Assembly (NCBI RefSeq): GCF_003814555.1
Contig: NZ_RKQN01000002.1
Coordinates: forward strand, 1 to 64,000
DNA from: Vulcaniibacterium tengchongense
GTDB taxonomy: Bacteria; Pseudomonadota; Gammaproteobacteria; Xanthomonadales; Xanthomonadaceae
Direction: 5' to 3'
DNA length: 64,000 nucleotides
Positions 1-64,000 of this stretch are shown here, piece after piece. The position numbers and the translations under genes were made by a program. Positions within the stretch are counted from its first letter, which is position 1. The number at the start of each line of letters is the position of its first letter. The notes below the pieces were generated by a model. It was not told the origin of the DNA and ran no database searches. It was given only the letters and a program-made list of their open reading frames with translations.

Positions 1-7
1 AGCAACA

Positions 8-46
8 AAAAAGGGGCCTAGCGTCGCAGCTAAGCCCCTGTTTTTT
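8..46 (-). terminator. Rho-independent terminator after tRNA-Lys
   Basis: Read on the minus strand, a G/C-rich stem (AGGGGC-TTAGC pairing with GCTA-GGCCCCT, small loop) is followed by TTTTTT. It starts one or two bases after the tRNA 3' CCA, so it should end the tRNA transcript. An A-run on the other side makes it possibly bidirectional. Confidence 0.85.
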
Positions 47-47
47 A

Positions 48-123
48 TGGTGGGCCGTGTTGGAATCGAACCAACGACCAGCGGATTAAAAGTCCGATGC
101 TCTACCGACTGAGCTAACGGCCC
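48..123 (-). tRNA. tRNA-Lys (anticodon UUU)
   Basis: The minus strand folds as a 76-nt tRNA. The acceptor arm is GGGCCGT/ACGGCCC, the D arm contains GCTCAGTCGGTAGAGC, the anticodon loop is CTTTTAA (anticodon TTT, lysine), the T arm contains GGTTCGATTCC, and the 3' end has an encoded CCA. The queuosine genes queC and queE lie just upstream on the same strand. UUU is not a queuosine anticodon, so the linkage is positional rather than functional. Confidence 0.97.
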
Positions 124-252
124 ACGTTTGCGGCATCGTCGCGGCGGGGCGACGGCGGCGCCCTGCGCGCGGGCACCGCGGGCCTGGCGTTGCGCCAGGC
201 CGCGCATTTTACCCCACGCGCCGCGCCGATGCAGGCGCGCGCGGCGCGGCGT

Positions 253-936
253 TCAGGCGTAGCGGGTCGGGTCCGCCGCGCCGGCCGCGGCGAAGCCTTG
301 CGCGCGCAGCCGGCACGCGTCGCAGCGGCCGCAGGCGCGCCCCTGCGCGTCGGCCTGGTAGCAGGAGACGGTCTCGGCGAAATCCACGCCCAGCCGCAGG
401 CCCTCGCGCACGATGTCGGCCTTGCTCAGGTACTGCAGCGGCGCATGCACGCGGATGCCCGCGCCCTCGACCCCGGCCTTGGTGGCGAGATTGGCCAGGC
501 GCTCGAACGCGGCGACGAATTCCGGCCGGCAGTCCGGGTAGCCGGAGTAGTCGACCGCGTTGACGCCGCAGAAGATGTCCGCCGCGCCCAGCACCTCGGC
601 CCAGCCGAGCGCGAGCGACAACATGATGGTGTTGCGCGCCGGCACATAGGTCGACGGAATCGCGCCGGCGGCCGTCGCGCCCGCGTCGCCGGTGGGCACC
701 GCGATCGCGTCGTCGGTCAGGGCCGAGCCGCCGATGCTGCGCAAATCGACGTCGACCACCTTGTGCGCGGCCGCGCCCAGCGCACGGGCGACGCGGGCGG
801 CGGCCTCCAGTTCGGAGGTATGGCGCTGGCCGTAGCGCACGCTGAGCGCGTGCGTGGCGAAGCCCTGCGCGCGCGCGATCGCGAGCACCACGGCGGAGTC
901 CATGCCTCCGGAAACGAGGACGACGGCTTTTTTCAT
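253..936 (-). CDS. queC: 7-cyano-7-deazaguanine (preQ0) synthase QueC
   Basis: This 227-residue protein makes preQ0 from 7-carboxy-7-deazaguanine, ammonia and ATP in cytoplasmic queuosine synthesis. The N-terminus carries the PP-loop ATP pyrophosphatase motif SGGMDS (residues 9-14). The C-terminus has the zinc-binding cysteine cluster (SCYQAD...ACGRCDAC, about residues 192-210). Length is normal for the family. It follows queE on the same strand after about 34 bases, so the two consecutive pathway enzymes are probably co-transcribed. The start at [11 protein letters not shown] fits the family N-terminus. Confidence 0.97.
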
Positions 937-970
937 GGGAATCCTGCTTCGGGGTGGGGTGATTCGTGCT

Positions 971-1648
971 TCAGCGCCCGGGCGCGTCGTGCCACAGGAT
1001 CTTGTGCAGCTGCAGCTGGAAACGCACCGGCAGGCGGTCGGCGACGATCCAGTCGGCCAGCGCGGTCGGATCGACCTGGGCGAAGCTGGGCGAGAACAGC
1101 ACGTCGCAGACGTCGTGCGGGCGATGCTCGGCGAGCACGCCCTTGGCCCAGTCGTAGTCCTCGCGCGAGCAGATCACGAACTTGACCTGGTCGTGCGGGG
1201 TCAGCCGCGCCAGGTTCGACCACAGGTTGCGGTGTGCCTCCCGCGAGCCGGGCGTCTTGATGTCGAGCACGCGCGACACGCGCGGATCGACCTCGGCGAT
1301 GTCGAGCGCGCCGGAGGTCTCCAGCGACACTTCGTAGCCGGCGTCGCACAGCCGCCGCAGCAGGCCGAGGCAGCGCTTCTGCGCCAACGGTTCGCCGCCG
1401 GTGACGCAGACGTGGCGGGCGCCGTGGCGGGCGACCTCGGCCAGGATGTCGTCGATCGCCCACCACTGCCCGCCGTGGAAGGCGTAGGCGGTGTCGCAGT
1501 ACTGGCAGCGCAGCGGGCAGCCGGTCAGGCGCACGAACACGGTCGGCCAGCCGATGCTGCGGGCCTCGCCCTGCAGCGAGAGGAAGATCTCGGTGATCCG
1601 CAGCCGTTCGCTCGCCGCTGCGGCCGCGTCGGAGGGAACGGCACTCAT
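971..1648 (-). CDS. queE: 7-carboxy-7-deazaguanine synthase QueE
   Basis: This 225-residue radical SAM enzyme contracts the ring of 6-carboxy-tetrahydropterin to 7-carboxy-7-deazaguanine, the step before QueC. The cluster-binding cysteines are C44, C48 and C51 in [13 protein letters not shown], a CX3CX2C arrangement typical of QueE. The SLQGE motif lies just before it and a VCVTGGEPL glycine-rich SAM-binding segment follows. It heads a probable queE-queC pair. Start chosen at [10 protein letters not shown]; an internal start is possible because the first 14 residues are alanine-rich and poorly conserved. Confidence 0.96.
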
Positions 1649-1967
1649 CGCGATAGTTTACGCCTCCGCTCGCTCCGGACGGCGGTCACGCCCGTCGCCG
1701 GCGCGGACGCGTCCGCCACGGCGGGCCGGAGGCGTTGCGGTGGGCCGGCCGCACGGAGGCGGCCGAGCCGCGCCACGGAGATCTCGCGCCCCGCCCACTG
1801 CGCCGCGCCGCGGCCAGCACGGCCGCGCCAGGAAAAGCGCCGGGGACGAGCCTCACGGACGCATCGCGAGCATGGGCATGCATCGCAGCCCCGGGGCCGA
1901 TCACATCGGTTGCGTCGCGGATGGCGCCGGCGGCAAGCCCGGCGTGTGGGGCGCGCGACGCGGGGCC
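1649..1967. other. Intergenic gap queE-cpoB (319 nt)
   Basis: Both flanking genes run on the minus strand. The stretch is very GC-rich and open in several frames, but none of those frames shows a recognisable domain, start context or codon bias. A queE promoter is expected at the queE-proximal end, but no -35/-10 pair stands out. No riboswitch-like aptamer was recognised. Confidence 0.5.
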
Positions 1968-2930
1968 TCAGCGCAGGCGGCCGAGCTGGATCGCGTCGAG
2001 GCGGTCGCGGGCGGTACGGGCGGCGTCGCTGCCCGGATAACGGGTGCCGACCTCGGCCAGGGTGCGCTCGGCGGCGTCGGTCTGCTGCAGGCCGAGCTGG
2101 CACAGGCCGATCTTCAGCAACGCGCCCGGCGCCTTGTCGTGGGTCGGGAAGCGGTCGAGCAGGGCCTGGAACTGGTCCTGCGCGAGCTGGTAGTTCTGGG
2201 TGACGTAGTAGCTCTCGCCCAGCCAGTACAGGGCGTTGGGCGCGTACGCGCCGTTCGGGTACTTGACCAGGAAGGCCTGGAACAAGCGCGCCGACTCGAC
2301 GTAGTCGCCGCCCTTGAGCGCGTTGAACGCGGCGTCGTAGGCGCCGCGCTCGTCGGCGCCGGCGGCCAGCGCGCTGCGGTCGCCGTACACGGCCGGCGCG
2401 CGCTCGCTGGCGCCCGCGGCGGCTCCTGCGGCCGCACCGGCGGCGCCGGCCGCTGGGGCGGCTCCGCCGGAGGCGGGCGGCGGCGCGACCGGCGCGCCGC
2501 TTTCGATGCGGTTGAGGCGACCGTCGAGGTCCAGGTACTGGGCCTTGGAGGTCTCCTCCAGCTGGCGGTTGAGCTGCTGCAGCTCTTCCACCTGGGAGCG
2601 CAGCGCCTGCACCTCGCTGCGCAGCTGGGTGATCTGGTTGAGCAGGTCGACATTGACCTGGTTGGACGCCGCCCGCTGCTCCAGCGCGGCGACCCGGTCG
2701 GCCAGGCTGGCGCGCTGCGCGGCGGCGGGCGCGGCGGCCCCGAGGGCCGCCGCGAACGCTGCGATCAGAACCGTGGAGCGCAGTCCGGCGTTTCCGGCGA
2801 ACAGGCCCGGGCGGGATCCGCCCCTGCCCCTCGCCCCCTGCCCTCTCCCGCGCGCGGGAGAGGGGGGGCGGTGGCCGAGCGGAAGCCGCTTCGGACCGGG
2901 CGCGAAGGCGAGAAGCAGGAACTGCGTCAT
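1968..2930 (-). CDS. cpoB: Cell division coordinator CpoB (YbgF), Tol-Pal associated
   Basis: Periplasmic TolA partner that links outer-membrane constriction to septal peptidoglycan synthesis. It has a signal-like segment (VLIAAFAAALGAAAPAAAQ), a coiled coil (LADRVAALEQRAA through LQQLNRQLEET), a low-complexity Ala/Pro linker and a C-terminal TPR domain (YDAAFNALKGGDYVESARLF...). It is last in the tol-pal cluster, 10 bases after pal. The start is odd: the only ATG in frame is at 2930, and translation from it runs through a dispersed palindromic repeat, placing the signal peptide near residue 50. No ATG, GTG or TTG lies closer. The family identity is sure; the N-terminus is not. Confidence 0.9.
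   Translation of the reverse strand: MTQFLLLAFAPGPKRLPLGHRPPSPARGRGQGARGRGGSRPGLFAGNAGLRSTVLIAAFAAALGAAAPAAAQRASLADRVAALEQRAASNQVNVDLLNQITQLRSEVQALRSQVEELQQLNRQLEETSKAQYLDLDGRLNRIESGAPVAPPPASGGAAPAAGAAGAAAGAAAGASERAPAVYGDRSALAAGADERGAYDAAFNALKGGDYVESARLFQAFLVKYPNGAYAPNALYWLGESYYVTQNYQLAQDQFQALLDRFPTHDKAPGALLKIGLCQLGLQQTDAAERTLAEVGTRYPGSDAARTARDRLDAIQLGRLR
2841..2864. repeat. Dispersed palindromic repeat, copy 1 (inside cpoB 5' end)
   Basis: A perfect 24-nt palindrome with half-site CCCTCTCCCGCG. It is preceded by a C-rich arm (cctcgccccctg) also seen at the other copies near 40780, 40896 and 49655. This copy lies within the 5' part of the cpoB reading frame. Confidence 0.85.
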
Positions 2931-2940
2931 CGACGTTCGA

Positions 2941-3456
2941 TTACTTGGCGGTGTAGACGATCTCGACGCGGCGGTTCTTGGCCCAGCAGTCCTCGTTCGA
3001 GTCGGTGCAGACCGGGCGCTCCTCGCCGTAGCTGACGACGGTGATCGAGCCGCCGGAGCCGCCGTTGGCCTGGATCGCCGAGGACACCGCGTTGGCGCGG
3101 CGCTCGCCGAGGCCGAGGTTGTACTCGCGGCTGCCGCGCTCGTCGGCGTTGCCTTCCAGGGTCATGCGCGCGGACGGACGGTCACGCAGGTACTTGGCGT
3201 GGCAGCCGACGATGGCCTGGAACTCCGGGCGCAGGGTGTCCTGGTCGAAGTCGAAGTAGACCACGCGCTGGCGCAGGCAGGCGTCGGTGTCCAGGTCCTC
3301 CGGACCATAGACGCCCGAGGTGGCCGGGGCGGTGGTGCTCGGGGCGGTGGTGGTGGCCGGGGTTTCGGCCGGCGGGGTCTCCTTCACCTTCTTGGAGCAG
3401 GCGACGGCGGCGGTGCAGAGCACGGCGGCCAGCAGAACGCGGGTGGTGTTATTCAT
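2941..3456 (-). CDS. pal: Peptidoglycan-associated lipoprotein Pal
   Basis: Outer-membrane lipoprotein of 171 residues that binds peptidoglycan and TolB. MNNTTRVLLAAVLCTAAVAC is a lipoprotein signal with the acylated cysteine at residue 20. A Thr/Pro-rich linker leads to the OmpA-like domain with YFDFDQDTL, GNADERGSREYNLGLGERRA (peptidoglycan-binding region) and NRRVEIVY. The start at 3456 has a good ribosome-binding site (GAGGAAA, 6 bases upstream); the frame is open further upstream but lacks a signal peptide there. It sits between tolB and cpoB. Confidence 0.97.
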   Translation of the reverse strand: MNNTTRVLLAAVLCTAAVACSKKVKETPPAETPATTTAPSTTAPATSGVYGPEDLDTDACLRQRVVYFDFDQDTLRPEFQAIVGCHAKYLRDRPSARMTLEGNADERGSREYNLGLGERRANAVSSAIQANGGSGGSITVVSYGEERPVCTDSNEDCWAKNRRVEIVYTAK

Positions 3457-3511
3457 GTTGTTTCCTCGTCTTGAGGTATTGGTCAGGGCAAAAACCGGAA
3501 AACGCTTCGGG

Positions 3512-4831
3512 TCAACGCGGCAGGCGGTACGGCCCCCAGGCCGGCTCGCGCACGTCCCCGTCGGCGAGCACCAGGCGCTGGCGCACCCGGGCGTCGGCGG
3601 ACACGGCGTAGAGCACCCCGCGGCGACCTTCGCGCGCAGCATAAAGGATCATCATGCCATTGGGAGCGAAGCTTGGCGACTCGTCCAGGGAGCCGGGCGA
3701 CAGCGTGCTCCAGCGGGCGGCGCCGAGCGAGCTGTCCATCATCGCGATCCGGTACACGTTGCCGTTGCCCTGGGCGGTGGCGATCTTCTTGCCGTCGGCG
3801 GACACCGAGGCGCTGGCGTTGTAGCTGCCCTGGAAGGTCACCCGGGTGGCGCTGCCGCCGCTGGCCGGCACCTGGTAGATCTGCGGGCGGCCGCTGCGGT
3901 CGGAGGTGAAGTAGATGGTGTTGCCGTCCGCGCTCCAGCTCGGCTCGGTGTCGATCGAGAAGTGGTTGGTGACCTGGGTCAGCGCGCGGCTGGCCAGGTC
4001 CATCACGTAGATCTCCGGGTTGCCGGTGCGCGACAGGGTCAGGGCCAGCTTGCGCCCGTCCGGCGAGAACGCCGGCGCGCCGTTGATGCCGCGGAACTTG
4101 GCGACCAGCTCGCGGCTGCCGGTGGCGATGTTCTGGATGTAGATCGAGGAATTGCCGCTCTCGAAGCTGACGTAGGCCAGCTTGCCGCCGTCCGGGCTCC
4201 ACGACGGCGACAGCAGCGGCTCGGGCGAGCGGACCACGGTCTGCGGGTTGTAGCCGTCCGAGTCGGCCACCATCAGCGCATAGCGCGCGCCGCGCCCGGA
4301 ACCGACCGCGGTGACGTAGGCGATGCGGGTGAAGAACGCGCCGCGCACGCCGGTGATCTTCTCGTACACCGCGTCGGCGATCTGGTGGGCGACGTCGCGC
4401 ATCGCCGCCGCGCGCGCGGTCAGGGCGAAGCCGAGCAGGCGCTGCTGCTTGGCCACGTCGAACAGCTCGTACTCGACCCGGTAGCCGCCGCCGGAGGCGT
4501 CGAGCACGCGGCCGACGACCAGGTAGTCCTGGTTGAGGGCGCGCCAGGTGGCGTAGTTGACCTCGCCGCCGCGGGTCGGCTTCTCGATCATGTCCTGCGC
4601 CGGCAGCGGGCGGAACTGGCCGGAACGGGCCAGGTCGGCGGCGACCACCTGGGCGACGTCGGTCTGCGGCGCGGCGGCCGAACCCTGGTACGGCATCGGC
4701 ACCACCGCGATCGGCAGGGCCGCGGCGTTGCCGCCGACGATGTCGATCTCCAGCCCCTGCTGCTGGGCGGCGGCGGCGAAGGGCAGCAGCAGGGCGAGCA
4801 GCGTGGCCAGCCAGGCGAAGGATCGTTTCAT
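3512..4831 (-). CDS. tolB: Tol-Pal system translocation protein TolB
   Basis: Periplasmic beta-propeller of 439 residues that binds Pal and is displaced by energised TolA. It has a signal peptide ([24 protein letters not shown]) and an N-terminal alpha/beta domain, then repeated WD40-like PD40 blades, each with an SPDG/SADG-type turn ([39 protein letters not shown]). Length is normal. It follows tolA after about 100 bases that hold an AT-rich dyad, so it may have its own promoter with pal and cpoB. Confidence 0.97.
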
Positions 4832-4867
4832 CGGTACTCCCGTACGTGTCGCGGCGTTTTCGTTCAG

Positions 4868-4883
4868 GTTGACAATTGTTAAC
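4868..4883. promoter_or_regulatory. AT-rich dyad upstream of tolB
   Basis: A 16-nt near-perfect inverted repeat, GTTGACAA/TTGTTAAC, lies in the tolA-tolB gap and stands out against the GC-rich surroundings. It could be an operator or part of a promoter for tolB-pal-cpoB. This is a sequence observation only; no regulator is identified. Confidence 0.35.
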
Positions 4884-4933
4884 AGCGCTTCGGTGAACGT
4901 CGGTTCAAGCGGGGCGGTGCCCGCGGCGACCGA

Positions 4934-5902
4934 TCAGTGGTCTTCGGCGCGGAAATTCAAGGTCAGGGTGCGCTCGAACACCGGTTCGAACCCCGCGTAG
5001 GGCAGCGGCTGGGCCTTGAGCACCGCGGCCTCGACCGAGCGCCGGCCCTGCTCGTCGTAGGCGCAGGGCGAACCGACCTCGGCGCTCAGCACCCGGCCGC
5101 CGGGCAGTTGCCGGATCACCAGGCGGCACATGGCGCCGACCGGCACCGTCTCCGGGCGCACCCATTTGGAGCGGATCGCTTCCTGCAGCGCCGCGGCGTA
5201 GCGGGCCTTCAGGTCGGTGTCCACGCCGTTGTTGCCGGCGGCCGCCGGGGCCGCAGCGGCGGTCTCGGAGGCCTGGCGGGCGCGCACGTCGGCGATCTGG
5301 CGCAGGCGCTGCTCGGCCAGCTGCGCCTCGCGCTGGGCCTGCTCGCGCTTGCGGCGGATCTCGGCCAGGCGGCGCTCCCGCTCCTGCGCCTCCTGCTGCT
5401 GCGCCAGGCGGCGCTGCTGCTCGGCCTCGCGCTGGCGCTGCTGCTCGGTCAGGTCGACCTGCTCCTGGCGGCGCTTGGCCTCCTGCGGCTCGGTCTCGGT
5501 CGCCGGCTTCGGGGTCGGTTCGCGCACCACCGCGTCCTGGTCGCGCTCGTCCGGCACCGGCAGGAAGTCCTGCGCCTGCGGCTGCGGTTCGGTTCGCGCG
5601 TCCTGCGGACGCGGCGCCGGCAGCGGTTGCGGCGGCGGCGCGGCCTCCTCCGGTTCCGGTTCGGGTTCCGGCAGCGGCGGCGGGAGCTCGGCCGGTTCCG
5701 GCCGCTCGCTCAGGGTCCGGCGCAGCGCCGGCGACAGCGCGGACGCGTCGATCAGCTCGGCCGAGACCGGCGGGCCGGCTGCGGATACCGGCTTGGACGC
5801 GCGCGTCCACCACAGCCCCAGGTACAGCAGCAGGAACAGCAGCGCGTGCAGGCCGACCGCCAGCACCGTCGCCAGCACGGTGTCGGAACGGCGCTCCCTC
5901 AT
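4934..5902 (-). CDS. tolA: Tol-Pal energy-transducing protein TolA
   Basis: Inner-membrane protein (322 residues) that couples TolQR and proton motive force to TolB-Pal. It has one N-terminal membrane segment (about 8-32) carrying a histidine (H19) suited to contact TolQ/TolR. A Pro/Glu-rich stretch follows, then a long Gln/Glu/Arg coiled coil (about 130-215), then a C-terminal TonB/TolA-like domain (KARYAAALQEAIRSKW, CRLVIRQLPGG, KAQPLPYAG, LNFRAED). It lies between tolR and tolB on the same strand. Confidence 0.95.
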   Translation of the reverse strand: MRERRSDTVLATVLAVGLHALLFLLLYLGLWWTRASKPVSAAGPPVSAELIDASALSPALRRTLSERPEPAELPPPLPEPEPEPEEAAPPPQPLPAPRPQDARTEPQPQAQDFLPVPDERDQDAVVREPTPKPATETEPQEAKRRQEQVDLTEQQRQREAEQQRRLAQQQEAQERERRLAEIRRKREQAQREAQLAEQRLRQIADVRARQASETAAAAPAAAGNNGVDTDLKARYAAALQEAIRSKWVRPETVPVGAMCRLVIRQLPGGRVLSAEVGSPCAYDEQGRRSVEAAVLKAQPLPYAGFEPVFERTLTLNFRAEDH

Positions 5903-5963
5903 GCGCGGGCCTCCGCCGCGGGCGCGGCGCGGCGCGCGGACGGCATCGGACGGGCGTGGCCGC

Positions 5964-6407
<444 letters not shown>

Positions 6408-6514
6408 GGGATTGCTCTCGTGTTCGTGGCTTCAGCGCCCGCCGCGGCCGGCGCGGCCCTTGCGGGAACGCGCGCACGGGCGCGGCGGGGTTGCGGCGCG
6501 AGGCGCGCGGGTCC

Positions 6515-7303
6515 TCATTCGTCCAGCGACGACTGCCGCTGCAGGATCGAGGAGAACTCCTCGGAGAACGCGTCGTAGCGCACGCTCAGCCGCTCGACCT
6601 TGGTCGCGAAGCGGTTGTAGGCCCACACCGCCGGGATCGCGGCGAACAGGCCCATCGCGGTCGCGACCAGCGCCTCGGAGATGCCCGGCGCGACCGTGGC
6701 GATGGTCGCCTCCTTCAGCTCCGCCAGGCCCTGGAACGAGATCATGATGCCCCACACGGTGCCGAACAGGCCGACGTACGGGCTGATCGAACCGACGTTG
6801 GCGAGGAACTCGAGGTTGTGCTCGAGCTCGTCGATCTCGCGCGAGCCGGTCGCGCGCATCGCCCGCTGCGCGCCTTCCAGCTGGGTGCGCGCGTCGACGC
6901 CGCGGCGCTGGCGGATACGGTTGAACTCGCGGAAGCCGGCCTCGAAGATCGCCTCCAGGCCGCTGATGCTGCGGTTGCGCTCGGTGGCGGCGGCGTACAG
7001 CTTGGACAGTTCGGCGCCGGACCAGAAGCGCTCCTCGAACTGGTCGGCCTCCCTGGCCGCGCGGTCGAGCACGCGCTTCTTGCGGAAGATGATCACCCAC
7101 GAGGCGATCGAGCCGAACAGCAGCAGCAGCATCACCGCCTGCACCGGCAGGCTGGCGTGCAGCACCAGCTGCAGGATGTCGAGCTCGCCGCTGCCGGCCG
7201 CGGCGGCGCTCGCGGCCTGGACGGCCTGGCCGGCGGCGTTGGCCGCCTCTTCCGGCAGCGGCTCGACCGCGGCCGCCTGTATCGCGAGCAGCAGCGCGCT
7301 CAT
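6515..7303 (-). CDS. tolQ: Tol-Pal proton channel subunit TolQ
   Basis: A 262-residue MotA/TolQ/ExbB-family membrane protein forming the ion channel that energises TolA. Three membrane segments are visible (about 46-66, 160-180 and 195-215). The conserved SISPYVGLFGTVWGIM and ATAMGLFAAIPAVWAYNRF segments line the proton path. The first 30 residues before the first membrane segment are longer and more Ala/Glu-rich than in E. coli TolQ. It follows ybgC on the same strand, as in classical tol-pal operons. Confidence 0.97.
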   Translation of the reverse strand: MSALLLAIQAAAVEPLPEEAANAAGQAVQAASAAAAGSGELDILQLVLHASLPVQAVMLLLLFGSIASWVIIFRKKRVLDRAAREADQFEERFWSGAELSKLYAAATERNRSISGLEAIFEAGFREFNRIRQRRGVDARTQLEGAQRAMRATGSREIDELEHNLEFLANVGSISPYVGLFGTVWGIMISFQGLAELKEATIATVAPGISEALVATAMGLFAAIPAVWAYNRFATKVERLSVRYDAFSEEFSSILQRQSSLDE

Positions 7304-7432
7304 ACGGCCGCGCCCTCCGCGGCGGGACGCGCGGCCGGCGCAGGCGTCCGCGCTTGCGGGAGCAGAAGGAGGTGGGAGCGCAGTGGCGTCATCGTTCGCT
7401 TCTCCGTGCCCGGTCGGGCGTATCGGTTGGAA

Positions 7433-7870
7433 TCAGTCGGTCGGTGGCAGGCGATCCGGAGCGGCCTCCGGCGTTTCCAGCGCCTTCAGCCGCGCCTGCA
7501 GCGCCGCCGGCATCCCGCGCGGGCGGAACCCGGCGGCGTCGAGCGCGGCGATCCGCACGCTGGCGGTCAGCAGCAGCTCGTCGCCGCGGCGGATGCGCTG
7601 CGCGAACACCAGGCTGGCGCGCCGGCACTCGCGCAGCGCAGCGTCGACCTCCAGCGCGTCGTCCAGCCGCGCCGGCTTGAGGAAGTCCAGCTGCATCGCC
7701 CGCACCGCGAACACCAGATCGTGCTCGCGGCGCAGGAGTTCCTGGCCGTAGCCCTGCGCGCGCATCCACTCGCTGCGCGCGCGCTCGAGAAAGGCCAGGT
7801 ACCGCGCGTGATACACCACGCCGCCCGCGTCGGTATCTTCCCAGTAAATGCGTACCGGATGGCTGAACAT
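7433..7870 (-). CDS. ybgC: Tol-Pal associated acyl-CoA thioesterase YbgC
   Basis: A 145-residue hot-dog-fold thioesterase, normally the first gene of the tol-pal operon. The catalytic motif YWEDTDAGGVVYHARYLAF carries the family aspartate, and FLERARSEWMR follows. Known homologues hydrolyse short or medium acyl-CoA or acyl-ACP and associate with membrane lipid enzymes. It is 59 bases after ruvB and about 130 bases before tolQ. Confidence 0.95.
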   Translation of the reverse strand: MFSHPVRIYWEDTDAGGVVYHARYLAFLERARSEWMRAQGYGQELLRREHDLVFAVRAMQLDFLKPARLDDALEVDAALRECRRASLVFAQRIRRGDELLLTASVRIAALDAAGFRPRGMPAALQARLKALETPEAAPDRLPPTD

Positions 7871-7929
7871 GGCTTAAGAGCGGCGGCTCGGGCTGCGGAA
7901 GCGAGGCTCGGGGACGGGCGCGGGGCGGC

Positions 7930-8973
7930 TCAGAACAGTTCTCCCGAGCCGCCGGCTCCGGCGCCCGGCTCGCGCGTCCTCGGCGGCAGGCCGAGGTGGC
8001 GGTAGGCCTTGGCGGTGGCCATGCGCCCGCGCGCGGTGCGGACCAGGAAGCCCTGCTGGATCAGGTAGGGTTCGATCACGTCCTCGAGCGTGCCGCGCTC
8101 CTCCGACAAGGCCGCGGCCAGCGACTCGACGCCGACCGGGCCGCCGTCGAAGGATTCGACGATGGTGGCCAGCAGGCGGCGGTCGAGTTCGTCGAAGCCC
8201 TCGGGGTCGACCTTGAGCATGGCCATCGCCGCCGCCGCGACCGCGCGGTCGATGTCGCCGCCGGCGCGCACCTGGGCGTAGTCGCGCACCCGCCGCAGCA
8301 GGCGATTGGCGATGCGCGGGGTGCCGCGCGAGCGCCGCGCGATCTCGGCCGCGCCCTCGCCGTCGCAGGCGATCCCGAGGATCTGCGCCGAGCGGCGCAC
8401 GATCCGGGTCAGCTCCTCGGGCGTGTAGAACTCCAGGCGCTGGACGATGCCGAAGCGGTCGCGCAGCGGCGCCGTCAGCAGGCCGGCGCGGGTGGTCGCG
8501 CCGATCAGGGTGAACGGCGGCAGGTCCAGCTTGATCGAGCGCGCCGCCGGGCCTTCGCCGATCATGATGTCGATCTGGTAGTCCTCCATCGCCGGGTACA
8601 GCACCTCCTCGACCACGGGCGAGAGGCGGTGGATCTCGTCGACGAACAGGACGTCGTTGGGCTGCAGGTTGGTCAGCAGCGCGGCCAGGTCGCCGGCCTT
8701 CTCGATCACCGGGCCGGAGGTGACGCGCAGGTTCACGCCCAGTTCGTTGGCGATGACGTGGCTGAGCGTGGTCTTGCCCAGCCCCGGCGGGCCGAAGATC
8801 AGCACGTGGTCGAGCGCCTCGCCGCGGGCGCGGGCGGCCTCGATGTAGATCTGCATCTGCTCGCGCACCGGCTGCTGGCCGAGGTATTCGGCCAGGCGCT
8901 TGGGCCGGATCGAGGCGTCGACGGCCTCGTCCTCGCGGGTCGCGCCGGCGGCGATGATGCGCGGTTCGTTCAT
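7930..8973 (-). CDS. ruvB: Holliday junction branch migration ATPase RuvB
   Basis: A 347-residue AAA+ motor that drives branch migration with RuvA. Walker A is GPPGLGKT (residues 61-68) and Walker B is LFVDEIHRL. The sensor segment [18 protein letters not shown] and the C-terminal winged helix ([19 protein letters not shown]) are present. The start at [10 protein letters not shown] was preferred over an upstream ATG that adds 18 non-conserved residues. ruvA and ruvC are not adjacent: kup and the opposite-strand ktrAB genes lie between. Confidence 0.97.
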
Positions 8974-9074
8974 GCGCGTATGTTCGCACGGCCGCGGGCA
9001 CGGGCGCAGCCGCAGTGGGGCGTCCACGCCCGCCGTGGCACAATCCGCCGCCTCCGCAGCGACGAGAGCCCGCC

Positions 9075-10409
9075 GTGCAGCGGCATGGAATCCGACATCC
9101 GGCGCGCCTGGTGCCGCTGGCCTTCCTCGGCGCGATCCTGCTCGGCACCGCGCTGCTGATGCTGCCGGTCGCCCATGCCGGCCCCGGCGCGGCGGCGCCG
9201 CTGGTGGCGCTGTTCACCGCGGTCTCGGCGATCTGCGTCACCGGCCTGAGCGTGGTCGATACGCCGGTGTACTGGTCGCCGTTCGGGCAGGTGGTGATCC
9301 TGGGCCTGATCCAGGTCGGCGGCTTCGGCATCATGACCGGCGCCACCCTGCTCGGCCTGCTGGTCTCGCGGCGGCTGCGCCTGGGCACCCGGCTGATCGC
9401 CCAGGTCGAGACCCGCGGCCTGGCCCTGGGCGACGTCGCCGCGGTGGTGCGCCTGGTGGTGCTGGCGACGGTGACGGTGGAGCTGGCGGTGGCGGCGACC
9501 CTCGCCCTGCGCCTGCACCTGGGCTACGGCGAGCCTTGGGGCGCGGCGCTCTGGCACGGGCTGTTCCACGCCGTCTCGGCGTTCAACAATGCCGGCTTCT
9601 CCACCTTTTCCGACAACCTGATGCGGTTCGAGGCGGACGCGCTGGTGATCGTGCCGGTGATGCTGGCGATCGTGCTCGGCGGCCTCGGCTTCCCGGTGCT
9701 GCACGAGCTGCGCCGCGAGCCGCGGCGCTGGCGGCGCTGGTCGGTGCACACCAAGATCACCCTGTTCGGCAGCGCGCTGCTGATCGTCGCCGGCATGCTG
9801 GCGATCCTCGCCTACGAGTGGCGCAACCCGCTGACCCTGGGCGAGCTGACGCCGGCGGCCAGGCTGCTGGGCGCGCTGTTCCATTCGGTCAGCGCGCGCA
9901 CCGCGGGCTTCAACACCCTCGACGTCGGCGCGATGCAGCCGCAGACCCTGGCGGTGCACTACGTGCTGATGCTGATCGGCGGCGGCAGCGCCGGCACCGC
10001 CGGCGGCATCAAGGTCACCACCTTCTTCCTGCTCGGCTTCGTGGTCTGGGCCGAGGTCCGCGGCTCGCGCGAGACCACCGCGTTCCGCCGCAGCATCTCG
10101 GTGGAGGCGCAGCGGCAGGCGCTGACCGTGGTGCTGCTCGCGGTCGGCGCGGTCGCGCTGGGGACGCTGGCGCTGCAGACGCTGGCGGCGTTCCCGCTGG
10201 AGCGCCTGCTGTTCGAGGCGATCTCCGCCTTCGCCACCACCGGCCTGTCCACCGGCATCACCGCCGAGCTGCCGCCCGCGGCGCAACTGGTGCTGATCGT
10301 CCTGATGTTCGTCGGCCGCGTGGGTACCATTACGGTGGCCACCGCGCTGGCCCTGCGCGGCCGGCGCGCCGACTACCGCTACCCAGAGGAGCGCCCCATC
10401 GTTGGCTAA
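9075..10409 (+). CDS. ktrB: K+ uptake membrane subunit, KtrB/TrkH family
   Basis: A 444-residue SKT-superfamily K+ channel-like transporter. Four pore-loop repeats can be read: [25 protein letters not shown] and FATTGLSTG, whose glycines form the selectivity filter. Start assigned to GTG at 9075, just before the first membrane segment ([19 protein letters not shown]); an upstream ATG at 9015 adds a proline-rich, non-family stretch. It overlaps ktrA by 8 bases, so the subunits are translationally coupled. The start lies about 100 bases from the divergent ruvB start. Confidence 0.9.
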
Positions 10410-11073
10410 GCAGACTTCCAGCAGCAGCGACAGCGTCGTGGTGATCGGCCTGGGGCGCTTCGGCGGGTCCGTCGCGGACTCGCTGGTGCGGCTCGGCCAC
10501 GAGGTGCTCGGCATCGACGAGAACGCCGAAGTGGTGCAGAAGTGGGCGGACACCCTGACCCACGTGGTCCAGGCCGACTCGACCAGCAGCGAGGTGCTGC
10601 GCCAGCTCGGCGTTGGCGAGTTCCGCCGCGCCGTGGTCGGCATCGGCACCGACATCGAGGCCAGCGTGCTCAGCGTGCTCGCGCTCGAGGAGCTGGGGGT
10701 GCGCGACATCTGGGCCAAGGCGATCTCGTACAAGCACGGCCGGATCCTGGAGCGGATCGGCGCGCACCACGTGGTCTATCCCGAGGCGGCGATGGGCGAG
10801 CGGGTCGCGCACCTGGTCACCGGCAAGATGATCGATTTCATCGCCTTTGACGACGGCTTCGCGATCGCCAAGACCCAGGCGCCGAAGGAGGCCTGGGGCG
10901 CGACCCTGAGCGAGTCGGCGCTGCGCAGCAAGTACGGCGTCACCGTGGTCGGGGTCAAGCGCGGCCGCGCCGACTTCACCTACGCCCAGGCCGGCACCAT
11001 CGTCGAGGCCGGCGACATCCTGATCGTCTCCGGCACCACCGAGCAGGTGGAGCGGTTCGCGGCGCTGACCTGA
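10402..11073 (+). CDS. ktrA: K+ uptake regulatory subunit KtrA (RCK protein)
   Basis: A 223-residue soluble regulator that gates KtrB in response to nucleotides. The N-terminal RCK_N Rossmann domain has VVVIGLGRFGGSVAD (NAD/ATP-binding glycines) and the acidic GIDEN at the end of strand 2. The C-terminal RCK_C domain starts near residue 140 (SALRSKYGVTVVGVKR). The start is TTG at 10402, supported by AGAGGAG 10 bases upstream and by overlap with the ktrB stop. A rare start codon may hold the KtrA:KtrB ratio down. Confidence 0.93.
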   Translation: MAKQTSSSSDSVVVIGLGRFGGSVADSLVRLGHEVLGIDENAEVVQKWADTLTHVVQADSTSSEVLRQLGVGEFRRAVVGIGTDIEASVLSVLALEELGVRDIWAKAISYKHGRILERIGAHHVVYPEAAMGERVAHLVTGKMIDFIAFDDGFAIAKTQAPKEAWGATLSESALRSKYGVTVVGVKRGRADFTYAQAGTIVEAGDILIVSGTTEQVERFAALT

Positions 11074-11340
11074 GGTCGCGGCGCCCGGCGGACCGGGGGC
11101 ACGACGGCTCGCTTTCGCCCGCGCGCCGCGTCGCTTGCGCGGCCGGCACGGGCTTGCGCGACCTCGCCGGCGGGGAGTGCCGCCGAAGCAGGCGCCTGCA
11201 TGGACGTATCCAGGCGTGTCGCGCCAGCCGTGCCCGGTTGCGCTCCGACCGACGCCCAAGGCCCGCGAAGCATGAAAGCCGCGTCCCGGGCCGCGCCCGG
11301 GGCGATCGCGCGCGCGGCCCGCCGCAGCGGGCGCGGCGGG

Positions 11341-13251
11341 TCAGATCTCGACCTGCGTGCCCAGCTCCACCAGCCGGTTGCCCGGGATGCGGAAGAAGTT
11401 CGACGCCGGCGCGGCGTTGCGGTGCATGATCGCGAACAGCTTGTCGCGCCAGATCGGCATGCCGCGGTGGCGGCTGGCGACCACCGTTTCGCGGCTGGAG
11501 AAGAAGGTGGTGTCCATCGGGTCGAAGCAGATCCCGCCCTCGTCGACGCTGCGCATCAGCGCCAGCGGCACGTCCGGCGTCTCCATGAAGCCGAAGCGCA
11601 CGATCACCCGGTGGAAGCCGTCGCCGATCTCCTCGATCTTCAGCCGCCGGTGCGCGTACGGCACGGCCAGGGTGACCACGGTCAGGAACACGTTGCGTTC
11701 GTGCAGCACCTTGTTGTGCTTGAGGTTGTGCAGCAGCGCGTGCGGCACCACGCCCTGGTCGGTGGTCAGGAACACCGCCGTGCCCGGCACCCGCACCGGC
11801 GGCGCCAGCATCAGCCCGGGCAGGAAGGTGTCCAGGCGCAGGCCTTCCTTCTGCACCTCCTCGTGCAGCAGCTGGCGGCCGCGGCGCCAGGTGCGCAGCG
11901 TGGTGAACACCGCGATCGCCAGCGCCACCGGCACCCAGGCGCCATCGAAGAACTTGATGCCGTTGGCGACCAGGAACGCCAGGTCGATCAGCGCGAAGCC
12001 CACGCACAGCGGCAGCACCCAGGCGCGCGCGCGCAGCCAGGTCGCGCCGGCGACCAGCGCCAGCAGCAGGGTGTCGATCAGCATCGTGCCCGAGACGGTC
12101 ACGCCGTAGGCCGTGGCCAGGCGGGTGGAGCTGCCGAACGCCAGGATCAGCGCGGTCACCGCCGCCATCAGCACCCAGTTGATCGCCGGAATGTAGATCT
12201 GGCCGATGGTCTGGCTGGAGGTGTGCTTGATGGTCATGCGCGGCAGGTAGCCCAGCTGCATGGCCTGCCGCGCCACCGAGAAGGTGCCGGTGATCACCGC
12301 CTGCGAGGCGATCACCGTGGCCGCGGTCGCCAGCGCGATCATCGGGTAGCGCGCCCACTCCGGAACGCCGATGTAGAACGGGTTCTTGACCGCGCTGGGA
12401 TCCTCCAGCACCAGCGCGCCCTGCCCCAGGTAGTTCAGCATCAGCGACGGCAGCACGAAGAAGTACCAGGCGTAGCGGATCGGCTTCTTGCCGAAGTGGC
12501 CCATGTCCGCGTACAGCGCCTCGCCGCCGGTCACCGCCAGCACCACCGCGCCGAGGATGAAGATCGCGTGCCAGCCGTGGTCGACGAAGAAGCGCACCGC
12601 CCACAGCGGGTTCAGCGCCTTCAGCACCTCGGGGCTGTGGGTGATGTTGAGGATGCCGATCGCGGCCAGCGCCAGGAACCACACGCAGGTCACCGGCCCG
12701 AACACGCGCCCGACCTTGGCCGTGCCGTAGCGCTGGGTGGCGAACAGCGCCAGCAGCACCACCAGCGCGATCGGCACCACCCAGCGGTGCAGCTGCGGCG
12801 CGGTGACCTCCAGGCCCTCGACCGCCGACAGCACCGAGATCGCCGGGGTGATCACGCTGTCGCCGAAGAACAGCGACGCGCCGAAGATGCCGAGGATGCC
12901 CACCGCGTACGCCGGCCGCGAGCCCTTGCGCAGGGTGCGCTGGGCCAGCGCCATCAGCGCCATGATCCCGCCCTCGCCCTCGTTGTCGGCGCGGGTGATC
13001 ACGGTGACGTACTTCAGCGTCACCACCAGCATCAGCGCCCAGAACACCAGCGACAGGATGCCGAGCACGGTGTCGTGGGTCGGCAGCAGGCCGTAGTGCG
13101 GGGAGAACGCTTCCTTGATCGTGTACAGCGGGCTGGTGCCGATGTCGCCGAACACGACGCCGGTGGCGCCGACCGCCAGACCGAACAGGCCGATCTGGCC
13201 GTGACCGTGCGGATCGGAACGATCGCCGGCGATTGCGTGGGTACTGGACAT
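11341..13251 (-). CDS. kup: Low-affinity K+:H+ symporter Kup
   Basis: A 636-residue KUP/HAK-family K+ transporter. After a short hydrophilic start ([13 protein letters not shown]), the signature [18 protein letters not shown] is followed by about 12 membrane segments and a roughly 180-residue cytoplasmic C-terminal domain. [17 protein letters not shown] is another family block. No convincing Shine-Dalgarno sequence precedes the chosen ATG (the leader is pyrimidine-rich). It lies 3' of ruvA on the same strand and converges with ktrAB, so two unrelated K+ uptake systems are side by side. Confidence 0.96.
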
Positions 13252-13280
13252 AGGCGTGGGGAGAGGGGAAGGAGGTCCGC

Positions 13281-13871
13281 TCAGCGCAGAGCGGATTTCA
13301 AGGCCTTGCGGATGATGGCGGCGACATCGTCGCCCTCGGCGGCGGCGTCGCGCGCCATGCGGGAGGCCTCGGCCGGCTTGTAGCCGAGCTGCTGCAGCGC
13401 GATCGCCGCCTCGCTCTGCGGGTCGGCGCCGGGCCCGGCGCTGGGCGGCACCGCGCCGCCGCCGGCCAGGTCGGCGGCGCGGTCGCGCAGCTCGACCACC
13501 ATGCGCTCGGCGGTCTTCTTGCCGATGCCGGGGATGCGGGTCAGCGCGGCCACGTCGCCGGCCTGGACCAGGCGCGCGAACTCGTCCACCGACACCCCGG
13601 ACAGCACCGCCAGCGCGATCTTCGCGCCGATGCCGGACACCTTCTGCACGTCGCGGAACAGCCGGCGCTCGGCCTCGCGCAGGAAGCCGTACAGCGCGAC
13701 GCTGTCCTCCTTCTGCGCGTAGTGGGTGAACAGCGCGACCTCGCGGCCGGGTTCGGGCAGGTCGTAGAAGGTGCTCATCGGCGCCTCCAGCTCGTAGCCG
13801 ACGCCGTTGACGTCGACCACCAGCCACGGCGGCTGCTTGTGCACCAGGATGCCTTTCAGGCGGCCGATCAT
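13281..13871 (-). CDS. ruvA: Holliday junction DNA helicase subunit RuvA
   Basis: A 196-residue protein that binds Holliday junctions and loads RuvB. It has an N-terminal OB domain ([27 protein letters not shown]), two helix-hairpin-helix motifs ([15 protein letters not shown] and [18 protein letters not shown]) and a C-terminal RuvB-contacting domain ([16 protein letters not shown]). The start overlaps the ruvC stop (ATGA), so ruvC-ruvA is translationally coupled. kup follows 29 bases downstream in place of ruvB. Confidence 0.97.
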
Positions 13872-14428
13872 GCGCCGCGCCTCCGCAGCAGATGGGTGGC
13901 GACGCCGGTGCGAGACGCGGTCGCGCTCATGTGCGCGTGGGTCAATGCCACCGCCAGCGCGTCGGCGGCGTCGGCCTGCAGGCGCGCGTCGGGCAGGTTC
14001 AGCAGCAGGCGGACCATGTGCTGGACCTGCTGCTTGTCGGCGGCGCCGCGCCCGACCAGCGACTGCTTGATCACCCGCGGCGGGTATTCGCTGACCGGCA
14101 GGTGCCGGCGCACCACCGTCGCCAGCGCCGCCCCGCGGGCGTGGCCGAGCTTCAGCGCCGAAGTCGCCGATTTGTCCATGAACACCGTCTCGATCGCGAC
14201 CTGCTGCGGCCGCCATTCGTCCAGCAGCGCCTCCAGGCCGTCGCACAGCAGGCCCAGGCGCGAGGGGAAGTCCTCCGCATCGAGCAGCCGCAGCGCCCGC
14301 GCGTGCACGAACACGCAGCGGCCGTCGGCGGCGACGTCGATCACGCCCACGCCGGTGCGCTGCGACCCCGGGTCGATGCCGAGGATGCGGACCGCGCCGG
14401 GACAAGGGGTGGATGCGGGATGGGACAT
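13868..14428 (-). CDS. ruvC: Crossover junction endodeoxyribonuclease RuvC
   Basis: A 186-residue Holliday junction resolvase with an RNase H-like fold. The catalytic acidic residues lie in [12 protein letters not shown] (D19), VAIETVFM (Glu) and the C-terminal [12 protein letters not shown] (Asp). Start taken at [11 protein letters not shown], which leaves a short extension before the conserved core; the frame is open upstream because of high GC. It overlaps ruvA by 4 bases and follows yebC on the same strand. Confidence 0.96.
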
Positions 14429-14526
14429 CGGACGCTCAGCGCCGCGCCGCGGCGGGTTCCGGACGGCGGGGCGCGCGGCCGGCGCGGGACGCGCCGGCCG
14501 GGGCCCGGCCCCCCGGGTCCCGGCCG

Positions 14527-15267
14527 TCACGCATACGCGTCCTCGCCGAGGTCGGCGTTGGAGTACACGTTCTGCACGTCGTCGAGGTCCTCGAGCCAGT
14601 CCAGCAGCTTGGCGACCTGCTGCGCGGTCTCGCCGCCGACGCTGACGTCGTTGTCGGCGCGGTAGGTCACCTCGGCCTGCGCCGGCGCCAGCCCGGCGGC
14701 GAGCATCGCCGCCCTGACGGTCTCGAACGCCTCCGGCGCGGTCAGCACGTCGATCGAGCCGTCCTCGGGATAGACCACCACGTCGTCGGCGCCGGCCTCG
14801 ATCGCGGCCTCGGTGATCCGGTCCTCGTCGGCGCCCGGCGCGTAGCTGAGCACGCCGAGCTTGCGGAACATGAAGGCGACCGAACCGTCGGTGCCGAGGT
14901 TGCCGCCGAACTTGGTGAAGGCGTGGCGCACGTCGGCGACGGTGCGGACCTTGTTGTCGGTCAGGCAGTCGACGATCACCGCGACGCCGCCCGGGGCGTA
15001 GCCCTCGTAGCGGACCTCCTCGTAGGCCACGCCCTCGAGCTCGCCGGTGGCCTTCTTGATCGCGCGCTCGATCACGTCCTTGGACATGTTGTTCGACAGC
15101 GCCTTGTCGATCGCCGTGCGCAGGCGCGGGTTGCCCGCCGGATCGCCGCCGCCGCCGCGCGCGGCCACGGAGATCTCGCGGATCAGCTTGGTGAAGATCT
15201 TGCCCCGCTTGGCGTCCTGCGCGCCCTTGCGGTGCTGGATGTTGGCCCATTTCGAATGGCCGGCCAT
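14527..15267 (-). CDS. yebC: YebC/PmpR family transcriptional regulator
   Basis: A 246-residue TACO1/YebC-family protein beginning [18 protein letters not shown], the family signature. Family members act as DNA-binding regulators or relieve ribosome stalling on polyproline; which applies here is unknown. It contains [29 protein letters not shown] and [12 protein letters not shown] blocks. It sits upstream of ruvC, the common order in gammaproteobacteria. aspS, the usual next neighbour, is about 10 kb away because of an accessory block. Confidence 0.96.
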
Positions 15268-15335
15268 GCAACGTCCGTCGCTTCCCGGAAAAACAAGCGG
15301 CGGATTATACCGGGACGGCCGTCGCAGGACCGGGC

Positions 15336-15953
15336 TCACCGTTCGCCGCGGAAGCGCCCCTCGCGCAGGAAATGGACCGCCTGCCCCGCCGCCTCGGCCG
15401 AGAGCAGCAGGCCGCTGTGGCTGGCGCGGACCACGACGTGGTCGGCGATGCCGGGCAGGCGGGTCTCGGCCACCGCCACGGTGCCGTCGTGCGGGCCGTC
15501 GAAGCGGCCGAACAGCGACCCCAGGCCGACCGGCACCGCGCCGGCGACCACCCCGACCTCGGCCGGCCCCTCCCAGCGGCGGCAGCCGCCGCACAGCAGG
15601 CCGGCGCTGCGGCCCAGGGGCCAGCCGGTCAGGCGGCGCCCGGCCAGCGCCCGCGCCGCCGCGCTGCCGCACAGCGGCGAGCCGAGGCAGACCACCCGCC
15701 GCACCGGCACCCCCGGCGCGCGGCGCAGCGCCTCCAGCGCGAACAGCCCGCCCAGGCTGTGGGCGAGCACCGCCTCGGCGCCGCGCAGGCGCTCGGCCAG
15801 CGCCGGCAGCACCCGCTCCGGCCCGCCGCGCGCGGCGGGATAGGCGAAGACCTCGGTCGCCCAGCCGGCCGCCCGCAGGCGCGCGCCGAGCCAGCGCATC
15901 GACGCGCCGGGCATCCAGATGCCGTGCAGCAGCAGGACGCGGGGGGCGCTCAT
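15336..15953 (-). CDS. Small alpha/beta-hydrolase (esterase/lipase-like)
   Basis: A 205-residue alpha/beta-hydrolase. [14 protein letters not shown] is the first strand and oxyanion loop. [16 protein letters not shown] holds the nucleophile serine (an AHSLGG form of GxSxG). The acid is probably the Asp in GPHDGTVAV and the base the His in ASHSGLLLS. This set resembles cytosolic PGAP1/lipase-like hydrolases. No signal peptide. The substrate is unknown. It is on the same strand as the RND operon, about 220 bases downstream of it. The start was chosen at the beginning of the hydrolase fold. Confidence 0.8.
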
Positions 15954-16173
15954 GCCCTGTCCCGCGGGGGCTCGCCCGGCCGGCGCTGGCGCATGCGGGA
16001 AGCGGAATGGGGTGTCATCGCCGGTCCGTCGCCTGGGTCGCCGCCCACGGTATGCGTCACCGTGCAGGCGGGCAACGGCAGCCGCGATGCGGGGACCGGC
16101 CGCTCGGGGAGGCCGACGCGGCACGCACCGCCGGACTGCCCCGCGGGGCGGGCGCGGAGCGCGGCCGGCGCGC

Positions 16174-17328
16174 TCAGGAACGCGCGCCGGCCTTCCGGGC
16201 GCCGGCGTCCGCCGGCGGCGCGACCCGCACCCGGCTGCCCTCGCGCAGCAGCGCGTTCGGCGCCAGCACCACGGTGTCGCCGGCCGCGAGGCCGTCGAGC
16301 ACCTCGACCTGGTCGCCCAGATTGCGGCCGAGCACCACCTTGCGGAAGCCGATCGTCGCGTCCGCGCCGAGCCGGGCGACGCGCGCGCCGCCGGCGTCCT
16401 GCAGCACCGCGGAGACCGGCAGCAGCAGGGTCGTCGCGGCCTGCGGCAGGCGCAGCGCGACTTCGCCGACCATGCCGGCGGGGATCGCCTGCTCCGGGTT
16501 GGGCAGGCGCAGCTCCACGCGCATGCCGCCGACGTCCTCGGAAATGCTCTGCGCGGTGCGCACGACCTCGGCGCGGAAGCGCCGCCCGGGCAGCTCGGGG
16601 AAGCTGACGTCCGCCTGCACGCCCGGGCGCACCTGCAACGCCACCCGCTGCGGCACGTCGACCACGATCCGCAGCGGGTCGAGCGCGTTGAGCGCGAACA
16701 GCGGCTGGCTGCTGGCCGAATCGCCGACCACGCGGTCGCCGCGCTCGACGTAGCGCGCCGCGATCACCCCCGCGAACGGCGCGCGCACGCGCTGGAACGC
16801 CTGCCGCTCGCGCGCGCTGGCCAGCCGCGCCTCGGCCGCGGCGACCGCCGCCTCGGCGGCCTGGCGATTGGCGCTGCGCTCGCTGTACAGCTCCTGCGAG
16901 ATCGCGCCGGAGCGCACCAGGACCTCGGCGCGCTGGTAGTGGGCGCGCGCCAGGGCGAGCTCGGCGCGGGCCCGCTCGAGCTCCGCCTGGGCCTGGCGCA
17001 CCTCCTGGTCCACCTCCGGCGCCGAGATCACCGCCAGCACCTGGCCGGCCTCGACCCGGTCGCCGAGGTCGGCGTGGCGCTCGCCGACGAAGCCGGTCGC
17101 GCGCGGGTAGATCTGCGCCGACTCGCCGGGCGCGGTGCGCGCGGGCAGGCGCAACTCGTAGGAATCGCCGGCGGGGCGGGCCTGCGCGGTGCGCACCTCC
17201 GGCAGCGGCGCGGCGGCCGCCTGCTCGGCGTGGCCGCGGCCGCAACCGGCCGCGGCGGCCAGCGCCGCCGCCAGCAGCAGCGGCGAAGCGCCGCGGGCGG
17301 AAAGGAAGGAACGGACAAGGGGGGTCAT
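16174..17328 (-). CDS. RND efflux periplasmic adaptor (membrane fusion lipoprotein)
   Basis: A 384-residue membrane fusion protein linking an RND pump to an outer-membrane channel. The N-terminus is a lipoprotein signal ending AAAAGC. A biotinyl-lipoyl half (GFVGERHADLGDRVEAGQVLAVI), an alpha-helical hairpin (QAQAELERARAELALARAHYQRAEVL), the second lipoyl half (VRAPFAGVIAARYVERGD) and beta-barrel domains follow. Its start overlaps the stop of the pump gene (4 bases), so both are coupled. No outer-membrane factor gene is nearby, so a channel encoded elsewhere must serve. Confidence 0.93.
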   Translation of the reverse strand: MTPLVRSFLSARGASPLLLAAALAAAAGCGRGHAEQAAAAPLPEVRTAQARPAGDSYELRLPARTAPGESAQIYPRATGFVGERHADLGDRVEAGQVLAVISAPEVDQEVRQAQAELERARAELALARAHYQRAEVLVRSGAISQELYSERSANRQAAEAAVAAAEARLASARERQAFQRVRAPFAGVIAARYVERGDRVVGDSASSQPLFALNALDPLRIVVDVPQRVALQVRPGVQADVSFPELPGRRFRAEVVRTAQSISEDVGGMRVELRLPNPEQAIPAGMVGEVALRLPQAATTLLLPVSAVLQDAGGARVARLGADATIGFRKVVLGRNLGDQVEVLDGLAAGDTVVLAPNALLREGSRVRVAPPADAGARKAGARS

Positions 17329-20300
17329 AGCGGGACTCCAGCGCCGGCGGGCGCGGCCACGGGCGCCGGCTGCGCCGCGCGCAGCCGGCCGCGGCGCGCG
17401 AGCACGGCAAGAAGGGAAGGAACCAGCACGAGCGTGGCCGGGGTGCCGAACAGCAGGCCGCCGATCACCGCGCGGCCGAGCGGCGCGTTCTGCTCGCCGC
17501 CCTCGCCCAGGCCCAGCGCCATCGGCACGATGCCCAGCACCATCGCGCTGGCGGTCATCAGCACCGGGCGCAGGCGCACCGCGGCGGCCTCGTACGCGGC
17601 GATCTCCGGATCGTGCCCGGCGGCGACCAGGTCGCGCACGAAGCTGGTCACCAGCACGCTGTTCGCGGTCGACACCCCGATCACCATCATCACGCCCATC
17701 AGCGCCGGCACGCTCAGCGGCGTGCCGGTGAGGAACAGCGCGAAGGCGGCGCCGGAAACCGCCAGCGGCAGGCCGGACATCGCCGCCAGCGGCAGGATCC
17801 AGGACTGGAAGTTCACCACCAGCACCAGGAACACCAGCACCGCGGCCATGGCCAGGCCGCCGGCCAACTCGCCGTAGGCGCTCTGCATCTCGCCGGCCTG
17901 GCCGGCGATCTCGATCCGGTTGCCCGGCTTCAGCCGCGGCTGCAGCCCGTCGACGATCGCGCTCAGGCGGTCGTAGACGGAGCCCAGGTCGGTGCCCTGG
18001 ACGTTGGCCAGCACGCTGAGCGTCGGCGCCAGGGTGGTGCGGCCGATGCTCGCCGGCACGCCGCGCGGGGTCACGGTGGCGACATTGCGCAGCAGCACCG
18101 TGCGGCCGTCCGTGCCGACCCGCAGCGGCGTGTTGAGCAGGGTCTCCACGCTGTCCAGGTCGGCGATCGGCGCCTGCACCTGCACGGTGTAGGACTGCGC
18201 GCTGGCGCGATCCACCCAGTACACCGGCGTCACCGTGCCGGCCGAGCCGAGCACCGCCAGCACGGCCCGGCTCGCGTCCTGCGAGGTGATGCCGAGCTGC
18301 GCGGCGCGGCTGCGGTCGATGCTGACCTGGTACTCGGGCAGGTCCAGCACCTGGCGCAAGGTCACGTCGACGGCGCCGGGCACCGCGCGCAGGCGCGATT
18401 CGATCTCGCGCGCCGTGGCCAGGTTGCCGGCGACGTCGCGGCCGGTCACCCGCACCTCGAACGCGCCCACCGCGGCACCGGCCAGGGTGCGGCTGGTCGC
18501 GTCCGGCGGCCGCTCGAACAGCTTCACGTCGGGGAACTTCTCGGCGACGCGCCGGCGGATCTGCGCCAGGTAGTCGGCGCTGGGCGCGTGCGGCGGGCGC
18601 AACTGCAGCATCACCTCGGCCTCGAACGAGCCGACCACCGCGCTGTCGACCATCGCCAGGTTCACCGGGTCGGGGGTGCCGATCTGCTCGTAGATCGTCT
18701 GCAGCTCCTCGGCCGGGACGATCTGGCGGATCTCGCGCTGGATCTCGGCCAGGCGCGCCGCGGTCTGCTCCAGGCGCGTGCCGGACGGCAGCCGCACCTG
18801 CAGGCGGATCTGCCCGGCGTCGACCTGCGGGAAGTACTCGCGCCCGAGCAGCGCCGCCGACAGCGCCCCCAGCCCGAGCAGCGCGAACGCCGCCAGCGCC
18901 AGCACGCCGCCGTGGTGGCCGAGGCGCTCGAGCAGCGCGTGGTGGCGCTCGCGCAGCCGCTCCAGCGCGTGCTCGACCCGGTGGTTGACCGCCAGCAGCG
19001 CGCGCTCGAACGCCCGGCGCGGTTGGCGGCGGCTCTCGATGTCCGCCGGCAGCAGCATCGCCGCCAGCACCGGGATCAGCGTGCGCGAGAGCAGGAACGA
19101 GGCCGCCATCGCGAAGATCACCGCCAGCGCCAGCGGCGTGAACACCCAGGCCGATAGCCCCGTCATCAGCAGGATCGGCGTCAGCACGATGCAGATCGAC
19201 ACCGTCGACACGAACTCGGGGAACACCACTTCCCGGGCGCTGTCGAGGATCGCGGTGGGCACGTCCTTGCCGAGGGCGATGTTGCGGTTGGTGTTCTCCA
19301 CGTCGACCACCGCGTTGTCGACCAGGATGCCGATCGCCAGCGCCAGCCCGCCCAGGGTCATCACGTTGAAGGTGTAGCCCAGCAGGTACAGCATCGCCAC
19401 CGAGGCCAGCAGCGCCAGCGGGATCGCCGCCAGCACGATCAGGCTGGAGCGCCACGAGCCGAGGAACACCAGCACCACGAACGCGACCAGCAGGCCGACG
19501 ATCACCGCCTCGTGGCGGATCGAGCCGATCGCGTTGTCGACGAACACCGACTGGTCGAAGATCGGTTCGATGCGCATGCCCGGCGGCGCCGAGGCGACGA
19601 TCTCCGGCAGCCGCGCGCGCACCTCGCGCACGATCTGCACCGCCGACGCGCCGCCGAGCTTGATCAGCGCCACCGAGACCGCGCTGGCGCCGTCCATGCG
19701 CGCGACGTTGGTCTGCAGCGCGGCGCCGTCGCGCACCGAGGCCACGTCGCGCACGTAGATCACGTTGCCGCCGCGACTGGCGATCGGCAGGTCGAGGAAG
19801 CCGGACGCGTTCTCCGGGCTGGTCTCCAGCGCGATCTGCAGCTCGCGCGCGCCCTCGCGGATGCTGCCGGACGGCAGGGTCGGGCTGCCGCGCTCCAGCG
19901 CCGCGGTCACGTCGGCGGGTGTCAGGCCGTAGGTCTGCAGCGCGCGCGGGTTGAGGTCGACCATGATCTGCCGCGCCGCGCCGCCGTACGGCAGGGTCAT
20001 GCGGATGCCGGGGATGGTCTGGATCTGCGAACGCAACTGCAGGCGTGCGTAGTCGTACAGCTGGGCCTCGGTCAGCGAATCCGAGGACAGCACCAGCTGC
20101 AGCACCGGCGTGCTGGAGACGTTGTTGCGGATCACCAGCGGCGGCGAGGTGCCGGGCGGCATCCGGCGCAGGATGGTCTGCGACACCGCGGTGATCTGCC
20201 CCAGCGCGCGCTCCAGGCTGACGCCGGGCTGGAAATCGATGCGCACGACCGCCGCGCCGTTGAGCGTGGTCGAGCTGACCTCCTTGAGGTCGTCGACGGT

Positions 20301-20519
20301 GTTGAGGATCGCGGCCTCGGAGAACGAGGTGATCTTGGCCGCCATCTCCGCCGCCGGCAGGCCGCTGTAGGTCCACACCAGGTTGATCGAGGGGATGCCG
20401 ACCTCGGGCAGGATGTCGGTCGGCATGCGCCGCGCGGCCAGCGTGCCGAACAGCAGGATCAGGATGGCCAGCACCCCGATCGTGTAACGGCGCGACAGCG
20501 CGTATCGGACGATCCACAT
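17325..20519 (-). CDS. RND family efflux transporter permease subunit
   Basis: A 1064-residue inner-membrane proton-driven exporter with the usual RND layout: first membrane helix, periplasmic porter loop, helices 2-6, a duplicate loop, helices 8-12. The TM4 proton-relay block reads GILVDNAVVDVENT (about residue 400), with Asp-Asn where AcrB has Asp-Asp. The TM10 block reads GVSTANSVLV, without the lysine of AcrB. It therefore belongs to a sub-branch distinct from AcrB/MexB, and the substrate cannot be predicted. The gene is first in a two-gene operon divergent from an AraC-family regulator. Confidence 0.92.
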   Translation of the reverse strand: MWIVRYALSRRYTIGVLAILILLFGTLAARRMPTDILPEVGIPSINLVWTYSGLPAAEMAAKITSFSEAAILNTVDDLKEVSSTTLNGAAVVRIDFQPGVSLERALGQITAVSQTILRRMPPGTSPPLVIRNNVSSTPVLQLVLSSDSLTEAQLYDYARLQLRSQIQTIPGIRMTLPYGGAARQIMVDLNPRALQTYGLTPADVTAALERGSPTLPSGSIREGARELQIALETSPENASGFLDLPIASRGGNVIYVRDVASVRDGAALQTNVARMDGASAVSVALIKLGGASAVQIVREVRARLPEIVASAPPGMRIEPIFDQSVFVDNAIGSIRHEAVIVGLLVAFVVLVFLGSWRSSLIVLAAIPLALLASVAMLYLLGYTFNVMTLGGLALAIGILVDNAVVDVENTNRNIALGKDVPTAILDSAREVVFPEFVSTVSICIVLTPILLMTGLSAWVFTPLALAVIFAMAASFLLSRTLIPVLAAMLLPADIESRRQPRRAFERALLAVNHRVEHALERLRERHHALLERLGHHGGVLALAAFALLGLGALSAALLGREYFPQVDAGQIRLQVRLPSGTRLEQTAARLAEIQREIRQIVPAEELQTIYEQIGTPDPVNLAMVDSAVVGSFEAEVMLQLRPPHAPSADYLAQIRRRVAEKFPDVKLFERPPDATSRTLAGAAVGAFEVRVTGRDVAGNLATAREIESRLRAVPGAVDVTLRQVLDLPEYQVSIDRSRAAQLGITSQDASRAVLAVLGSAGTVTPVYWVDRASAQSYTVQVQAPIADLDSVETLLNTPLRVGTDGRTVLLRNVATVTPRGVPASIGRTTLAPTLSVLANVQGTDLGSVYDRLSAIVDGLQPRLKPGNRIEIAGQAGEMQSAYGELAGGLAMAAVLVFLVLVVNFQSWILPLAAMSGLPLAVSGAAFALFLTGTPLSVPALMGVMMVIGVSTANSVLVTSFVRDLVAAGHDPEIAAYEAAAVRLRPVLMTASAMVLGIVPMALGLGEGGEQNAPLGRAVIGGLLFGTPATLVLVPSLLAVLARRGRLRAAQPAPVAAPAGAGVPL

Positions 20520-20638
20520 GGATTGGCGCTCCGGGGGGGAGGACGCCGGGGGGCCGGCGCAGGGGAACGCGCCGCCGCGCCGCGGGCCGGAGCTCGGCTG
20601 CGCGACGGCGGGGACGGTCGCATCCTCAGAGAGCGCCC

Positions 20639-20669
20639 ACGTTAGGCGCGGCGCGGCCGCCGGCGTTAG
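20639..20669. promoter_or_regulatory. Candidate operator between RND operon and AraC-type gene
   Basis: In the 258-bp divergent gap, CGTTAGGC and CGTTAGCC occur as direct repeats about 24 bases apart (starting near 20640 and 20664). AraC-family activators usually bind direct half-sites, so this is a possible binding site. Weak evidence: only two short copies. Confidence 0.25.
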
Positions 20670-20777
20670 CCCATTGCTGCCGTATGCTTGCCCGATCCTG
20701 CAAATCGAAAGTTCCGGCCGCGCCGCGGGCGGCCGGCCTGCCGATAATCCGGGCGAACCGGCAGGAGGCGCAACGCC

Positions 20778-21719
20778 ATGAGCCTACTGAGTCCTTCCGA
20801 AACCATCGCGCAACAATCGCTCACCGCGCCGCAGGCGGAGCTGGCCGACCGGATTGCCCGATCGACCCCGGGCGACGGCATCCACCCGACCGCCCTGCCG
20901 CAACTGCAGCTGGTCCGCTGCAGCCGGCCGACGCCGTGCACGCCGAACGTCTTCGAGCCGCGCCTGTGCATCGTGGTGCAGGGCAGCAAGATCGCCCTGC
21001 TCGGCGACCAGGTCTACCACTACGACCCGCTCAACTACCTGGTGGTGTCGATGACCCTGCCGATGATGGGCCAGGTGGTCGAGGCCACGCCGGAGAAGCC
21101 GTACCTGTGCCTGCGCCTGGACATCGAGCCGGAGCAGATCGCCGGCCTGCTGCTCGACACCGGCGCCCAGGCCGGCGCCTCGCCCGGCGCCGGCTCGGCG
21201 CGCGCGGCGTACGCGGCGCGGGTGACGCCGGCGCTGCTCGACGCGGTGCTGCGGCTGATGCGCCTGCTCGACGAACCGGAGGACCTGCCGGTGCTGGCGC
21301 CGATGGCGATGCGCGAGATCTTCTACCGGGTGCTGCTCGGCGACCTCGGCCACCACCTGCGCGCGGTCGCGATGCACGACAGCCGCCCGCAACGCATCGC
21401 CAAGGCCGTGGAACTGCTGCGCCAGCGCTACCTGGAACCGCTGCGCATCGAGGAGCTGGCGCGCTCGGTGCACATGAGCGTGTCCTCGCTGCACCACAAC
21501 TTCAAGGCCGCCACCACGATGTCGCCGCTGCAGTACCAGAAGCAGCTGCGCCTGCACGAGGCGCGCCGGCTGATGCTCACTGAGGGCCTGGAGGCCAGCG
21601 CGGCCGCGCACCGCGTCGGCTACGAGAGCCCGTCGCAGTTCAGCCGCGAATACAAGCGCCTGTTCGGCGCGCCGCCGCGCGCGGAGATCGCCCAGATCAG
21701 GGCCGCCGCGGCGGGTTGA
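20778..21719 (+). CDS. AraC-family transcriptional regulator
   Basis: A 313-residue regulator with an N-terminal AraC_N-type ligand domain (FEPRLCIVVQGSKIALLGDQVYHYDPLNYLVVS) and two C-terminal helix-turn-helix motifs (IEELARSVHMSVSSLHHNFKAAT and ASAAAHRVGYESPSQFSREYKRLFG). It starts about 260 bases from, and points away from, the RND efflux operon, so it is the likely local regulator; inducer unknown. A ribosome-binding site (GGAGG) precedes the ATG. Its 3' end overlaps the opposite-strand glucan synthase gene by 23 bases. Confidence 0.9.
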   Translation: MSLLSPSETIAQQSLTAPQAELADRIARSTPGDGIHPTALPQLQLVRCSRPTPCTPNVFEPRLCIVVQGSKIALLGDQVYHYDPLNYLVVSMTLPMMGQVVEATPEKPYLCLRLDIEPEQIAGLLLDTGAQAGASPGAGSARAAYAARVTPALLDAVLRLMRLLDEPEDLPVLAPMAMREIFYRVLLGDLGHHLRAVAMHDSRPQRIAKAVELLRQRYLEPLRIEELARSVHMSVSSLHHNFKAATTMSPLQYQKQLRLHEARRLMLTEGLEASAAAHRVGYESPSQFSREYKRLFGAPPRAEIAQIRAAAAG

Positions 21720-24387
21720 GCCCGGCCCGGCGCGCCGGGGGCGGGGCCGGCCGCGCCTGGTTCGGCGCTTCCGCGCGCGCGCGCGCCCCTTGGAACGCCC
21801 CGGCCCATTTCGGCGCGCTGGAAACGGGGACGTCCGCGCGGCGCTGCGACGCCTGGCGGGAGGAAAGCCACTCGCAATACAACGCCGCCGCATACGGCAG
21901 CGATTGCACCGACAGCATGCCCGCCCAGGCCAAGGTCAGCGCATCGTCGGTGCCGCGCTGCCAAAGCAGCGCCAGGATGCACAGCCATATCGCCAGGAAC
22001 AGGCCGAATTCCTCGACCACGGCCGCGCCGGCGCGCTGCGCCGGCATCCGCGCGGCGCCCTTGCCGGTGCGGCGGAACGGAAGCCGCGGCGTGAACGCGC
22101 TGCGCAGCACGGCACGCGCGATGGTATGGGTCAGGGCGAGCTCGGCGATCAGCGCGCCCGCGGTGTCGCGCCAACCCGGGCTCACGCGGCGGCGATGCAG
22201 GATCAGGCCGGACACCAGCTTCAGGCCCAGCGAGGCCGCGCCCAGGGCCGCGAACGCTTGGAACGGCAGCGAATCCCAAGCGGGCGCGAGCAGATGGCCC
22301 ACGCCGAGCGCGATCGCGCAGGCGGTGAACGCCGCGTGCGCGGCTCCGGCGAACCACGGCAGCCAGCCGGCGAGGTAGTGATAGCGCTGCGACGGGGTCA
22401 GCCCGCCGGGCCGCAGGAGCGAGGGGACATGGCGCCTGAAGATCTGCATCGCGCCGAACGCCCAGCGGAATCGCTGCGCCTTGTAGGCCGCGAAATCGTC
22501 CGGAAGCAGGCCCCGTCCGTAAACGCGGTCCACGTACAGCGCGCGGTACCCGGCCCGCTGCACCCGCAGGCCGAGTTCGGTGTCCTCGCAGATGCACCAC
22601 TCGGACCAGCCCAGCCGGTCCAGCAGCGCGCGCCGGACCATGATCAGCGTGCCGTGGACGATGATCGCGTCGCGCTCGTGGCGGTGGTGCATGCCGACGC
22701 GGAAGAAGCTCTCCGATTCCCAGTTGCACATCCGCCAGAAAGGATGCCGCGCGTATTCCCGATGCGCCTGCGGCGCCTGCACCGCGCCGACGCGGGGATC
22801 TTCGAAGTGCCCGGCCAGATCGCGCAGCCATTCCGGTCGAACCACGTAATCGCTGTCGACGATGGCGACGATTTCGGCGCGCGGGTCGGTGTGCCGCAAG
22901 GCGAAGTTCAGCGCGCCGGCCTTGAAGCCGGGCCAGTGGTCCAGATGGAAGAAGCGGAAGCGCCGGCCCAAGGCCCGGCAGCGCGCCTGCACCGGCCGCC
23001 AGACGGCTTCGTCGCGGGTGTTGTTGTCGATCACCAGCACTTCGTAGTCCGGGTAGTCGAGCCGCGCCAGGCTGTCGAGCGTCTCGATCACCACCTGCGG
23101 CGGCTCGTTGTAGCAGGGCAGGTGGATCGAGATCTTCGGCGCGAAACCGGGCCCGCTGGGACAGGGCGCGGCTTGCCTGCGCCAGCGCGGTTGCGCCAGC
23201 GTCTCCAGCAGCTCGAAGCCGCCCGCCAGCAGGTGGACGAAGGCGAACGTCTGCAGCGCGAACAGGATCGCGAACAGGAGCCAGCCCCACGCGCCCGGGT
23301 AGTAATCCCACGGCAGCGCCAGCATCCAGACGGCCGACATGAAGGCGCCCTGCAGCATCGCCAGAAACAGCCAGCGCCCCCATGGCCGCAGGTGCCGCGC
23401 GCGCAGCGCGAACAGCAGCAGGAACGGGAACGCCAGCGCGGAGGCCGACAGCGCCTTGAAGCGCACGTGCGGATCGTCCCGGACCGGCCCGCTCCAGGCG
23501 AACTTGGGTTCTCCGTCGGCGTCGAAGACGCCCCAATGCGCCCCCGCCAAGCGCTCGCCTCTGACCTTCCAAGGCTGGTCGAAGGCCTCCAGCACGTAGT
23601 ACTCCCAACCGTGCGCCTGCAGCCGCTGCAGCATGCGGCGCAGGAACACGCCCTGGTCCAACCGCGACGCCGCCGCCTCGCCCTGGGACGGACCGGCCGA
23701 AGGCCAGCCCACTTCGCCGATCACGATGCGCTTGCCGGGGAAGCGGGCCTGCAATATGCGGTACTGCGCCACCACCCGATCGACGCCGTGCGCCAGCGCG
23801 ATGCCGTCCCAATACGGCAGCAGGTGCACGACGATGAAATCGACGTGCTCGGCCAGTTCCGGATGCATCATCCAGATGTGGAAGGGCTCGGCGGTGGAGA
23901 CCGGGACGCGGAACGCGGCGCGGGCGTCGTCCAGCCGGGCGGCGAGCCGCGCCGGCGTCAGGTCGCCGCGCAACACGCTTTCGTTGCCGACCACCGCGCC
24001 GGCGATGTTGGCGTGTTCGCGGACGGCGGCGGCCAGGGCGCGCAGCTCGCGTTCGTCGGCTTTCCGGTGGCCGCTCAGCCAGGCCCCGGCGAGCACCTCG
24101 ATGCCTTCGCGCTCCAGATCGCGCGCCGCGCGCAGATCGGTCGAGGAATAGAGCCGCACCCGGCGGGTGTGCCGCGCGAGCAGCCGGACTTCGCGTTCGA
24201 TCGCATCGGCGTCGCGCCGCCCGGTCGAGTAGGCGTATCCGTGCGCCTGTCCGTCCCAGGCGGGCGCCTCCGCCGTGCGCGGCGCCGATGCCCAGGCGAC
24301 CGCGCCCAGTACGGCGAACAGCGCCGCCTCCGCGGCCGCGAGGGCGAATGCGCGCTTGCGGACAGCGGTTGTCGCGGGACGGTCCAT
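21697..24387 (-). CDS. ndvB: Bifunctional GH17-GT2 membrane beta-glucan synthase (NdvB type)
   Basis: An 896-residue protein fusing a GH17 domain to a processive GT2 glycosyltransferase, the layout of Pseudomonas NdvB, which makes cyclic beta-1,3-glucans tied to biofilm antibiotic tolerance. After a membrane anchor, the GH17 part shows the acid/base Glu in VVGNES (E136) and the nucleophile in VIGEVGWPSAG (E225). Several membrane helices precede the GT2 part with IDNNT, DSD (about 511-513), CEDTELG and the QRFRW box (Q638); more helices follow. The C-terminal about 45 residues are Ala/Arg/Pro-rich. Start at 24387 (MDRPATT) has GGACGAAG upstream; an ATG at 24429 is the alternative. The product glucan is inferred. 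Confidence 0.88.
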   Translation of the reverse strand: MDRPATTAVRKRAFALAAAEAALFAVLGAVAWASAPRTAEAPAWDGQAHGYAYSTGRRDADAIEREVRLLARHTRRVRLYSSTDLRAARDLEREGIEVLAGAWLSGHRKADERELRALAAAVREHANIAGAVVGNESVLRGDLTPARLAARLDDARAAFRVPVSTAEPFHIWMMHPELAEHVDFIVVHLLPYWDGIALAHGVDRVVAQYRILQARFPGKRIVIGEVGWPSAGPSQGEAAASRLDQGVFLRRMLQRLQAHGWEYYVLEAFDQPWKVRGERLAGAHWGVFDADGEPKFAWSGPVRDDPHVRFKALSASALAFPFLLLFALRARHLRPWGRWLFLAMLQGAFMSAVWMLALPWDYYPGAWGWLLFAILFALQTFAFVHLLAGGFELLETLAQPRWRRQAAPCPSGPGFAPKISIHLPCYNEPPQVVIETLDSLARLDYPDYEVLVIDNNTRDEAVWRPVQARCRALGRRFRFFHLDHWPGFKAGALNFALRHTDPRAEIVAIVDSDYVVRPEWLRDLAGHFEDPRVGAVQAPQAHREYARHPFWRMCNWESESFFRVGMHHRHERDAIIVHGTLIMVRRALLDRLGWSEWCICEDTELGLRVQRAGYRALYVDRVYGRGLLPDDFAAYKAQRFRWAFGAMQIFRRHVPSLLRPGGLTPSQRYHYLAGWLPWFAGAAHAAFTACAIALGVGHLLAPAWDSLPFQAFAALGAASLGLKLVSGLILHRRRVSPGWRDTAGALIAELALTHTIARAVLRSAFTPRLPFRRTGKGAARMPAQRAGAAVVEEFGLFLAIWLCILALLWQRGTDDALTLAWAGMLSVQSLPYAAALYCEWLSSRQASQRRADVPVSSAPKWAGAFQGARARAEAPNQARPAPPPARRAGLNPPRRP

Positions 24388-24510
24388 GTCTTCGTCCGGA
24401 AGCCCCCGCGAACGGCGCGCGGGCGGCACCCTTGGGGCGGCTCCACGCTAGCAGGAGCGGCGCAGGCGGGAGCGTGAACCCGATCGCTTTTCGCGAGCGG
24501 ACGGACCGGC

Positions 24511-25047
24511 TCAGCCCGACGCGGCCGCCGCCCCGTCCGGATCCCGGCGCAGGATGAACTCCAGGTCTCGCGTCTTGCCCACCGCGAAGTGGTACTGCCC
24601 TGCCCGTACGTAGCCGTGCCGGGCGTAGAAGCGCTGCGCGCCGAAGTTCTCCGACCACACGCCGATCCACAGCGTGCGCGGGCCGCCGGCGAGCAGCCAG
24701 TCCTGCGCGGCGCGGAACAGCCGCCCGCCCCAGCCGCCGTTCTGGAAGTCGCGCAGCACGTACAGTCGCTTGAGCTCGCCGTCGCCGGCGCGGACGTCGG
24801 GGTGCGGCAGGCCGCACGGCCCGGCCAGCGCGTAGCCGACCGCGCCGCGCGCGGGCGCCTCGAGCACCCAGGTCGCATACGCCGGGTCGCGCAGCAGCGC
24901 GGCCCAGGCCTCGACCGCATAGGCCTCGGCGAGGAAGGCGTGTAGGTCCTCGGGCGGGTACAGGTGGCCGAAGGTCTCGGTGAAGCAGGCCGAAGCCAGC
25001 CGCGACAGGGTCGCGGCGTCGGCGACGCCGGCGCGACGGATCTGCAT
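24511..25047 (-). CDS. GNAT family N-acetyltransferase
   Basis: A 178-residue acetyltransferase. The first strand is MQIRRAGVADAATLSRLASACF. The acetyl-CoA pyrophosphate loop lies in LYVLRDFQNGGWGGRLFRAA and the last core block is WSENFGAQRFYARHGY. The acceptor cannot be told from sequence. It starts 2 bases after the stop of the small acidic-protein gene, so the pair is probably one transcript. The frame is open far upstream because of the acidic-tail DNA, but MQIRR is where homology-like sequence begins. Confidence 0.88.
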   Translation of the reverse strand: MQIRRAGVADAATLSRLASACFTETFGHLYPPEDLHAFLAEAYAVEAWAALLRDPAYATWVLEAPARGAVGYALAGPCGLPHPDVRAGDGELKRLYVLRDFQNGGWGGRLFRAAQDWLLAGGPRTLWIGVWSENFGAQRFYARHGYVRAGQYHFAVGKTRDLEFILRRDPDGAAAASG

Positions 25048-25049
25048 GG

Positions 25050-25334
25050 CTAGCGCGCCTCCTCCTCGCCGTCTTCCTCGTCTTCGTCCTCTTCCTCGTA
25101 CTCCTCGTCCTCGCCTTCCTCGTCCTCTTCGTACTCGTAGTCGTCCTCGCCGAAGTCCTCGCCGTCCCAGCGGAACTGGCCGTCGGGGACGAAGGTCAGC
25201 GCCATCGCGCCCGGCGCGGAGCCGACACGCACCAGCCAGCCGCCGAACACGCGGGCGCGTTCGGTGATCAGGGCGGGGCCGGCGCCCACGTTGGCGAGCC
25301 TTTCCCATTGCAGGACGAACGCGTACTCGGTCAT
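25050..25334 (-). CDS. Small protein with hyperacidic C-terminal tail, unknown function
   Basis: A 94-residue protein I cannot assign to a family. Residues 1-56 look folded (MTEYAFVLQWERLANVG..., ending FVPDGQFRW). From about residue 57 to 92 it is almost only Glu and Asp with a few Tyr and Gly. The start at 25334 has a good GGAG ribosome-binding site; six more codons upstream are open. The tail is coded by a run of GAG/GAC-type codons, which on the plus strand looks like a tcctcgtc microsatellite. It is 95 bases after aspS's neighbour gap and abuts the GNAT gene. Confidence 0.72.
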   Translation of the reverse strand: MTEYAFVLQWERLANVGAGPALITERARVFGGWLVRVGSAPGAMALTFVPDGQFRWDGEDFGEDDYEYEEDEEGEDEEYEEEDEDEEDGEEEAR

Positions 25335-25428
25335 ACGATCACTCCGTAACAAAGTCGCTTGGCGAAACCGGGGCCGGGCATCCGGCGCGGACGGGCGCAG
25401 CGCGCGGCGCGGAACCGCGGCCGGCTGC

Positions 25429-27210
25429 TCAGGCCTTGGGCGCGGGCGGCCTCACCTGCACGTGCACCTCGGCCAGCTGCGCGTCGGGAATCGGCGACGG
25501 CGCGCCGGTCATCAGGCACTGCGCGGTGGTGGTCTTGGGGAAGGCGATCACGTCGCGGATCGATTCGGTGCCGGCCATCAGCGCGGCGATGCGGTCGATG
25601 CCGAAGGCGATGCCGCCGTGCGGCGGCGCGCCGTAGCGCAGCGCCTCGAGCAGGAAACCGAACTTCAGCTCCGCCTCCTCCTTGCCGATGCCGAGCAGGT
25701 CGAACACCGCCGACTGCATCGACGAGCGGTGGATGCGGATCGAACCGCCGCCGATCTCGTTGCCGTTGAGCACCATGTCGTAGCCGCGCGACACCGCGGT
25801 GGCGGCGTTGGCGCGCAGGTCGGCCTCGTCGTCCACCGCCGGCGCGGTGAACGGATGGTGCAGGGCGACGTAGCGGCCAGCCTCCGCGTCCCATTCGAAC
25901 ATCGGGAAGTCGGTGACCCACAGCGGCTTCCAGCCGTCCTCGACCAGGCCGAGGTCCTTGCCGAGCTTCAGGCGCAGCGCGCCCATGAAGTCCGACGCGG
26001 TCTTGTAGTCGGCCGCGCCGAAGAAGATCGCGTCCCCGGCCTGGGCCCCGGCCGCCTGCACCACCGCCGCCAGGGTCGCGTCGTCGAGGAACTTCGCGAT
26101 CGGCGAGTTGACGCCGTCGCGGCCCTTGGCCGGGTCGTCCACCTTCATCCAGGCCAGGCCCTTGGCGCCGAACTTGGCCGCATGCGCGGCGTAGTCGTCG
26201 ATCTGCTTGCGCGACAGCGCCGCGCCGCCCGGCGCGCGCAGCGCGACCACGCGGCCGCCCTGCGCGTTCGCCCAGTCGGCGAACACCTTGAACTCGCAGC
26301 CCTTGACCCGCTCGGCGATGTCCACCAGTTCCAGCGCGATGCGCAGGTCCGGCTTGTCCGAACCGTAGCGGCGCATCGCCTCGGCGTAGGTCATGCGCGG
26401 GAACGGATCGGCCAGCTCGACCCCGGCCACCTCGCGGAACACGTCGCGGATCATCGCCTCGACCGTGTCCTGCACGTCGCGCTCGCCGACCCAGGCGAAC
26501 TCCATGTCGAGCTGGGTGAACTCGAGCTGGCGGTCGGCGCGCAGCGCCTCGTCGCGGAAGCAGCGCGCGATCTGGTAGTAGCGGTCGAAGCCCGCCATCA
26601 TCAGGATCTGCTTGAACAGCTGCGGGCTCTGCGGCAGCGCGTAGAACTCGCCGGGGTGCATGCGCGCCGGCACCAGGAAGTCGCGCGCGCCCTCCGGCGT
26701 GGCCTTGGTCAGGATCGGCGTCTCGATGTCCTGGAAGCCGCGCGCGTCCAGCCAGCGGCGCAGCGCCTGCACCAGCTTGATGCGGGTGCGCATCATCCGC
26801 TGCATCTCCGGGCGCCGCAGGTCGAGGTAGCGGTACTTGAGGCGGATGTCCTCGCCCGGGTTCTCGTGGGCGTGGAACGGCAGCGGCTCGGCCTTGTTGA
26901 GCAGTTCGATCCTCGTCGCGACCACTTCGACCTGGCCGGTCTTCAGCTTGGGATTGACCGCCTCGCGCTTGCGCACCACGCCGGTCACGCGCAGGCAGTC
27001 CTCGTACCCCACATGCGCGGCCGCCGCCAGCACCTCGGCGTTGCCCGCGGCGTCGCTCGGCTCGGCGACGATCTGCACGATGCCTTCGTGGTCGCGCAGG
27101 TCGATGAAGCACAGGCCGCCGAGGTTGCGGGCGACGTCGGCCCAGCCGCACAGGGTCACGGTCTGGCCGAGCAGGGCCTCGTCGACGAGGCCGCAGTAAT
27201 GGGTACGCAT
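25429..27210 (-). CDS. aspS: Aspartyl-tRNA synthetase AspS
   Basis: A 593-residue class IIb synthetase charging tRNA-Asp. It has an N-terminal OB anticodon-binding domain ([24 protein letters not shown]), a class II core with the [21 protein letters not shown] block (motif 2), a bacterial GAD insertion, and motif 3 ([13 protein letters not shown]). Residue 30 is Leu; at this position Leu is usual in discriminating enzymes and His in some non-discriminating ones, a weak hint only. The conserved neighbours fmdB and yebC are both displaced by accessory genes. Confidence 0.97.
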
Positions 27211-27360
27211 GGGGGCTCCGGGTATCGCGGGGCCGGCCCCGGGGGCCGGCGAACATGGCATTTTAGCGGCTGTGGGAGACTGCGGACCGCGGGGCGCCGC
27301 TGTCCGCCTCGCCGGACGCGCGGCCGGCCTTGCCGCGCCCAATCGCAAAGGGGATTCGCC

Positions 27361-28275
27361 ATGCACCGATTCGCCTGGAAAGCCGTCCGGATCGCCGCGG
27401 GCCTGCTGGCCCTCGCCTTGGCCGCGATGCCGGCGGCCGCGCAGAAGGAACGCGCCTACGCGCCGGAGAACCTGCGCACCCTGTCCTACGGCGACCAGCT
27501 CCGCGTGATCAGCCTGGAGTACCGCGAACAGTCCGGCGGCCGGCAGATTCCGGCCGACCAGCTGCGCTTCTATCTCGACCAGGTCAACCGCTCGAACTGG
27601 GGCTTCAGCCGGATCAAGGCGGACATCGCCCAGTCGCTGCGCGGCGGCGGCGGCATCTCGCCGCCGGCCGGGCAGACCTTGCGCTGCGACAGCAACGACC
27701 ACGACGCCAGGCGCTGCGTGCCGCCCTGGCGCGGCCCGTCGCGGCTGGTCCGCCAGGTGTCCAAGAGCCCCTGCGTCGAAGGCCGCAGCTGGAGCTCGCA
27801 GGACGGCCTGATCACGGTATGGAGCGGCTGCCGCGGCGAGTTCGCCCCCGCCACCCGGCCGCCGGTCGGCCCGCCCGGCGGCGCCGTGGTCCGCTGCGAA
27901 AGCACCCCCGGCCAGGGCCGGACCTGCACGGTGCCGTGGCGCGGGCGCTCGCGCCTGCTGCGGCAACTGCCGGGCGCGGCCTGCGTCGAGGGCCGCACCT
28001 GGCAGTCGCAGGCGGGCCGGGTCTACGTCCTCGGCGGCTGCCGCGCGGAGTTCGTCGCCGCGGGCGCGACCCCGCCGACGGCCGGCGGCCGTTCGGTGAC
28101 CTGCGCCAGCAACGACGGCCGCACCGCCACCTGCGCCTGGCCGCCGGGCCACGGCGTGCCGCGCCTGCTCGAACAACTCTCGAAGGCGCCGTGCATCCAA
28201 GGGCAGACCTGGGGCTACCGCGCGCCGACCACGATCTGGGTCAGCCGCGGCTGCCGCGGCCGCTTCGGCAACTGA
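27361..28275 (+). CDS. Secreted protein with three DUF3011 repeats
   Basis: A 304-residue predicted exported protein. It has a signal peptide ([16 protein letters not shown]), then a unique region (about 24-100: [22 protein letters not shown]) and three copies of the DUF3011 module (about 105-160, 177-225 and 243-303). Each copy carries four cysteines in the pattern xxCxS...C...PC/ACxxGxxW...GCRxxF, so two disulfides per module are likely. The function of DUF3011 is unknown. The gene points opposite to aspS and is followed by a one-module relative. AGGGG precedes the ATG. Confidence 0.85.
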
Positions 28276-28335
28276 CCCGCGGCCGGCCGCCGGACGTCGC
28301 GCGACGAAGTTGCGCGCGGCGTCTCGGCCGCTCCC

Positions 28336-28362
28336 TCAAGTTCCGCGCACGCTGGCCGCTAA
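28336..28362 (+). promoter_or_regulatory. FliA (sigma-28)-type promoter
   Basis: TCAAGTTC, 11 bases, then GCCGCTAA: seven of eight bases of the -10 GCCGATAA and a standard TCAAGTT -35 with exact flagellar-class spacing. The predicted start of transcription is near 28369, about 60 bases before the ATG of the single-module DUF3011 gene. A 9-bp perfect hairpin (GGCCCGGAG/CTCCGGGCC, 28371-28394) would form at the very 5' end of that leader. Confidence 0.6.
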
Positions 28363-28428
28363 CGGGGCGAGGCCCGGAGTAGCGACTCCGGGCCGCCCGC
28401 GCCGGTGCAGCCGAGAGGAGGGAGCGCC

Positions 28429-28860
28429 ATGCCGAGACCGCCCAAGCGCGCGCATTGGGCCTGGTGCCTGATGCTGCTGTCGATGCCGGCCGCGGCCCAC
28501 CTCGGCGCGTCGGGCCCCGGCGCCGACCGGCCCCGCGCCGCGCCGGGCCGCGCGGCCGTCCTGCTCGCCGACGCCTCGCGTGCGGGCATGCGCATCGGCC
28601 TGCGCCTGGTCGCCGCCGAGCCGGCGCCGCAGGCGCTGCCGCGACCGGCCGAGCTGGACTTCCCCGCCTCGCCCAACGCGGTGCTGTGCGACGGCACCGG
28701 CGGCTATCGCGAATGCCGCACGCCGTTCCCGGGCCCGGTGCGGCTGTCGCGCGAGGTCGGCAGCGCGCGCTGCGTCGAGGACGCGACCTGGGGCTGGCGC
28801 GAGGGCGCGGTCTGGGTCGATCGGGGTTGCGGCGCGGTGTTCCAGCGCAGCGACGGCTGA
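28429..28860 (+). CDS. Secreted single-module DUF3011 protein
   Basis: A 143-residue predicted exported protein. The N-terminus (PKRAHWAWCLMLLSMPAAAHLG) is a likely signal peptide. A Pro/Ala-rich linker leads to one C-terminal DUF3011 module (AVLCDGTGGYRECRTPF...ARCVEDATWGWREGAVWVDRGCGAVF) with four cysteines. It is a probable paralogue of the three-module gene just upstream. The start has a strong GAGGAGGGAG ribosome-binding site. A sigma-28-like promoter and a leader hairpin lie upstream. Function unknown. Confidence 0.82.
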   Translation: MPRPPKRAHWAWCLMLLSMPAAAHLGASGPGADRPRAAPGRAAVLLADASRAGMRIGLRLVAAEPAPQALPRPAELDFPASPNAVLCDGTGGYRECRTPFPGPVRLSREVGSARCVEDATWGWREGAVWVDRGCGAVFQRSDG

Positions 28861-28930
28861 GCGCCGGCGGCGCCCACGACGGCAGCGGGCGACGCGGCAG
28901 GCGGCGCGTCGGTGGATCGCGTCGGTGGAT

Positions 28931-29233
28931 TCAGGCGGTCGCGGCGTCGGCCTTGGCCGCGGGCTTGCTGTCGGCCGGCTTGGCGTCGCCGCCGGACTTG
29001 CTCTCGGACGGGGCGCCGGCGTCGCCGGCCAAGTTGCGCTTCTTGTCGCCGTCCTTCTTGAAGTCGGTCTCGTACCAGCCGCCGCCGGCCAGGCGGAACT
29101 GCGGCGCGGTCAGCTGCCGGCGCACCTGCGGCGCGGCGCAGGAGGGGCATTCGCCCGGATCCGCGTCGGACAGCTTCTGCAGGCGGTCGAAACGGTGGCC
29201 GCAGGCGGCGCATTCGAAGGCGTAGATCGGCAT
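28931..29233 (-). CDS. FmdB-family zinc ribbon protein
   Basis: A 100-residue protein. MPIYAFECAACGHRFDRLQKL, then GECPSCAAPQVRRQL, form a CxxC...CxxC zinc ribbon of the FmdB/CxxC_CxxC_SSSS type. After it comes GGGWYETDFKKDGDKKRN and a Lys/Ala/Asp-rich tail. Its role is unknown, though it is widely found just upstream of aspS. Here the two DUF3011 genes, on the other strand, lie between it and aspS, and the DUF502 gene often present between them is missing. Confidence 0.92.
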   Translation of the reverse strand: MPIYAFECAACGHRFDRLQKLSDADPGECPSCAAPQVRRQLTAPQFRLAGGGWYETDFKKDGDKKRNLAGDAGAPSESKSGGDAKPADSKPAAKADAATA

Positions 29234-29376
29234 GGCGCGAACGGATGTCGTGGAGACCGCGGGCATTGTGGTGGCGGCGCGCGGGTTTTCAAGCGTGCCG
29301 CGGCCCGGGCCTGCCCGCCGCGGCGCCGCACGCACGGGGCTGCGGGAGCGGCCGGCGGACGGCGGCCGCGGCCGAG

Positions 29377-31224
<1,848 letters not shown>

Positions 31225-31479
31225 GGGATGGGCCGAACCGGGGCGCGACAGCGGGGCGCCAGTTTATCGGCAAGCGCCGCGGCGATGATTCGCCGGCGCG
31301 CCGATCGGCGCGTCGGCGTCCTGTCGCCCGCCTGCAACGCGGCGATGCCGCAGGCTCATCCGCGCTCGACGGGCGCCGGGGCAGACTGCGCGGGTCCGGC
31401 CGCCTCTGCCGCGGGCGTCCCGGTTGCATCCACCGGCCTCGGACCACATTCTCGACCGGTCGTCCGATACGGAGAGTCG

Positions 31480-33162
31480 ATGCATCACACGTCCCTGATC
31501 GCCATCCTCGTCGCCGGCTTCTGCCTGGCCTTCGCCTTCGGCGCCATCGCCCAGCGCCTGCGCCTGTCGCCCCTGGTCGGCTACCTGCTGGCCGGCATCG
31601 TCGCCGGGCCGTTCACGCCCGGCTTCGTCGGCGATCAGACCCTGGCGCCGCAACTGGCCGAAATCGGCGTGATCCTGCTGATGTTCGGCGTCGGCCTGCA
31701 CTTCTCGCTGCGCGACCTGCTCGCCGTGCGCGCGATCGCACTGCCGGGCGCGGTGGCGCAGATCGCGGTGGCGACCGCGCTGGGCTGGGGACTGGGGCGG
31801 CTGCTGGGCTGGCCGGACGGGGCCGGCATCGTGTTCGGCCTGGCGCTGTCGGTGGCGAGCACGGTGGTGCTGCTGCGCGCGCTCGAGGAGCGGCGCCTGG
31901 TCGAGACCGGCCGCGGCCGCATCGCGGTCGGCTGGCTGATCGTCGAGGACCTGGCGATGGTGCTGTCGCTGGTGCTGCTGCCGGCGCTGGCCGACGTGCT
32001 GCGCGGCGACGCCGGCGACCCGGTGCAGGTGTGGTCGGCGCTGTTCAAGACGGTGGCGAAGGTCGGCGCCTTCATGGCGGTGATGCTGCTGGTCGGCCGC
32101 CGGGTGATCCCGTGGATGCTCGAGCGCGTGGCCGGCACCGGCTCGCGCGAGCTGTTCACCCTGTGCGTGCTGGCGATCGCGCTGGGCGTGGCGTTCGGCT
32201 CGGCGGAGATGTTCGGCGTGTCGTTCGCGCTCGGCGCGTTCTTCGCCGGCATGATCCTCAACGAGTCCGAGTTCAGCCACCAGGCCGCGAACGAGACCCT
32301 GCCGCTGCGCGACGCGTTCGCGGTGCTGTTCTTCGTCTCGGTCGGCATGCTGTTCGACCCGCGCATCGTGCTCGAGCGGCCGCTGGAGGTGCTGGGCACC
32401 TTCGCGATCATCGTGCTGGGCAAGTCGCTGGCCGCGTACGCGATCGTGCGCGCGTTCGGCAAGCCGAACGCGACCGCGCTGCTGATCTCGGTGAGCCTGG
32501 CGCAGATCGGCGAGTTCTCCTTCATCCTCGCCGGGTTGGGCATGGAACTGGAGATCCTGCCCAAGGAGGGCCAGGACCTGATCCTGGCCGGCTCGCTGCT
32601 GTCGATCATGGTCAATCCGCTGCTGTTCGCCTGGCTCGACCGCCGCGACGCGCGCGAGGCCGCGGCGCGCCCGCCGGAGCCGCCGGAGCATGCCGCGCCG
32701 CCGGTGCCCGAAGGCCTGCGCGACCACGTGATCCTGATCGGCTACGGACGCGTCGGCAGCGAGCTGGCGCGGCTGCTGACCGAGCGCGGCGTGCCGCTGG
32801 TGGTGGTGGAGGACGAGCAGGACCGCGTGCAGCGCTCGCGCAACAACGGCATCCCCACCGTGCGCGGCCACGCCGGCAACGAGCGCGTGCTCGACGAGGC
32901 CTTGCCGCAGAGCGCGCACACGGTGATGCTGGCGATCCCGAACGCGCTGGAGGCCGGCGAGATCATCGCCAAGCTGCGCACGATCAACCCGGCGTTGACC
33001 ATCGTCGCGCGCGCACACAGCGACGCCGAGGTCAGGCACCTGATCGAACACGGCGCCGACGGCGCGGTGATGGCCGAGCGCGAGCTGGCCCACAGCCTGG
33101 CCGAGATGGTGATGGCGACGCCGCTGTACCGCGGTTCGCGCCATCTGCCGCCGGCGACGTGA
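31480..33162 (+). CDS. ybaL: CPA2 family K+/H+ antiporter, YbaL type
   Basis: A 560-residue monovalent cation:proton antiporter-2, the length of E. coli YbaL. About 12-13 membrane helices occupy residues 1-390 ([41 protein letters not shown]). A TrkA_N (RCK) domain follows ([19 protein letters not shown], then [10 protein letters not shown]). No TrkA_C domain is evident. The start has GGAGAG five bases upstream. It is probably a K+ efflux route balancing Ktr and Kup. yceH follows 13 bases later on the same strand. Confidence 0.92.
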
Positions 33163-33175
33163 CATCATCGCCGCC

Positions 33176-33817
33176 ATGAACGCCACCGAAGACGCCACCG
33201 CGCCGCCGCTCGATCCGATCGAGGCCCGCATCCTCGGCAGCCTGGTCGAGAAGGAAGCGACCACGCCCGACGCCTACCCGCTGACGCTCAACGCGGTGGT
33301 GCTGGCCTGCAACCAGAAGACCTCGCGCGAGCCGATCATGCAGCTGGAGCCCGGCGAGGTGGGCAACGCCCTGCGCCGGCTGGAAGCGCGCGGCTGGGTC
33401 AAGGCGCAGCACGGCGGCCGCGCCGACCGCTACGAGCACCGGCTCGAGGCCCGGCTCGGCCTGACCCGGGCGCAGGCAGCGCTGCTGGCTTTGCTGATGC
33501 TGCGCGGCCCGCAGACCGTGCACGAGCTGCTCGCGCGCAGCGAGCGCCTGGCTCGCTTCGACGGCGCCGAGGACGTGCAGTACGCGCTGGAACGGCTGGC
33601 GCGGCGCGAGCCGCCGCTGGTGCGCGCGCTGCCGCGGCAGAGCGGCCAGCGCGAGGAGCGCCACGCGCAGCTGCTGTGCGGCGAACCGGAACTGCCGGAA
33701 GCGGCGGCGCCCGCGGCGGGCGCCACCGCCGCCGCGGCGCTGGAAGCGCGCGTGGCGGCGCTGGAGACGCGCATCGCCGCGTTGGAGACGCGCCTGGACG
33801 GCGCCGGCGCCGGATAA
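33176..33817 (+). CDS. yceH: YceH family protein (UPF0502/DUF480)
   Basis: A 213-residue protein of the YceH family with tandem winged-helix domains: [37 protein letters not shown], then [14 protein letters not shown], and [32 protein letters not shown]-terminal Ala-rich coiled coil ([22 protein letters not shown]) is present. The function is unknown; the fold suggests nucleic-acid binding. It starts 13 bases after ybaL, so they probably share a transcript. Confidence 0.9.
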
Positions 33818-33947
33818 GGCCCGCGCCGCCCGCCCTGCGTGGCGCGACGGCCCCGCGGGAAGGCGACGCCCGGCGAAACCCGACCCGGCGGCGCGCCGCC
33901 GCGCCGACCGCCATCGCGCCTCCGCGAAGCAGAAGGCGCGCCGGGAC

Positions 33948-36533
<2,586 letters not shown>

Positions 36534-36581
36534 GGGCGGACCTCGGGTGCGTTCGGGGCGGCCGGGCCGCCGATGCCCCTC

Positions 36582-36610
36582 AGATGCGGCTGCGCGGGCC
36601 TGGATTCAAG
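36582..36610 (-). promoter_or_regulatory. Heat-shock (sigma-32) promoter of clpB
   Basis: On the minus strand CTTGAAT, 14 bases, CCGCATCT: close to the sigma-32 consensus CTTGAAA-N13-17-CCCCATNT. Transcription would start about 40 bases before the clpB ATG. Location, spacing and gene identity all agree. Confidence 0.65.
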
Positions 36611-36795
36611 CGCGCATCGTGCGGCGAACGGGCCCCGCCCCCGGGCGACCGCGCTTGAAGCGGGGGCCGGCGCGATGCCGCTCCGGCGCCACCGCCCTGC
36701 CCCTTGCGCCGGCCACGGGTCGGCCATACGCAGCGGCGCGCTTCGGCCCGCGTCGACGAATCGCTTACATCGATCTGTTAAAACTCCGGACTCTT

Positions 36796-37575
36796 ATGAC
36801 CGCAGTCGACGCTCTCCCGCTTCCGCCTCCGCCGCCGCTGGGCGGCGACGTGGCGTTGTTCCTCGACGTGGACGGCACCCTGCTCGAACTCGCGGACCGT
36901 CCCGACCTGGTCCGCGTGCCGCCCGGGCTGATCGACAGCTTGCAGGCGGTGCACGAACGCCTCGGCGGCGCGCTGGCGCTGATCAGCGGCCGTCCGCTGG
37001 CGCAGCTCGATACGCTGTTCGCGCCGCTGCGCCTGCCCGCCGCCGGGCTGCACGGGCTGCAGGTGCGCGGCCGCGAGCAGGCCAGCCTGGCGGACGACGC
37101 GCCGCCGGAGCTGGCCGCCGTGCTGGCGGGCGCGCGCGCGCTCGCCGCGCGCTTTCCCGGCTCGTTGATCGAGGACAAGGGCACCGCGCTGGCGTTCCAC
37201 TGGCGCGCCGCGGGCGAAGGTGCCGGAGCCGAGGACGCGCTGCGCCAGTACGCCGAGTCGGTGCTGCCGCGCCTGCCGGGCTATTTCCTGCAACCCGGCA
37301 AGGACGTGGTGGAACTGCGGCCCGGCGGCGCGCACAAGGGCACCGCGGTCGATCTGCTGATGGCCACGCCGCCGTTCCAAGGCCGCACGCCGGTGTTCGT
37401 CGGCGACGATCTCACCGACGAGCACGGCTTCATCGCCGCGGCCGCGCACGGCGGCAGCGCGATCGTCGTCGGCGAGCGCCGCCCGACCTCGGCGCGCTAC
37501 GGCTTGCGCGGCCCCGCCGAGGTGATGGCGTGGCTGGGACGGGCCGCCCTCGCGGAAGCGGAGGTGGCGCGATGA
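36796..37575 (+). CDS. otsB: Trehalose-6-phosphate phosphatase OtsB
   Basis: A 259-residue HAD-superfamily phosphatase that releases trehalose from trehalose-6-phosphate. Motif I is [11 protein letters not shown] with nucleophile D24 and general acid D26. Motif II is LALISGRPL and motif [13 protein letters not shown]. The cap domain is in between ([17 protein letters not shown] is the lysine-bearing motif III). The start is an ATG after an Asn/Arg-poor leader with only a weak ribosome-binding site. Its stop overlaps the GH15 gene start (ATGA), so it is coupled to the next gene. Confidence 0.95.
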
Positions 37576-39374
37576 CCTGGCGGGCGCCGCCGGACCTGCC
37601 GACCAGCCTGGACCTGGGCATCGTCGGCAACGGCAGCTTCGCCGCGCTGATCGACGGCAACGCCCGCGTGGTGTGGAGCTGCGTGCCGGCGTTCGACGGC
37701 GATCCCACGTTCTGCGCGCTGCTGTCGCCGCGCGTGCACGAGGGCGGCGACTTCGCGATCGAGCTGGAGGACCTGGTCTCCAGCGAACAGCACTACCTCA
37801 CCAACACCGCGGTGCTGCGCACGGTGCTGCGGGACGCGCACGGCGGCTCGCTGGAGATCGTCGACTTCTGCCCGCGCTGGCACCAGAACGAGCGCTTCTA
37901 CCGGCCGGTCATGCTGATGCGCCGGATCCGCCCGCTGTCCGGGCTGCCGCGCATCCGCATCCGCCTGAGGCCGCTCGCCGACTACGGCGCGACCCGGCCG
38001 GAAAGCACCTGGGGCAGCAACCACATCCGCTACCTCGTCCCCGGCTTCACCCTGCGCCTGACCGGCGACGTCCCGGTGCGGCTGGTGCGCGACGCGCTGC
38101 CGTTCGTGCTCGACCGCGAGCTGCACCTGGTGCTGGGCCCGGACGAAACCCTGACCCAGCCGGTCGACGCCTTCGTCCGCCACGCCGAGGAGAAGACCGT
38201 CGCCTACTGGCGCGAATGGGTGCGCTACCTGTCGATCCCGCTGGAGTGGCAGGACGCGGTGATCCGCAGCGCGATCACCCTCAAGCTCTGCCAGTACGAG
38301 GAAACCGGCGCGATCGTCGCGGCGATGACCACCTCGATCCCGGAAGCGCCGAACACGGTGCGCAACTGGGACTACCGCTACTGCTGGCTGCGCGACGCCG
38401 CGTTCGTGGTGCGCGCGTTCAACCGCCTCGGCGCCACCCGCAGCATGGAGGACTACCTGCGCTACGTCGCCAACGTCGCTCCGCCCGACGGCACCCTGCA
38501 GCCGCTGTACGGCATCGGGTTCGAGCGCGAACTGGCCGAGGAACAGGTCGACTCGCTGGCGGGCTATCGCGGCATGGGCCCGGTCCGGCGCGGCAACCTC
38601 GCCTGGCTGCAGCGCCAGCACGACGTCTACGGCAGCGTGGTGCTGGCCTCGACCCAGCTGTTCTTCGACCAGCGCCTGACCCGGATGGGCGACGCCACCA
38701 CCTTCGCCCGGATCGAGCCGCTGGGCGAGCGCGCGTTCGCCCTGCACGACCAGCCGGACGCGGGCCTGTGGGAATTCCGCGGCCGCGCCGAGGTGCACAC
38801 CTATTCCAGCGTGATGTGCTGGGCCGCGTGCGACCGCCTGGCGCGCATCGCCGTGCACCTGAACCTGCCGGAGCGGGTCAGGTACTGGCGCCAGCGCGCC
38901 GACCTGATCCACGCGCGCATCGTCGCGCAGGCCTACAACGAGGAGCTCGGCCACTTCGTCGAGGCGCTGGACGGCAACCGGCTCGACGCCTCGCTGCTGC
39001 TGCTCGCCGACCTGGGCTTCGTCAAGCCCGAGGATCCGCGCTTCGTGCGCACGGTGGAGGCGATCGGCGAGCACCTGCGCCGCGGCGACGCGCTGTTCCG
39101 CTATGTCGCCCCGGACGACTTCGGCTCCCCGGAGACCAGCTTCACCATCTGCACGTTCTGGTACATCGACGCGCTGGCGACCATCGGCCGGCGCGAGGAG
39201 GCGCGGATCCTGTTCGAGCGCATCCTCGCGCGGCGCAACCCGCTGGGCCTGCTGTCGGAAGACCTGGAGTTCGGCGGCGGCGAGGCCTGGGGCAACTTCC
39301 CGCAGACCTACTCGCACGTCGGCCTGATCAACGCCGCGATGCGGTTGTCGCGGCCCTGGCAGGACGCGGCGTGA
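37572..39374 (+). CDS. GH15 family glycoside hydrolase (trehalase-like)
   Basis: A 600-residue glucoamylase-family enzyme. An N-terminal beta-domain ([21 protein letters not shown]) leads to the (alpha/alpha)6 barrel with [13 protein letters not shown] (residues 264-276). The likely general-acid Glu lies in FERELAEEQ (about 317-326) and the base in [10 protein letters not shown] (E563), followed by [13 protein letters not shown]. Bacterial GH15 enzymes include glucoamylases and trehalases; being coupled on both sides to otsB and otsA favours trehalase or an alpha-glucoside trimming role. No signal peptide, so cytoplasmic. Confidence 0.9.
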
Positions 39375-39379
39375 CGGCG

Positions 39380-40750
39380 ATGGGCAGGCTGGTCGTCGTC
39401 TCCAACCGCGTCGCCCTGCCGGGCGCCGCCAGCGCGGGCGGGCTCGCGGTGGCGCTGCTGGCCGCGCTCGAGGAAACCGGCGGGCTGTGGTTCGGCTGGA
39501 GCGGCAAGATCGACCCGCAGGAATCCGGCCGCATGCACGAGCGCGAGCACGGCCGCATCCGCTTCGTCACCGTGGACCTGTCCAAGCGCGACCACGACGA
39601 CTACTACAACGGCTTCGCCAATCGCACGCTGTGGCCGCTGCTGCACTTCCGCGTCGACCTGGTCGACTACAGCCGCGAGACCTACGCCGCCTACCGCCGG
39701 GTCAACGCGCTGTTCGCCGAGAAGCTGGCGCCGCTGCTGCGCGACGACGACATCGTCTGGATCCACGACTACCACATGATCCCGATGGCCAAGCTGCTGC
39801 GCGAACTGGGCGTGCGCTGCAGGCTGGGCTTCTTCCTGCACGTGCCGATGCCGTCGTCGGACCTGCTGGCGGCGCTGCCGCAGCACCAGCGCCTGTTCGA
39901 GGGCCTGTCCTCCTACGACCTGATCGGCTTCCAGACCGAGCGCGACCTGGAACGGTTCCAGGACTACGTGCGCCTGTTCGGCCGCGGCCGGGTGATCGCG
40001 CACGGGGTGCTCGAGACCGAGCGCGGCCGGCGCCTGCGCGCGGGCGCGTTCCCGATCAGCATCGACACCGGCTACGTCGCCTCGCTCGCGACGGCGGCGG
40101 TCGGCAAGGCCAGCGTCAAGCGCCTGGCGACCAGCCTGTCCGGGCGCGCGCTGGCGATCGGCGTGGACCGGCTCGACTACTCCAAGGGCCTGCCGGAGCG
40201 CTTCCGCGCGTTCGGCCGCTTCCTGCAGCGCCACCCCGAGCACCGCGGCAAGCTGACCTACCTGCAGATCGCGCCGGTCTCCCGCGGCGAGGTCGCGGAG
40301 TACCAGCAACTGCGCGGCGAGCTGGAGCAGCTCGCCGGCCACATCAACGGCAGCCATGCCGAACCGGACTGGACCCCGGTGCGCTACGTCAACCGCAACT
40401 ACCCGCACGCCTCGCTGATGGGCTTCTACCGGCTGGCGCGGGTCGGGCTGGTGACGCCGTTGCGCGACGGCATGAACCTGGTGGCCAAGGAATTCGTCGC
40501 CGCGCAGGACCCGGACGACCCGGGCGTGCTGGTGCTGTCCAGCTTCGCCGGCGCGGCGCGCGAACTCGGCCGCGGCGCGCTGCTGGTCAACCCCTACGAC
40601 CTGGACGGCGTGGCCGACGCGATCGCCGCGGCGATGGAGATGCCGCTGTCCGAACGCCAGGCGCGCTGGCAGGCGATGATGGACCACCTGCGCGAGCACG
40701 ACATCACCGCCTGGCGGCGCAGCTTCCTGGCCGCGTTGCGCGCGGGCTGA
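39380..40750 (+). CDS. otsA: Trehalose-6-phosphate synthase OtsA
   Basis: A 456-residue GT20 enzyme joining UDP-glucose and glucose-6-phosphate. MGRLVVVSNRVALP is the family N-terminus with the glycine-rich loop (AGGLAVALLAAL). Also seen are WIHDYHMIPMAKLLRE, GFFLHVPMPSSDLL, GVDRLDYSKGLPERFRAF and PLRDGMNLVAKEFVAAQ (UDP-glucose contacts). The start is placed at ATG 39380; a GTG at 39371 overlaps the GH15 stop (GTGA) and would add three residues. Last gene of otsB-GH15-otsA; a palindromic repeat follows. Confidence 0.96.
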   Translation: MGRLVVVSNRVALPGAASAGGLAVALLAALEETGGLWFGWSGKIDPQESGRMHEREHGRIRFVTVDLSKRDHDDYYNGFANRTLWPLLHFRVDLVDYSRETYAAYRRVNALFAEKLAPLLRDDDIVWIHDYHMIPMAKLLRELGVRCRLGFFLHVPMPSSDLLAALPQHQRLFEGLSSYDLIGFQTERDLERFQDYVRLFGRGRVIAHGVLETERGRRLRAGAFPISIDTGYVASLATAAVGKASVKRLATSLSGRALAIGVDRLDYSKGLPERFRAFGRFLQRHPEHRGKLTYLQIAPVSRGEVAEYQQLRGELEQLAGHINGSHAEPDWTPVRYVNRNYPHASLMGFYRLARVGLVTPLRDGMNLVAKEFVAAQDPDDPGVLVLSSFAGAARELGRGALLVNPYDLDGVADAIAAAMEMPLSERQARWQAMMDHLREHDITAWRRSFLAALRAG

Positions 40751-40779
40751 CGGCTTCGACGTCCAGGCCCTCGCCCCAA

Positions 40780-40800
40780 CCCTCGCGCGCGGGAGAGGGG
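40780..40800. repeat. Dispersed palindromic repeat, copy 2 (degenerate)
   Basis: CCCTCGCGCGCGGGAGAGGG, with the C-rich arm tcgccccaa before it. It is an imperfect copy of the palindrome at 2841, lying just after otsA. It could act as a transcription barrier between otsA and the convergent gloA. Confidence 0.7.
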
Positions 40801-40895
40801 CCCTGACGCGGCTTCGGAGTTCAGCGTCGGGAAGGGCCAAAGCGCGCCGCGTCGAAGCCCATTGCCTGCGATCGGCCCAAGCGCGGCGTCGAAGT

Positions 40896-40919
40896 CCCTC
40901 TCCCGCGTGCGGGAGAGGG
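40896..40919. repeat. Dispersed palindromic repeat, copy 3
   Basis: CCCTCTCCCGCG/TGCGGGAGAGGG, 24 nt, one mismatch from a perfect palindrome. It lies between otsA and gloA, about 95 bases from copy 2; the pair brackets a spacer with GCTTCGGA-like sequence. The arrangement suits a paired REP-type element. Confidence 0.75.
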
Positions 40920-40940
40920 ATCGGGCGAGGCTGCCCCGCC

Positions 40941-41477
40941 TCAGACCCGCGCCGTCGGCTGCAGGATCTCGACCCAGTAGCCGTCCGGGTCCTTGATGAA
41001 GGCGATGTCCTTCATCCGGCCATCGGACAGGCGCTTCTGGAACGGAACGCCGAGCTGCTCGAAGCGCGCGCAGGCCGCCTCCACGTCCGGCACCGACACG
41101 CAGATGTGGCCGAAGCCGCGCGGCTCGCTGTTGCCGTGGTGGTAGGCGAAGGCCGGATCGTTCTCGGTGCCGTGGTTGTGGGTCAGCTCCAGCACGCCGG
41201 GACGGCCCAGCAGCCACTCGCCGCGCGCGGGCTCATCGGCCGGGATCTGCGCCGGGTCGTCGACCAGCGCGAGGAAGTACAGGCTGAACTGCGCGTCGGG
41301 GAAGTCGCGCTTGCGCACCAGGGTGAAGCCGAGTACGCGGGTGTAGAAGTCCAGGGACCTCTGCGGGTCCTTGACCCGCAGCATGGTGTGGTTGAACACG
41401 AAGCCGCGGGTGGCCGGGTCGCGGCGCGACTGGGCGGTCACGCCGGGCAGGGCGTCGAGCTGTTCTTGCAGGGACAT
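40941..41477 (-). CDS. gloA: Lactoylglutathione lyase (glyoxalase I)
   Basis: A 178-residue glyoxalase I detoxifying methylglyoxal with glutathione. The metal ligands can be read as H30 (FNHTML), Glu in [11 protein letters not shown], His in GFGHICVSV and Glu in YWVEILQP. The long N-terminus and the internal insertion ([22 protein letters not shown]) match the longer, zinc-activated class (yeast, human, Pseudomonas GloA3) rather than the 135-residue nickel class of E. coli. Convergent with otsA. Confidence 0.94.
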
Positions 41478-41533
41478 CGTGCGTCTCGCGTCGTGGGGGC
41501 GGACATTCTAGGTGCGGTCCGGCCGCGTGCGGT

Positions 41534-43135
41534 TCAAGGCGCGCGCCCGTCGATGGCGGAGGCCGGACGCTGCAGCGACAGCAGCGTCAGCAACGCGGCC
41601 AGCGCGACGTAGGCGCCGGCGAACTGCCAGGCGATCGTCCGCGGCAGCCCCTGCAGCGTCCACGGCAGGTACACGCCGCCGCGCGGATCGACCGAGTGGA
41701 TGAAGCCGAACAGGGTCAGCGCCGCGCCGACCAGCAGCGCCAGCGCCGCGCGGCGGTAGCGCTGCTCGATCATCGCCACCAGCGCGCTCGACCAGATCAT
41801 CGCGGTGATGATGAAGCCGTTGCCGAGCGTCACGATGGTGGCCAGGTCCGGCAGGCCGTGGCCTTCCACGCCGTTGTACAGCGCGGCGAAGCGCGCCGGC
41901 TCGATCCACGCCGGGTTGCCGAGCTTGATCACCAGCAGGTAGGCGATCGACGGCAGGAACGCCAGCGCCACCGCCGGCGCGTGCCGGCGCGGGCTGTCGT
42001 GGAAAGCCTGCAGGGTGATGTCCATGCCGACGTAGACGATGATCGGCGCCAGCACCGCCACCGGCAGCCACTGCACCAGCCCCGACACGTAGCCGAGCAT
42101 CCCGCCCAGGCCGATGAACAACCCGGTCAACAGGGTGTAGCCCTGGCGCGCGCCCATGTGCTTGTACGCCGGCTGGCCGATGTACGGCGTGGTCTGCGCC
42201 ACGCCGCCGCAGAAACCAGCCACCAGGGTCGAGACCGCTTCGGCCAGCAGGACGTCGCGGGTGCGGTAGTCGTCGCCGGCGGCGCGCGCGCTCTCGCTGA
42301 CGTTGATGCCGCCCACCACCATCAGCAGGCCGAACGGCAGCAGCAGCGGCAGGTACGGCACGGTGTCCGCCAGCCCGTCGACGAAACCGAGCGTCGGCCA
42401 CGGCCAGGTCAGGCGCAGCGGCACCGGCTCGGGCACCTTGAAGCCGGGCGCGCCCACGCCGGCCAGGCCCAGGCCGTAGTACAGCGCGGTGCCGACGATG
42501 AAGGCCAGCAGCACGCCCGGCAGGCGCACCGGCAGCCGGCCCTTCGCCACCAGCACGTACAGCAGCAGGCCGAACGTGACGAAGCCGACCACCGGCGAGC
42601 GCAGGGTCTCGATCAGCGGCAGGAAACCCAGCAGCGCCAGCGCCGCGCCGCCGATCGAGCCGAGCAGCGCCGCGCGCGGCACCGCGCGGGTGATCGCGTC
42701 GCCGAAGAACGACAGCACCAGCTTCAGCGTGCCCATCACCACCAGCGAGGCCATGCCCAGCTTCCAGGTCGCCAACGCCGCCGCCTGCGGGTCCATGCCT
42801 TCGGCCTTGTAGGCGACGAACGCCGGCCCCAGCACCAGCAGCGCCATGCCGATGCTGGTCGGCGCATCCAGGCCCAGCGGCATCGCGGTGACGTCGTCGC
42901 GCCCGCTGCGCGCGGCCAGCCGGCGCGCCATCGCGGTGTAGATCAGGTTGCCGACCAGCACGCCCAGCGCGGTGCCGGGAAACATGCGCGCGAACACCAC
43001 TTCGGCGGGAAAGCCGAAGATGCCGACCAGCGCAGCGGCGATGAAGCCGAGGATCGACAGGTTGTCGACCACCAGGCCGAAGAAACCGTTGAGGTCGCCG
43101 GCGACGAACCAGCGGCGCGGATGGGAGGGCGGCAT
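41534..43135 (-). CDS. NCS2-like membrane permease, substrate unknown
   Basis: A 533-residue protein with about 12-14 hydrophobic segments. Layout and blocks such as FVAGDLNGFFGLVVDNLSILGFIAAALVG, VTAMPLGLDAPTSIGMALL, VVGGINVSESARAAGDDYRTRDVLLAEAVSTLVAGFCGGVAQTTPYIGQPAY and VYVGMDITLQAF resemble xanthine/uracil permease-like (AGZA/NCS2) proteins, but the substrate cannot be read. The start at 43135 (MPPSHPRRWF) is immediately before the conserved part; an ATG 87 bases upstream is possible. Confidence 0.75.
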   Translation of the reverse strand: MPPSHPRRWFVAGDLNGFFGLVVDNLSILGFIAAALVGIFGFPAEVVFARMFPGTALGVLVGNLIYTAMARRLAARSGRDDVTAMPLGLDAPTSIGMALLVLGPAFVAYKAEGMDPQAAALATWKLGMASLVVMGTLKLVLSFFGDAITRAVPRAALLGSIGGAALALLGFLPLIETLRSPVVGFVTFGLLLYVLVAKGRLPVRLPGVLLAFIVGTALYYGLGLAGVGAPGFKVPEPVPLRLTWPWPTLGFVDGLADTVPYLPLLLPFGLLMVVGGINVSESARAAGDDYRTRDVLLAEAVSTLVAGFCGGVAQTTPYIGQPAYKHMGARQGYTLLTGLFIGLGGMLGYVSGLVQWLPVAVLAPIIVYVGMDITLQAFHDSPRRHAPAVALAFLPSIAYLLVIKLGNPAWIEPARFAALYNGVEGHGLPDLATIVTLGNGFIITAMIWSSALVAMIEQRYRRAALALLVGAALTLFGFIHSVDPRGGVYLPWTLQGLPRTIAWQFAGAYVALAALLTLLSLQRPASAIDGRAP

Positions 43136-43702
43136 CGGATGCGGCTCGGGAGGGAAGTCGGGCGGATCGTAGCGAAGCCGCCGCCGCCGCGCAGGTCCGT
43201 ACGTGAAACGCTGGGAGCGCATCGCCGGAGGCTTCCGCGCCTGCGCTTGCCGCGCGCCGCGGCAAACCGCTGCGGGCGCGCACTCGCCCGCGCCCGCGCA
43301 AGACGCGCGCCTACCGCAGCAACCGCCCGGCGCCGGCCGGCTCCGGCGGCAGGCCGCGCGGGCGCCGGCCGGACCCGCGATCGCGATTGCGGGCGAGCCC
43401 GCGGTGGGCGCGATCGCGCCAAGCGCACGGACAGGCGCGCCGCCATGCCGCCGCCAGGGTCCACCGGGGCCGGGGAGCGCCCGCGCGACCGCCTCGCTGC
43501 CGGTGTCGGCGCGGCGCTCCCCGGGGCGCGGGAACGGGTCGTCGCCACCGGACCCTGCGCCCGCCGCCGCCGGCCCCCGCTCGCCCCTGCATCGCCGCGA
43601 AGCGGACGCGCACACCGCGGTCGCGCCGCGGCGGGAACCGCACCCGGCCGCTGCACAACACGCCGGCGCCGCCGAACACCACGATCGCCGCGTCTTCGTC
43701 GC
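43136..43702. other. 567-nt gap with possible remnant of a Rossmann oxidoreductase
   Basis: No complete gene was found. Beginning exactly at the DUF4166 stop (43706 downwards, minus strand), a frame reads (L)SDEDAAIVVFGGAGVL, which looks like the first strand and glycine loop of an NAD(P)-binding domain, entered through CTG where ATG would be expected. It loses similarity after about 20 codons. Farther on all frames are compositionally GC-driven. A 175-codon plus-strand frame (43203-43730) has no domain and is Pro/Ala/Arg-rich, so it is not called. Confidence 0.4.
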
Positions 43703-44278
43703 TCAGTCGACATCCAGCCACCCGCGATAGCGGACGAGCAGGCCGACCCGCGGCAGGCGCGCCTCGACCTCGAAGCGATAGCGGCCGTCGCGCTCGGCTT
43801 CGCGCGCCCGCACCCCGGCGAACCAGCGCGGCGGCAGCGGCACGCCGAGCGCGCGCACCCGCGCCACCCGCCAGGCGATCGCGCCGCCCTCCACGCCGAT
43901 GCGGAACCCGAACGTCGCCAGGCCCAGGCGTTCGCACAGCAGCCCGTCGCGCGCCCACAGGCGCGAGCGCATCGCGTGCCGGCCGAACCGGCGGGTCCAG
44001 CGCTCGCCGCGCGCGTCGACGGCGATCTCCACCGCGATCGGCCCATGCATCGCCGGCGGCAAACGCGCCGCCCGCGCGCACAGCCGGGCCAGCCAGTGGC
44101 GGCCGCACTCGACCGTGGCCGCGCCTTGGTGGTTCCCGCCGCCATCGCGCGCATGCAGGGCGCGTACCCGCGGCGCGAGGCGCTCGAAGTCGGCGCCGAG
44201 CAGGCGGCGGAACAGGGGCGCCGCCGCCGGCGTGGCGTTGCGGCGCGCGTTCGCGGCGAGATCAGCCGCGTCCTGCAT
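43703..44278 (-). CDS. DUF4166 domain protein
   Basis: A 191-residue protein that matches the DUF4166 family throughout: PLFRRLLGADFERLAPRVRALH, GAATVECGRHWLARL, GPIAVEIAVDARGERWTRRFG, FRIGVEGGAIAWRV, LPRVGLLVRYRGWLDV. The function is unknown. In other bacteria the domain is fused to or next to a saccharopine-dehydrogenase-like NAD(P) domain (family knowledge, from memory). Here it stands alone. It overlaps the end of pgeF by 17 bases and is on the same strand, so it is probably in the rluD-pgeF transcript. Confidence 0.8.
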   Translation of the reverse strand: MQDAADLAANARRNATPAAAPLFRRLLGADFERLAPRVRALHARDGGGNHQGAATVECGRHWLARLCARAARLPPAMHGPIAVEIAVDARGERWTRRFGRHAMRSRLWARDGLLCERLGLATFGFRIGVEGGAIAWRVARVRALGVPLPPRWFAGVRAREAERDGRYRFEVEARLPRVGLLVRYRGWLDVD

Positions 44279-45041
44279 CGACCGCGCCGTCCGGCGCGAT
44301 CCAGACCAGCGTGGCCATGCGCCCGCCGCGGCCATCGCGGCGATGCGAATGGAAGCGCTGCGGGTCGCCGATCGTGCACAGGCCGCCGCCGTGGATGCGC
44401 TGCGGCGCGAGCCCGGCCGCGGCCAGGCGCCGCCGCGCCAGCGCGTACAGATCGACGCGCCAGTGGCCCGGCCGGGTCGGCACGAACGCCGCGGCCGCAG
44501 CGGCGTCGCGCCCGACGAAGGCGTGGTAGACCTCCTCGCCGATCTCGTAACGCTGCGGCCCGGCCGCGGGGCCGAGCCAGGCCCGCAGCCGCGGCGGCGC
44601 CGTGCGCAGCGCCGCGACCGTGCGCTCCAGCACGCCCGCGGCCAGCCCGCGCCAGCCCGCATGCGCCGCGCCGACTTCGCTGCCGTCGTCGGCGCAGAAC
44701 AGCACCGGCAGGCAGTCGGCGGTGAGGATCGCCAGCACGACGCCGGGCGTCGAAGTCACCGCGGCGTCCGCCTCGGGTTCGTCGGCCGTTGCCCGGTCGT
44801 CGAACCGCAGCACCGCGGTCCCGTGCACCTGCCGCAGCCAGCGCGGCGGCGCCGGCAATCGCGCCTGCTCGGCGAGCAGGGCGCGATTGCGCAGCACCGC
44901 CTCGGCCGAATCGCCGGCACGCAGGCCGAGGTTGAGTTCGTCGAACGGCGGCGCCGACACGCCCAGCCCGCGCCGCAACGTGGTGAACGCGCGTACCGCG
45001 GCCGGCGCCGGCCAGTCCGCATCGAGCCGCCAGGCCGGCAT
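44262..45041 (-). CDS. pgeF: Purine nucleoside phosphorylase / multicopper-like PgeF (YfiH, laccase domain)
   Basis: A 259-residue Cu-oxidase_4/YfiH-family protein. The motifs are LRQVHGTAV, VVLAILTADCLPVLFC, GAAHAGWRGLAAGVLERT and YEIGEEVYHAF, with Cys and His residues forming the metal site. Known homologues have purine nucleoside phosphorylase/adenosine deaminase activity, or correct UDP-MurNAc misincorporation in peptidoglycan (PgeF). It starts 3 bases after the rluD stop, the conserved rluD-yfiH pair. Confidence 0.93.
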   Translation of the reverse strand: MPAWRLDADWPAPAAVRAFTTLRRGLGVSAPPFDELNLGLRAGDSAEAVLRNRALLAEQARLPAPPRWLRQVHGTAVLRFDDRATADEPEADAAVTSTPGVVLAILTADCLPVLFCADDGSEVGAAHAGWRGLAAGVLERTVAALRTAPPRLRAWLGPAAGPQRYEIGEEVYHAFVGRDAAAAAAFVPTRPGHWRVDLYALARRRLAAAGLAPQRIHGGGLCTIGDPQRFHSHRRDGRGGRMATLVWIAPDGAVDAGRG

Positions 45042-45044
45042 CGC

Positions 45045-46016
45045 TCAGCGCTCCCGGTCCGCCGCCGCGGCGTCGCCGCGCAGCGCCTGCACCAGCGCGC
45101 GCAGGTCCGCCGGCATCGGCGCGCTGCAGCGCACCGGCGCGCCGGTGACCGGGTGGGCGAACTCCAGCACTTCCGCGTGCAGCGCCTGGCGCTTGAAGCC
45201 GCGCAGCGCCGCGACCAGTTCCTCGGTCGCGCCCCTGGGCAGCTTCAGCGACCCGCCGTACAGCGGGTCGCCGACGATCGGATGCTTCAGGTGCGCCATG
45301 TGCACGCGGATCTGGTGGGTGCGCCCGGTCTCCAGCCGGCATTCGAGCAGGGTGTGGGCGCGGAAGCGCTCGCGCAGGCGGAAATGGGTGACCGCCTCGC
45401 GGCCGTCGTCGCGTACCGCCATGCGCAGGCGGTCGCGTGGATGGCGGTCGATCGGCGCGTCCGCGGTGCCGCCGGACACCAGCGCGCCGACCACCACCGC
45501 CAGGTACTGCCGGTGCACCCGCCGCGCCGACAGCTGCTCGACCAGCGCGGTATGCGCCTGCAGCGTGCGCGCCACCACCATCACGCCGGAGGTGTCCTTG
45601 TCCAGGCGGTGGACGATGCCGGCGCGCGGCAGGGTGTTCAGCGCCGGATCGCGGTGCAGCAGCGCGTTGACCAGGGTGCCCGCGGGATTGCCGGCGCCGG
45701 GATGCACCACCAGGCCCGCCGGCTTGTCGATCACGAACACGTGCTCGTCCTCGTACAGCACCTCGAGGGCGATGTCCTCCGGTTCGGAGTGGGTCCGGAC
45801 CTCCTGCACCGCGTTCAGGGTGACGGTCTCGCCGCCGCGCACCGGATCGCGCGGGCGCGCTTCGCGGCCGTCGAGGCGGGCGTCGCCGGACTTGATCCAC
45901 GCCGCCAGGCGCGAGCGCGAATAGTCCGGGAACAGCTCGGCCAGGACCGCGTCGAAGCGGCGCCCGGCGTAGCGTTCGGGGACGACGGCGTGCAGGGGTT
46001 CGGCGGACATCGGCAT
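45045..46016 (-). CDS. rluD: 23S rRNA pseudouridine synthase RluD
   Basis: A 323-residue RluA-family enzyme modifying helix 69 of 23S rRNA (U1911/1915/1917 in E. coli). It has an N-terminal S4 domain ([32 protein letters not shown]) and a catalytic domain with the nucleophile Asp in [16 protein letters not shown], plus [28 protein letters not shown]. It is divergent from bamD by about 90 bases, the standard rluD/bamD (yfiO) arrangement. A second ATG (MSAEP) two codons in is equally plausible. Confidence 0.95.
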
Positions 46017-46105
46017 TCCAGCTGCGGTTCAGGGGCGAGGCAGGCGGGCTGCCGGCGGGCTGTTATTATCCGCGCTTCGTCTCCCCGGCGCCCGTCGCAC
46101 CTGCC

Positions 46106-46954
46106 ATGACCCTACGCTCCGTCCCGTTGCGCCTGCTGCTCCTGCTGTCGCTCGCCCTGCTCGCCGGCGCCGGCTGCAGCCGCTTCTCCAAGGACAAGGA
46201 CGCCGACGAGGGCCAGCCGGTCGAACAGCTGTACGAGAAGGCGCACAAGTCGATGACCAACGGCAACTGGGCCGCGGCCGAGACCACCTTCCGGCGGCTG
46301 GTGGCGCAGTATCCGTACGGCCCCTACACCGAGCAGGCGCTGATCGAGACCGCCTACGCGCAGTACAAGTCGGGCAAGCACGACGACGCGATCAGCAGCA
46401 TCGACCGCTTCATCCGCACCTATCCGACGCACAAGAACATCGCCTACCTGTACTACCTGCGCGGCCTGGTCAACTCCAGCCGCGACACGGTGTTCCTGCA
46501 GCGCGTCTGGCGCCTGGACGCGAGCCGCCGCGACCTGTCCACGCCGCAGCAGGCGTTCAACGACTTCTCGATCGTCGCCGAGCGCTACCCGAACAGCCGC
46601 TACGCCGAGGACGCGCGCGCGCGCATGCGCGCCCTGCGCGACCTGTTCGCCCGCCACGAGCTGGACACCGCCCTGTACTACCTGCGCCGCACCGCCTACG
46701 TCGCCGCCGCCGACCGCGCCAAGTACCTGCTCGAGACCTACCCGCAGAGCAAGTACCAGAACGACGCCGTGGCCACGCTGGCGCTGGCCTACACCGGGCT
46801 GGGCAACAAGGCCCTGGCCGACGACGCGCGCCGCGTGCTCGAGCTCAACGATCCGGCGCATCCCTACCTGAAGGGCGAATGGCCGGACTACCCGAACAAC
46901 TGGCGCAAGCTCAATCCGTTCGCGGGCGAGAAGTCGGCGCTGGACAACGATTGA
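46106..46954 (+). CDS. bamD: Outer-membrane assembly lipoprotein BamD
   Basis: A 282-residue essential subunit of the BAM complex that recognises unfolded outer-membrane proteins. The signal is lipoprotein type (LLLLLSLALLAGAGC). Five TPR-like repeats follow: EQLYEKAHKSMTNGNWAAAETTFRRLVAQYPYGPY, EQALIETAYAQYKSGKHDDAISSIDRFIRTYPTHKN, and so on. The C-terminal GEWPDYPNNWRKLNPF is xanthomonad-like. A TTATTATCC just upstream could be part of its promoter. Confidence 0.96.
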   Translation: MTLRSVPLRLLLLLSLALLAGAGCSRFSKDKDADEGQPVEQLYEKAHKSMTNGNWAAAETTFRRLVAQYPYGPYTEQALIETAYAQYKSGKHDDAISSIDRFIRTYPTHKNIAYLYYLRGLVNSSRDTVFLQRVWRLDASRRDLSTPQQAFNDFSIVAERYPNSRYAEDARARMRALRDLFARHELDTALYYLRRTAYVAAADRAKYLLETYPQSKYQNDAVATLALAYTGLGNKALADDARRVLELNDPAHPYLKGEWPDYPNNWRKLNPFAGEKSALDND

Positions 46955-47046
46955 CGCCGGCCCGGGAACGCTGCGGCGCCGTCCGCGGCGTTTCCGCGGC
47001 CCGGCATCGCTCCTACGATCCCGTCTCCTTCCCCGGGAGACGCGCG

Positions 47047-47883
47047 ATGCCGGAACTGCTCCGCTACGCCGCTTTCACCGACCGCCCCGAGGGCGGCAAC
47101 CCGGCCGGCGTGGTGCTCGACGCCACCGGCCTGGACGAGGCGGCGATGCTCGCCATCGCCGCCGACCTCGGCTATTCCGAGACCGCCTTCCTCCGGCCGC
47201 ACGGCGACGGCCGCTACGACATCCGCTACTTCAGCCCGCTGGCGGAGGTCCCGTTCTGCGGGCACGCCACCATCGCCAGCGCGGTCGCGATCGCCGAACG
47301 CGCCGGCCCCGGCACCCTGCGCCTGCGCACCCGCGGCGGCGAGATACGGGTCGAGACCGCCATCGAGGCCGGCCGCGCCAGCGCCACGCTGACCAGCCTC
47401 GCGCCTGGGGTCGAACCGGTTCCCGAAGCGCTGCTCGCGCAGGCGCTGGAGGCGTTGCGCTGGCGCCGGGACGAGCTCGACCCGGCGCTGCCGCCGCGCA
47501 TCGCCTTCGCCGGCGCGCGCCATCTGCTGCTGGCCGCGCGCACGCGCGAGCGGCTGCGCCGGCTCGACTACGCCTTCGACGCGCTCAAGGCGGCGATGCT
47601 CGCGCACGACCTGACCACGGTCGATCTGGTCTGGCGCGAGACCCCGACCCGCTTCCACGCGCGCAATCCGTTCCCGGTCGGCGGGGTGGTCGAAGACCCC
47701 GCCACCGGCGCGGCGGCGGCGGCGTTCGGCGGCTACCTGCGCGCGCTCGGCCTGGTCGAGCCGCCGGCGACGGTGACGATCCTGCAGGGCGAGGACATGG
47801 GCCGGCCCAGCCTGCTCACCGTCGGCATCGGCGCCGCCGGCGGCATCCGCGTCGGCGGCCACGCGGTGCCGATCGCCGGCTAG
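47047..47883 (+). CDS. PhzF family isomerase
   Basis: A 278-residue protein of the PhzF/DAP-epimerase-like fold. It contains GGNPAGVVLDATGLDEAAMLAIAADLGYSETAFL, in which the Glu of SETAF is the catalytic base in PhzF. FSPLAEVPFCGHATIASAVA and DPATGAAAAAFGGYL complete the signature. There is no phenazine cluster, so it is a generic family member of unknown substrate. The ribosome-binding site GGGAGA precedes the ATG. It overlaps the end of nadE by 4 bases, tail to tail. Confidence 0.9.
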   Translation: MPELLRYAAFTDRPEGGNPAGVVLDATGLDEAAMLAIAADLGYSETAFLRPHGDGRYDIRYFSPLAEVPFCGHATIASAVAIAERAGPGTLRLRTRGGEIRVETAIEAGRASATLTSLAPGVEPVPEALLAQALEALRWRRDELDPALPPRIAFAGARHLLLAARTRERLRRLDYAFDALKAAMLAHDLTTVDLVWRETPTRFHARNPFPVGGVVEDPATGAAAAAFGGYLRALGLVEPPATVTILQGEDMGRPSLLTVGIGAAGGIRVGGHAVPIAG

Positions 47884-49514
47884 CGGCGGTAGCCGTTGCT
47901 GATCGGATAGCGGCGCTCGCGCCCGAACGCGCGCCGCGACACCTTCGGCCCGGGCGCGGCCTGGTGGCGCTTCCATTCGCTGGTGCGCACCAGCCGCAGC
48001 ACCCTGTCCACGGTGGCCGGGTCGTAGCCGGCGGCGACGATCTCGTCGCGCGACTGCTCCTGGTCCACGTGGCGCAGCAGGATGCCGTCGAGCACGTCGT
48101 ACGGCGGCAGCGAATCCTGGTCCTTCTGGTTCTCGCGCAGCTCGGCCGAGGGCGGGCGGTCGATCACGCCCTGCGGGACCGCCCGGTCGCCGACCGTGTT
48201 GCGCCAGCGCGCCAGCCGGTAGACCTCGGTCTTGTACAGGTCCTTGAGCGGCGCGTAGCCGCCGCACATGTCGCCGTAGATGGTGGCGTAGCCGACCGCG
48301 TACTCGCTCTTGTTGCCGGTGGTCAGCAGCAGGCCGCCGAACTTGTTGCTCAGCGCCATCATCAGCGCGCCGCGCGCGCGCGACTGCAGGTTCTCCTCGG
48401 TCACGTCGGCCGCGCGGCCGGCGAACGGCCCGGCCAGCGCATCGAGGAAGCCCTGGAACGGCTTCTCGATCGGCACCGTCAGCAGCTGCACCCCGAGCAT
48501 CGCGCACTGCTCGGCGGCCAGGTCGTTCGACAGGTCGGCGGTGTAGCGCGAAGGCAGGCGCACCGCGGTCACGTTCTCCGCGCCGAGCGCATCGACCGCG
48601 ATCGCCAGCACCAGCGCGGAATCGATGCCGCCGGACAGGCCCAGCCAGACCCGGTCGAAGCCGTTCTTGCGGCAATAGTCGCCGGTGCCGCGCACCACCG
48701 CGCGCCAGGCCAGCGCGTCGCGGCTCTCGTCGCCGTCCTCCTGCCATTCCAGCGCGGCGAAGCGGCGGGTGGCGGGGTCGAATTCGACCACCAGCCACTG
48801 CTCGACGAACGCCGCCGCCGCCGGGTGCACGGTGCCGTCGCCGTCGGCGACCACCGAAGCGCCGTCGAACACCAGCGAGTCCTGCCCGCCGACCACGTTG
48901 AGATAGACCAGCCCGGCCCCGGTCTCCTGCACGCGCTGGGCGATCAGCGCGTCGCGCTGCGCGTGCTTGTCGTGCTCGTAGGGCGAGGCGTTCGGCACCA
49001 GCACCAGTTCCGCGCCCCCGGCGACGGTGCCGGCGATCGGCTCGGGGAACCACAGGTCCTCGCAGACGATCAGGCCGACCTGGACCCCGCCGACCTCGAA
49101 CACGCAGTCCTCGCGGTCCGGATCGACGTCGAAGTAGCGCCGTTCGTCGAACACCGCGTAGTTCGGCAACTCGCGCTTGCGGTAGGTGCGCTCGACCGTG
49201 CCGTCGCGCAGCACGCTGGCCGCGTTGTACACCACCGGGCCCGCCGCTTCCGGCCAGCCCACCACCGCGACGATGCCGCGCGCCGCTTCCGCCACCTGCC
49301 GCAGCGCCGCCTCGCAGTCGGCGAGGAAGCTCGGGCGCAGCAGCAGGTCCTCGGGCGGGTAGCCGCTCAGGGCCAGCTCCGGGAACAGCACCAGGTCGGC
49401 GCCGTACTCGTCGCGCGCCTGCGCGATCATCGCCGCGATGCGCTCGGCGTTCTGGTGCACGGCCCCGACCGGGAAGTCGAACTGGGCCAAGGCGAGGCGA
49501 AGCGGTTTGGACAT
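47880..49514 (-). CDS. nadE: Glutamine-dependent NAD+ synthetase NadE
   Basis: A 544-residue two-domain enzyme. The N-terminal nitrilase-type glutaminase has the triad Glu (LVLFPELALSGYP), Lys (TYRKRELPNY) and Cys (VGLIVCEDLWF). The C-terminal synthetase has the P-loop VWLGLSGGIDSALVLAI and the GNKSEYAVGYATIYGDMCGGYAPLKDLYKTEVY block. It makes NAD+ from deamido-NAD+. It follows sucCD on the same strand after a strong terminator, so it is separately transcribed. Confidence 0.96.
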   Translation of the reverse strand: MSKPLRLALAQFDFPVGAVHQNAERIAAMIAQARDEYGADLVLFPELALSGYPPEDLLLRPSFLADCEAALRQVAEAARGIVAVVGWPEAAGPVVYNAASVLRDGTVERTYRKRELPNYAVFDERRYFDVDPDREDCVFEVGGVQVGLIVCEDLWFPEPIAGTVAGGAELVLVPNASPYEHDKHAQRDALIAQRVQETGAGLVYLNVVGGQDSLVFDGASVVADGDGTVHPAAAAFVEQWLVVEFDPATRRFAALEWQEDGDESRDALAWRAVVRGTGDYCRKNGFDRVWLGLSGGIDSALVLAIAVDALGAENVTAVRLPSRYTADLSNDLAAEQCAMLGVQLLTVPIEKPFQGFLDALAGPFAGRAADVTEENLQSRARGALMMALSNKFGGLLLTTGNKSEYAVGYATIYGDMCGGYAPLKDLYKTEVYRLARWRNTVGDRAVPQGVIDRPPSAELRENQKDQDSLPPYDVLDGILLRHVDQEQSRDEIVAAGYDPATVDRVLRLVRTSEWKRHQAAPGPKVSRRAFGRERRYPISNGYRR

Positions 49515-49654
49515 CGTTCGGATTCGCTGTTACGAAGTCGTGGATCGCCGTGGCGAGGTCGTGGATGCGCTCTTTCGAGCCCCTCCCGCGCCAACGGGCG
49601 GGGTGTGTCCCGTCGCCGGGTGAGATGCAAGATCAACCGCGGTGCCCCCACCCA

Positions 49655-49679
49655 CCCCTCTCCCGCTTGCGGGAGGGGG
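49655..49679. repeat. Dispersed palindromic repeat, copy 4
   Basis: CCCCTCTCCCGC-TT-GCGGGAGGGGG, followed by attggggtgagg, the reverse of the C-rich arm seen at the other copies. It lies just after the DUF559 remnant and before nadE. Confidence 0.75.
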
Positions 49680-49699
49680 ATTGGGGTGAGGACCGACCA

Positions 49700-49866
49700 G
49701 GAGCGCCGCCAGGATTGCCTGCAGCACGCCCCCGGTCCGCGCCAGGGCGTCATTGTTCCAGAATCCGAGCACGCGGTAGCCCTGGCGCTCGAGAAAGGCC
49801 GTCCTGCCGGCTCGGCGGCCGCGCCGTTGTGCTGGCCGCCGTCGAACTCGATCGCCAAGCACGCCC
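49700..49866 (-). pseudogene. Frameshifted DUF559 (Vsr-like endonuclease) remnant
   Basis: In one minus frame, CLAIEFDGGQH is the core strand of DUF559 proteins. In the next frame, TAFLERQGYRVLGFWNNDAL and GGVLQAILAAL give the rest of the C-terminal half. The two pieces meet around 49800-49830, so a frameshift separates them, and the N-terminal third is absent. DUF559 proteins are related to Vsr/restriction endonuclease-like folds. The fragment abuts the sucCD terminator, so no promoter of its own is evident. Non-functional as read. Confidence 0.7.
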
Positions 49867-49881
49867 CGATGCTCCTTTGCC

Positions 49882-49913
49882 CAAAACGGAAGGCCGCCCG
49901 AAGGCGGCCTTCC
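49882..49913 (-). terminator. sucCD Rho-independent terminator
   Basis: A perfect 11-bp stem (GGAAGGCCGCC/GGCGGCCTTCC, TTCG loop on the transcribed strand) is followed by GTTTTGGG, about 25 bases after the sucD stop. The same AAGGCCGCC stem appears in the terminator after the first pilin gene. Confidence 0.85.
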
Positions 49914-49935
49914 ACGCAACGCCCGGCGCCGGCGC

Positions 49936-50811
49936 TTACTTGGCCAGCCGCTTGGCGATCGCCGCGCCCAGGTCGCCCGGCGAGCGGACGGTGGTGACGC
50001 CGGCCCTTTCCATCGCCGCGAACTTGCCCTCGGCCGTGCCCGAGCCGCCGGAGGCGATCGCGCCGGCGTGGCCCATGCGCTTGCCCTTCGGCGCCGAGGC
50101 GCCGGCGATGAAGCCGACCACGGGCTTGGTCACGTACTGGGCGATGAACTCGGCGGCTTCTTCCTCGGCGCTGCCGCCGATCTCGCCGACCATGATGATG
50201 CCTTCGGTCTGCGGGTCGTCCTGGAACCACTTCAGCGCGTCGATGAAGCTGGTGCCGTTGATCGGGTCGCCGCCGATGCCGATGCAGGTCGACTGGCCCA
50301 GGCCCACGTCGGTGGTCTGCTTGACCGCCTCGTAGGTCAGCGTGCCCGAGCGCGACACGATGCCGACCACGCCCGGCTTGTGGATGTGGCCGGGCATGAT
50401 GCCGATCTTGCACTCGCCCGGGGTGATCACGCCGGGGCAGTTCGGGCCGACCAGGACCACGTCCTCGTAGCCCTTGAGCACGTTCTTGACGCGCAGCATG
50501 TCGAGCACCGGGATGCCCTCGGTGATGCACACGATCACCTTGATCCCGGCGTCGGCCGCCTCGAGGATCGCGTCGGCCGCGAACGGCGGCGGCACGTAGA
50601 TGACCGAGGCGTCGGCGCCGGTCTCGGCGACGGCGTCGGCGACGGTGTTGAAGACCGGCAGGCCGAGGTGGGTGCTGCCGCCCTTGCCGGGGGTGACGCC
50701 GCCCACGACCTTGGTGCCGTACTCGATCATCTGCTCGGCGTGGAAGGTGCCCTGCGAGCCGGTGAAGCCCTGGACGATCACCTTCGTGTTCTTGTCGATC
50801 AATACGCTCAT
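49936..50811 (-). CDS. sucD: Succinyl-CoA synthetase alpha subunit SucD
   Basis: A 291-residue subunit of the TCA-cycle ligase that converts succinyl-CoA to succinate with ATP/GTP formation. [29 protein letters not shown] is the CoA-binding Rossmann domain. [20 protein letters not shown] and the phospho-histidine loop KRMGHAGAI are present. The start was set at MSVLID, preceded by GGACACC. It is 16 bases after sucC. Confidence 0.97.
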
Positions 50812-50827
50812 GGTGTCCGTCCTGTGC

Positions 50828-51994
<1,167 letters not shown>

Positions 51995-52309
51995 GCGTCA
52001 CCGAGGGGAGTGTGAGATGCCCCGCGGCCCGACGCCGGATCCCGGCCGACCGCGAGGGGGGCCGTCATTGTCGCCGATCGTCCTGCCTCGGGCAAAAACC
52101 GCGCCATCCCTCGCCCGCGCGGACGCAGCTGCGCCCCGCCCGCCTCCCCCTGCGCCCGGGAGAGCCGGCGCGCGCTCCCGAGCGCGAACCAACGGCGTTC
52201 CCCGCGTACGGCGCGCCGGCGGCGGACGCAAGCGTGCCGCTCCGCGCATCGGCGGCGAAGGGGGACCGCCCCGCCTATACTCGGCCCCCTCGCCCGCCCG
52301 GAACGCCGC
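51995..52309. other. Divergent sucC-pilS gap (315 nt)
   Basis: The stretch must hold the promoters of sucCD (minus) and pilSR (plus). Only the pilS -10-like TATACT near 52276 stands out. The rest is GC-rich without a clear motif or small gene. Confidence 0.5.
52276..52281 (+). promoter_or_regulatory. Probable -10 element of pilS
   Basis: TATACT in a GC-rich context, 34 bases before the TTG start of pilS. Predicted transcription start near 52288 leaves a leader of about 22 nt, which supports the TTG start. The -35 is not convincing. Confidence 0.35.
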
Positions 52310-53929
52310 TTGTCCACGCCCCTCGCCCCGCTCGCCGTCGCCGATGCCGATCGCGCGCTGCGGCGCGAACTGTACTTCTTCACCCTGTACCGTCTGTTCG
52401 AGGCGGCGCTGCTGGTGTTTTTCCTGTTCGGGCCGATCAGCGGGCTGATCGAGCCGATCCGCTCCGACCTGTTCGCCAGCGCGGTGGCGCTCTCGTACCT
52501 GTTCATCGCCGCGCTGCTGTTCGTCTTCGGCCGGCGTGGCGAACTGCGCGCGCAGGCGATGACCGGCATCGCCGCCGACCTGTTCTTCGGCTTCCTGGCG
52601 ATGCACGCGATGCCCGGCGCCGATACCGGCATCGCGCTGATGCTGATGTTCAACATCGGCGCCGCGGCGCTGCTGCTGCGCGCGCGCTACGGCCTGGGCG
52701 CGGCCGCGCTGGCGGTGGCGGGCCTGATCAGCGAATACCTGTGGAGCATGGCGATCGACGGCGAAGGCAGCCGCAGCCTGGCCGAGGCGATCATGTTCGC
52801 GATCGCCTACGTCGCCGTGGCCACCCTGACCAGCATCCTCGGCCGCGAGATGCGCGCCGGCTACGACCTGGCCGAACGCCGCGGCGCCGAGGCGGCGCGC
52901 CTGGGCGAGGTCAACGAGCTGATCATCCGCCGCTTGCGCACCGGCGTGCTGCTGGTCGACGGCGACAACCATGTGCGCCTGGCCAACGAGGCGGCGATGC
53001 TGCTGCTCGGCGACCCCGGCGAGGGCGAGAACCTCACCGGCCTGCGCAACCTCGACGTGGCCGCACCCGAACTCGCCCGCCGCCTGCGGCGCTGGCGCGA
53101 GCGCGGCGAGAACGACGAAAGCCCGATGCAGTTCGCCCCCGACCTGCCGGAAGTGGTGCCGCGCTTCACCCGCCTGCTCGCCGGCAGCGCGCAGACGCTG
53201 ATCTTCCTCGACGACACGTCGTTGCTGTCGCGCCAGGCCGAGTCGATGACCCTGGCCACGCTCGGCCGCTTCTCCGCCAGCCTCGCCCACGAGATCCGCA
53301 ATCCGCTGGCCGCGATCAACTACGCCGTGCAGCTGCTCGAGGAATCCGACGACGTGCCCACCGCCGAGCGCCGCCTGCTCGAGATCATCCGCCAGCAGGG
53401 GCTGCGCATGAACGGGATCGTCGAGAACGTGCTCGGCATGGCCCGGCGCCAGCCGGCGAAGCCCGAGCACATGGAGCTGGTCGGCTTCGCCCGCGAGTTC
53501 GTCGACGAATACCTGGCCAGCCACCCGCTCGACCACGACACGCTGCGCGCGACCGCCGAGGTGGCGCGGCTGCCGGCGGTGGCCGACCCGCGCCAACTGC
53601 ACCAGGTGCTGACCGCGCTGGTGCACAACGCGCTGACCTACGGCCGCATGCCCGGCGCGCCGGCGCGGGTCAGCGTGCACGTGCACGTCGACGAACTGGG
53701 GCTGCCGACCATCGACGTGCTCGACCGCGGCCCGGGCATCCCGGAATCGGTGGCCTCGCGCCTGTTCCGGCCGTTCTTCACCACTTCCGGGCACGGCACC
53801 GGCCTGGGCCTGTACATCGCCCGCGAGCTGTGCCGGGCCAACCAGGCCAGCCTCGACTACGTGCCGGTGCCCGGCGGCGGCAGTTGCTTCCGCATCCGCC
53901 TGGCCGGCGGCAGCCCACTGCTGGGATGA
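52310..53929 (+). CDS. pilS: Type IV pilus sensor histidine kinase PilS
   Basis: A 539-residue inner-membrane sensor kinase. Six membrane segments lie in the first about 190 residues (TLYRLFEAALLVFFLFGP through IMFAIAYVAVATLTSILG). A PAS-like segment follows (INELIIRRLRTGVLLVDGDNHVRLANEAA appears as NELIIRRLRTGVLLVDGDN). HisKA has SLAHEIRNPLAAI (H327), and HATPase has LDRGPGIPESVASRL and HGTGLGLYIARELC. TTG is the start codon; no ATG is close. In Pseudomonas PilS senses pilin level and controls PilR. pilR follows about 220 bases later. Confidence 0.93.
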   Translation: MSTPLAPLAVADADRALRRELYFFTLYRLFEAALLVFFLFGPISGLIEPIRSDLFASAVALSYLFIAALLFVFGRRGELRAQAMTGIAADLFFGFLAMHAMPGADTGIALMLMFNIGAAALLLRARYGLGAAALAVAGLISEYLWSMAIDGEGSRSLAEAIMFAIAYVAVATLTSILGREMRAGYDLAERRGAEAARLGEVNELIIRRLRTGVLLVDGDNHVRLANEAAMLLLGDPGEGENLTGLRNLDVAAPELARRLRRWRERGENDESPMQFAPDLPEVVPRFTRLLAGSAQTLIFLDDTSLLSRQAESMTLATLGRFSASLAHEIRNPLAAINYAVQLLEESDDVPTAERRLLEIIRQQGLRMNGIVENVLGMARRQPAKPEHMELVGFAREFVDEYLASHPLDHDTLRATAEVARLPAVADPRQLHQVLTALVHNALTYGRMPGAPARVSVHVHVDELGLPTIDVLDRGPGIPESVASRLFRPFFTTSGHGTGLGLYIARELCRANQASLDYVPVPGGGSCFRIRLAGGSPLLG

Positions 53930-54151
53930 CCGGCCGGGCGCTCGCCTTCCGCTGAACAGGCTCGTGGAGGACCGACAAAGAGGTCCGGATGACCCGTAGC
54001 GCCCGCGACAGGCGGGAATCCAGGCGTGTCCAGCTTCGAGGGCTTCGGGTTTCACGGGACGACGGAAGCCGTTCAGGCCTCCCCCAACGCCCATGGCCTG
54101 CGCGCTTGGCTCTTCACGCGGCCTTAAGCTATCGTGGGAAGGGGAGGGAAA

Positions 54152-55582
54152 ATGGCCGAAACACGCAGTGCATTGGTGGTCGACGACGAGCGCGACATCC
54201 GCGAGCTGCTCGTCATGACCTTGGGGCGCATGGGCCTGCGCTGCGATACCGCGTCCACGCTCGCCGAAGCGCGCGGCCAGCTCGGCCGCAACCGCTACGA
54301 CCTGTGCCTGACCGACATGCGCCTGCCGGACGGCTCGGGCATGGAGCTGGTCGCCGAGATCAGCCAGAAGTACCCGAACACGCCGGTGGCGATGATCACG
54401 GCCTTCGGCAACGTCGAGGCCGCGGTCGAGGCGCTGAAGGCCGGCGCGTTCGACTTCGTCGCCAAGCCGGTCGATCTGGCGGTGCTGCGCGACCTGGTCC
54501 GCCACGCGCTGGAACTGAACGAGCGCCGCCGGCCGAACGGCGAGGCCCCGGCGGCCGACCGCGTCGCCTCGCGCCTGTACGGCCAGTCGCCCGCGATGGC
54601 GCAGCTGCGCCAGACCATCGCCAAGGTCGCGCGCAGCCAGGCGCCGGTGTACATCGTCGGCGAATCCGGCGTCGGCAAGGAGCTGGTCGCCCGCACCATC
54701 CACGCCGAAGGCGGCCGCGCCAGCGGCCCGTTCGTGCCGGTCAACTGCGGCGCGATCCCGGCCGAGCTGATGGAGAGCGAGTTCTTCGGCCACAAGAAGG
54801 GCAGCTTCACCGGCGCCCACGCCGACAAGCTCGGGCTGTTCCAGAGCGCCGACGGCGGCACCTTGTTCCTGGACGAGATCGCCGAGCTGCCGCTGTCGAT
54901 GCAGGTCAAGCTGCTGCGCGCGATCCAGGAAAAGTCGGTGCGCCCGGTCGGCGCCAACGCCGAGGTGCCGGTCGACGTGCGCATCCTCTCGGCGACGCAC
55001 AAGGACCTGGCCGCGCTGGTCGCGGAAGGCAAGTTCCGCCAGGACCTGTACTACCGCATCAACGTAATCGAACTGCGGGTGCCGGCGCTGCGCGAGCGCA
55101 CCGAGGACCTGCCCGGCCTGTCGGCGCGGATCCTCGAGCGCCTGGCCAAGTCGCAGCACCGCCCAGTGCCGCAGCTCAGCGACGACGCCCTGGCCGCGCT
55201 GCGCGCCTACCCGTTCCCGGGCAACGTGCGCGAGCTGGAGAACATCCTCGAGCGCGCCCTGGCGCTGGCCGAGGGCGACCATCTCGACGCCGCCGACCTG
55301 CACCTGCCGCGGGTCGCGCCGCCGGTCGCGCCGGCCGCCGCCGCACCCGCACCGGCCCCGCCGGCGCCCGTGCCCGGCGCCCCGGTCGCGGTCGACCCGC
55401 GCACCCTCAGCCCGCGCGATACCGCCAGCAGCCCGCTGCCCTCGTACATCGAGGAGATCGAGCGCGCCGCGATCCAGCAGGCGCTGCAGGAAAACCGCTA
55501 TAACAAGACCCGCACCGCCGCCGCCCTCGGCATCACCTTCCGCGCCCTGCGCTACAAGCTGAAGAAGCTCGGCATCGAATAA
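54152..55582 (+). CDS. pilR: Type IV pilus response regulator PilR (NtrC family)
   Basis: A 476-residue sigma-54 activator. The receiver domain has the phospho-acceptor D55 (LCLTDMRLPDGSG). The AAA+ domain has GESGVGKELVART, the sigma-54 contact loop KGSFTGAHADKLGLF (a GSFTGA form of GAFTGA) and LFLDEIAELPLSMQ. A Pro/Ala linker leads to a Fis-type helix-turn-helix (NKTRTAAALGITFRALRYKLKKLGIE). The start at ATG 54152 has GGGGAGGGA just upstream. It should activate the sigma-54 promoter before the first pilin gene. Confidence 0.95.
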   Translation: MAETRSALVVDDERDIRELLVMTLGRMGLRCDTASTLAEARGQLGRNRYDLCLTDMRLPDGSGMELVAEISQKYPNTPVAMITAFGNVEAAVEALKAGAFDFVAKPVDLAVLRDLVRHALELNERRRPNGEAPAADRVASRLYGQSPAMAQLRQTIAKVARSQAPVYIVGESGVGKELVARTIHAEGGRASGPFVPVNCGAIPAELMESEFFGHKKGSFTGAHADKLGLFQSADGGTLFLDEIAELPLSMQVKLLRAIQEKSVRPVGANAEVPVDVRILSATHKDLAALVAEGKFRQDLYYRINVIELRVPALRERTEDLPGLSARILERLAKSQHRPVPQLSDDALAALRAYPFPGNVRELENILERALALAEGDHLDAADLHLPRVAPPVAPAAAAPAPAPPAPVPGAPVAVDPRTLSPRDTASSPLPSYIEEIERAAIQQALQENRYNKTRTAAALGITFRALRYKLKKLGIE

Positions 55583-55986
55583 CGCCACCCTCCTGCGGCG
55601 GAGACCGCGGGTCACGGTCCGGCTTGCGGGCGGGCGCAGGAGTCCTTTTCCCTCCGGGAACGTGCGCGAGGTATCCCTCTCCCGCTGCGGAAGCGTGTGC
55701 ATGGAACCGCTCACCGGCCCGGCGGGAGACGGAAAGACCGCCGGGGGCAGTCGAGGGCAGCGTCAACAGCCCAGTTCTTCGCTCAACCCAATCCCCGTGG
55801 CGTCCACGCGCCTTCCGGCATCCCGCGGAGGCAGGTCAGCGACTTCGACTCCTGCCAAGGCATCGCAGAGCACTGCCTCGGCGCCCCTGGCCCCAGCTGT
55901 GAGCGACAAAACCCGAGGCCTTTTGGGCTTGCCGAGGCTTGGATCGACCGCGTCCCGCGTACCCTCGCCAAGCGCCTGACAAAAAA

Positions 55987-56002
55987 CGTCACCCCGGTGA
56001 CG
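55987..56002. promoter_or_regulatory. Candidate PilR upstream activating site
   Basis: CGTCACC-CC-GGTGACG, a perfect inverted repeat, about 85-100 bases upstream of the sigma-54 promoter: the distance expected for an NtrC-family activator. Flanking TGACA and TCATGACAG may extend it. Binding by PilR is an inference. Confidence 0.4.
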
Positions 56003-56086
56003 CGTCATGACAGCGGCTTCGGCAGTCAGTGACCTCAACCGTGACCCGCGCACCACTTCGAACATTTCCCCCGTCGAAACCCCGCT

Positions 56087-56101
56087 TGGCACGGCTTGTG
56101 C
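56087..56101 (+). promoter_or_regulatory. Sigma-54 promoter of the pilin gene
   Basis: TGGCACGGCTTGTGC: the -24 GG and -12 GC are exactly 12 bases apart and TGGCACG matches the consensus fully, with GTGC in place of TTGC at -12. Transcription should start near 56113, giving a leader of about 86 nt before the pilin ATG. Confidence 0.75.
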
Positions 56102-56198
56102 GTATAACCTGCTGCACGTGCTTCGCGCACGGCAGCCCGAGGACCGGAACGCCGGGCCGAGCGGCACGTGAAATTCAACACTCCTAGGGGAAACACCG

Positions 56199-56639
56199 AT
56201 GAAGAAGACCCAGCAAGGCTTCACCCTGATCGAACTGATGATCGTCGTCGCGATCATCGCGATCCTGGCCGCGATCGCGCTGCCGGCTTACCAGGACTAC
56301 GTGGCCCGCTCGCAGGTGACCTCCGGCCTCGCCGAAATCACCGGGGCCAAAACTGCTTACGAGGTGGGCATCAACGAAGACAAGCCCGCCGCCTATTACA
56401 CTCAGGCCAATATGGGGCTTGCAAATAATACGGCGCGCTGCAGCACCATCTCTGTGGCGGCTCCAAACGCCGGTGCTGCGTCGCCGGCACTGAGCTGCAC
56501 CCTTGCAGGCAACCCACGCGTAGCGACTGCAGTTGTCAACCTGAACCGCGACGCGAACGGAGTGTGGACGTGCACTGTTACGGCTCGTCCGGCGAACTGG
56601 AAGGAATCGTACCTCCCAGCCGGCTGCACGGCCCCATAA
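56199..56639 (+). CDS. pilA: Type IV major pilin PilA (first copy)
   Basis: A 146-residue type IVa prepilin. The leader MKKTQQG is followed by the PilD cleavage site G/FTLIEL, with Glu5 of the mature chain conserved and the hydrophobic assembly helix ([26 protein letters not shown]). Four cysteines lie in the globular head (RCSTI, LSCTL, WTCTV and AGC), the last pair forming the usual D-loop disulfide. The ribosome-binding site is AGGGGAA. It is driven by a sigma-54 promoter and closed by its own terminator. Composition is normal for the genome. Confidence 0.95.
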
Positions 56640-56656
56640 TTTGGGCCAGAACCAAA

Positions 56657-56684
56657 AAGGCCGCCGTAAGGCGGCCTTTTTTTT
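56657..56684 (+). terminator. Terminator between the two pilin genes
   Basis: AAGGCCGCC-GTAA-GGCGGCCTT, then TTTTTTTT: a strong intrinsic terminator 18 bases after the first pilin stop. It would limit read-through into the second pilin gene 48 bases on. Confidence 0.9.
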
Positions 56685-56732
56685 GGCATAGATTTTGCTC
56701 AAATAGCACAATCATACGTCGAAGGGGGCGAC

Positions 56733-57158
56733 ATGAAGAATGCTACTGGCTTTAGTCTAATTGAGTTGATGATTACAATTGCCATCATAGCCATACTTGC
56801 CGCAATCGCATTCCCAGCTTATCAAAACTATGCTGCGAAAGCCCAGGTTGCCTCCGGACTAGCTGAGATCACTTCCGCCAAAGTTCAGTACGAAATAAAA
56901 CTCAATGACGGCATAACAGACCCGAATAGCTATACGAACGTCAACCACCTCGGTCTACCTGCTTCTACGCCAAGATGCGCAACAACCGCGGCGCCGCCTG
57001 TAAACGGAGCTGCGAACTATGCGATTCGTTGCCTGCTCAAAGGAAACCCTAAAATATCCGGAAGGTTCATCCAGTGGAGTAGATCCTCTGCTGGAGAGTG
57101 GACCTGCGAGACCAATGTTGATGTGACGCATAGACCTGCCAATTGCGTCGCCGCGTAA
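56733..57158 (+). CDS. Type IV pilin-like protein (second copy, AT-rich)
   Basis: A 141-residue type IVa prepilin with a short leader MKNATG/FSLIEL. The helix ([34 protein letters not shown]) is close to the first copy, but the head is much diverged (KLNDGITDPNSYTNVNHLG...). It keeps four cysteines (PRCATT, IRCLL, WTCET, ANC). The DNA is strikingly AT-rich and uses codons rare elsewhere in the window: the line starting at 56761 has 26 G/C in 60, against 51 in 60 for the line starting at 57541 in pilB. The ribosome-binding site GAAGGGGG is good. It has no clear promoter, so expression may depend on read-through. It may be a minor, alternative or replaced pilin. Confidence 0.92.
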   Translation: MKNATGFSLIELMITIAIIAILAAIAFPAYQNYAAKAQVASGLAEITSAKVQYEIKLNDGITDPNSYTNVNHLGLPASTPRCATTAAPPVNGAANYAIRCLLKGNPKISGRFIQWSRSSAGEWTCETNVDVTHRPANCVAA

Positions 57159-57485
57159 GAATGTGAAATATCCTGGAACTCTGTCGCTTAACTACGCACA
57201 GGAGTGAAAACTTAACTTAAGACGCTCATATGAGCCCCGCGACTTGGCAAATGTTCAAACATGAATCCATTGCCTTTTCTCTTCGCGGAAATCGCTTTAT
57301 TTTAACGGGCGTCGGCGAAATTCCAGCTGCAGTTACCCATAACCCTCAAACCGACGCACGTTTGGCATGACGTCACGCGCGGCTGAACTGTTGCACGACA
57401 TCGGGCCGCCGCTACAAACGTGCGCCCCGTCAGCTACTGGGCCGGCGAATTGCGGTACATTCGTTCTGGGGAATCGGGGGACTTC
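57159..57485. other. AT-rich gap between second pilin and pilB (327 nt)
   Basis: The first about 180 nt keep the AT-rich composition of the second pilin (24 G/C in 60 for the line starting 57241), then composition returns to the genome norm near 57340. A short palindrome-like GCTCATATGAGC is at about 57224. No gene was found. A weak sigma-54-like element lies near 57439. Confidence 0.6.
57439..57453 (+). promoter_or_regulatory. Weak sigma-54-like element before pilB
   Basis: GGGCCGGCGAATTGC has GG and GC 12 bases apart and a good TTGC -12 box, but the -24 box matches poorly. Predicted start is about 20 bases before the pilB ATG. Low weight. Confidence 0.25.
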
Positions 57486-59213
57486 ATGAGCACCGCCGCC
57501 ACTGCCAACCTGGTGGGGATCACCGGCATCGCCCGGCGCCTGGTGCTGGACGGGGCGCTGGACGACGGCGCCGCGCGCCAGGCGCTGGCGGCCGCGGCGG
57601 CGCAGAAGCAGCCGATCACCGCCTACCTGGCCGAGAAGCGGCTGGTCAGCCCGGCCCAGCTGGCCGCGGCCAACTCGATCGAGTTCGGCGTGCCGCTGCT
57701 GGACGTGTCCGCGTTCGACCCGTCCCAGTCCGCGATCAAGCTGGTCAGCGAGGCGCTGGTCCGCAAGCATCGCGTGCTGCCGCTCTTCAGGCGCGGCAAC
57801 CGCCTGTTCATCGGCATCTCCGACCCGACCAATACCCACGCGCTGGACGAGATCAAGTTCCAGACCAACCTGGTGGTCGAACCGATCCTGATCGACGAGG
57901 ACCGGCTGGTCCGGCACATCGATCTGTGGCTCGATGCCAGCGACGCCTTGGCCGACACCGTCGGCGACCAGGAAGGCCTGGAAAACCTGGACGTCGGCGG
58001 CGGCGGCGAGCAGGACCTCTCCGGCGAGAGCGGCGTCGACGTCAAGACCGACGACACGCCGGTGGTGCGGTTCGTCAACAAGGTGCTGGTCGAAGCGATC
58101 CGCAAGGGCGCCTCGGACATCCACTTCGAGCCGTTCGAGACCGAGTACCGGGTGCGCCTGCGCATCGACGGCCTGCTCAAGCAGGTCACCAAGGTGCCGC
58201 CGAACCTGCAGGCGCGGATCGCCGCGCGGCTGAAGGTGATGGCCCAGCTCGACATCGCCGAGAAGCGCGTGCCGCAGGACGGCCGCATCAAGCTCAACCT
58301 CTCCAAGACCAAGCAGATCGACTTCCGCGTCAGCACCCTGCCCACGCTGTTCGGCGAGAAGGTGGTGCTGCGCATCCTCGACGCCGGCGCGGCCAAGCTC
58401 GGCATCGACAAGCTCGGCTACGAGGACGACCAGCGGCAGCTGTACCTGGACGCGCTGGGCAAGCCCTACGGCATGATCCTGGTTACCGGCCCGACCGGTT
58501 CGGGCAAGACCGTGTCGCTATACACCGGCCTGAACATCCTCAACGAGGAACACCGGAACATCTCCACGGTCGAGGACCCGGTCGAGATCCGCGTGCCCGG
58601 CATCAACCAAGTGCAGATGAACGTGAAGCGCGGCATGACCTTCGCCGCCGCGTTGCGCAGCTTCCTGCGCCAGGACCCGGACGTGATCATGGTCGGCGAG
58701 ATCCGCGACCTGGAAACCGCCGAGATCGCGATCAAGGCCGCGCAGACGGGCCACCTGGTGCTGTCGACCCTGCACACCAACGATGCGCCGCAGACCATCG
58801 CCCGCCTGATGAACATGGGCGTGGCGCCTTACAACATCACCTCGTCCGTGACCCTGGTGATCGCCCAGCGCTTGGCGCGGCGCCTGCACGACTGCAAGCG
58901 CGAAGTGCACCTGCCCGAGCACGCGCTGCTCGCGGAAGGCTTCACCCACGAGGAAATCGCCGCCGGGCTGACGCTCTACGAGCCGGTCGGCTGCCCCGAC
59001 TGCACCGAAGGCTACAAGGGCCGCACCGGCATCTACCAGGTGATGCCGATGAGCGAAGAGATCCAGTCGATCGTGCTTGCCGGCGGCAACGCCCTGCAGA
59101 TCGCCGAGGCGGCGCAGCGCGCCGGCGTGCGCGACCTGCGCCAGTCGGCGCTGCTCAAGGTCAAGAACGGCATCACCAGCCTCGCCGAAATCAACCGCGT
59201 CACCAAGGACTGA
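57486..59213 (+). CDS. pilB: Type IV pilus assembly ATPase PilB
   Basis: A 575-residue GspE/PilB secretion ATPase that powers pilus extension. It has an N-terminal MshEN-type domain (about 1-160), Walker A GPTGSGKT (335-342), an Asp box (SDIHFEPFE), Walker B (DPDVIMVGEIRD), a His box (GHLVLSTLHTND), and the zinc-type cysteine region CKREVH...GCPDC. The start is ATG 57486 after TCGGGGGACTTC; an upstream frame is open but non-conserved. It is first of pilB-pilC-pilD. Confidence 0.96.
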   Translation: MSTAATANLVGITGIARRLVLDGALDDGAARQALAAAAAQKQPITAYLAEKRLVSPAQLAAANSIEFGVPLLDVSAFDPSQSAIKLVSEALVRKHRVLPLFRRGNRLFIGISDPTNTHALDEIKFQTNLVVEPILIDEDRLVRHIDLWLDASDALADTVGDQEGLENLDVGGGGEQDLSGESGVDVKTDDTPVVRFVNKVLVEAIRKGASDIHFEPFETEYRVRLRIDGLLKQVTKVPPNLQARIAARLKVMAQLDIAEKRVPQDGRIKLNLSKTKQIDFRVSTLPTLFGEKVVLRILDAGAAKLGIDKLGYEDDQRQLYLDALGKPYGMILVTGPTGSGKTVSLYTGLNILNEEHRNISTVEDPVEIRVPGINQVQMNVKRGMTFAAALRSFLRQDPDVIMVGEIRDLETAEIAIKAAQTGHLVLSTLHTNDAPQTIARLMNMGVAPYNITSSVTLVIAQRLARRLHDCKREVHLPEHALLAEGFTHEEIAAGLTLYEPVGCPDCTEGYKGRTGIYQVMPMSEEIQSIVLAGGNALQIAEAAQRAGVRDLRQSALLKVKNGITSLAEINRVTKD

Positions 59214-59216
59214 GCC

Positions 59217-60473
59217 ATGTCCGCCACCCGTACCGCCGCCAAGCCGACCTCCGCGCGCCGCCCCGACCCGCTGGACGTGTTCGTCTGGCAGGGCACCGAC
59301 AAGCGCGGCAAGGTGATGAAAGGCGAGCAGCAGGCCAAGAACGCCAACGCGCTGCGCGCCGAGCTGCGCCGCCAGGGCATCACCCCGAAGGTGGTCAAGC
59401 CCAAGCCGAAGCCGCTGTTCGGCGGCGCCGGCAAGCGCATCACCCCGCTCGACATCGCCGTGTTCAGCCGCCAGCTGGCGACGATGATGAAGTCCGGCGT
59501 GCCGATCGTCGGCGCGATGGAGATCATCGCCAACGGCAACAAGAACCCGCGCATGTCGACCCTGGTCAACACGATCCGGGCGGACATCGAAAGCGGGTCC
59601 TCGCTTTACGAGGCGCTGAGCAAGCACCCGGTCCAGTTCGACGAGCTCTACCGCAACCTGGTCCGCGCCGGCGAATCCGCGGGCGTGCTGGAGACGGTGC
59701 TCGACACCATCGCCACCTACAAGGAGAACATCGAGTCGCTGAAGGGCAAGATCAAGAAGGCGATGTTCTACCCGGCGATGGTCATCGCAGTGGCGCTGAT
59801 CGTCAGTTCGATCCTGCTGGTGTTCGTGGTCCCGCAGTTCGAGGAAGTGTTCAAGGGCTTCGGCGCCGACCTTCCCGCGTTCACCAAGCTGATCGTCGCC
59901 TTGAGCCGCTTCATGGTCAGCTGGTGGTGGGCGGTGTTTCTGGGCATCGCTGGCGTGATCGTCGCCTTCGTGATGGCGAAGAAACGCTCGGTCGCGTTCT
60001 CGCGCTTCCTCGACCGGATGATTCTGAAGCTGCCGGTGGTCGGACAGATCATGCACAACTCGGCGATCGCCCGCTTCTCCCGCACCCTGGCGGTGACCTT
60101 CAAGGCGGGCGTGCCGCTGGTGGAAGCGCTGGACACCGTCGCCGGCGCCACCGGCAACGTGGTCTACGAAGATGCGGTCCGCAATATCCGCGACGACGTC
60201 GCCGTCGGCTATTCCGTGAACATGGCGATGAAGCAGGTCAACCTGTTCCCGCACATGGTCGTGCAGATGGCGGCGATCGGCGAGGAGGCCGGCGCGCTCG
60301 ATACGATGCTGTTCAAGGTCGCCGAGTTCTATGAGCAGGAGGTCAACAACGCGGTCGATGCGCTGGCCAGCCTGCTCGAACCGCTGATCATGGTGTTCCT
60401 GGGTGTGATCGTCGGCGGTATGGTCGTCGCGATGTACCTGCCGATCTTCAAGCTCGCCTCGACGGTGGGCTGA
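59217..60473 (+). CDS. pilC: Type IV pilus inner-membrane platform protein PilC
   Basis: A 418-residue GspF/PilC-family protein with two repeated cytoplasmic helical domains (LDIAVFSRQLATMMKSGVPIVGAMEII and ARFSRTLAVTFKAGVPLVEALDTV) and three membrane segments (about 180-205, 230-250 and 385-410). It connects PilB to the growing pilus. It begins 3 bases after the pilB stop. Confidence 0.96.
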   Translation: MSATRTAAKPTSARRPDPLDVFVWQGTDKRGKVMKGEQQAKNANALRAELRRQGITPKVVKPKPKPLFGGAGKRITPLDIAVFSRQLATMMKSGVPIVGAMEIIANGNKNPRMSTLVNTIRADIESGSSLYEALSKHPVQFDELYRNLVRAGESAGVLETVLDTIATYKENIESLKGKIKKAMFYPAMVIAVALIVSSILLVFVVPQFEEVFKGFGADLPAFTKLIVALSRFMVSWWWAVFLGIAGVIVAFVMAKKRSVAFSRFLDRMILKLPVVGQIMHNSAIARFSRTLAVTFKAGVPLVEALDTVAGATGNVVYEDAVRNIRDDVAVGYSVNMAMKQVNLFPHMVVQMAAIGEEAGALDTMLFKVAEFYEQEVNNAVDALASLLEPLIMVFLGVIVGGMVVAMYLPIFKLASTVG

Positions 60474-60509
60474 GAGCGGCCGGCACGAACTTAGGCGACA
60501 ATCCCGCGC

Positions 60510-61373
60510 ATGGCATACCTCGATCAAAACCCCGCCCTCGGCTACCCGTTGGCGGCCGGCTTCGGCCTGCTGGTCGGCAGCTTCCTCAACGTGGTGATCC
60601 TGCGCCTGCCGCGGCGGCTGGAGTGGACCTGGAAACGCGACGCGCGCGAGGTGCTGGAGCAGCCGGAGGTCTACGACCCGCCGCCGCCCGGAATCGTGGT
60701 CGAGCGTTCGCATTGCCCGCACTGCAAGCATGTGCTGGCCTGGTACGAGAACATCCCGGTCTTCAGCTATCTCGCCCTGCGCGGGCGTTGCCGGCACTGC
60801 GGCACGCGCATCTCGCCGCAGTACCCGCTGGTCGAACTGCTGACCATGCTGCTGTTCCTGGCCTGCGTCTGGCGCTTCGGCTTCGGCTGGCAGGGCTTCG
60901 GGGCGATGGTGTTCACCGGCTTCCTGGTCGCGCTCTCGGGCATCGACCTGCGCACTCAGCTGCTGCCGGACCAGCTGACCCTGCCGCTGATGTGGCTCGG
61001 TCTGATCGCCGCCTCGGACAACCTGTACTTTCCGGCCAAGCCGGCGCTGCTCGGCGCGGTGGCCGGCTACGTGAGCCTGTGGAGCGTGTGGTGGCTGTTC
61101 AAGCAGCTCACCGGCAAGGAAGGGATGGGCCACGGCGACTTCAAGCTGCTCGCCGCGATCGGCGCCTGGACCGGGCTCAAGGGCGTCCTGCCGACCATCC
61201 TGCTGTCATCGCTGGTGGGCGCGATCGTCGGTTCGATCTGGCTGGCGACGAAAGGCCGCGACCGCGCCACGCCGATCCCGTTCGGCCCCTATCTCGCGAT
61301 CGCCGGCTGGGTCGTGTTCTTCTGGGGCGAGCGGATGCTGGACGCGTACCTGCGCTTCGCCGGGCTGCGCTGA
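60510..61373 (+). CDS. pilD: Prepilin peptidase / N-methyltransferase PilD
   Basis: A 287-residue aspartyl protease that cleaves and N-methylates prepilins. The N-terminal domain has four zinc cysteines (C69, C72, C94, C97). The catalytic aspartates lie in GIDLRTQLLPDQLTLP and GHGDFKLLAAIGAWTG. About 8 membrane helices. It would process both pilins in this window and also type II secretion pseudopilins if present. 36 bases separate it from pilC. Confidence 0.96.
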   Translation: MAYLDQNPALGYPLAAGFGLLVGSFLNVVILRLPRRLEWTWKRDAREVLEQPEVYDPPPPGIVVERSHCPHCKHVLAWYENIPVFSYLALRGRCRHCGTRISPQYPLVELLTMLLFLACVWRFGFGWQGFGAMVFTGFLVALSGIDLRTQLLPDQLTLPLMWLGLIAASDNLYFPAKPALLGAVAGYVSLWSVWWLFKQLTGKEGMGHGDFKLLAAIGAWTGLKGVLPTILLSSLVGAIVGSIWLATKGRDRATPIPFGPYLAIAGWVVFFWGERMLDAYLRFAGLR

Positions 61374-61618
61374 CGCGCCGCACGTCGCGGGGTTTGCATC
61401 GCGCGGCTTGCAGAAGCGGTACCGCTCCTTGTTCTCCGGCGCCCTTGGCCCTGCGGCCACGCTGCCATGGCGCCGCCCATGCGCCGGCATGCCCCCGTGT
61501 CGCGCCCGGCCTGCAGCGCCAACCTGAACTGTCGGGGCCCTTGGCCGCCGGCGGACGGTCCCGGTCCTCGCCCGCCTCCGTTACCCTAGGCCGCGGCCAT
61601 CATGGAAACGCTTTGCGC

Positions 61619-62272
61619 ATGAGTTCCTTCGTCGTCGGCGTCACCGGAGGCATCGCCTCCGGCAAGAGCGAGATCACCCGGCGTTTCCAGGCCTTGGGCG
61701 TGTTCGTTGCCGATGCCGACGTGGCGGCGCGGGAAGCGGTCGCGCCGGGATCGCCCGGACTGGCCGAAGTGGTCGCGTCGTTCGGCGAGGACGTGCTGGC
61801 GGCCGACGGCAGCCTCGACCGCGCGGCGATGCGCCGGCGGGTGTTCGGCGACGACGCGGCGCGGCACCGGCTGGAGGCGATCGTGCATCCGCACGTGCGC
61901 CGGGTACTGCAGGACGCCTGCGCAACCGCTCCCGGGCCGTACGCGATCGCCGCGATCCCGCTGCTGGCGGAAGGCGGCGGCTACGACACCTATCCCTGGC
62001 TCGGCCGAATCCTGGTGGTCGACGTGCCGGTGGAAGCGCAGCGTGAGCGGCTGATGCGCCGCGACGGCATCGACGCGGCCTTGGCCGAGCGGATGATCGC
62101 CGCGCAGGCGACGCGCGCCCAGCGCCTGGCGATCGCCGACGACGTGATCGTCAACGACGGTTCCCTGGCGGACCTGGACGCGCACATCGCCGCGCTGGAC
62201 CGGCGCTATCGCGCGCTGGCGGAGCAGTTGCAGGCGCTGGATACCCCGCTCACGCCGGTCGCGGAGGCCTGA
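61619..62272 (+). CDS. coaE: Dephospho-CoA kinase CoaE
   Basis: A 217-residue kinase for the last step of coenzyme A synthesis. The P-loop is GGIASGKS (10-17). Also seen are ADVAAREAVAPGSPGL, VHPHVRRVL, IPLLAEGGGYD and VVDVPVEAQRERLMRRDGID. The start was placed at ATG 61619 (MSSFVVGVTGG), with GGAAACG upstream. About 245 bases without a gene separate it from pilD; the pilD-coaE order is common. Confidence 0.95.
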   Translation: MSSFVVGVTGGIASGKSEITRRFQALGVFVADADVAAREAVAPGSPGLAEVVASFGEDVLAADGSLDRAAMRRRVFGDDAARHRLEAIVHPHVRRVLQDACATAPGPYAIAAIPLLAEGGGYDTYPWLGRILVVDVPVEAQRERLMRRDGIDAALAERMIAAQATRAQRLAIADDVIVNDGSLADLDAHIAALDRRYRALAEQLQALDTPLTPVAEA

Positions 62273-62279
62273 ACGGCGC

Positions 62280-63332
62280 TCATTGCGGCCAGAGGCCGCG
62301 GATCGCGGCGATGCCCTGCGCGCCATGACGGCGCGCCTCGGCGACATCGCCCGGGCCGAGCCCGCCGATCGCGTACAGCGGCAGCGACACGTGCTCGCGC
62401 AGCGCGGCGAAGCCGTCCCAGCCGATGCCGGCCGCGCCCGGATGGCTCGCCGTCGGCCTGACCGCGCCGAGCACCGCGAAGTCGCAGCCCAGCGCCTGCG
62501 CCGCGCGCAGCTCGGCCTCGTCGTGGCAGGACGCCGCCAGGGCGAACTGGGCCGGCACCGGACGCGCGCGGCACTCGCGCAGCTGCGCGGCGCGCAGGTG
62601 CAGGCCGACGCCGAGCGCGCCGGCCAGGGCCGCATCGCCGTTGACCAGCACCTCGGCGCCCGCTTCGCGGCACAGCGCGACCGCGCGCTCGGCCAGGCGC
62701 GGCCATCGCGCCGGATCGGCGCCGCGCGCGCGCAGTTGCACGCGGGCGATGCCGCCCGCCAGGGCACGCTCGAGCCCGGCGAGCCAGGTGCGCTCGTCGG
62801 CAGGCTCCGGCGTCACCAGGTAATGCGGCGGTTGCAGCAGCGCCGCGACCACCGGCCGGTCCGCCGGCGGCATCGCGTAGCTGGCGAGCTTGTGCAGCGG
62901 CACCCACGCCAGCGCCTGCCCTTCCCGGCCGCGGGCGTGCCCGCGCCAGGCGCGGATCTCGCGCACGTCCAGGCGCAGGCGCTTGTGCGGATAGGCCTGC
63001 GGCACGTCGATCAATGCCGCGCCGACCTCGGCCTCGATGCCGAGCTCCTCGCGCAGCTCGCGCGCCAGCGCGGCCTCGGCCGTTTCGCCGGGCTCGCGCT
63101 TGCCGCCCGGGAACTCCCACAACCCGGCCAGGTCGCGGCCCTCGGTGCGGCGGGTCAGCAGGACCCGGCCGCGCGCGTCGCGGATCACGCCGGCGACCAC
63201 GTGCACCGCGGCGCTCGGCGCGGCCACGCCGGTCGCGGGCTCGCGCGCCGCAAGCGCCGGTTCCGGCGCTTCGGCAGCGGCCGACGCGACCGCGTCAGCG
63301 CCGCGTCCGGATCTTCGGCTCCTGCTCTCCAC
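62280..63332 (-). CDS. Nudix hydrolase (MutT-like) fused to a thiamine-phosphate-synthase-like domain
   Basis: A fusion of about 350 residues. The Nudix domain (VVAGVIRDARGRVLLTRR; Nudix box GKREPGETAEAALARELREELGI) is of the 8-oxo-dGTP diphosphatase type. A C-terminal TIM-barrel domain resembles ThiE/TenI (EVLVNGDAALAGALGVGLHL; DFAVLGAVRPTASHPGAAGIGWDGFAAL; PLYAIGGLGPGDVAEARRHGAQGIAAIRGLW). This fusion is known in gammaproteobacteria; the role of the second domain is unclear. The start is uncertain: GTG 63332 (with GAGGTGGGA upstream) or GTG 63206 right at the domain. It follows secA by 32 bases. Confidence 0.88.
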   Translation of the reverse strand: MESRSRRSGRGADAVASAAAEAPEPALAAREPATGVAAPSAAVHVVAGVIRDARGRVLLTRRTEGRDLAGLWEFPGGKREPGETAEAALARELREELGIEAEVGAALIDVPQAYPHKRLRLDVREIRAWRGHARGREGQALAWVPLHKLASYAMPPADRPVVAALLQPPHYLVTPEPADERTWLAGLERALAGGIARVQLRARGADPARWPRLAERAVALCREAGAEVLVNGDAALAGALGVGLHLRAAQLRECRARPVPAQFALAASCHDEAELRAAQALGCDFAVLGAVRPTASHPGAAGIGWDGFAALREHVSLPLYAIGGLGPGDVAEARRHGAQGIAAIRGLWPQ

Positions 63333-63364
63333 GATGCCCGGTTCCCACCTCGCGCACTCCGGCG

Positions 63365-64000
<636 letters not shown>

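Follow-up and report, generated by a model that had tools for sequence, protein, structure and literature searches.

A diverged GH17-GT2 fusion protein of the NdvB family next to efflux genes in Vulcaniibacterium tengchongense

Organization of the locus

The window analysed here, a 64,000-nt stretch of V. tengchongense contig NZ_RKQN01000002.1, carries at positions 21697–24387 of the minus strand an intact open reading frame that starts with ATG, has no internal stop codon and encodes an 896-aa GH17-GT2 fusion protein. The gene lies between a plus-strand gene for an AraC_N-type regulator (20778–21719) and a minus-strand gene for a GNAT acetyltransferase (24511–25047), which together mark the empty site in relatives (see below). 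The regulator gene is divergent from a minus-strand efflux pair, assigned by Pfam to an RND transporter (17325–20519; PF00873) and a membrane-fusion protein (MFP; about 16174–17334; PF16576); regulator and pair are treated here as neighbours only. As originally predicted, the synthase gene adjoins the efflux operon and overlaps the regulator gene tail to tail over exactly 23 nt (21697–21719); this overlap has no demonstrated function. A scan of positions 20400–24700 found no sigma-70 promoter, and the same region contained three terminator-like sites versus 1.7 expected. The ndvB gene of Pseudomonas aeruginosa adjoins dapE, whereas the window gene is flanked by araC and GNAT; proximity to dapE is a habit of Pseudomonas and does not define the family.

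Domain architecture and family membership

Pfam matches to GH17 (PF00332; 6.3e-8, 33.0 bits against a cut-off of 28.2) and GT2 (PF13641; 2.2e-26), an AlphaFold2 model (pLDDT 85.6, built from an alignment in which 51 of 79 named loci covered the query) and VIA-align ranges of 45–300 and 8–850 together describe a single protein with an N-terminal GH17 domain, membrane helices and a C-terminal GT2 domain. Residues 7–33 (24289–24369, minus strand) form a predicted helix that probably spans the membrane. It is followed by the GH17 TIM barrel (residues 45–300; 23488–24255, minus strand), delimited by alignment to 4wtp and putatively periplasmic, and by the GT2 catalytic domain (about residues 413–651; 22435–23151, minus strand), delimited by Pfam, conserved residues and VIA-align. 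The C-terminal tail (residues 853–896; 21700–21831, minus strand), which extends into araC, was modelled with low confidence (pLDDT <50). Together with this model, 89 homologue loci at 40–55% identity (for L102 the match covers just 510 residues) place the reading frame beyond chance.

The prediction of a fusion with both active sites intact was borne out, with E136, E225, DSD and QRFRW all at the positions given for them. The GH17 glutamates lie in the motifs VGNE and EVGWPS, and E136 would act as the acid/base and E225 as the nucleophile, judging by homology. The GT2 part contains DNN (D454), DSD (511–513), CED (E601/D602) and QRFRW (638–642), as well as the F-x-x-T-x-K gating motif (F771/T774/K776).

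The GH17 part of the model aligned with Rhizomucor miehei RmBgt17A (4wtp), a GH17 beta-1,3-glucanosyltransferase, over 249 residues (Z 32.0, 25% identity). The two have the fold and both catalytic glutamates in common, although RmBgt17A is a fungal enzyme of one domain, in which the acceptor-site residue facing D194 of the window protein in the alignment is E158. Against Rhodobacter sphaeroides BcsA (4p00), the model gave Z 29.3 over 509 residues, covering the GT2 domain and the channel helices; unlike BcsA, the window protein has an added GH17 domain and no match to PilZ in Pfam at E<=0.1. Cellulose synthases are the solved structures nearest to the GT2 part, and GH17-GT2 enzymes were absent from the 12 solved-structure matches listed and from the best 50 of the structure comparison. 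Two other identities were rejected because their curated models scored far too low: CelA, for BcsA cellulose synthase, gave 111.5 bits where the cut-off is 699.1, and MdoH, for the OpgH/MdoH glucan synthase, gave 21.7 bits where it is 419.

The closest known system is P. aeruginosa NdvB, which we take to be PA1163, and the pseudomonad 'Orphan' family; these proteins have the same GH17, membrane and GT2 architecture and the same catalytic motifs, and the Orphans likewise have no PilZ motifs. By sequence, the 896-aa protein belongs to this family. Its identity to P. aeruginosa NdvB (WP_003082380.1) is 42% (361 of 850 aligned columns), reaching 58.8% in GT2 and 42.0% in GH17. The product of this family is a beta-1,3-glucan, which is cyclic in P. 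aeruginosa, and the GH17 domains of Glt1 and Glt3 perform transglycosylation of beta-1,3-glucan (PMC10237404). A further proteobacterial GH17 beta-1,3-glucan transglycosylase, Bradyrhizobium Glt20, resembles the window protein in its description but carries out beta-1,6 elongation or branching (PMC11005184). Given the identity to NdvB, a beta-1,3-glucan synthase and remodelling enzyme is probably the best reading, with the product extrapolated from relatives. The cytoplasmic GT2 domain would extend a beta-glucan, presumably from UDP-glucose as in characterised relatives, and the growing chain would pass through the membrane channel of the GT2 part. The GH17 domain, if periplasmic like its characterised counterparts, would cut beta-1,3 bonds and move the fragment to another glucan end or to the same chain, to yield a short and possibly cyclic beta-1,3-glucan. 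Thus, the NdvB-like synthesis and remodelling put forward in the original prediction is favoured by homology, conserved catalytic residues and modelled folds like those of 4wtp and BcsA, whereas the identity of the glucan is carried over from the relatives. That the protein is such a synthase and GH17 remodeller, acquired apart from the efflux genes and diverged at the acceptor site and the GH17 loop, we regard as a likely overall account; the evidence for its other parts follows.

Divergence of the window copy

Conservation was assessed in a 110-row alignment of loci L005–L008 and L022–L130, from which four were dropped: L054, whose protein is that of L006, the partial L085 and L102, and L093, which has a fused frame; L009–L021, mostly one-domain matches, were left out, and L112 lacks its start. 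Both GH17 glutamates, both aspartates of DxD and the Q, R, R and W of QRxRW are invariant in the 109 other family members. These relatives vary at the centre of DxD, with A in 64 and S in 45, and at the third position of QRxRW, where 74 have F, 31 have Y and four have another residue.

What is new is that the window copy is the most diverged of the 110, with a changed acceptor-site motif and a GH17 loop shortened by 10 residues. Its branch is the longest of all rows (1.12; median 0.13), and 10 of the 112 near-invariant columns are altered in it, against 5 in the next row and a median of 0. The motif beside the GT2 acceptor site, IQHGTMT in the family and IEHGTMT in P. aeruginosa NdvB, reads IVHGTLI here (residues 576–582; 22642–22662, minus strand). 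G579 is kept, but the copy carries Q577V, M581L and T582I at positions that in the 109 relatives are Q (108) or E (1), M (109) and T (109), respectively. The FFCGS of BcsA aligns with IVHGT of the window protein; the equivalent in SBW25 is IQHGT, in which G alone is common to BcsA. The GH17 beta1-alpha1 loop (residues 53–66; 24190–24231, minus strand) comprises 14 residues where 107 of the 110 rows have 24, and is 10 residues shorter than that of P. aeruginosa NdvB, whose E198 corresponds to D194.

These changes could be read as relaxed constraint on a gene heading for loss of function, as the branch length, the 10 altered columns and the sparse occurrence of the gene in its family might suggest. 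Such decay is improbable, however: the frame is open over 896 codons, GC3 is 0.90 versus a GC2 of 0.53, all catalytic residues and 102 of the 112 near-invariant columns are kept, and the predicted fold is good.

Divergence at both the GT2 acceptor site and the GH17 loop may mean that the product departs from the Pseudomonas one in length or linkage. Spiers et al. were aware of no definitive sequence feature that fixes GT2 linkage, and we therefore do not take the linkage as fixed by the GT2 sequence. Residue 559 also weighs against a confident beta-1,3 assignment: it is E in the window copy and K in P. aeruginosa NdvB, and among the 109 relatives D (50), A (23), E (13), R (10) and K (4) are found. 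According to Oehme et al., cellulose synthases carry Glu, or else Asp, at the position aligned here with 559, and curdlan and mixed-linkage synthases carry Arg only. G560S, Q577V, M581L and T582I all fall in the stretch aligned to RsBcsA 295–322, which holds many linkage-differentiating residues (Oehme et al.). Four of the 10 changes thus lie in 15 of the 112 columns (P=0.028; 0.025 and 0.011 at looser thresholds), an enrichment treated as weak because the test is post hoc.

The position of these four changes, along with the nearness of the GT2 part to solved cellulose synthases, might point to another main chain, beta-1,4 or of mixed linkage, that GH17 trims or branches. We consider this rather unlikely in view of the CelA score below its cut-off, the weakness of the post hoc enrichment, the judgement of Oehme et al. 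that Ala321, aligned to M581, is unlikely to matter, and the action of the GH17 domains of characterised relatives on beta-1,3-glucan. It is similarly doubtful that an inserted, fast-diverging synthase with IVHGTLI and a short GH17 loop makes a glucan of other linkage, size or ring form. If it did, it would be a natural mutant for locating the linkage-setting residues of the GH17-GT2 family. For the choice of GT2 synthases between beta-1,3 and beta-1,4 links, a copy with all catalytic residues but a broken acceptor-site motif offers a ready comparison.

The original prediction had also set a self-made glucan against a glucanase-secreting host, a contrast that the genome does not sustain: searches gave no match for GH16, with controls that did match, and for GH17 only the synthase gene matched, in a search in which none of 14 controls matched and which could overlook a GH17 of very divergent sequence. 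For GH64 neither the genome nor the control gave a match.

Probable insertion of the gene and its relation to the efflux genes

The synthase gene occurs in 7 of the 297 same-family genomes searched, its own included, and an araC match was found in 55. We examined the 29 best-scoring araC loci other than its own. The synthase is absent within 1.5 kb on either side of all of them, 25 carry the RND gene, and six, all in same-family genomes, show the order aspS-GNAT-araC without the synthase. The GNAT-araC stop-to-stop gaps at these six empty sites are 15, 9, -4, 163, -26 and -26 nt, so that in three relatives araC overlaps GNAT tail to tail by 4, 26 and 26 nt. One empty site (L184) retains pieces of the MFP gene and has no RND gene beside araC. 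GNAT was found at 17 further loci, not counting the gene's own locus and three weaker matches that look paralogous. At 12 of them the lipase-like gene sits no more than 0.7 kb from GNAT, with no synthase present. The remaining five lack the lipase-like gene; at one of these, G001, the RND gene is found instead, and its RND-MFP pair is kept at the site with neither araC nor synthase. Conversely, the AraC, RND, MFP and GNAT genes of the window were found at none of 110 homologue loci (E<=1e-10) in flanks that ranged from 1.5 to about 8 kb and were in some cases truncated by the end of the contig.

The closed aspS-GNAT-araC sites and the lack of shared neighbours at the homologue loci make the synthase gene look like an insertion between araC and GNAT, whose ends converge; it probably arrived independently of the efflux genes. 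Its GC3 of 0.90 is the lowest of 12 whole genes compared, though the difference from the others (0.92–0.98) is small. No direct repeats were found within 15700–16300 or 24300–24620, each interval being compared only with itself.

Alternatively, the gene could have been inherited vertically, evolving fast and being lost from most of the family. Its presence in six other same-family genomes fits such descent. So does the unsafe placement of the window copy outside its family mates: the query is the longest branch, and where it falls may reflect a long-branch effect instead of transfer. Yet a clade of the window synthase with five same-family homologues was rejected (p-AU 0.003) in a quick 45-row tree (43 of 109 loci hand-chosen for spread, P. 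aeruginosa NdvB and the query). The same flanks are closed up in six same-family genomes, 12 of the 17 other GNAT loci have the lipase-like gene near GNAT and no synthase there, and the surroundings of the gene in the six family mates, two of them on short contigs, yielded none of its neighbours in the window. Vertical descent therefore appears unlikely.

The original prediction also hinted at a tie to the efflux operon, in which synthase and AraC/RND genes would form a functional unit that combines a pump with a co-regulated shield of glucan. The physical proximity of the genes and their 23-nt overlap invite this reading, but araC lies beside GNAT without the synthase in six relatives, with tail-to-tail overlap with an unrelated gene in three of them. 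The 29 araC loci, the 110 homologue loci in the flanks examined and the G001 site likewise speak against it. We consider such a unit highly improbable, and the neighbourhood result removes a tempting but unsupported link between the glucan and a drug pump. A query with an ABC protein encoded further along the window, which is not among the tested neighbours of the synthase, matched 8 of the 110 homologue loci.

Domain structure and family of the synthase

The open reading frame 24387-21697 (minus strand) encodes a protein of 896 aa, uninterrupted by stop codons, in which the GT2 (PF13641, 2.2e-26) and GH17 (PF00332, 6.3e-8) domains both score over the Pfam cut-off. In sequence searches, its GH17 part matched the glucanosyltransferase 4wtp (5.4e-23) and its GT2 part matched BcsA (1.7e-23). 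The catalytic positions named in the original prediction, E136, E225, DSD511-513 and QRFRW638-642, are borne out, as is the 23-nt tail-to-tail overlap, with the araC-type gene ending at 21719 and the stop codon of the synthase reaching 21697 on the opposite strand.

The synthase is 42% identical to Pseudomonas aeruginosa NdvB (WP_003082380.1) over 850 aligned columns, with higher identity in the GT2 part (58.8%) than in GH17 (42.0%). Deletion of ndvB has been reported to lower bactericidal concentrations for biofilms but not for planktonic cells (PMC3634840). The 'Orphan' family, for which cyclic beta-1,3-glucan synthesis has been proposed, is described as having the same architecture and motifs as the synthase (PMC10237404), and transglycosylase activity has been reported for the GH17-GT2 proteins Glt1, Glt3 and Glt7 (PMC11005184). 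The reference ndvB gene adjoins dapE on NZ_CP131792.1 (ndvB-dapE segment, 323827-327702), an 847-kb record labelled as a conjugative P. aeruginosa plasmid.

The AlphaFold2 model (52 rows; pLDDT 85.6, pTM 0.78, with residues 853-896 under pLDDT 50) superposes in VIA-align on 4wtp (Z 32.0, 249 residues, rmsd 2.0) and on BcsA 4p00 (Z 29.3, 509 residues, rmsd 3.6). Helix 7-33 is followed by GH17, three helices, GT2 and further helices, an order consistent with the predicted placement of GH17 in the periplasm and GT2 in the cytoplasm. The synthase is a real, functional-looking family member of ordinary architecture and unusually diverged sequence.

Sequence divergence

In the 110-row alignment (the window protein and 109 homologues), the window protein has the longest end branch (1.12 versus a median of 0.13), and a 45-row tree under a mixture model again gives it the longest (1.53 versus a median of 0.31). 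Most of the excess falls in the membrane/GT2 part (1.52, median 0.20); GH17 alone (0.98, median 0.28) raised no long-branch flag. With each row left out in turn, the window protein departs from 10 of the 112 near-invariant columns (D66E, R292G, W308V, G560S, Q577V, M581L, T582I, F671Y, Y731H and G763S); the next row departs from 5 and the median is 0. Q577V lies inside the motif matched by Spiers et al. (PMC10237404) to FFCGS, the terminal-glucose site, and M581L and T582I lie just past it. In GH17, the beta1-alpha1 loop has 14 residues versus 24 in 107 of the 110 rows. D194, which is E in 92 and N in 14 of the 109 relatives, aligns with E158 of RmBgt17A, a residue reported to contact the +2 acceptor sugar.

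Many linkage-differentiating residues lie in RsBcsA 295-322 according to Oehme et al. (PMC6821405), who discounted Ala321, the residue aligned with M581. We aligned this stretch with residues 555-582, which hold 4 of the 10 changes versus 15 of the 112 columns (P=0.028, post hoc); this gives only a hint that the changes cluster in a linkage-related stretch.

Gene neighbourhood

The window carries yebC, a lipase-like gene and the MFP and RND genes (16174..20519), all on the minus strand, then araC (20778-21719, plus) and, on the minus strand, the synthase, GNAT (24511..25047) and aspS genes. In 17 other GNAT loci, all from the same family except one same-order genome, the lipase-like gene lies at most 0.7 kb from GNAT in 12, with yebC next in 11. 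One genome, G001, has the order GNAT-RND-MFP-lipase without araC or synthase (RND-MFP pair at L178:8212-13656), which suggests that the GNAT-lipase site may have gained or lost genes repeatedly. The lipase-like protein (15339-15953, minus), named by eye, had no Pfam match at 1e-4; across much of the family its gene separates GNAT from yebC. The GNAT-aspS interval holds, by eye, a strongly repetitive Asp/Glu-coding stretch (25060-25180, minus).

Among the 29 best-scoring araC loci, RND was present in 25 and the synthase, within 1.5 kb on either side, in none; GNAT and aspS directly adjoin araC in six, with stop-to-stop gaps of 15, 9, -4, 163, -26 and -26 nt. Conversely, none of the 110 homologue loci carried the window's AraC, RND, MFP or GNAT gene within flanks of 1.5 to ~8 kb, some ending at contig ends and a few loci possibly representing one genome under two handles. 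These counts speak against a link between the synthase and the efflux operon, and the neighbourhood of the synthase is incidental. On the simplest interpretation, the synthase gene was inserted at the point where araC and GNAT converge, and tail overlaps at this araC are a pre-existing habit. GC3 of the synthase gene is 0.90 versus 0.92-0.98 in 11 other whole genes compared.

Distribution and other glucan genes

The synthase gene was found in 7 of 297 same-family and 25 of 274 class genomes searched, with full-length copies in 5 of 60 relatives, its own genome included each time. Of 578 relatives confirmed in the genome-contig scan, the best 80 were kept; Rhodanobacteraceae, Zoogloeaceae and Azospirillaceae are among those that were entered in the tree.

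As to glucanases, which the original prediction associated with this type of host, GH16 had no match in the genome (controls matched in 6 of 14 genomes), GH64 had none in a search whose control was silent, and the sole GH17 match was the synthase gene, in a search where no control matched. The genome has two OpgG-family genes; after one of them comes an OpgH-sized GT2 gene, presumably opgH from its position.

In two same-family genomes, a typA/bipA-like GTPase gene (by eye; L147:4918-6840, L148:2892-4862) adjoins the synthase, a site different from that in the window. At three loci, a separate GH17-like protein is encoded just upstream of the GH17-GT2 gene (L050:3570-5270, plus; L024:3517-5406; L028:3622-5358); the three form one similarity group with no Pfam match at 1e-4. 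Beside the synthase, 15 of 86 loci share a conserved gene for a small, membrane-like protein (~150 aa; L063:5177-5632, minus), likewise without a Pfam match at 1e-4. Elsewhere the synthase is followed by conserved tamA-like and tamB-like genes, named by eye (17 and 15 of 86 loci; for example L022:8644-10410 and L032:10808-14458, plus strand), many of these loci being of Rhodanobacteraceae type.
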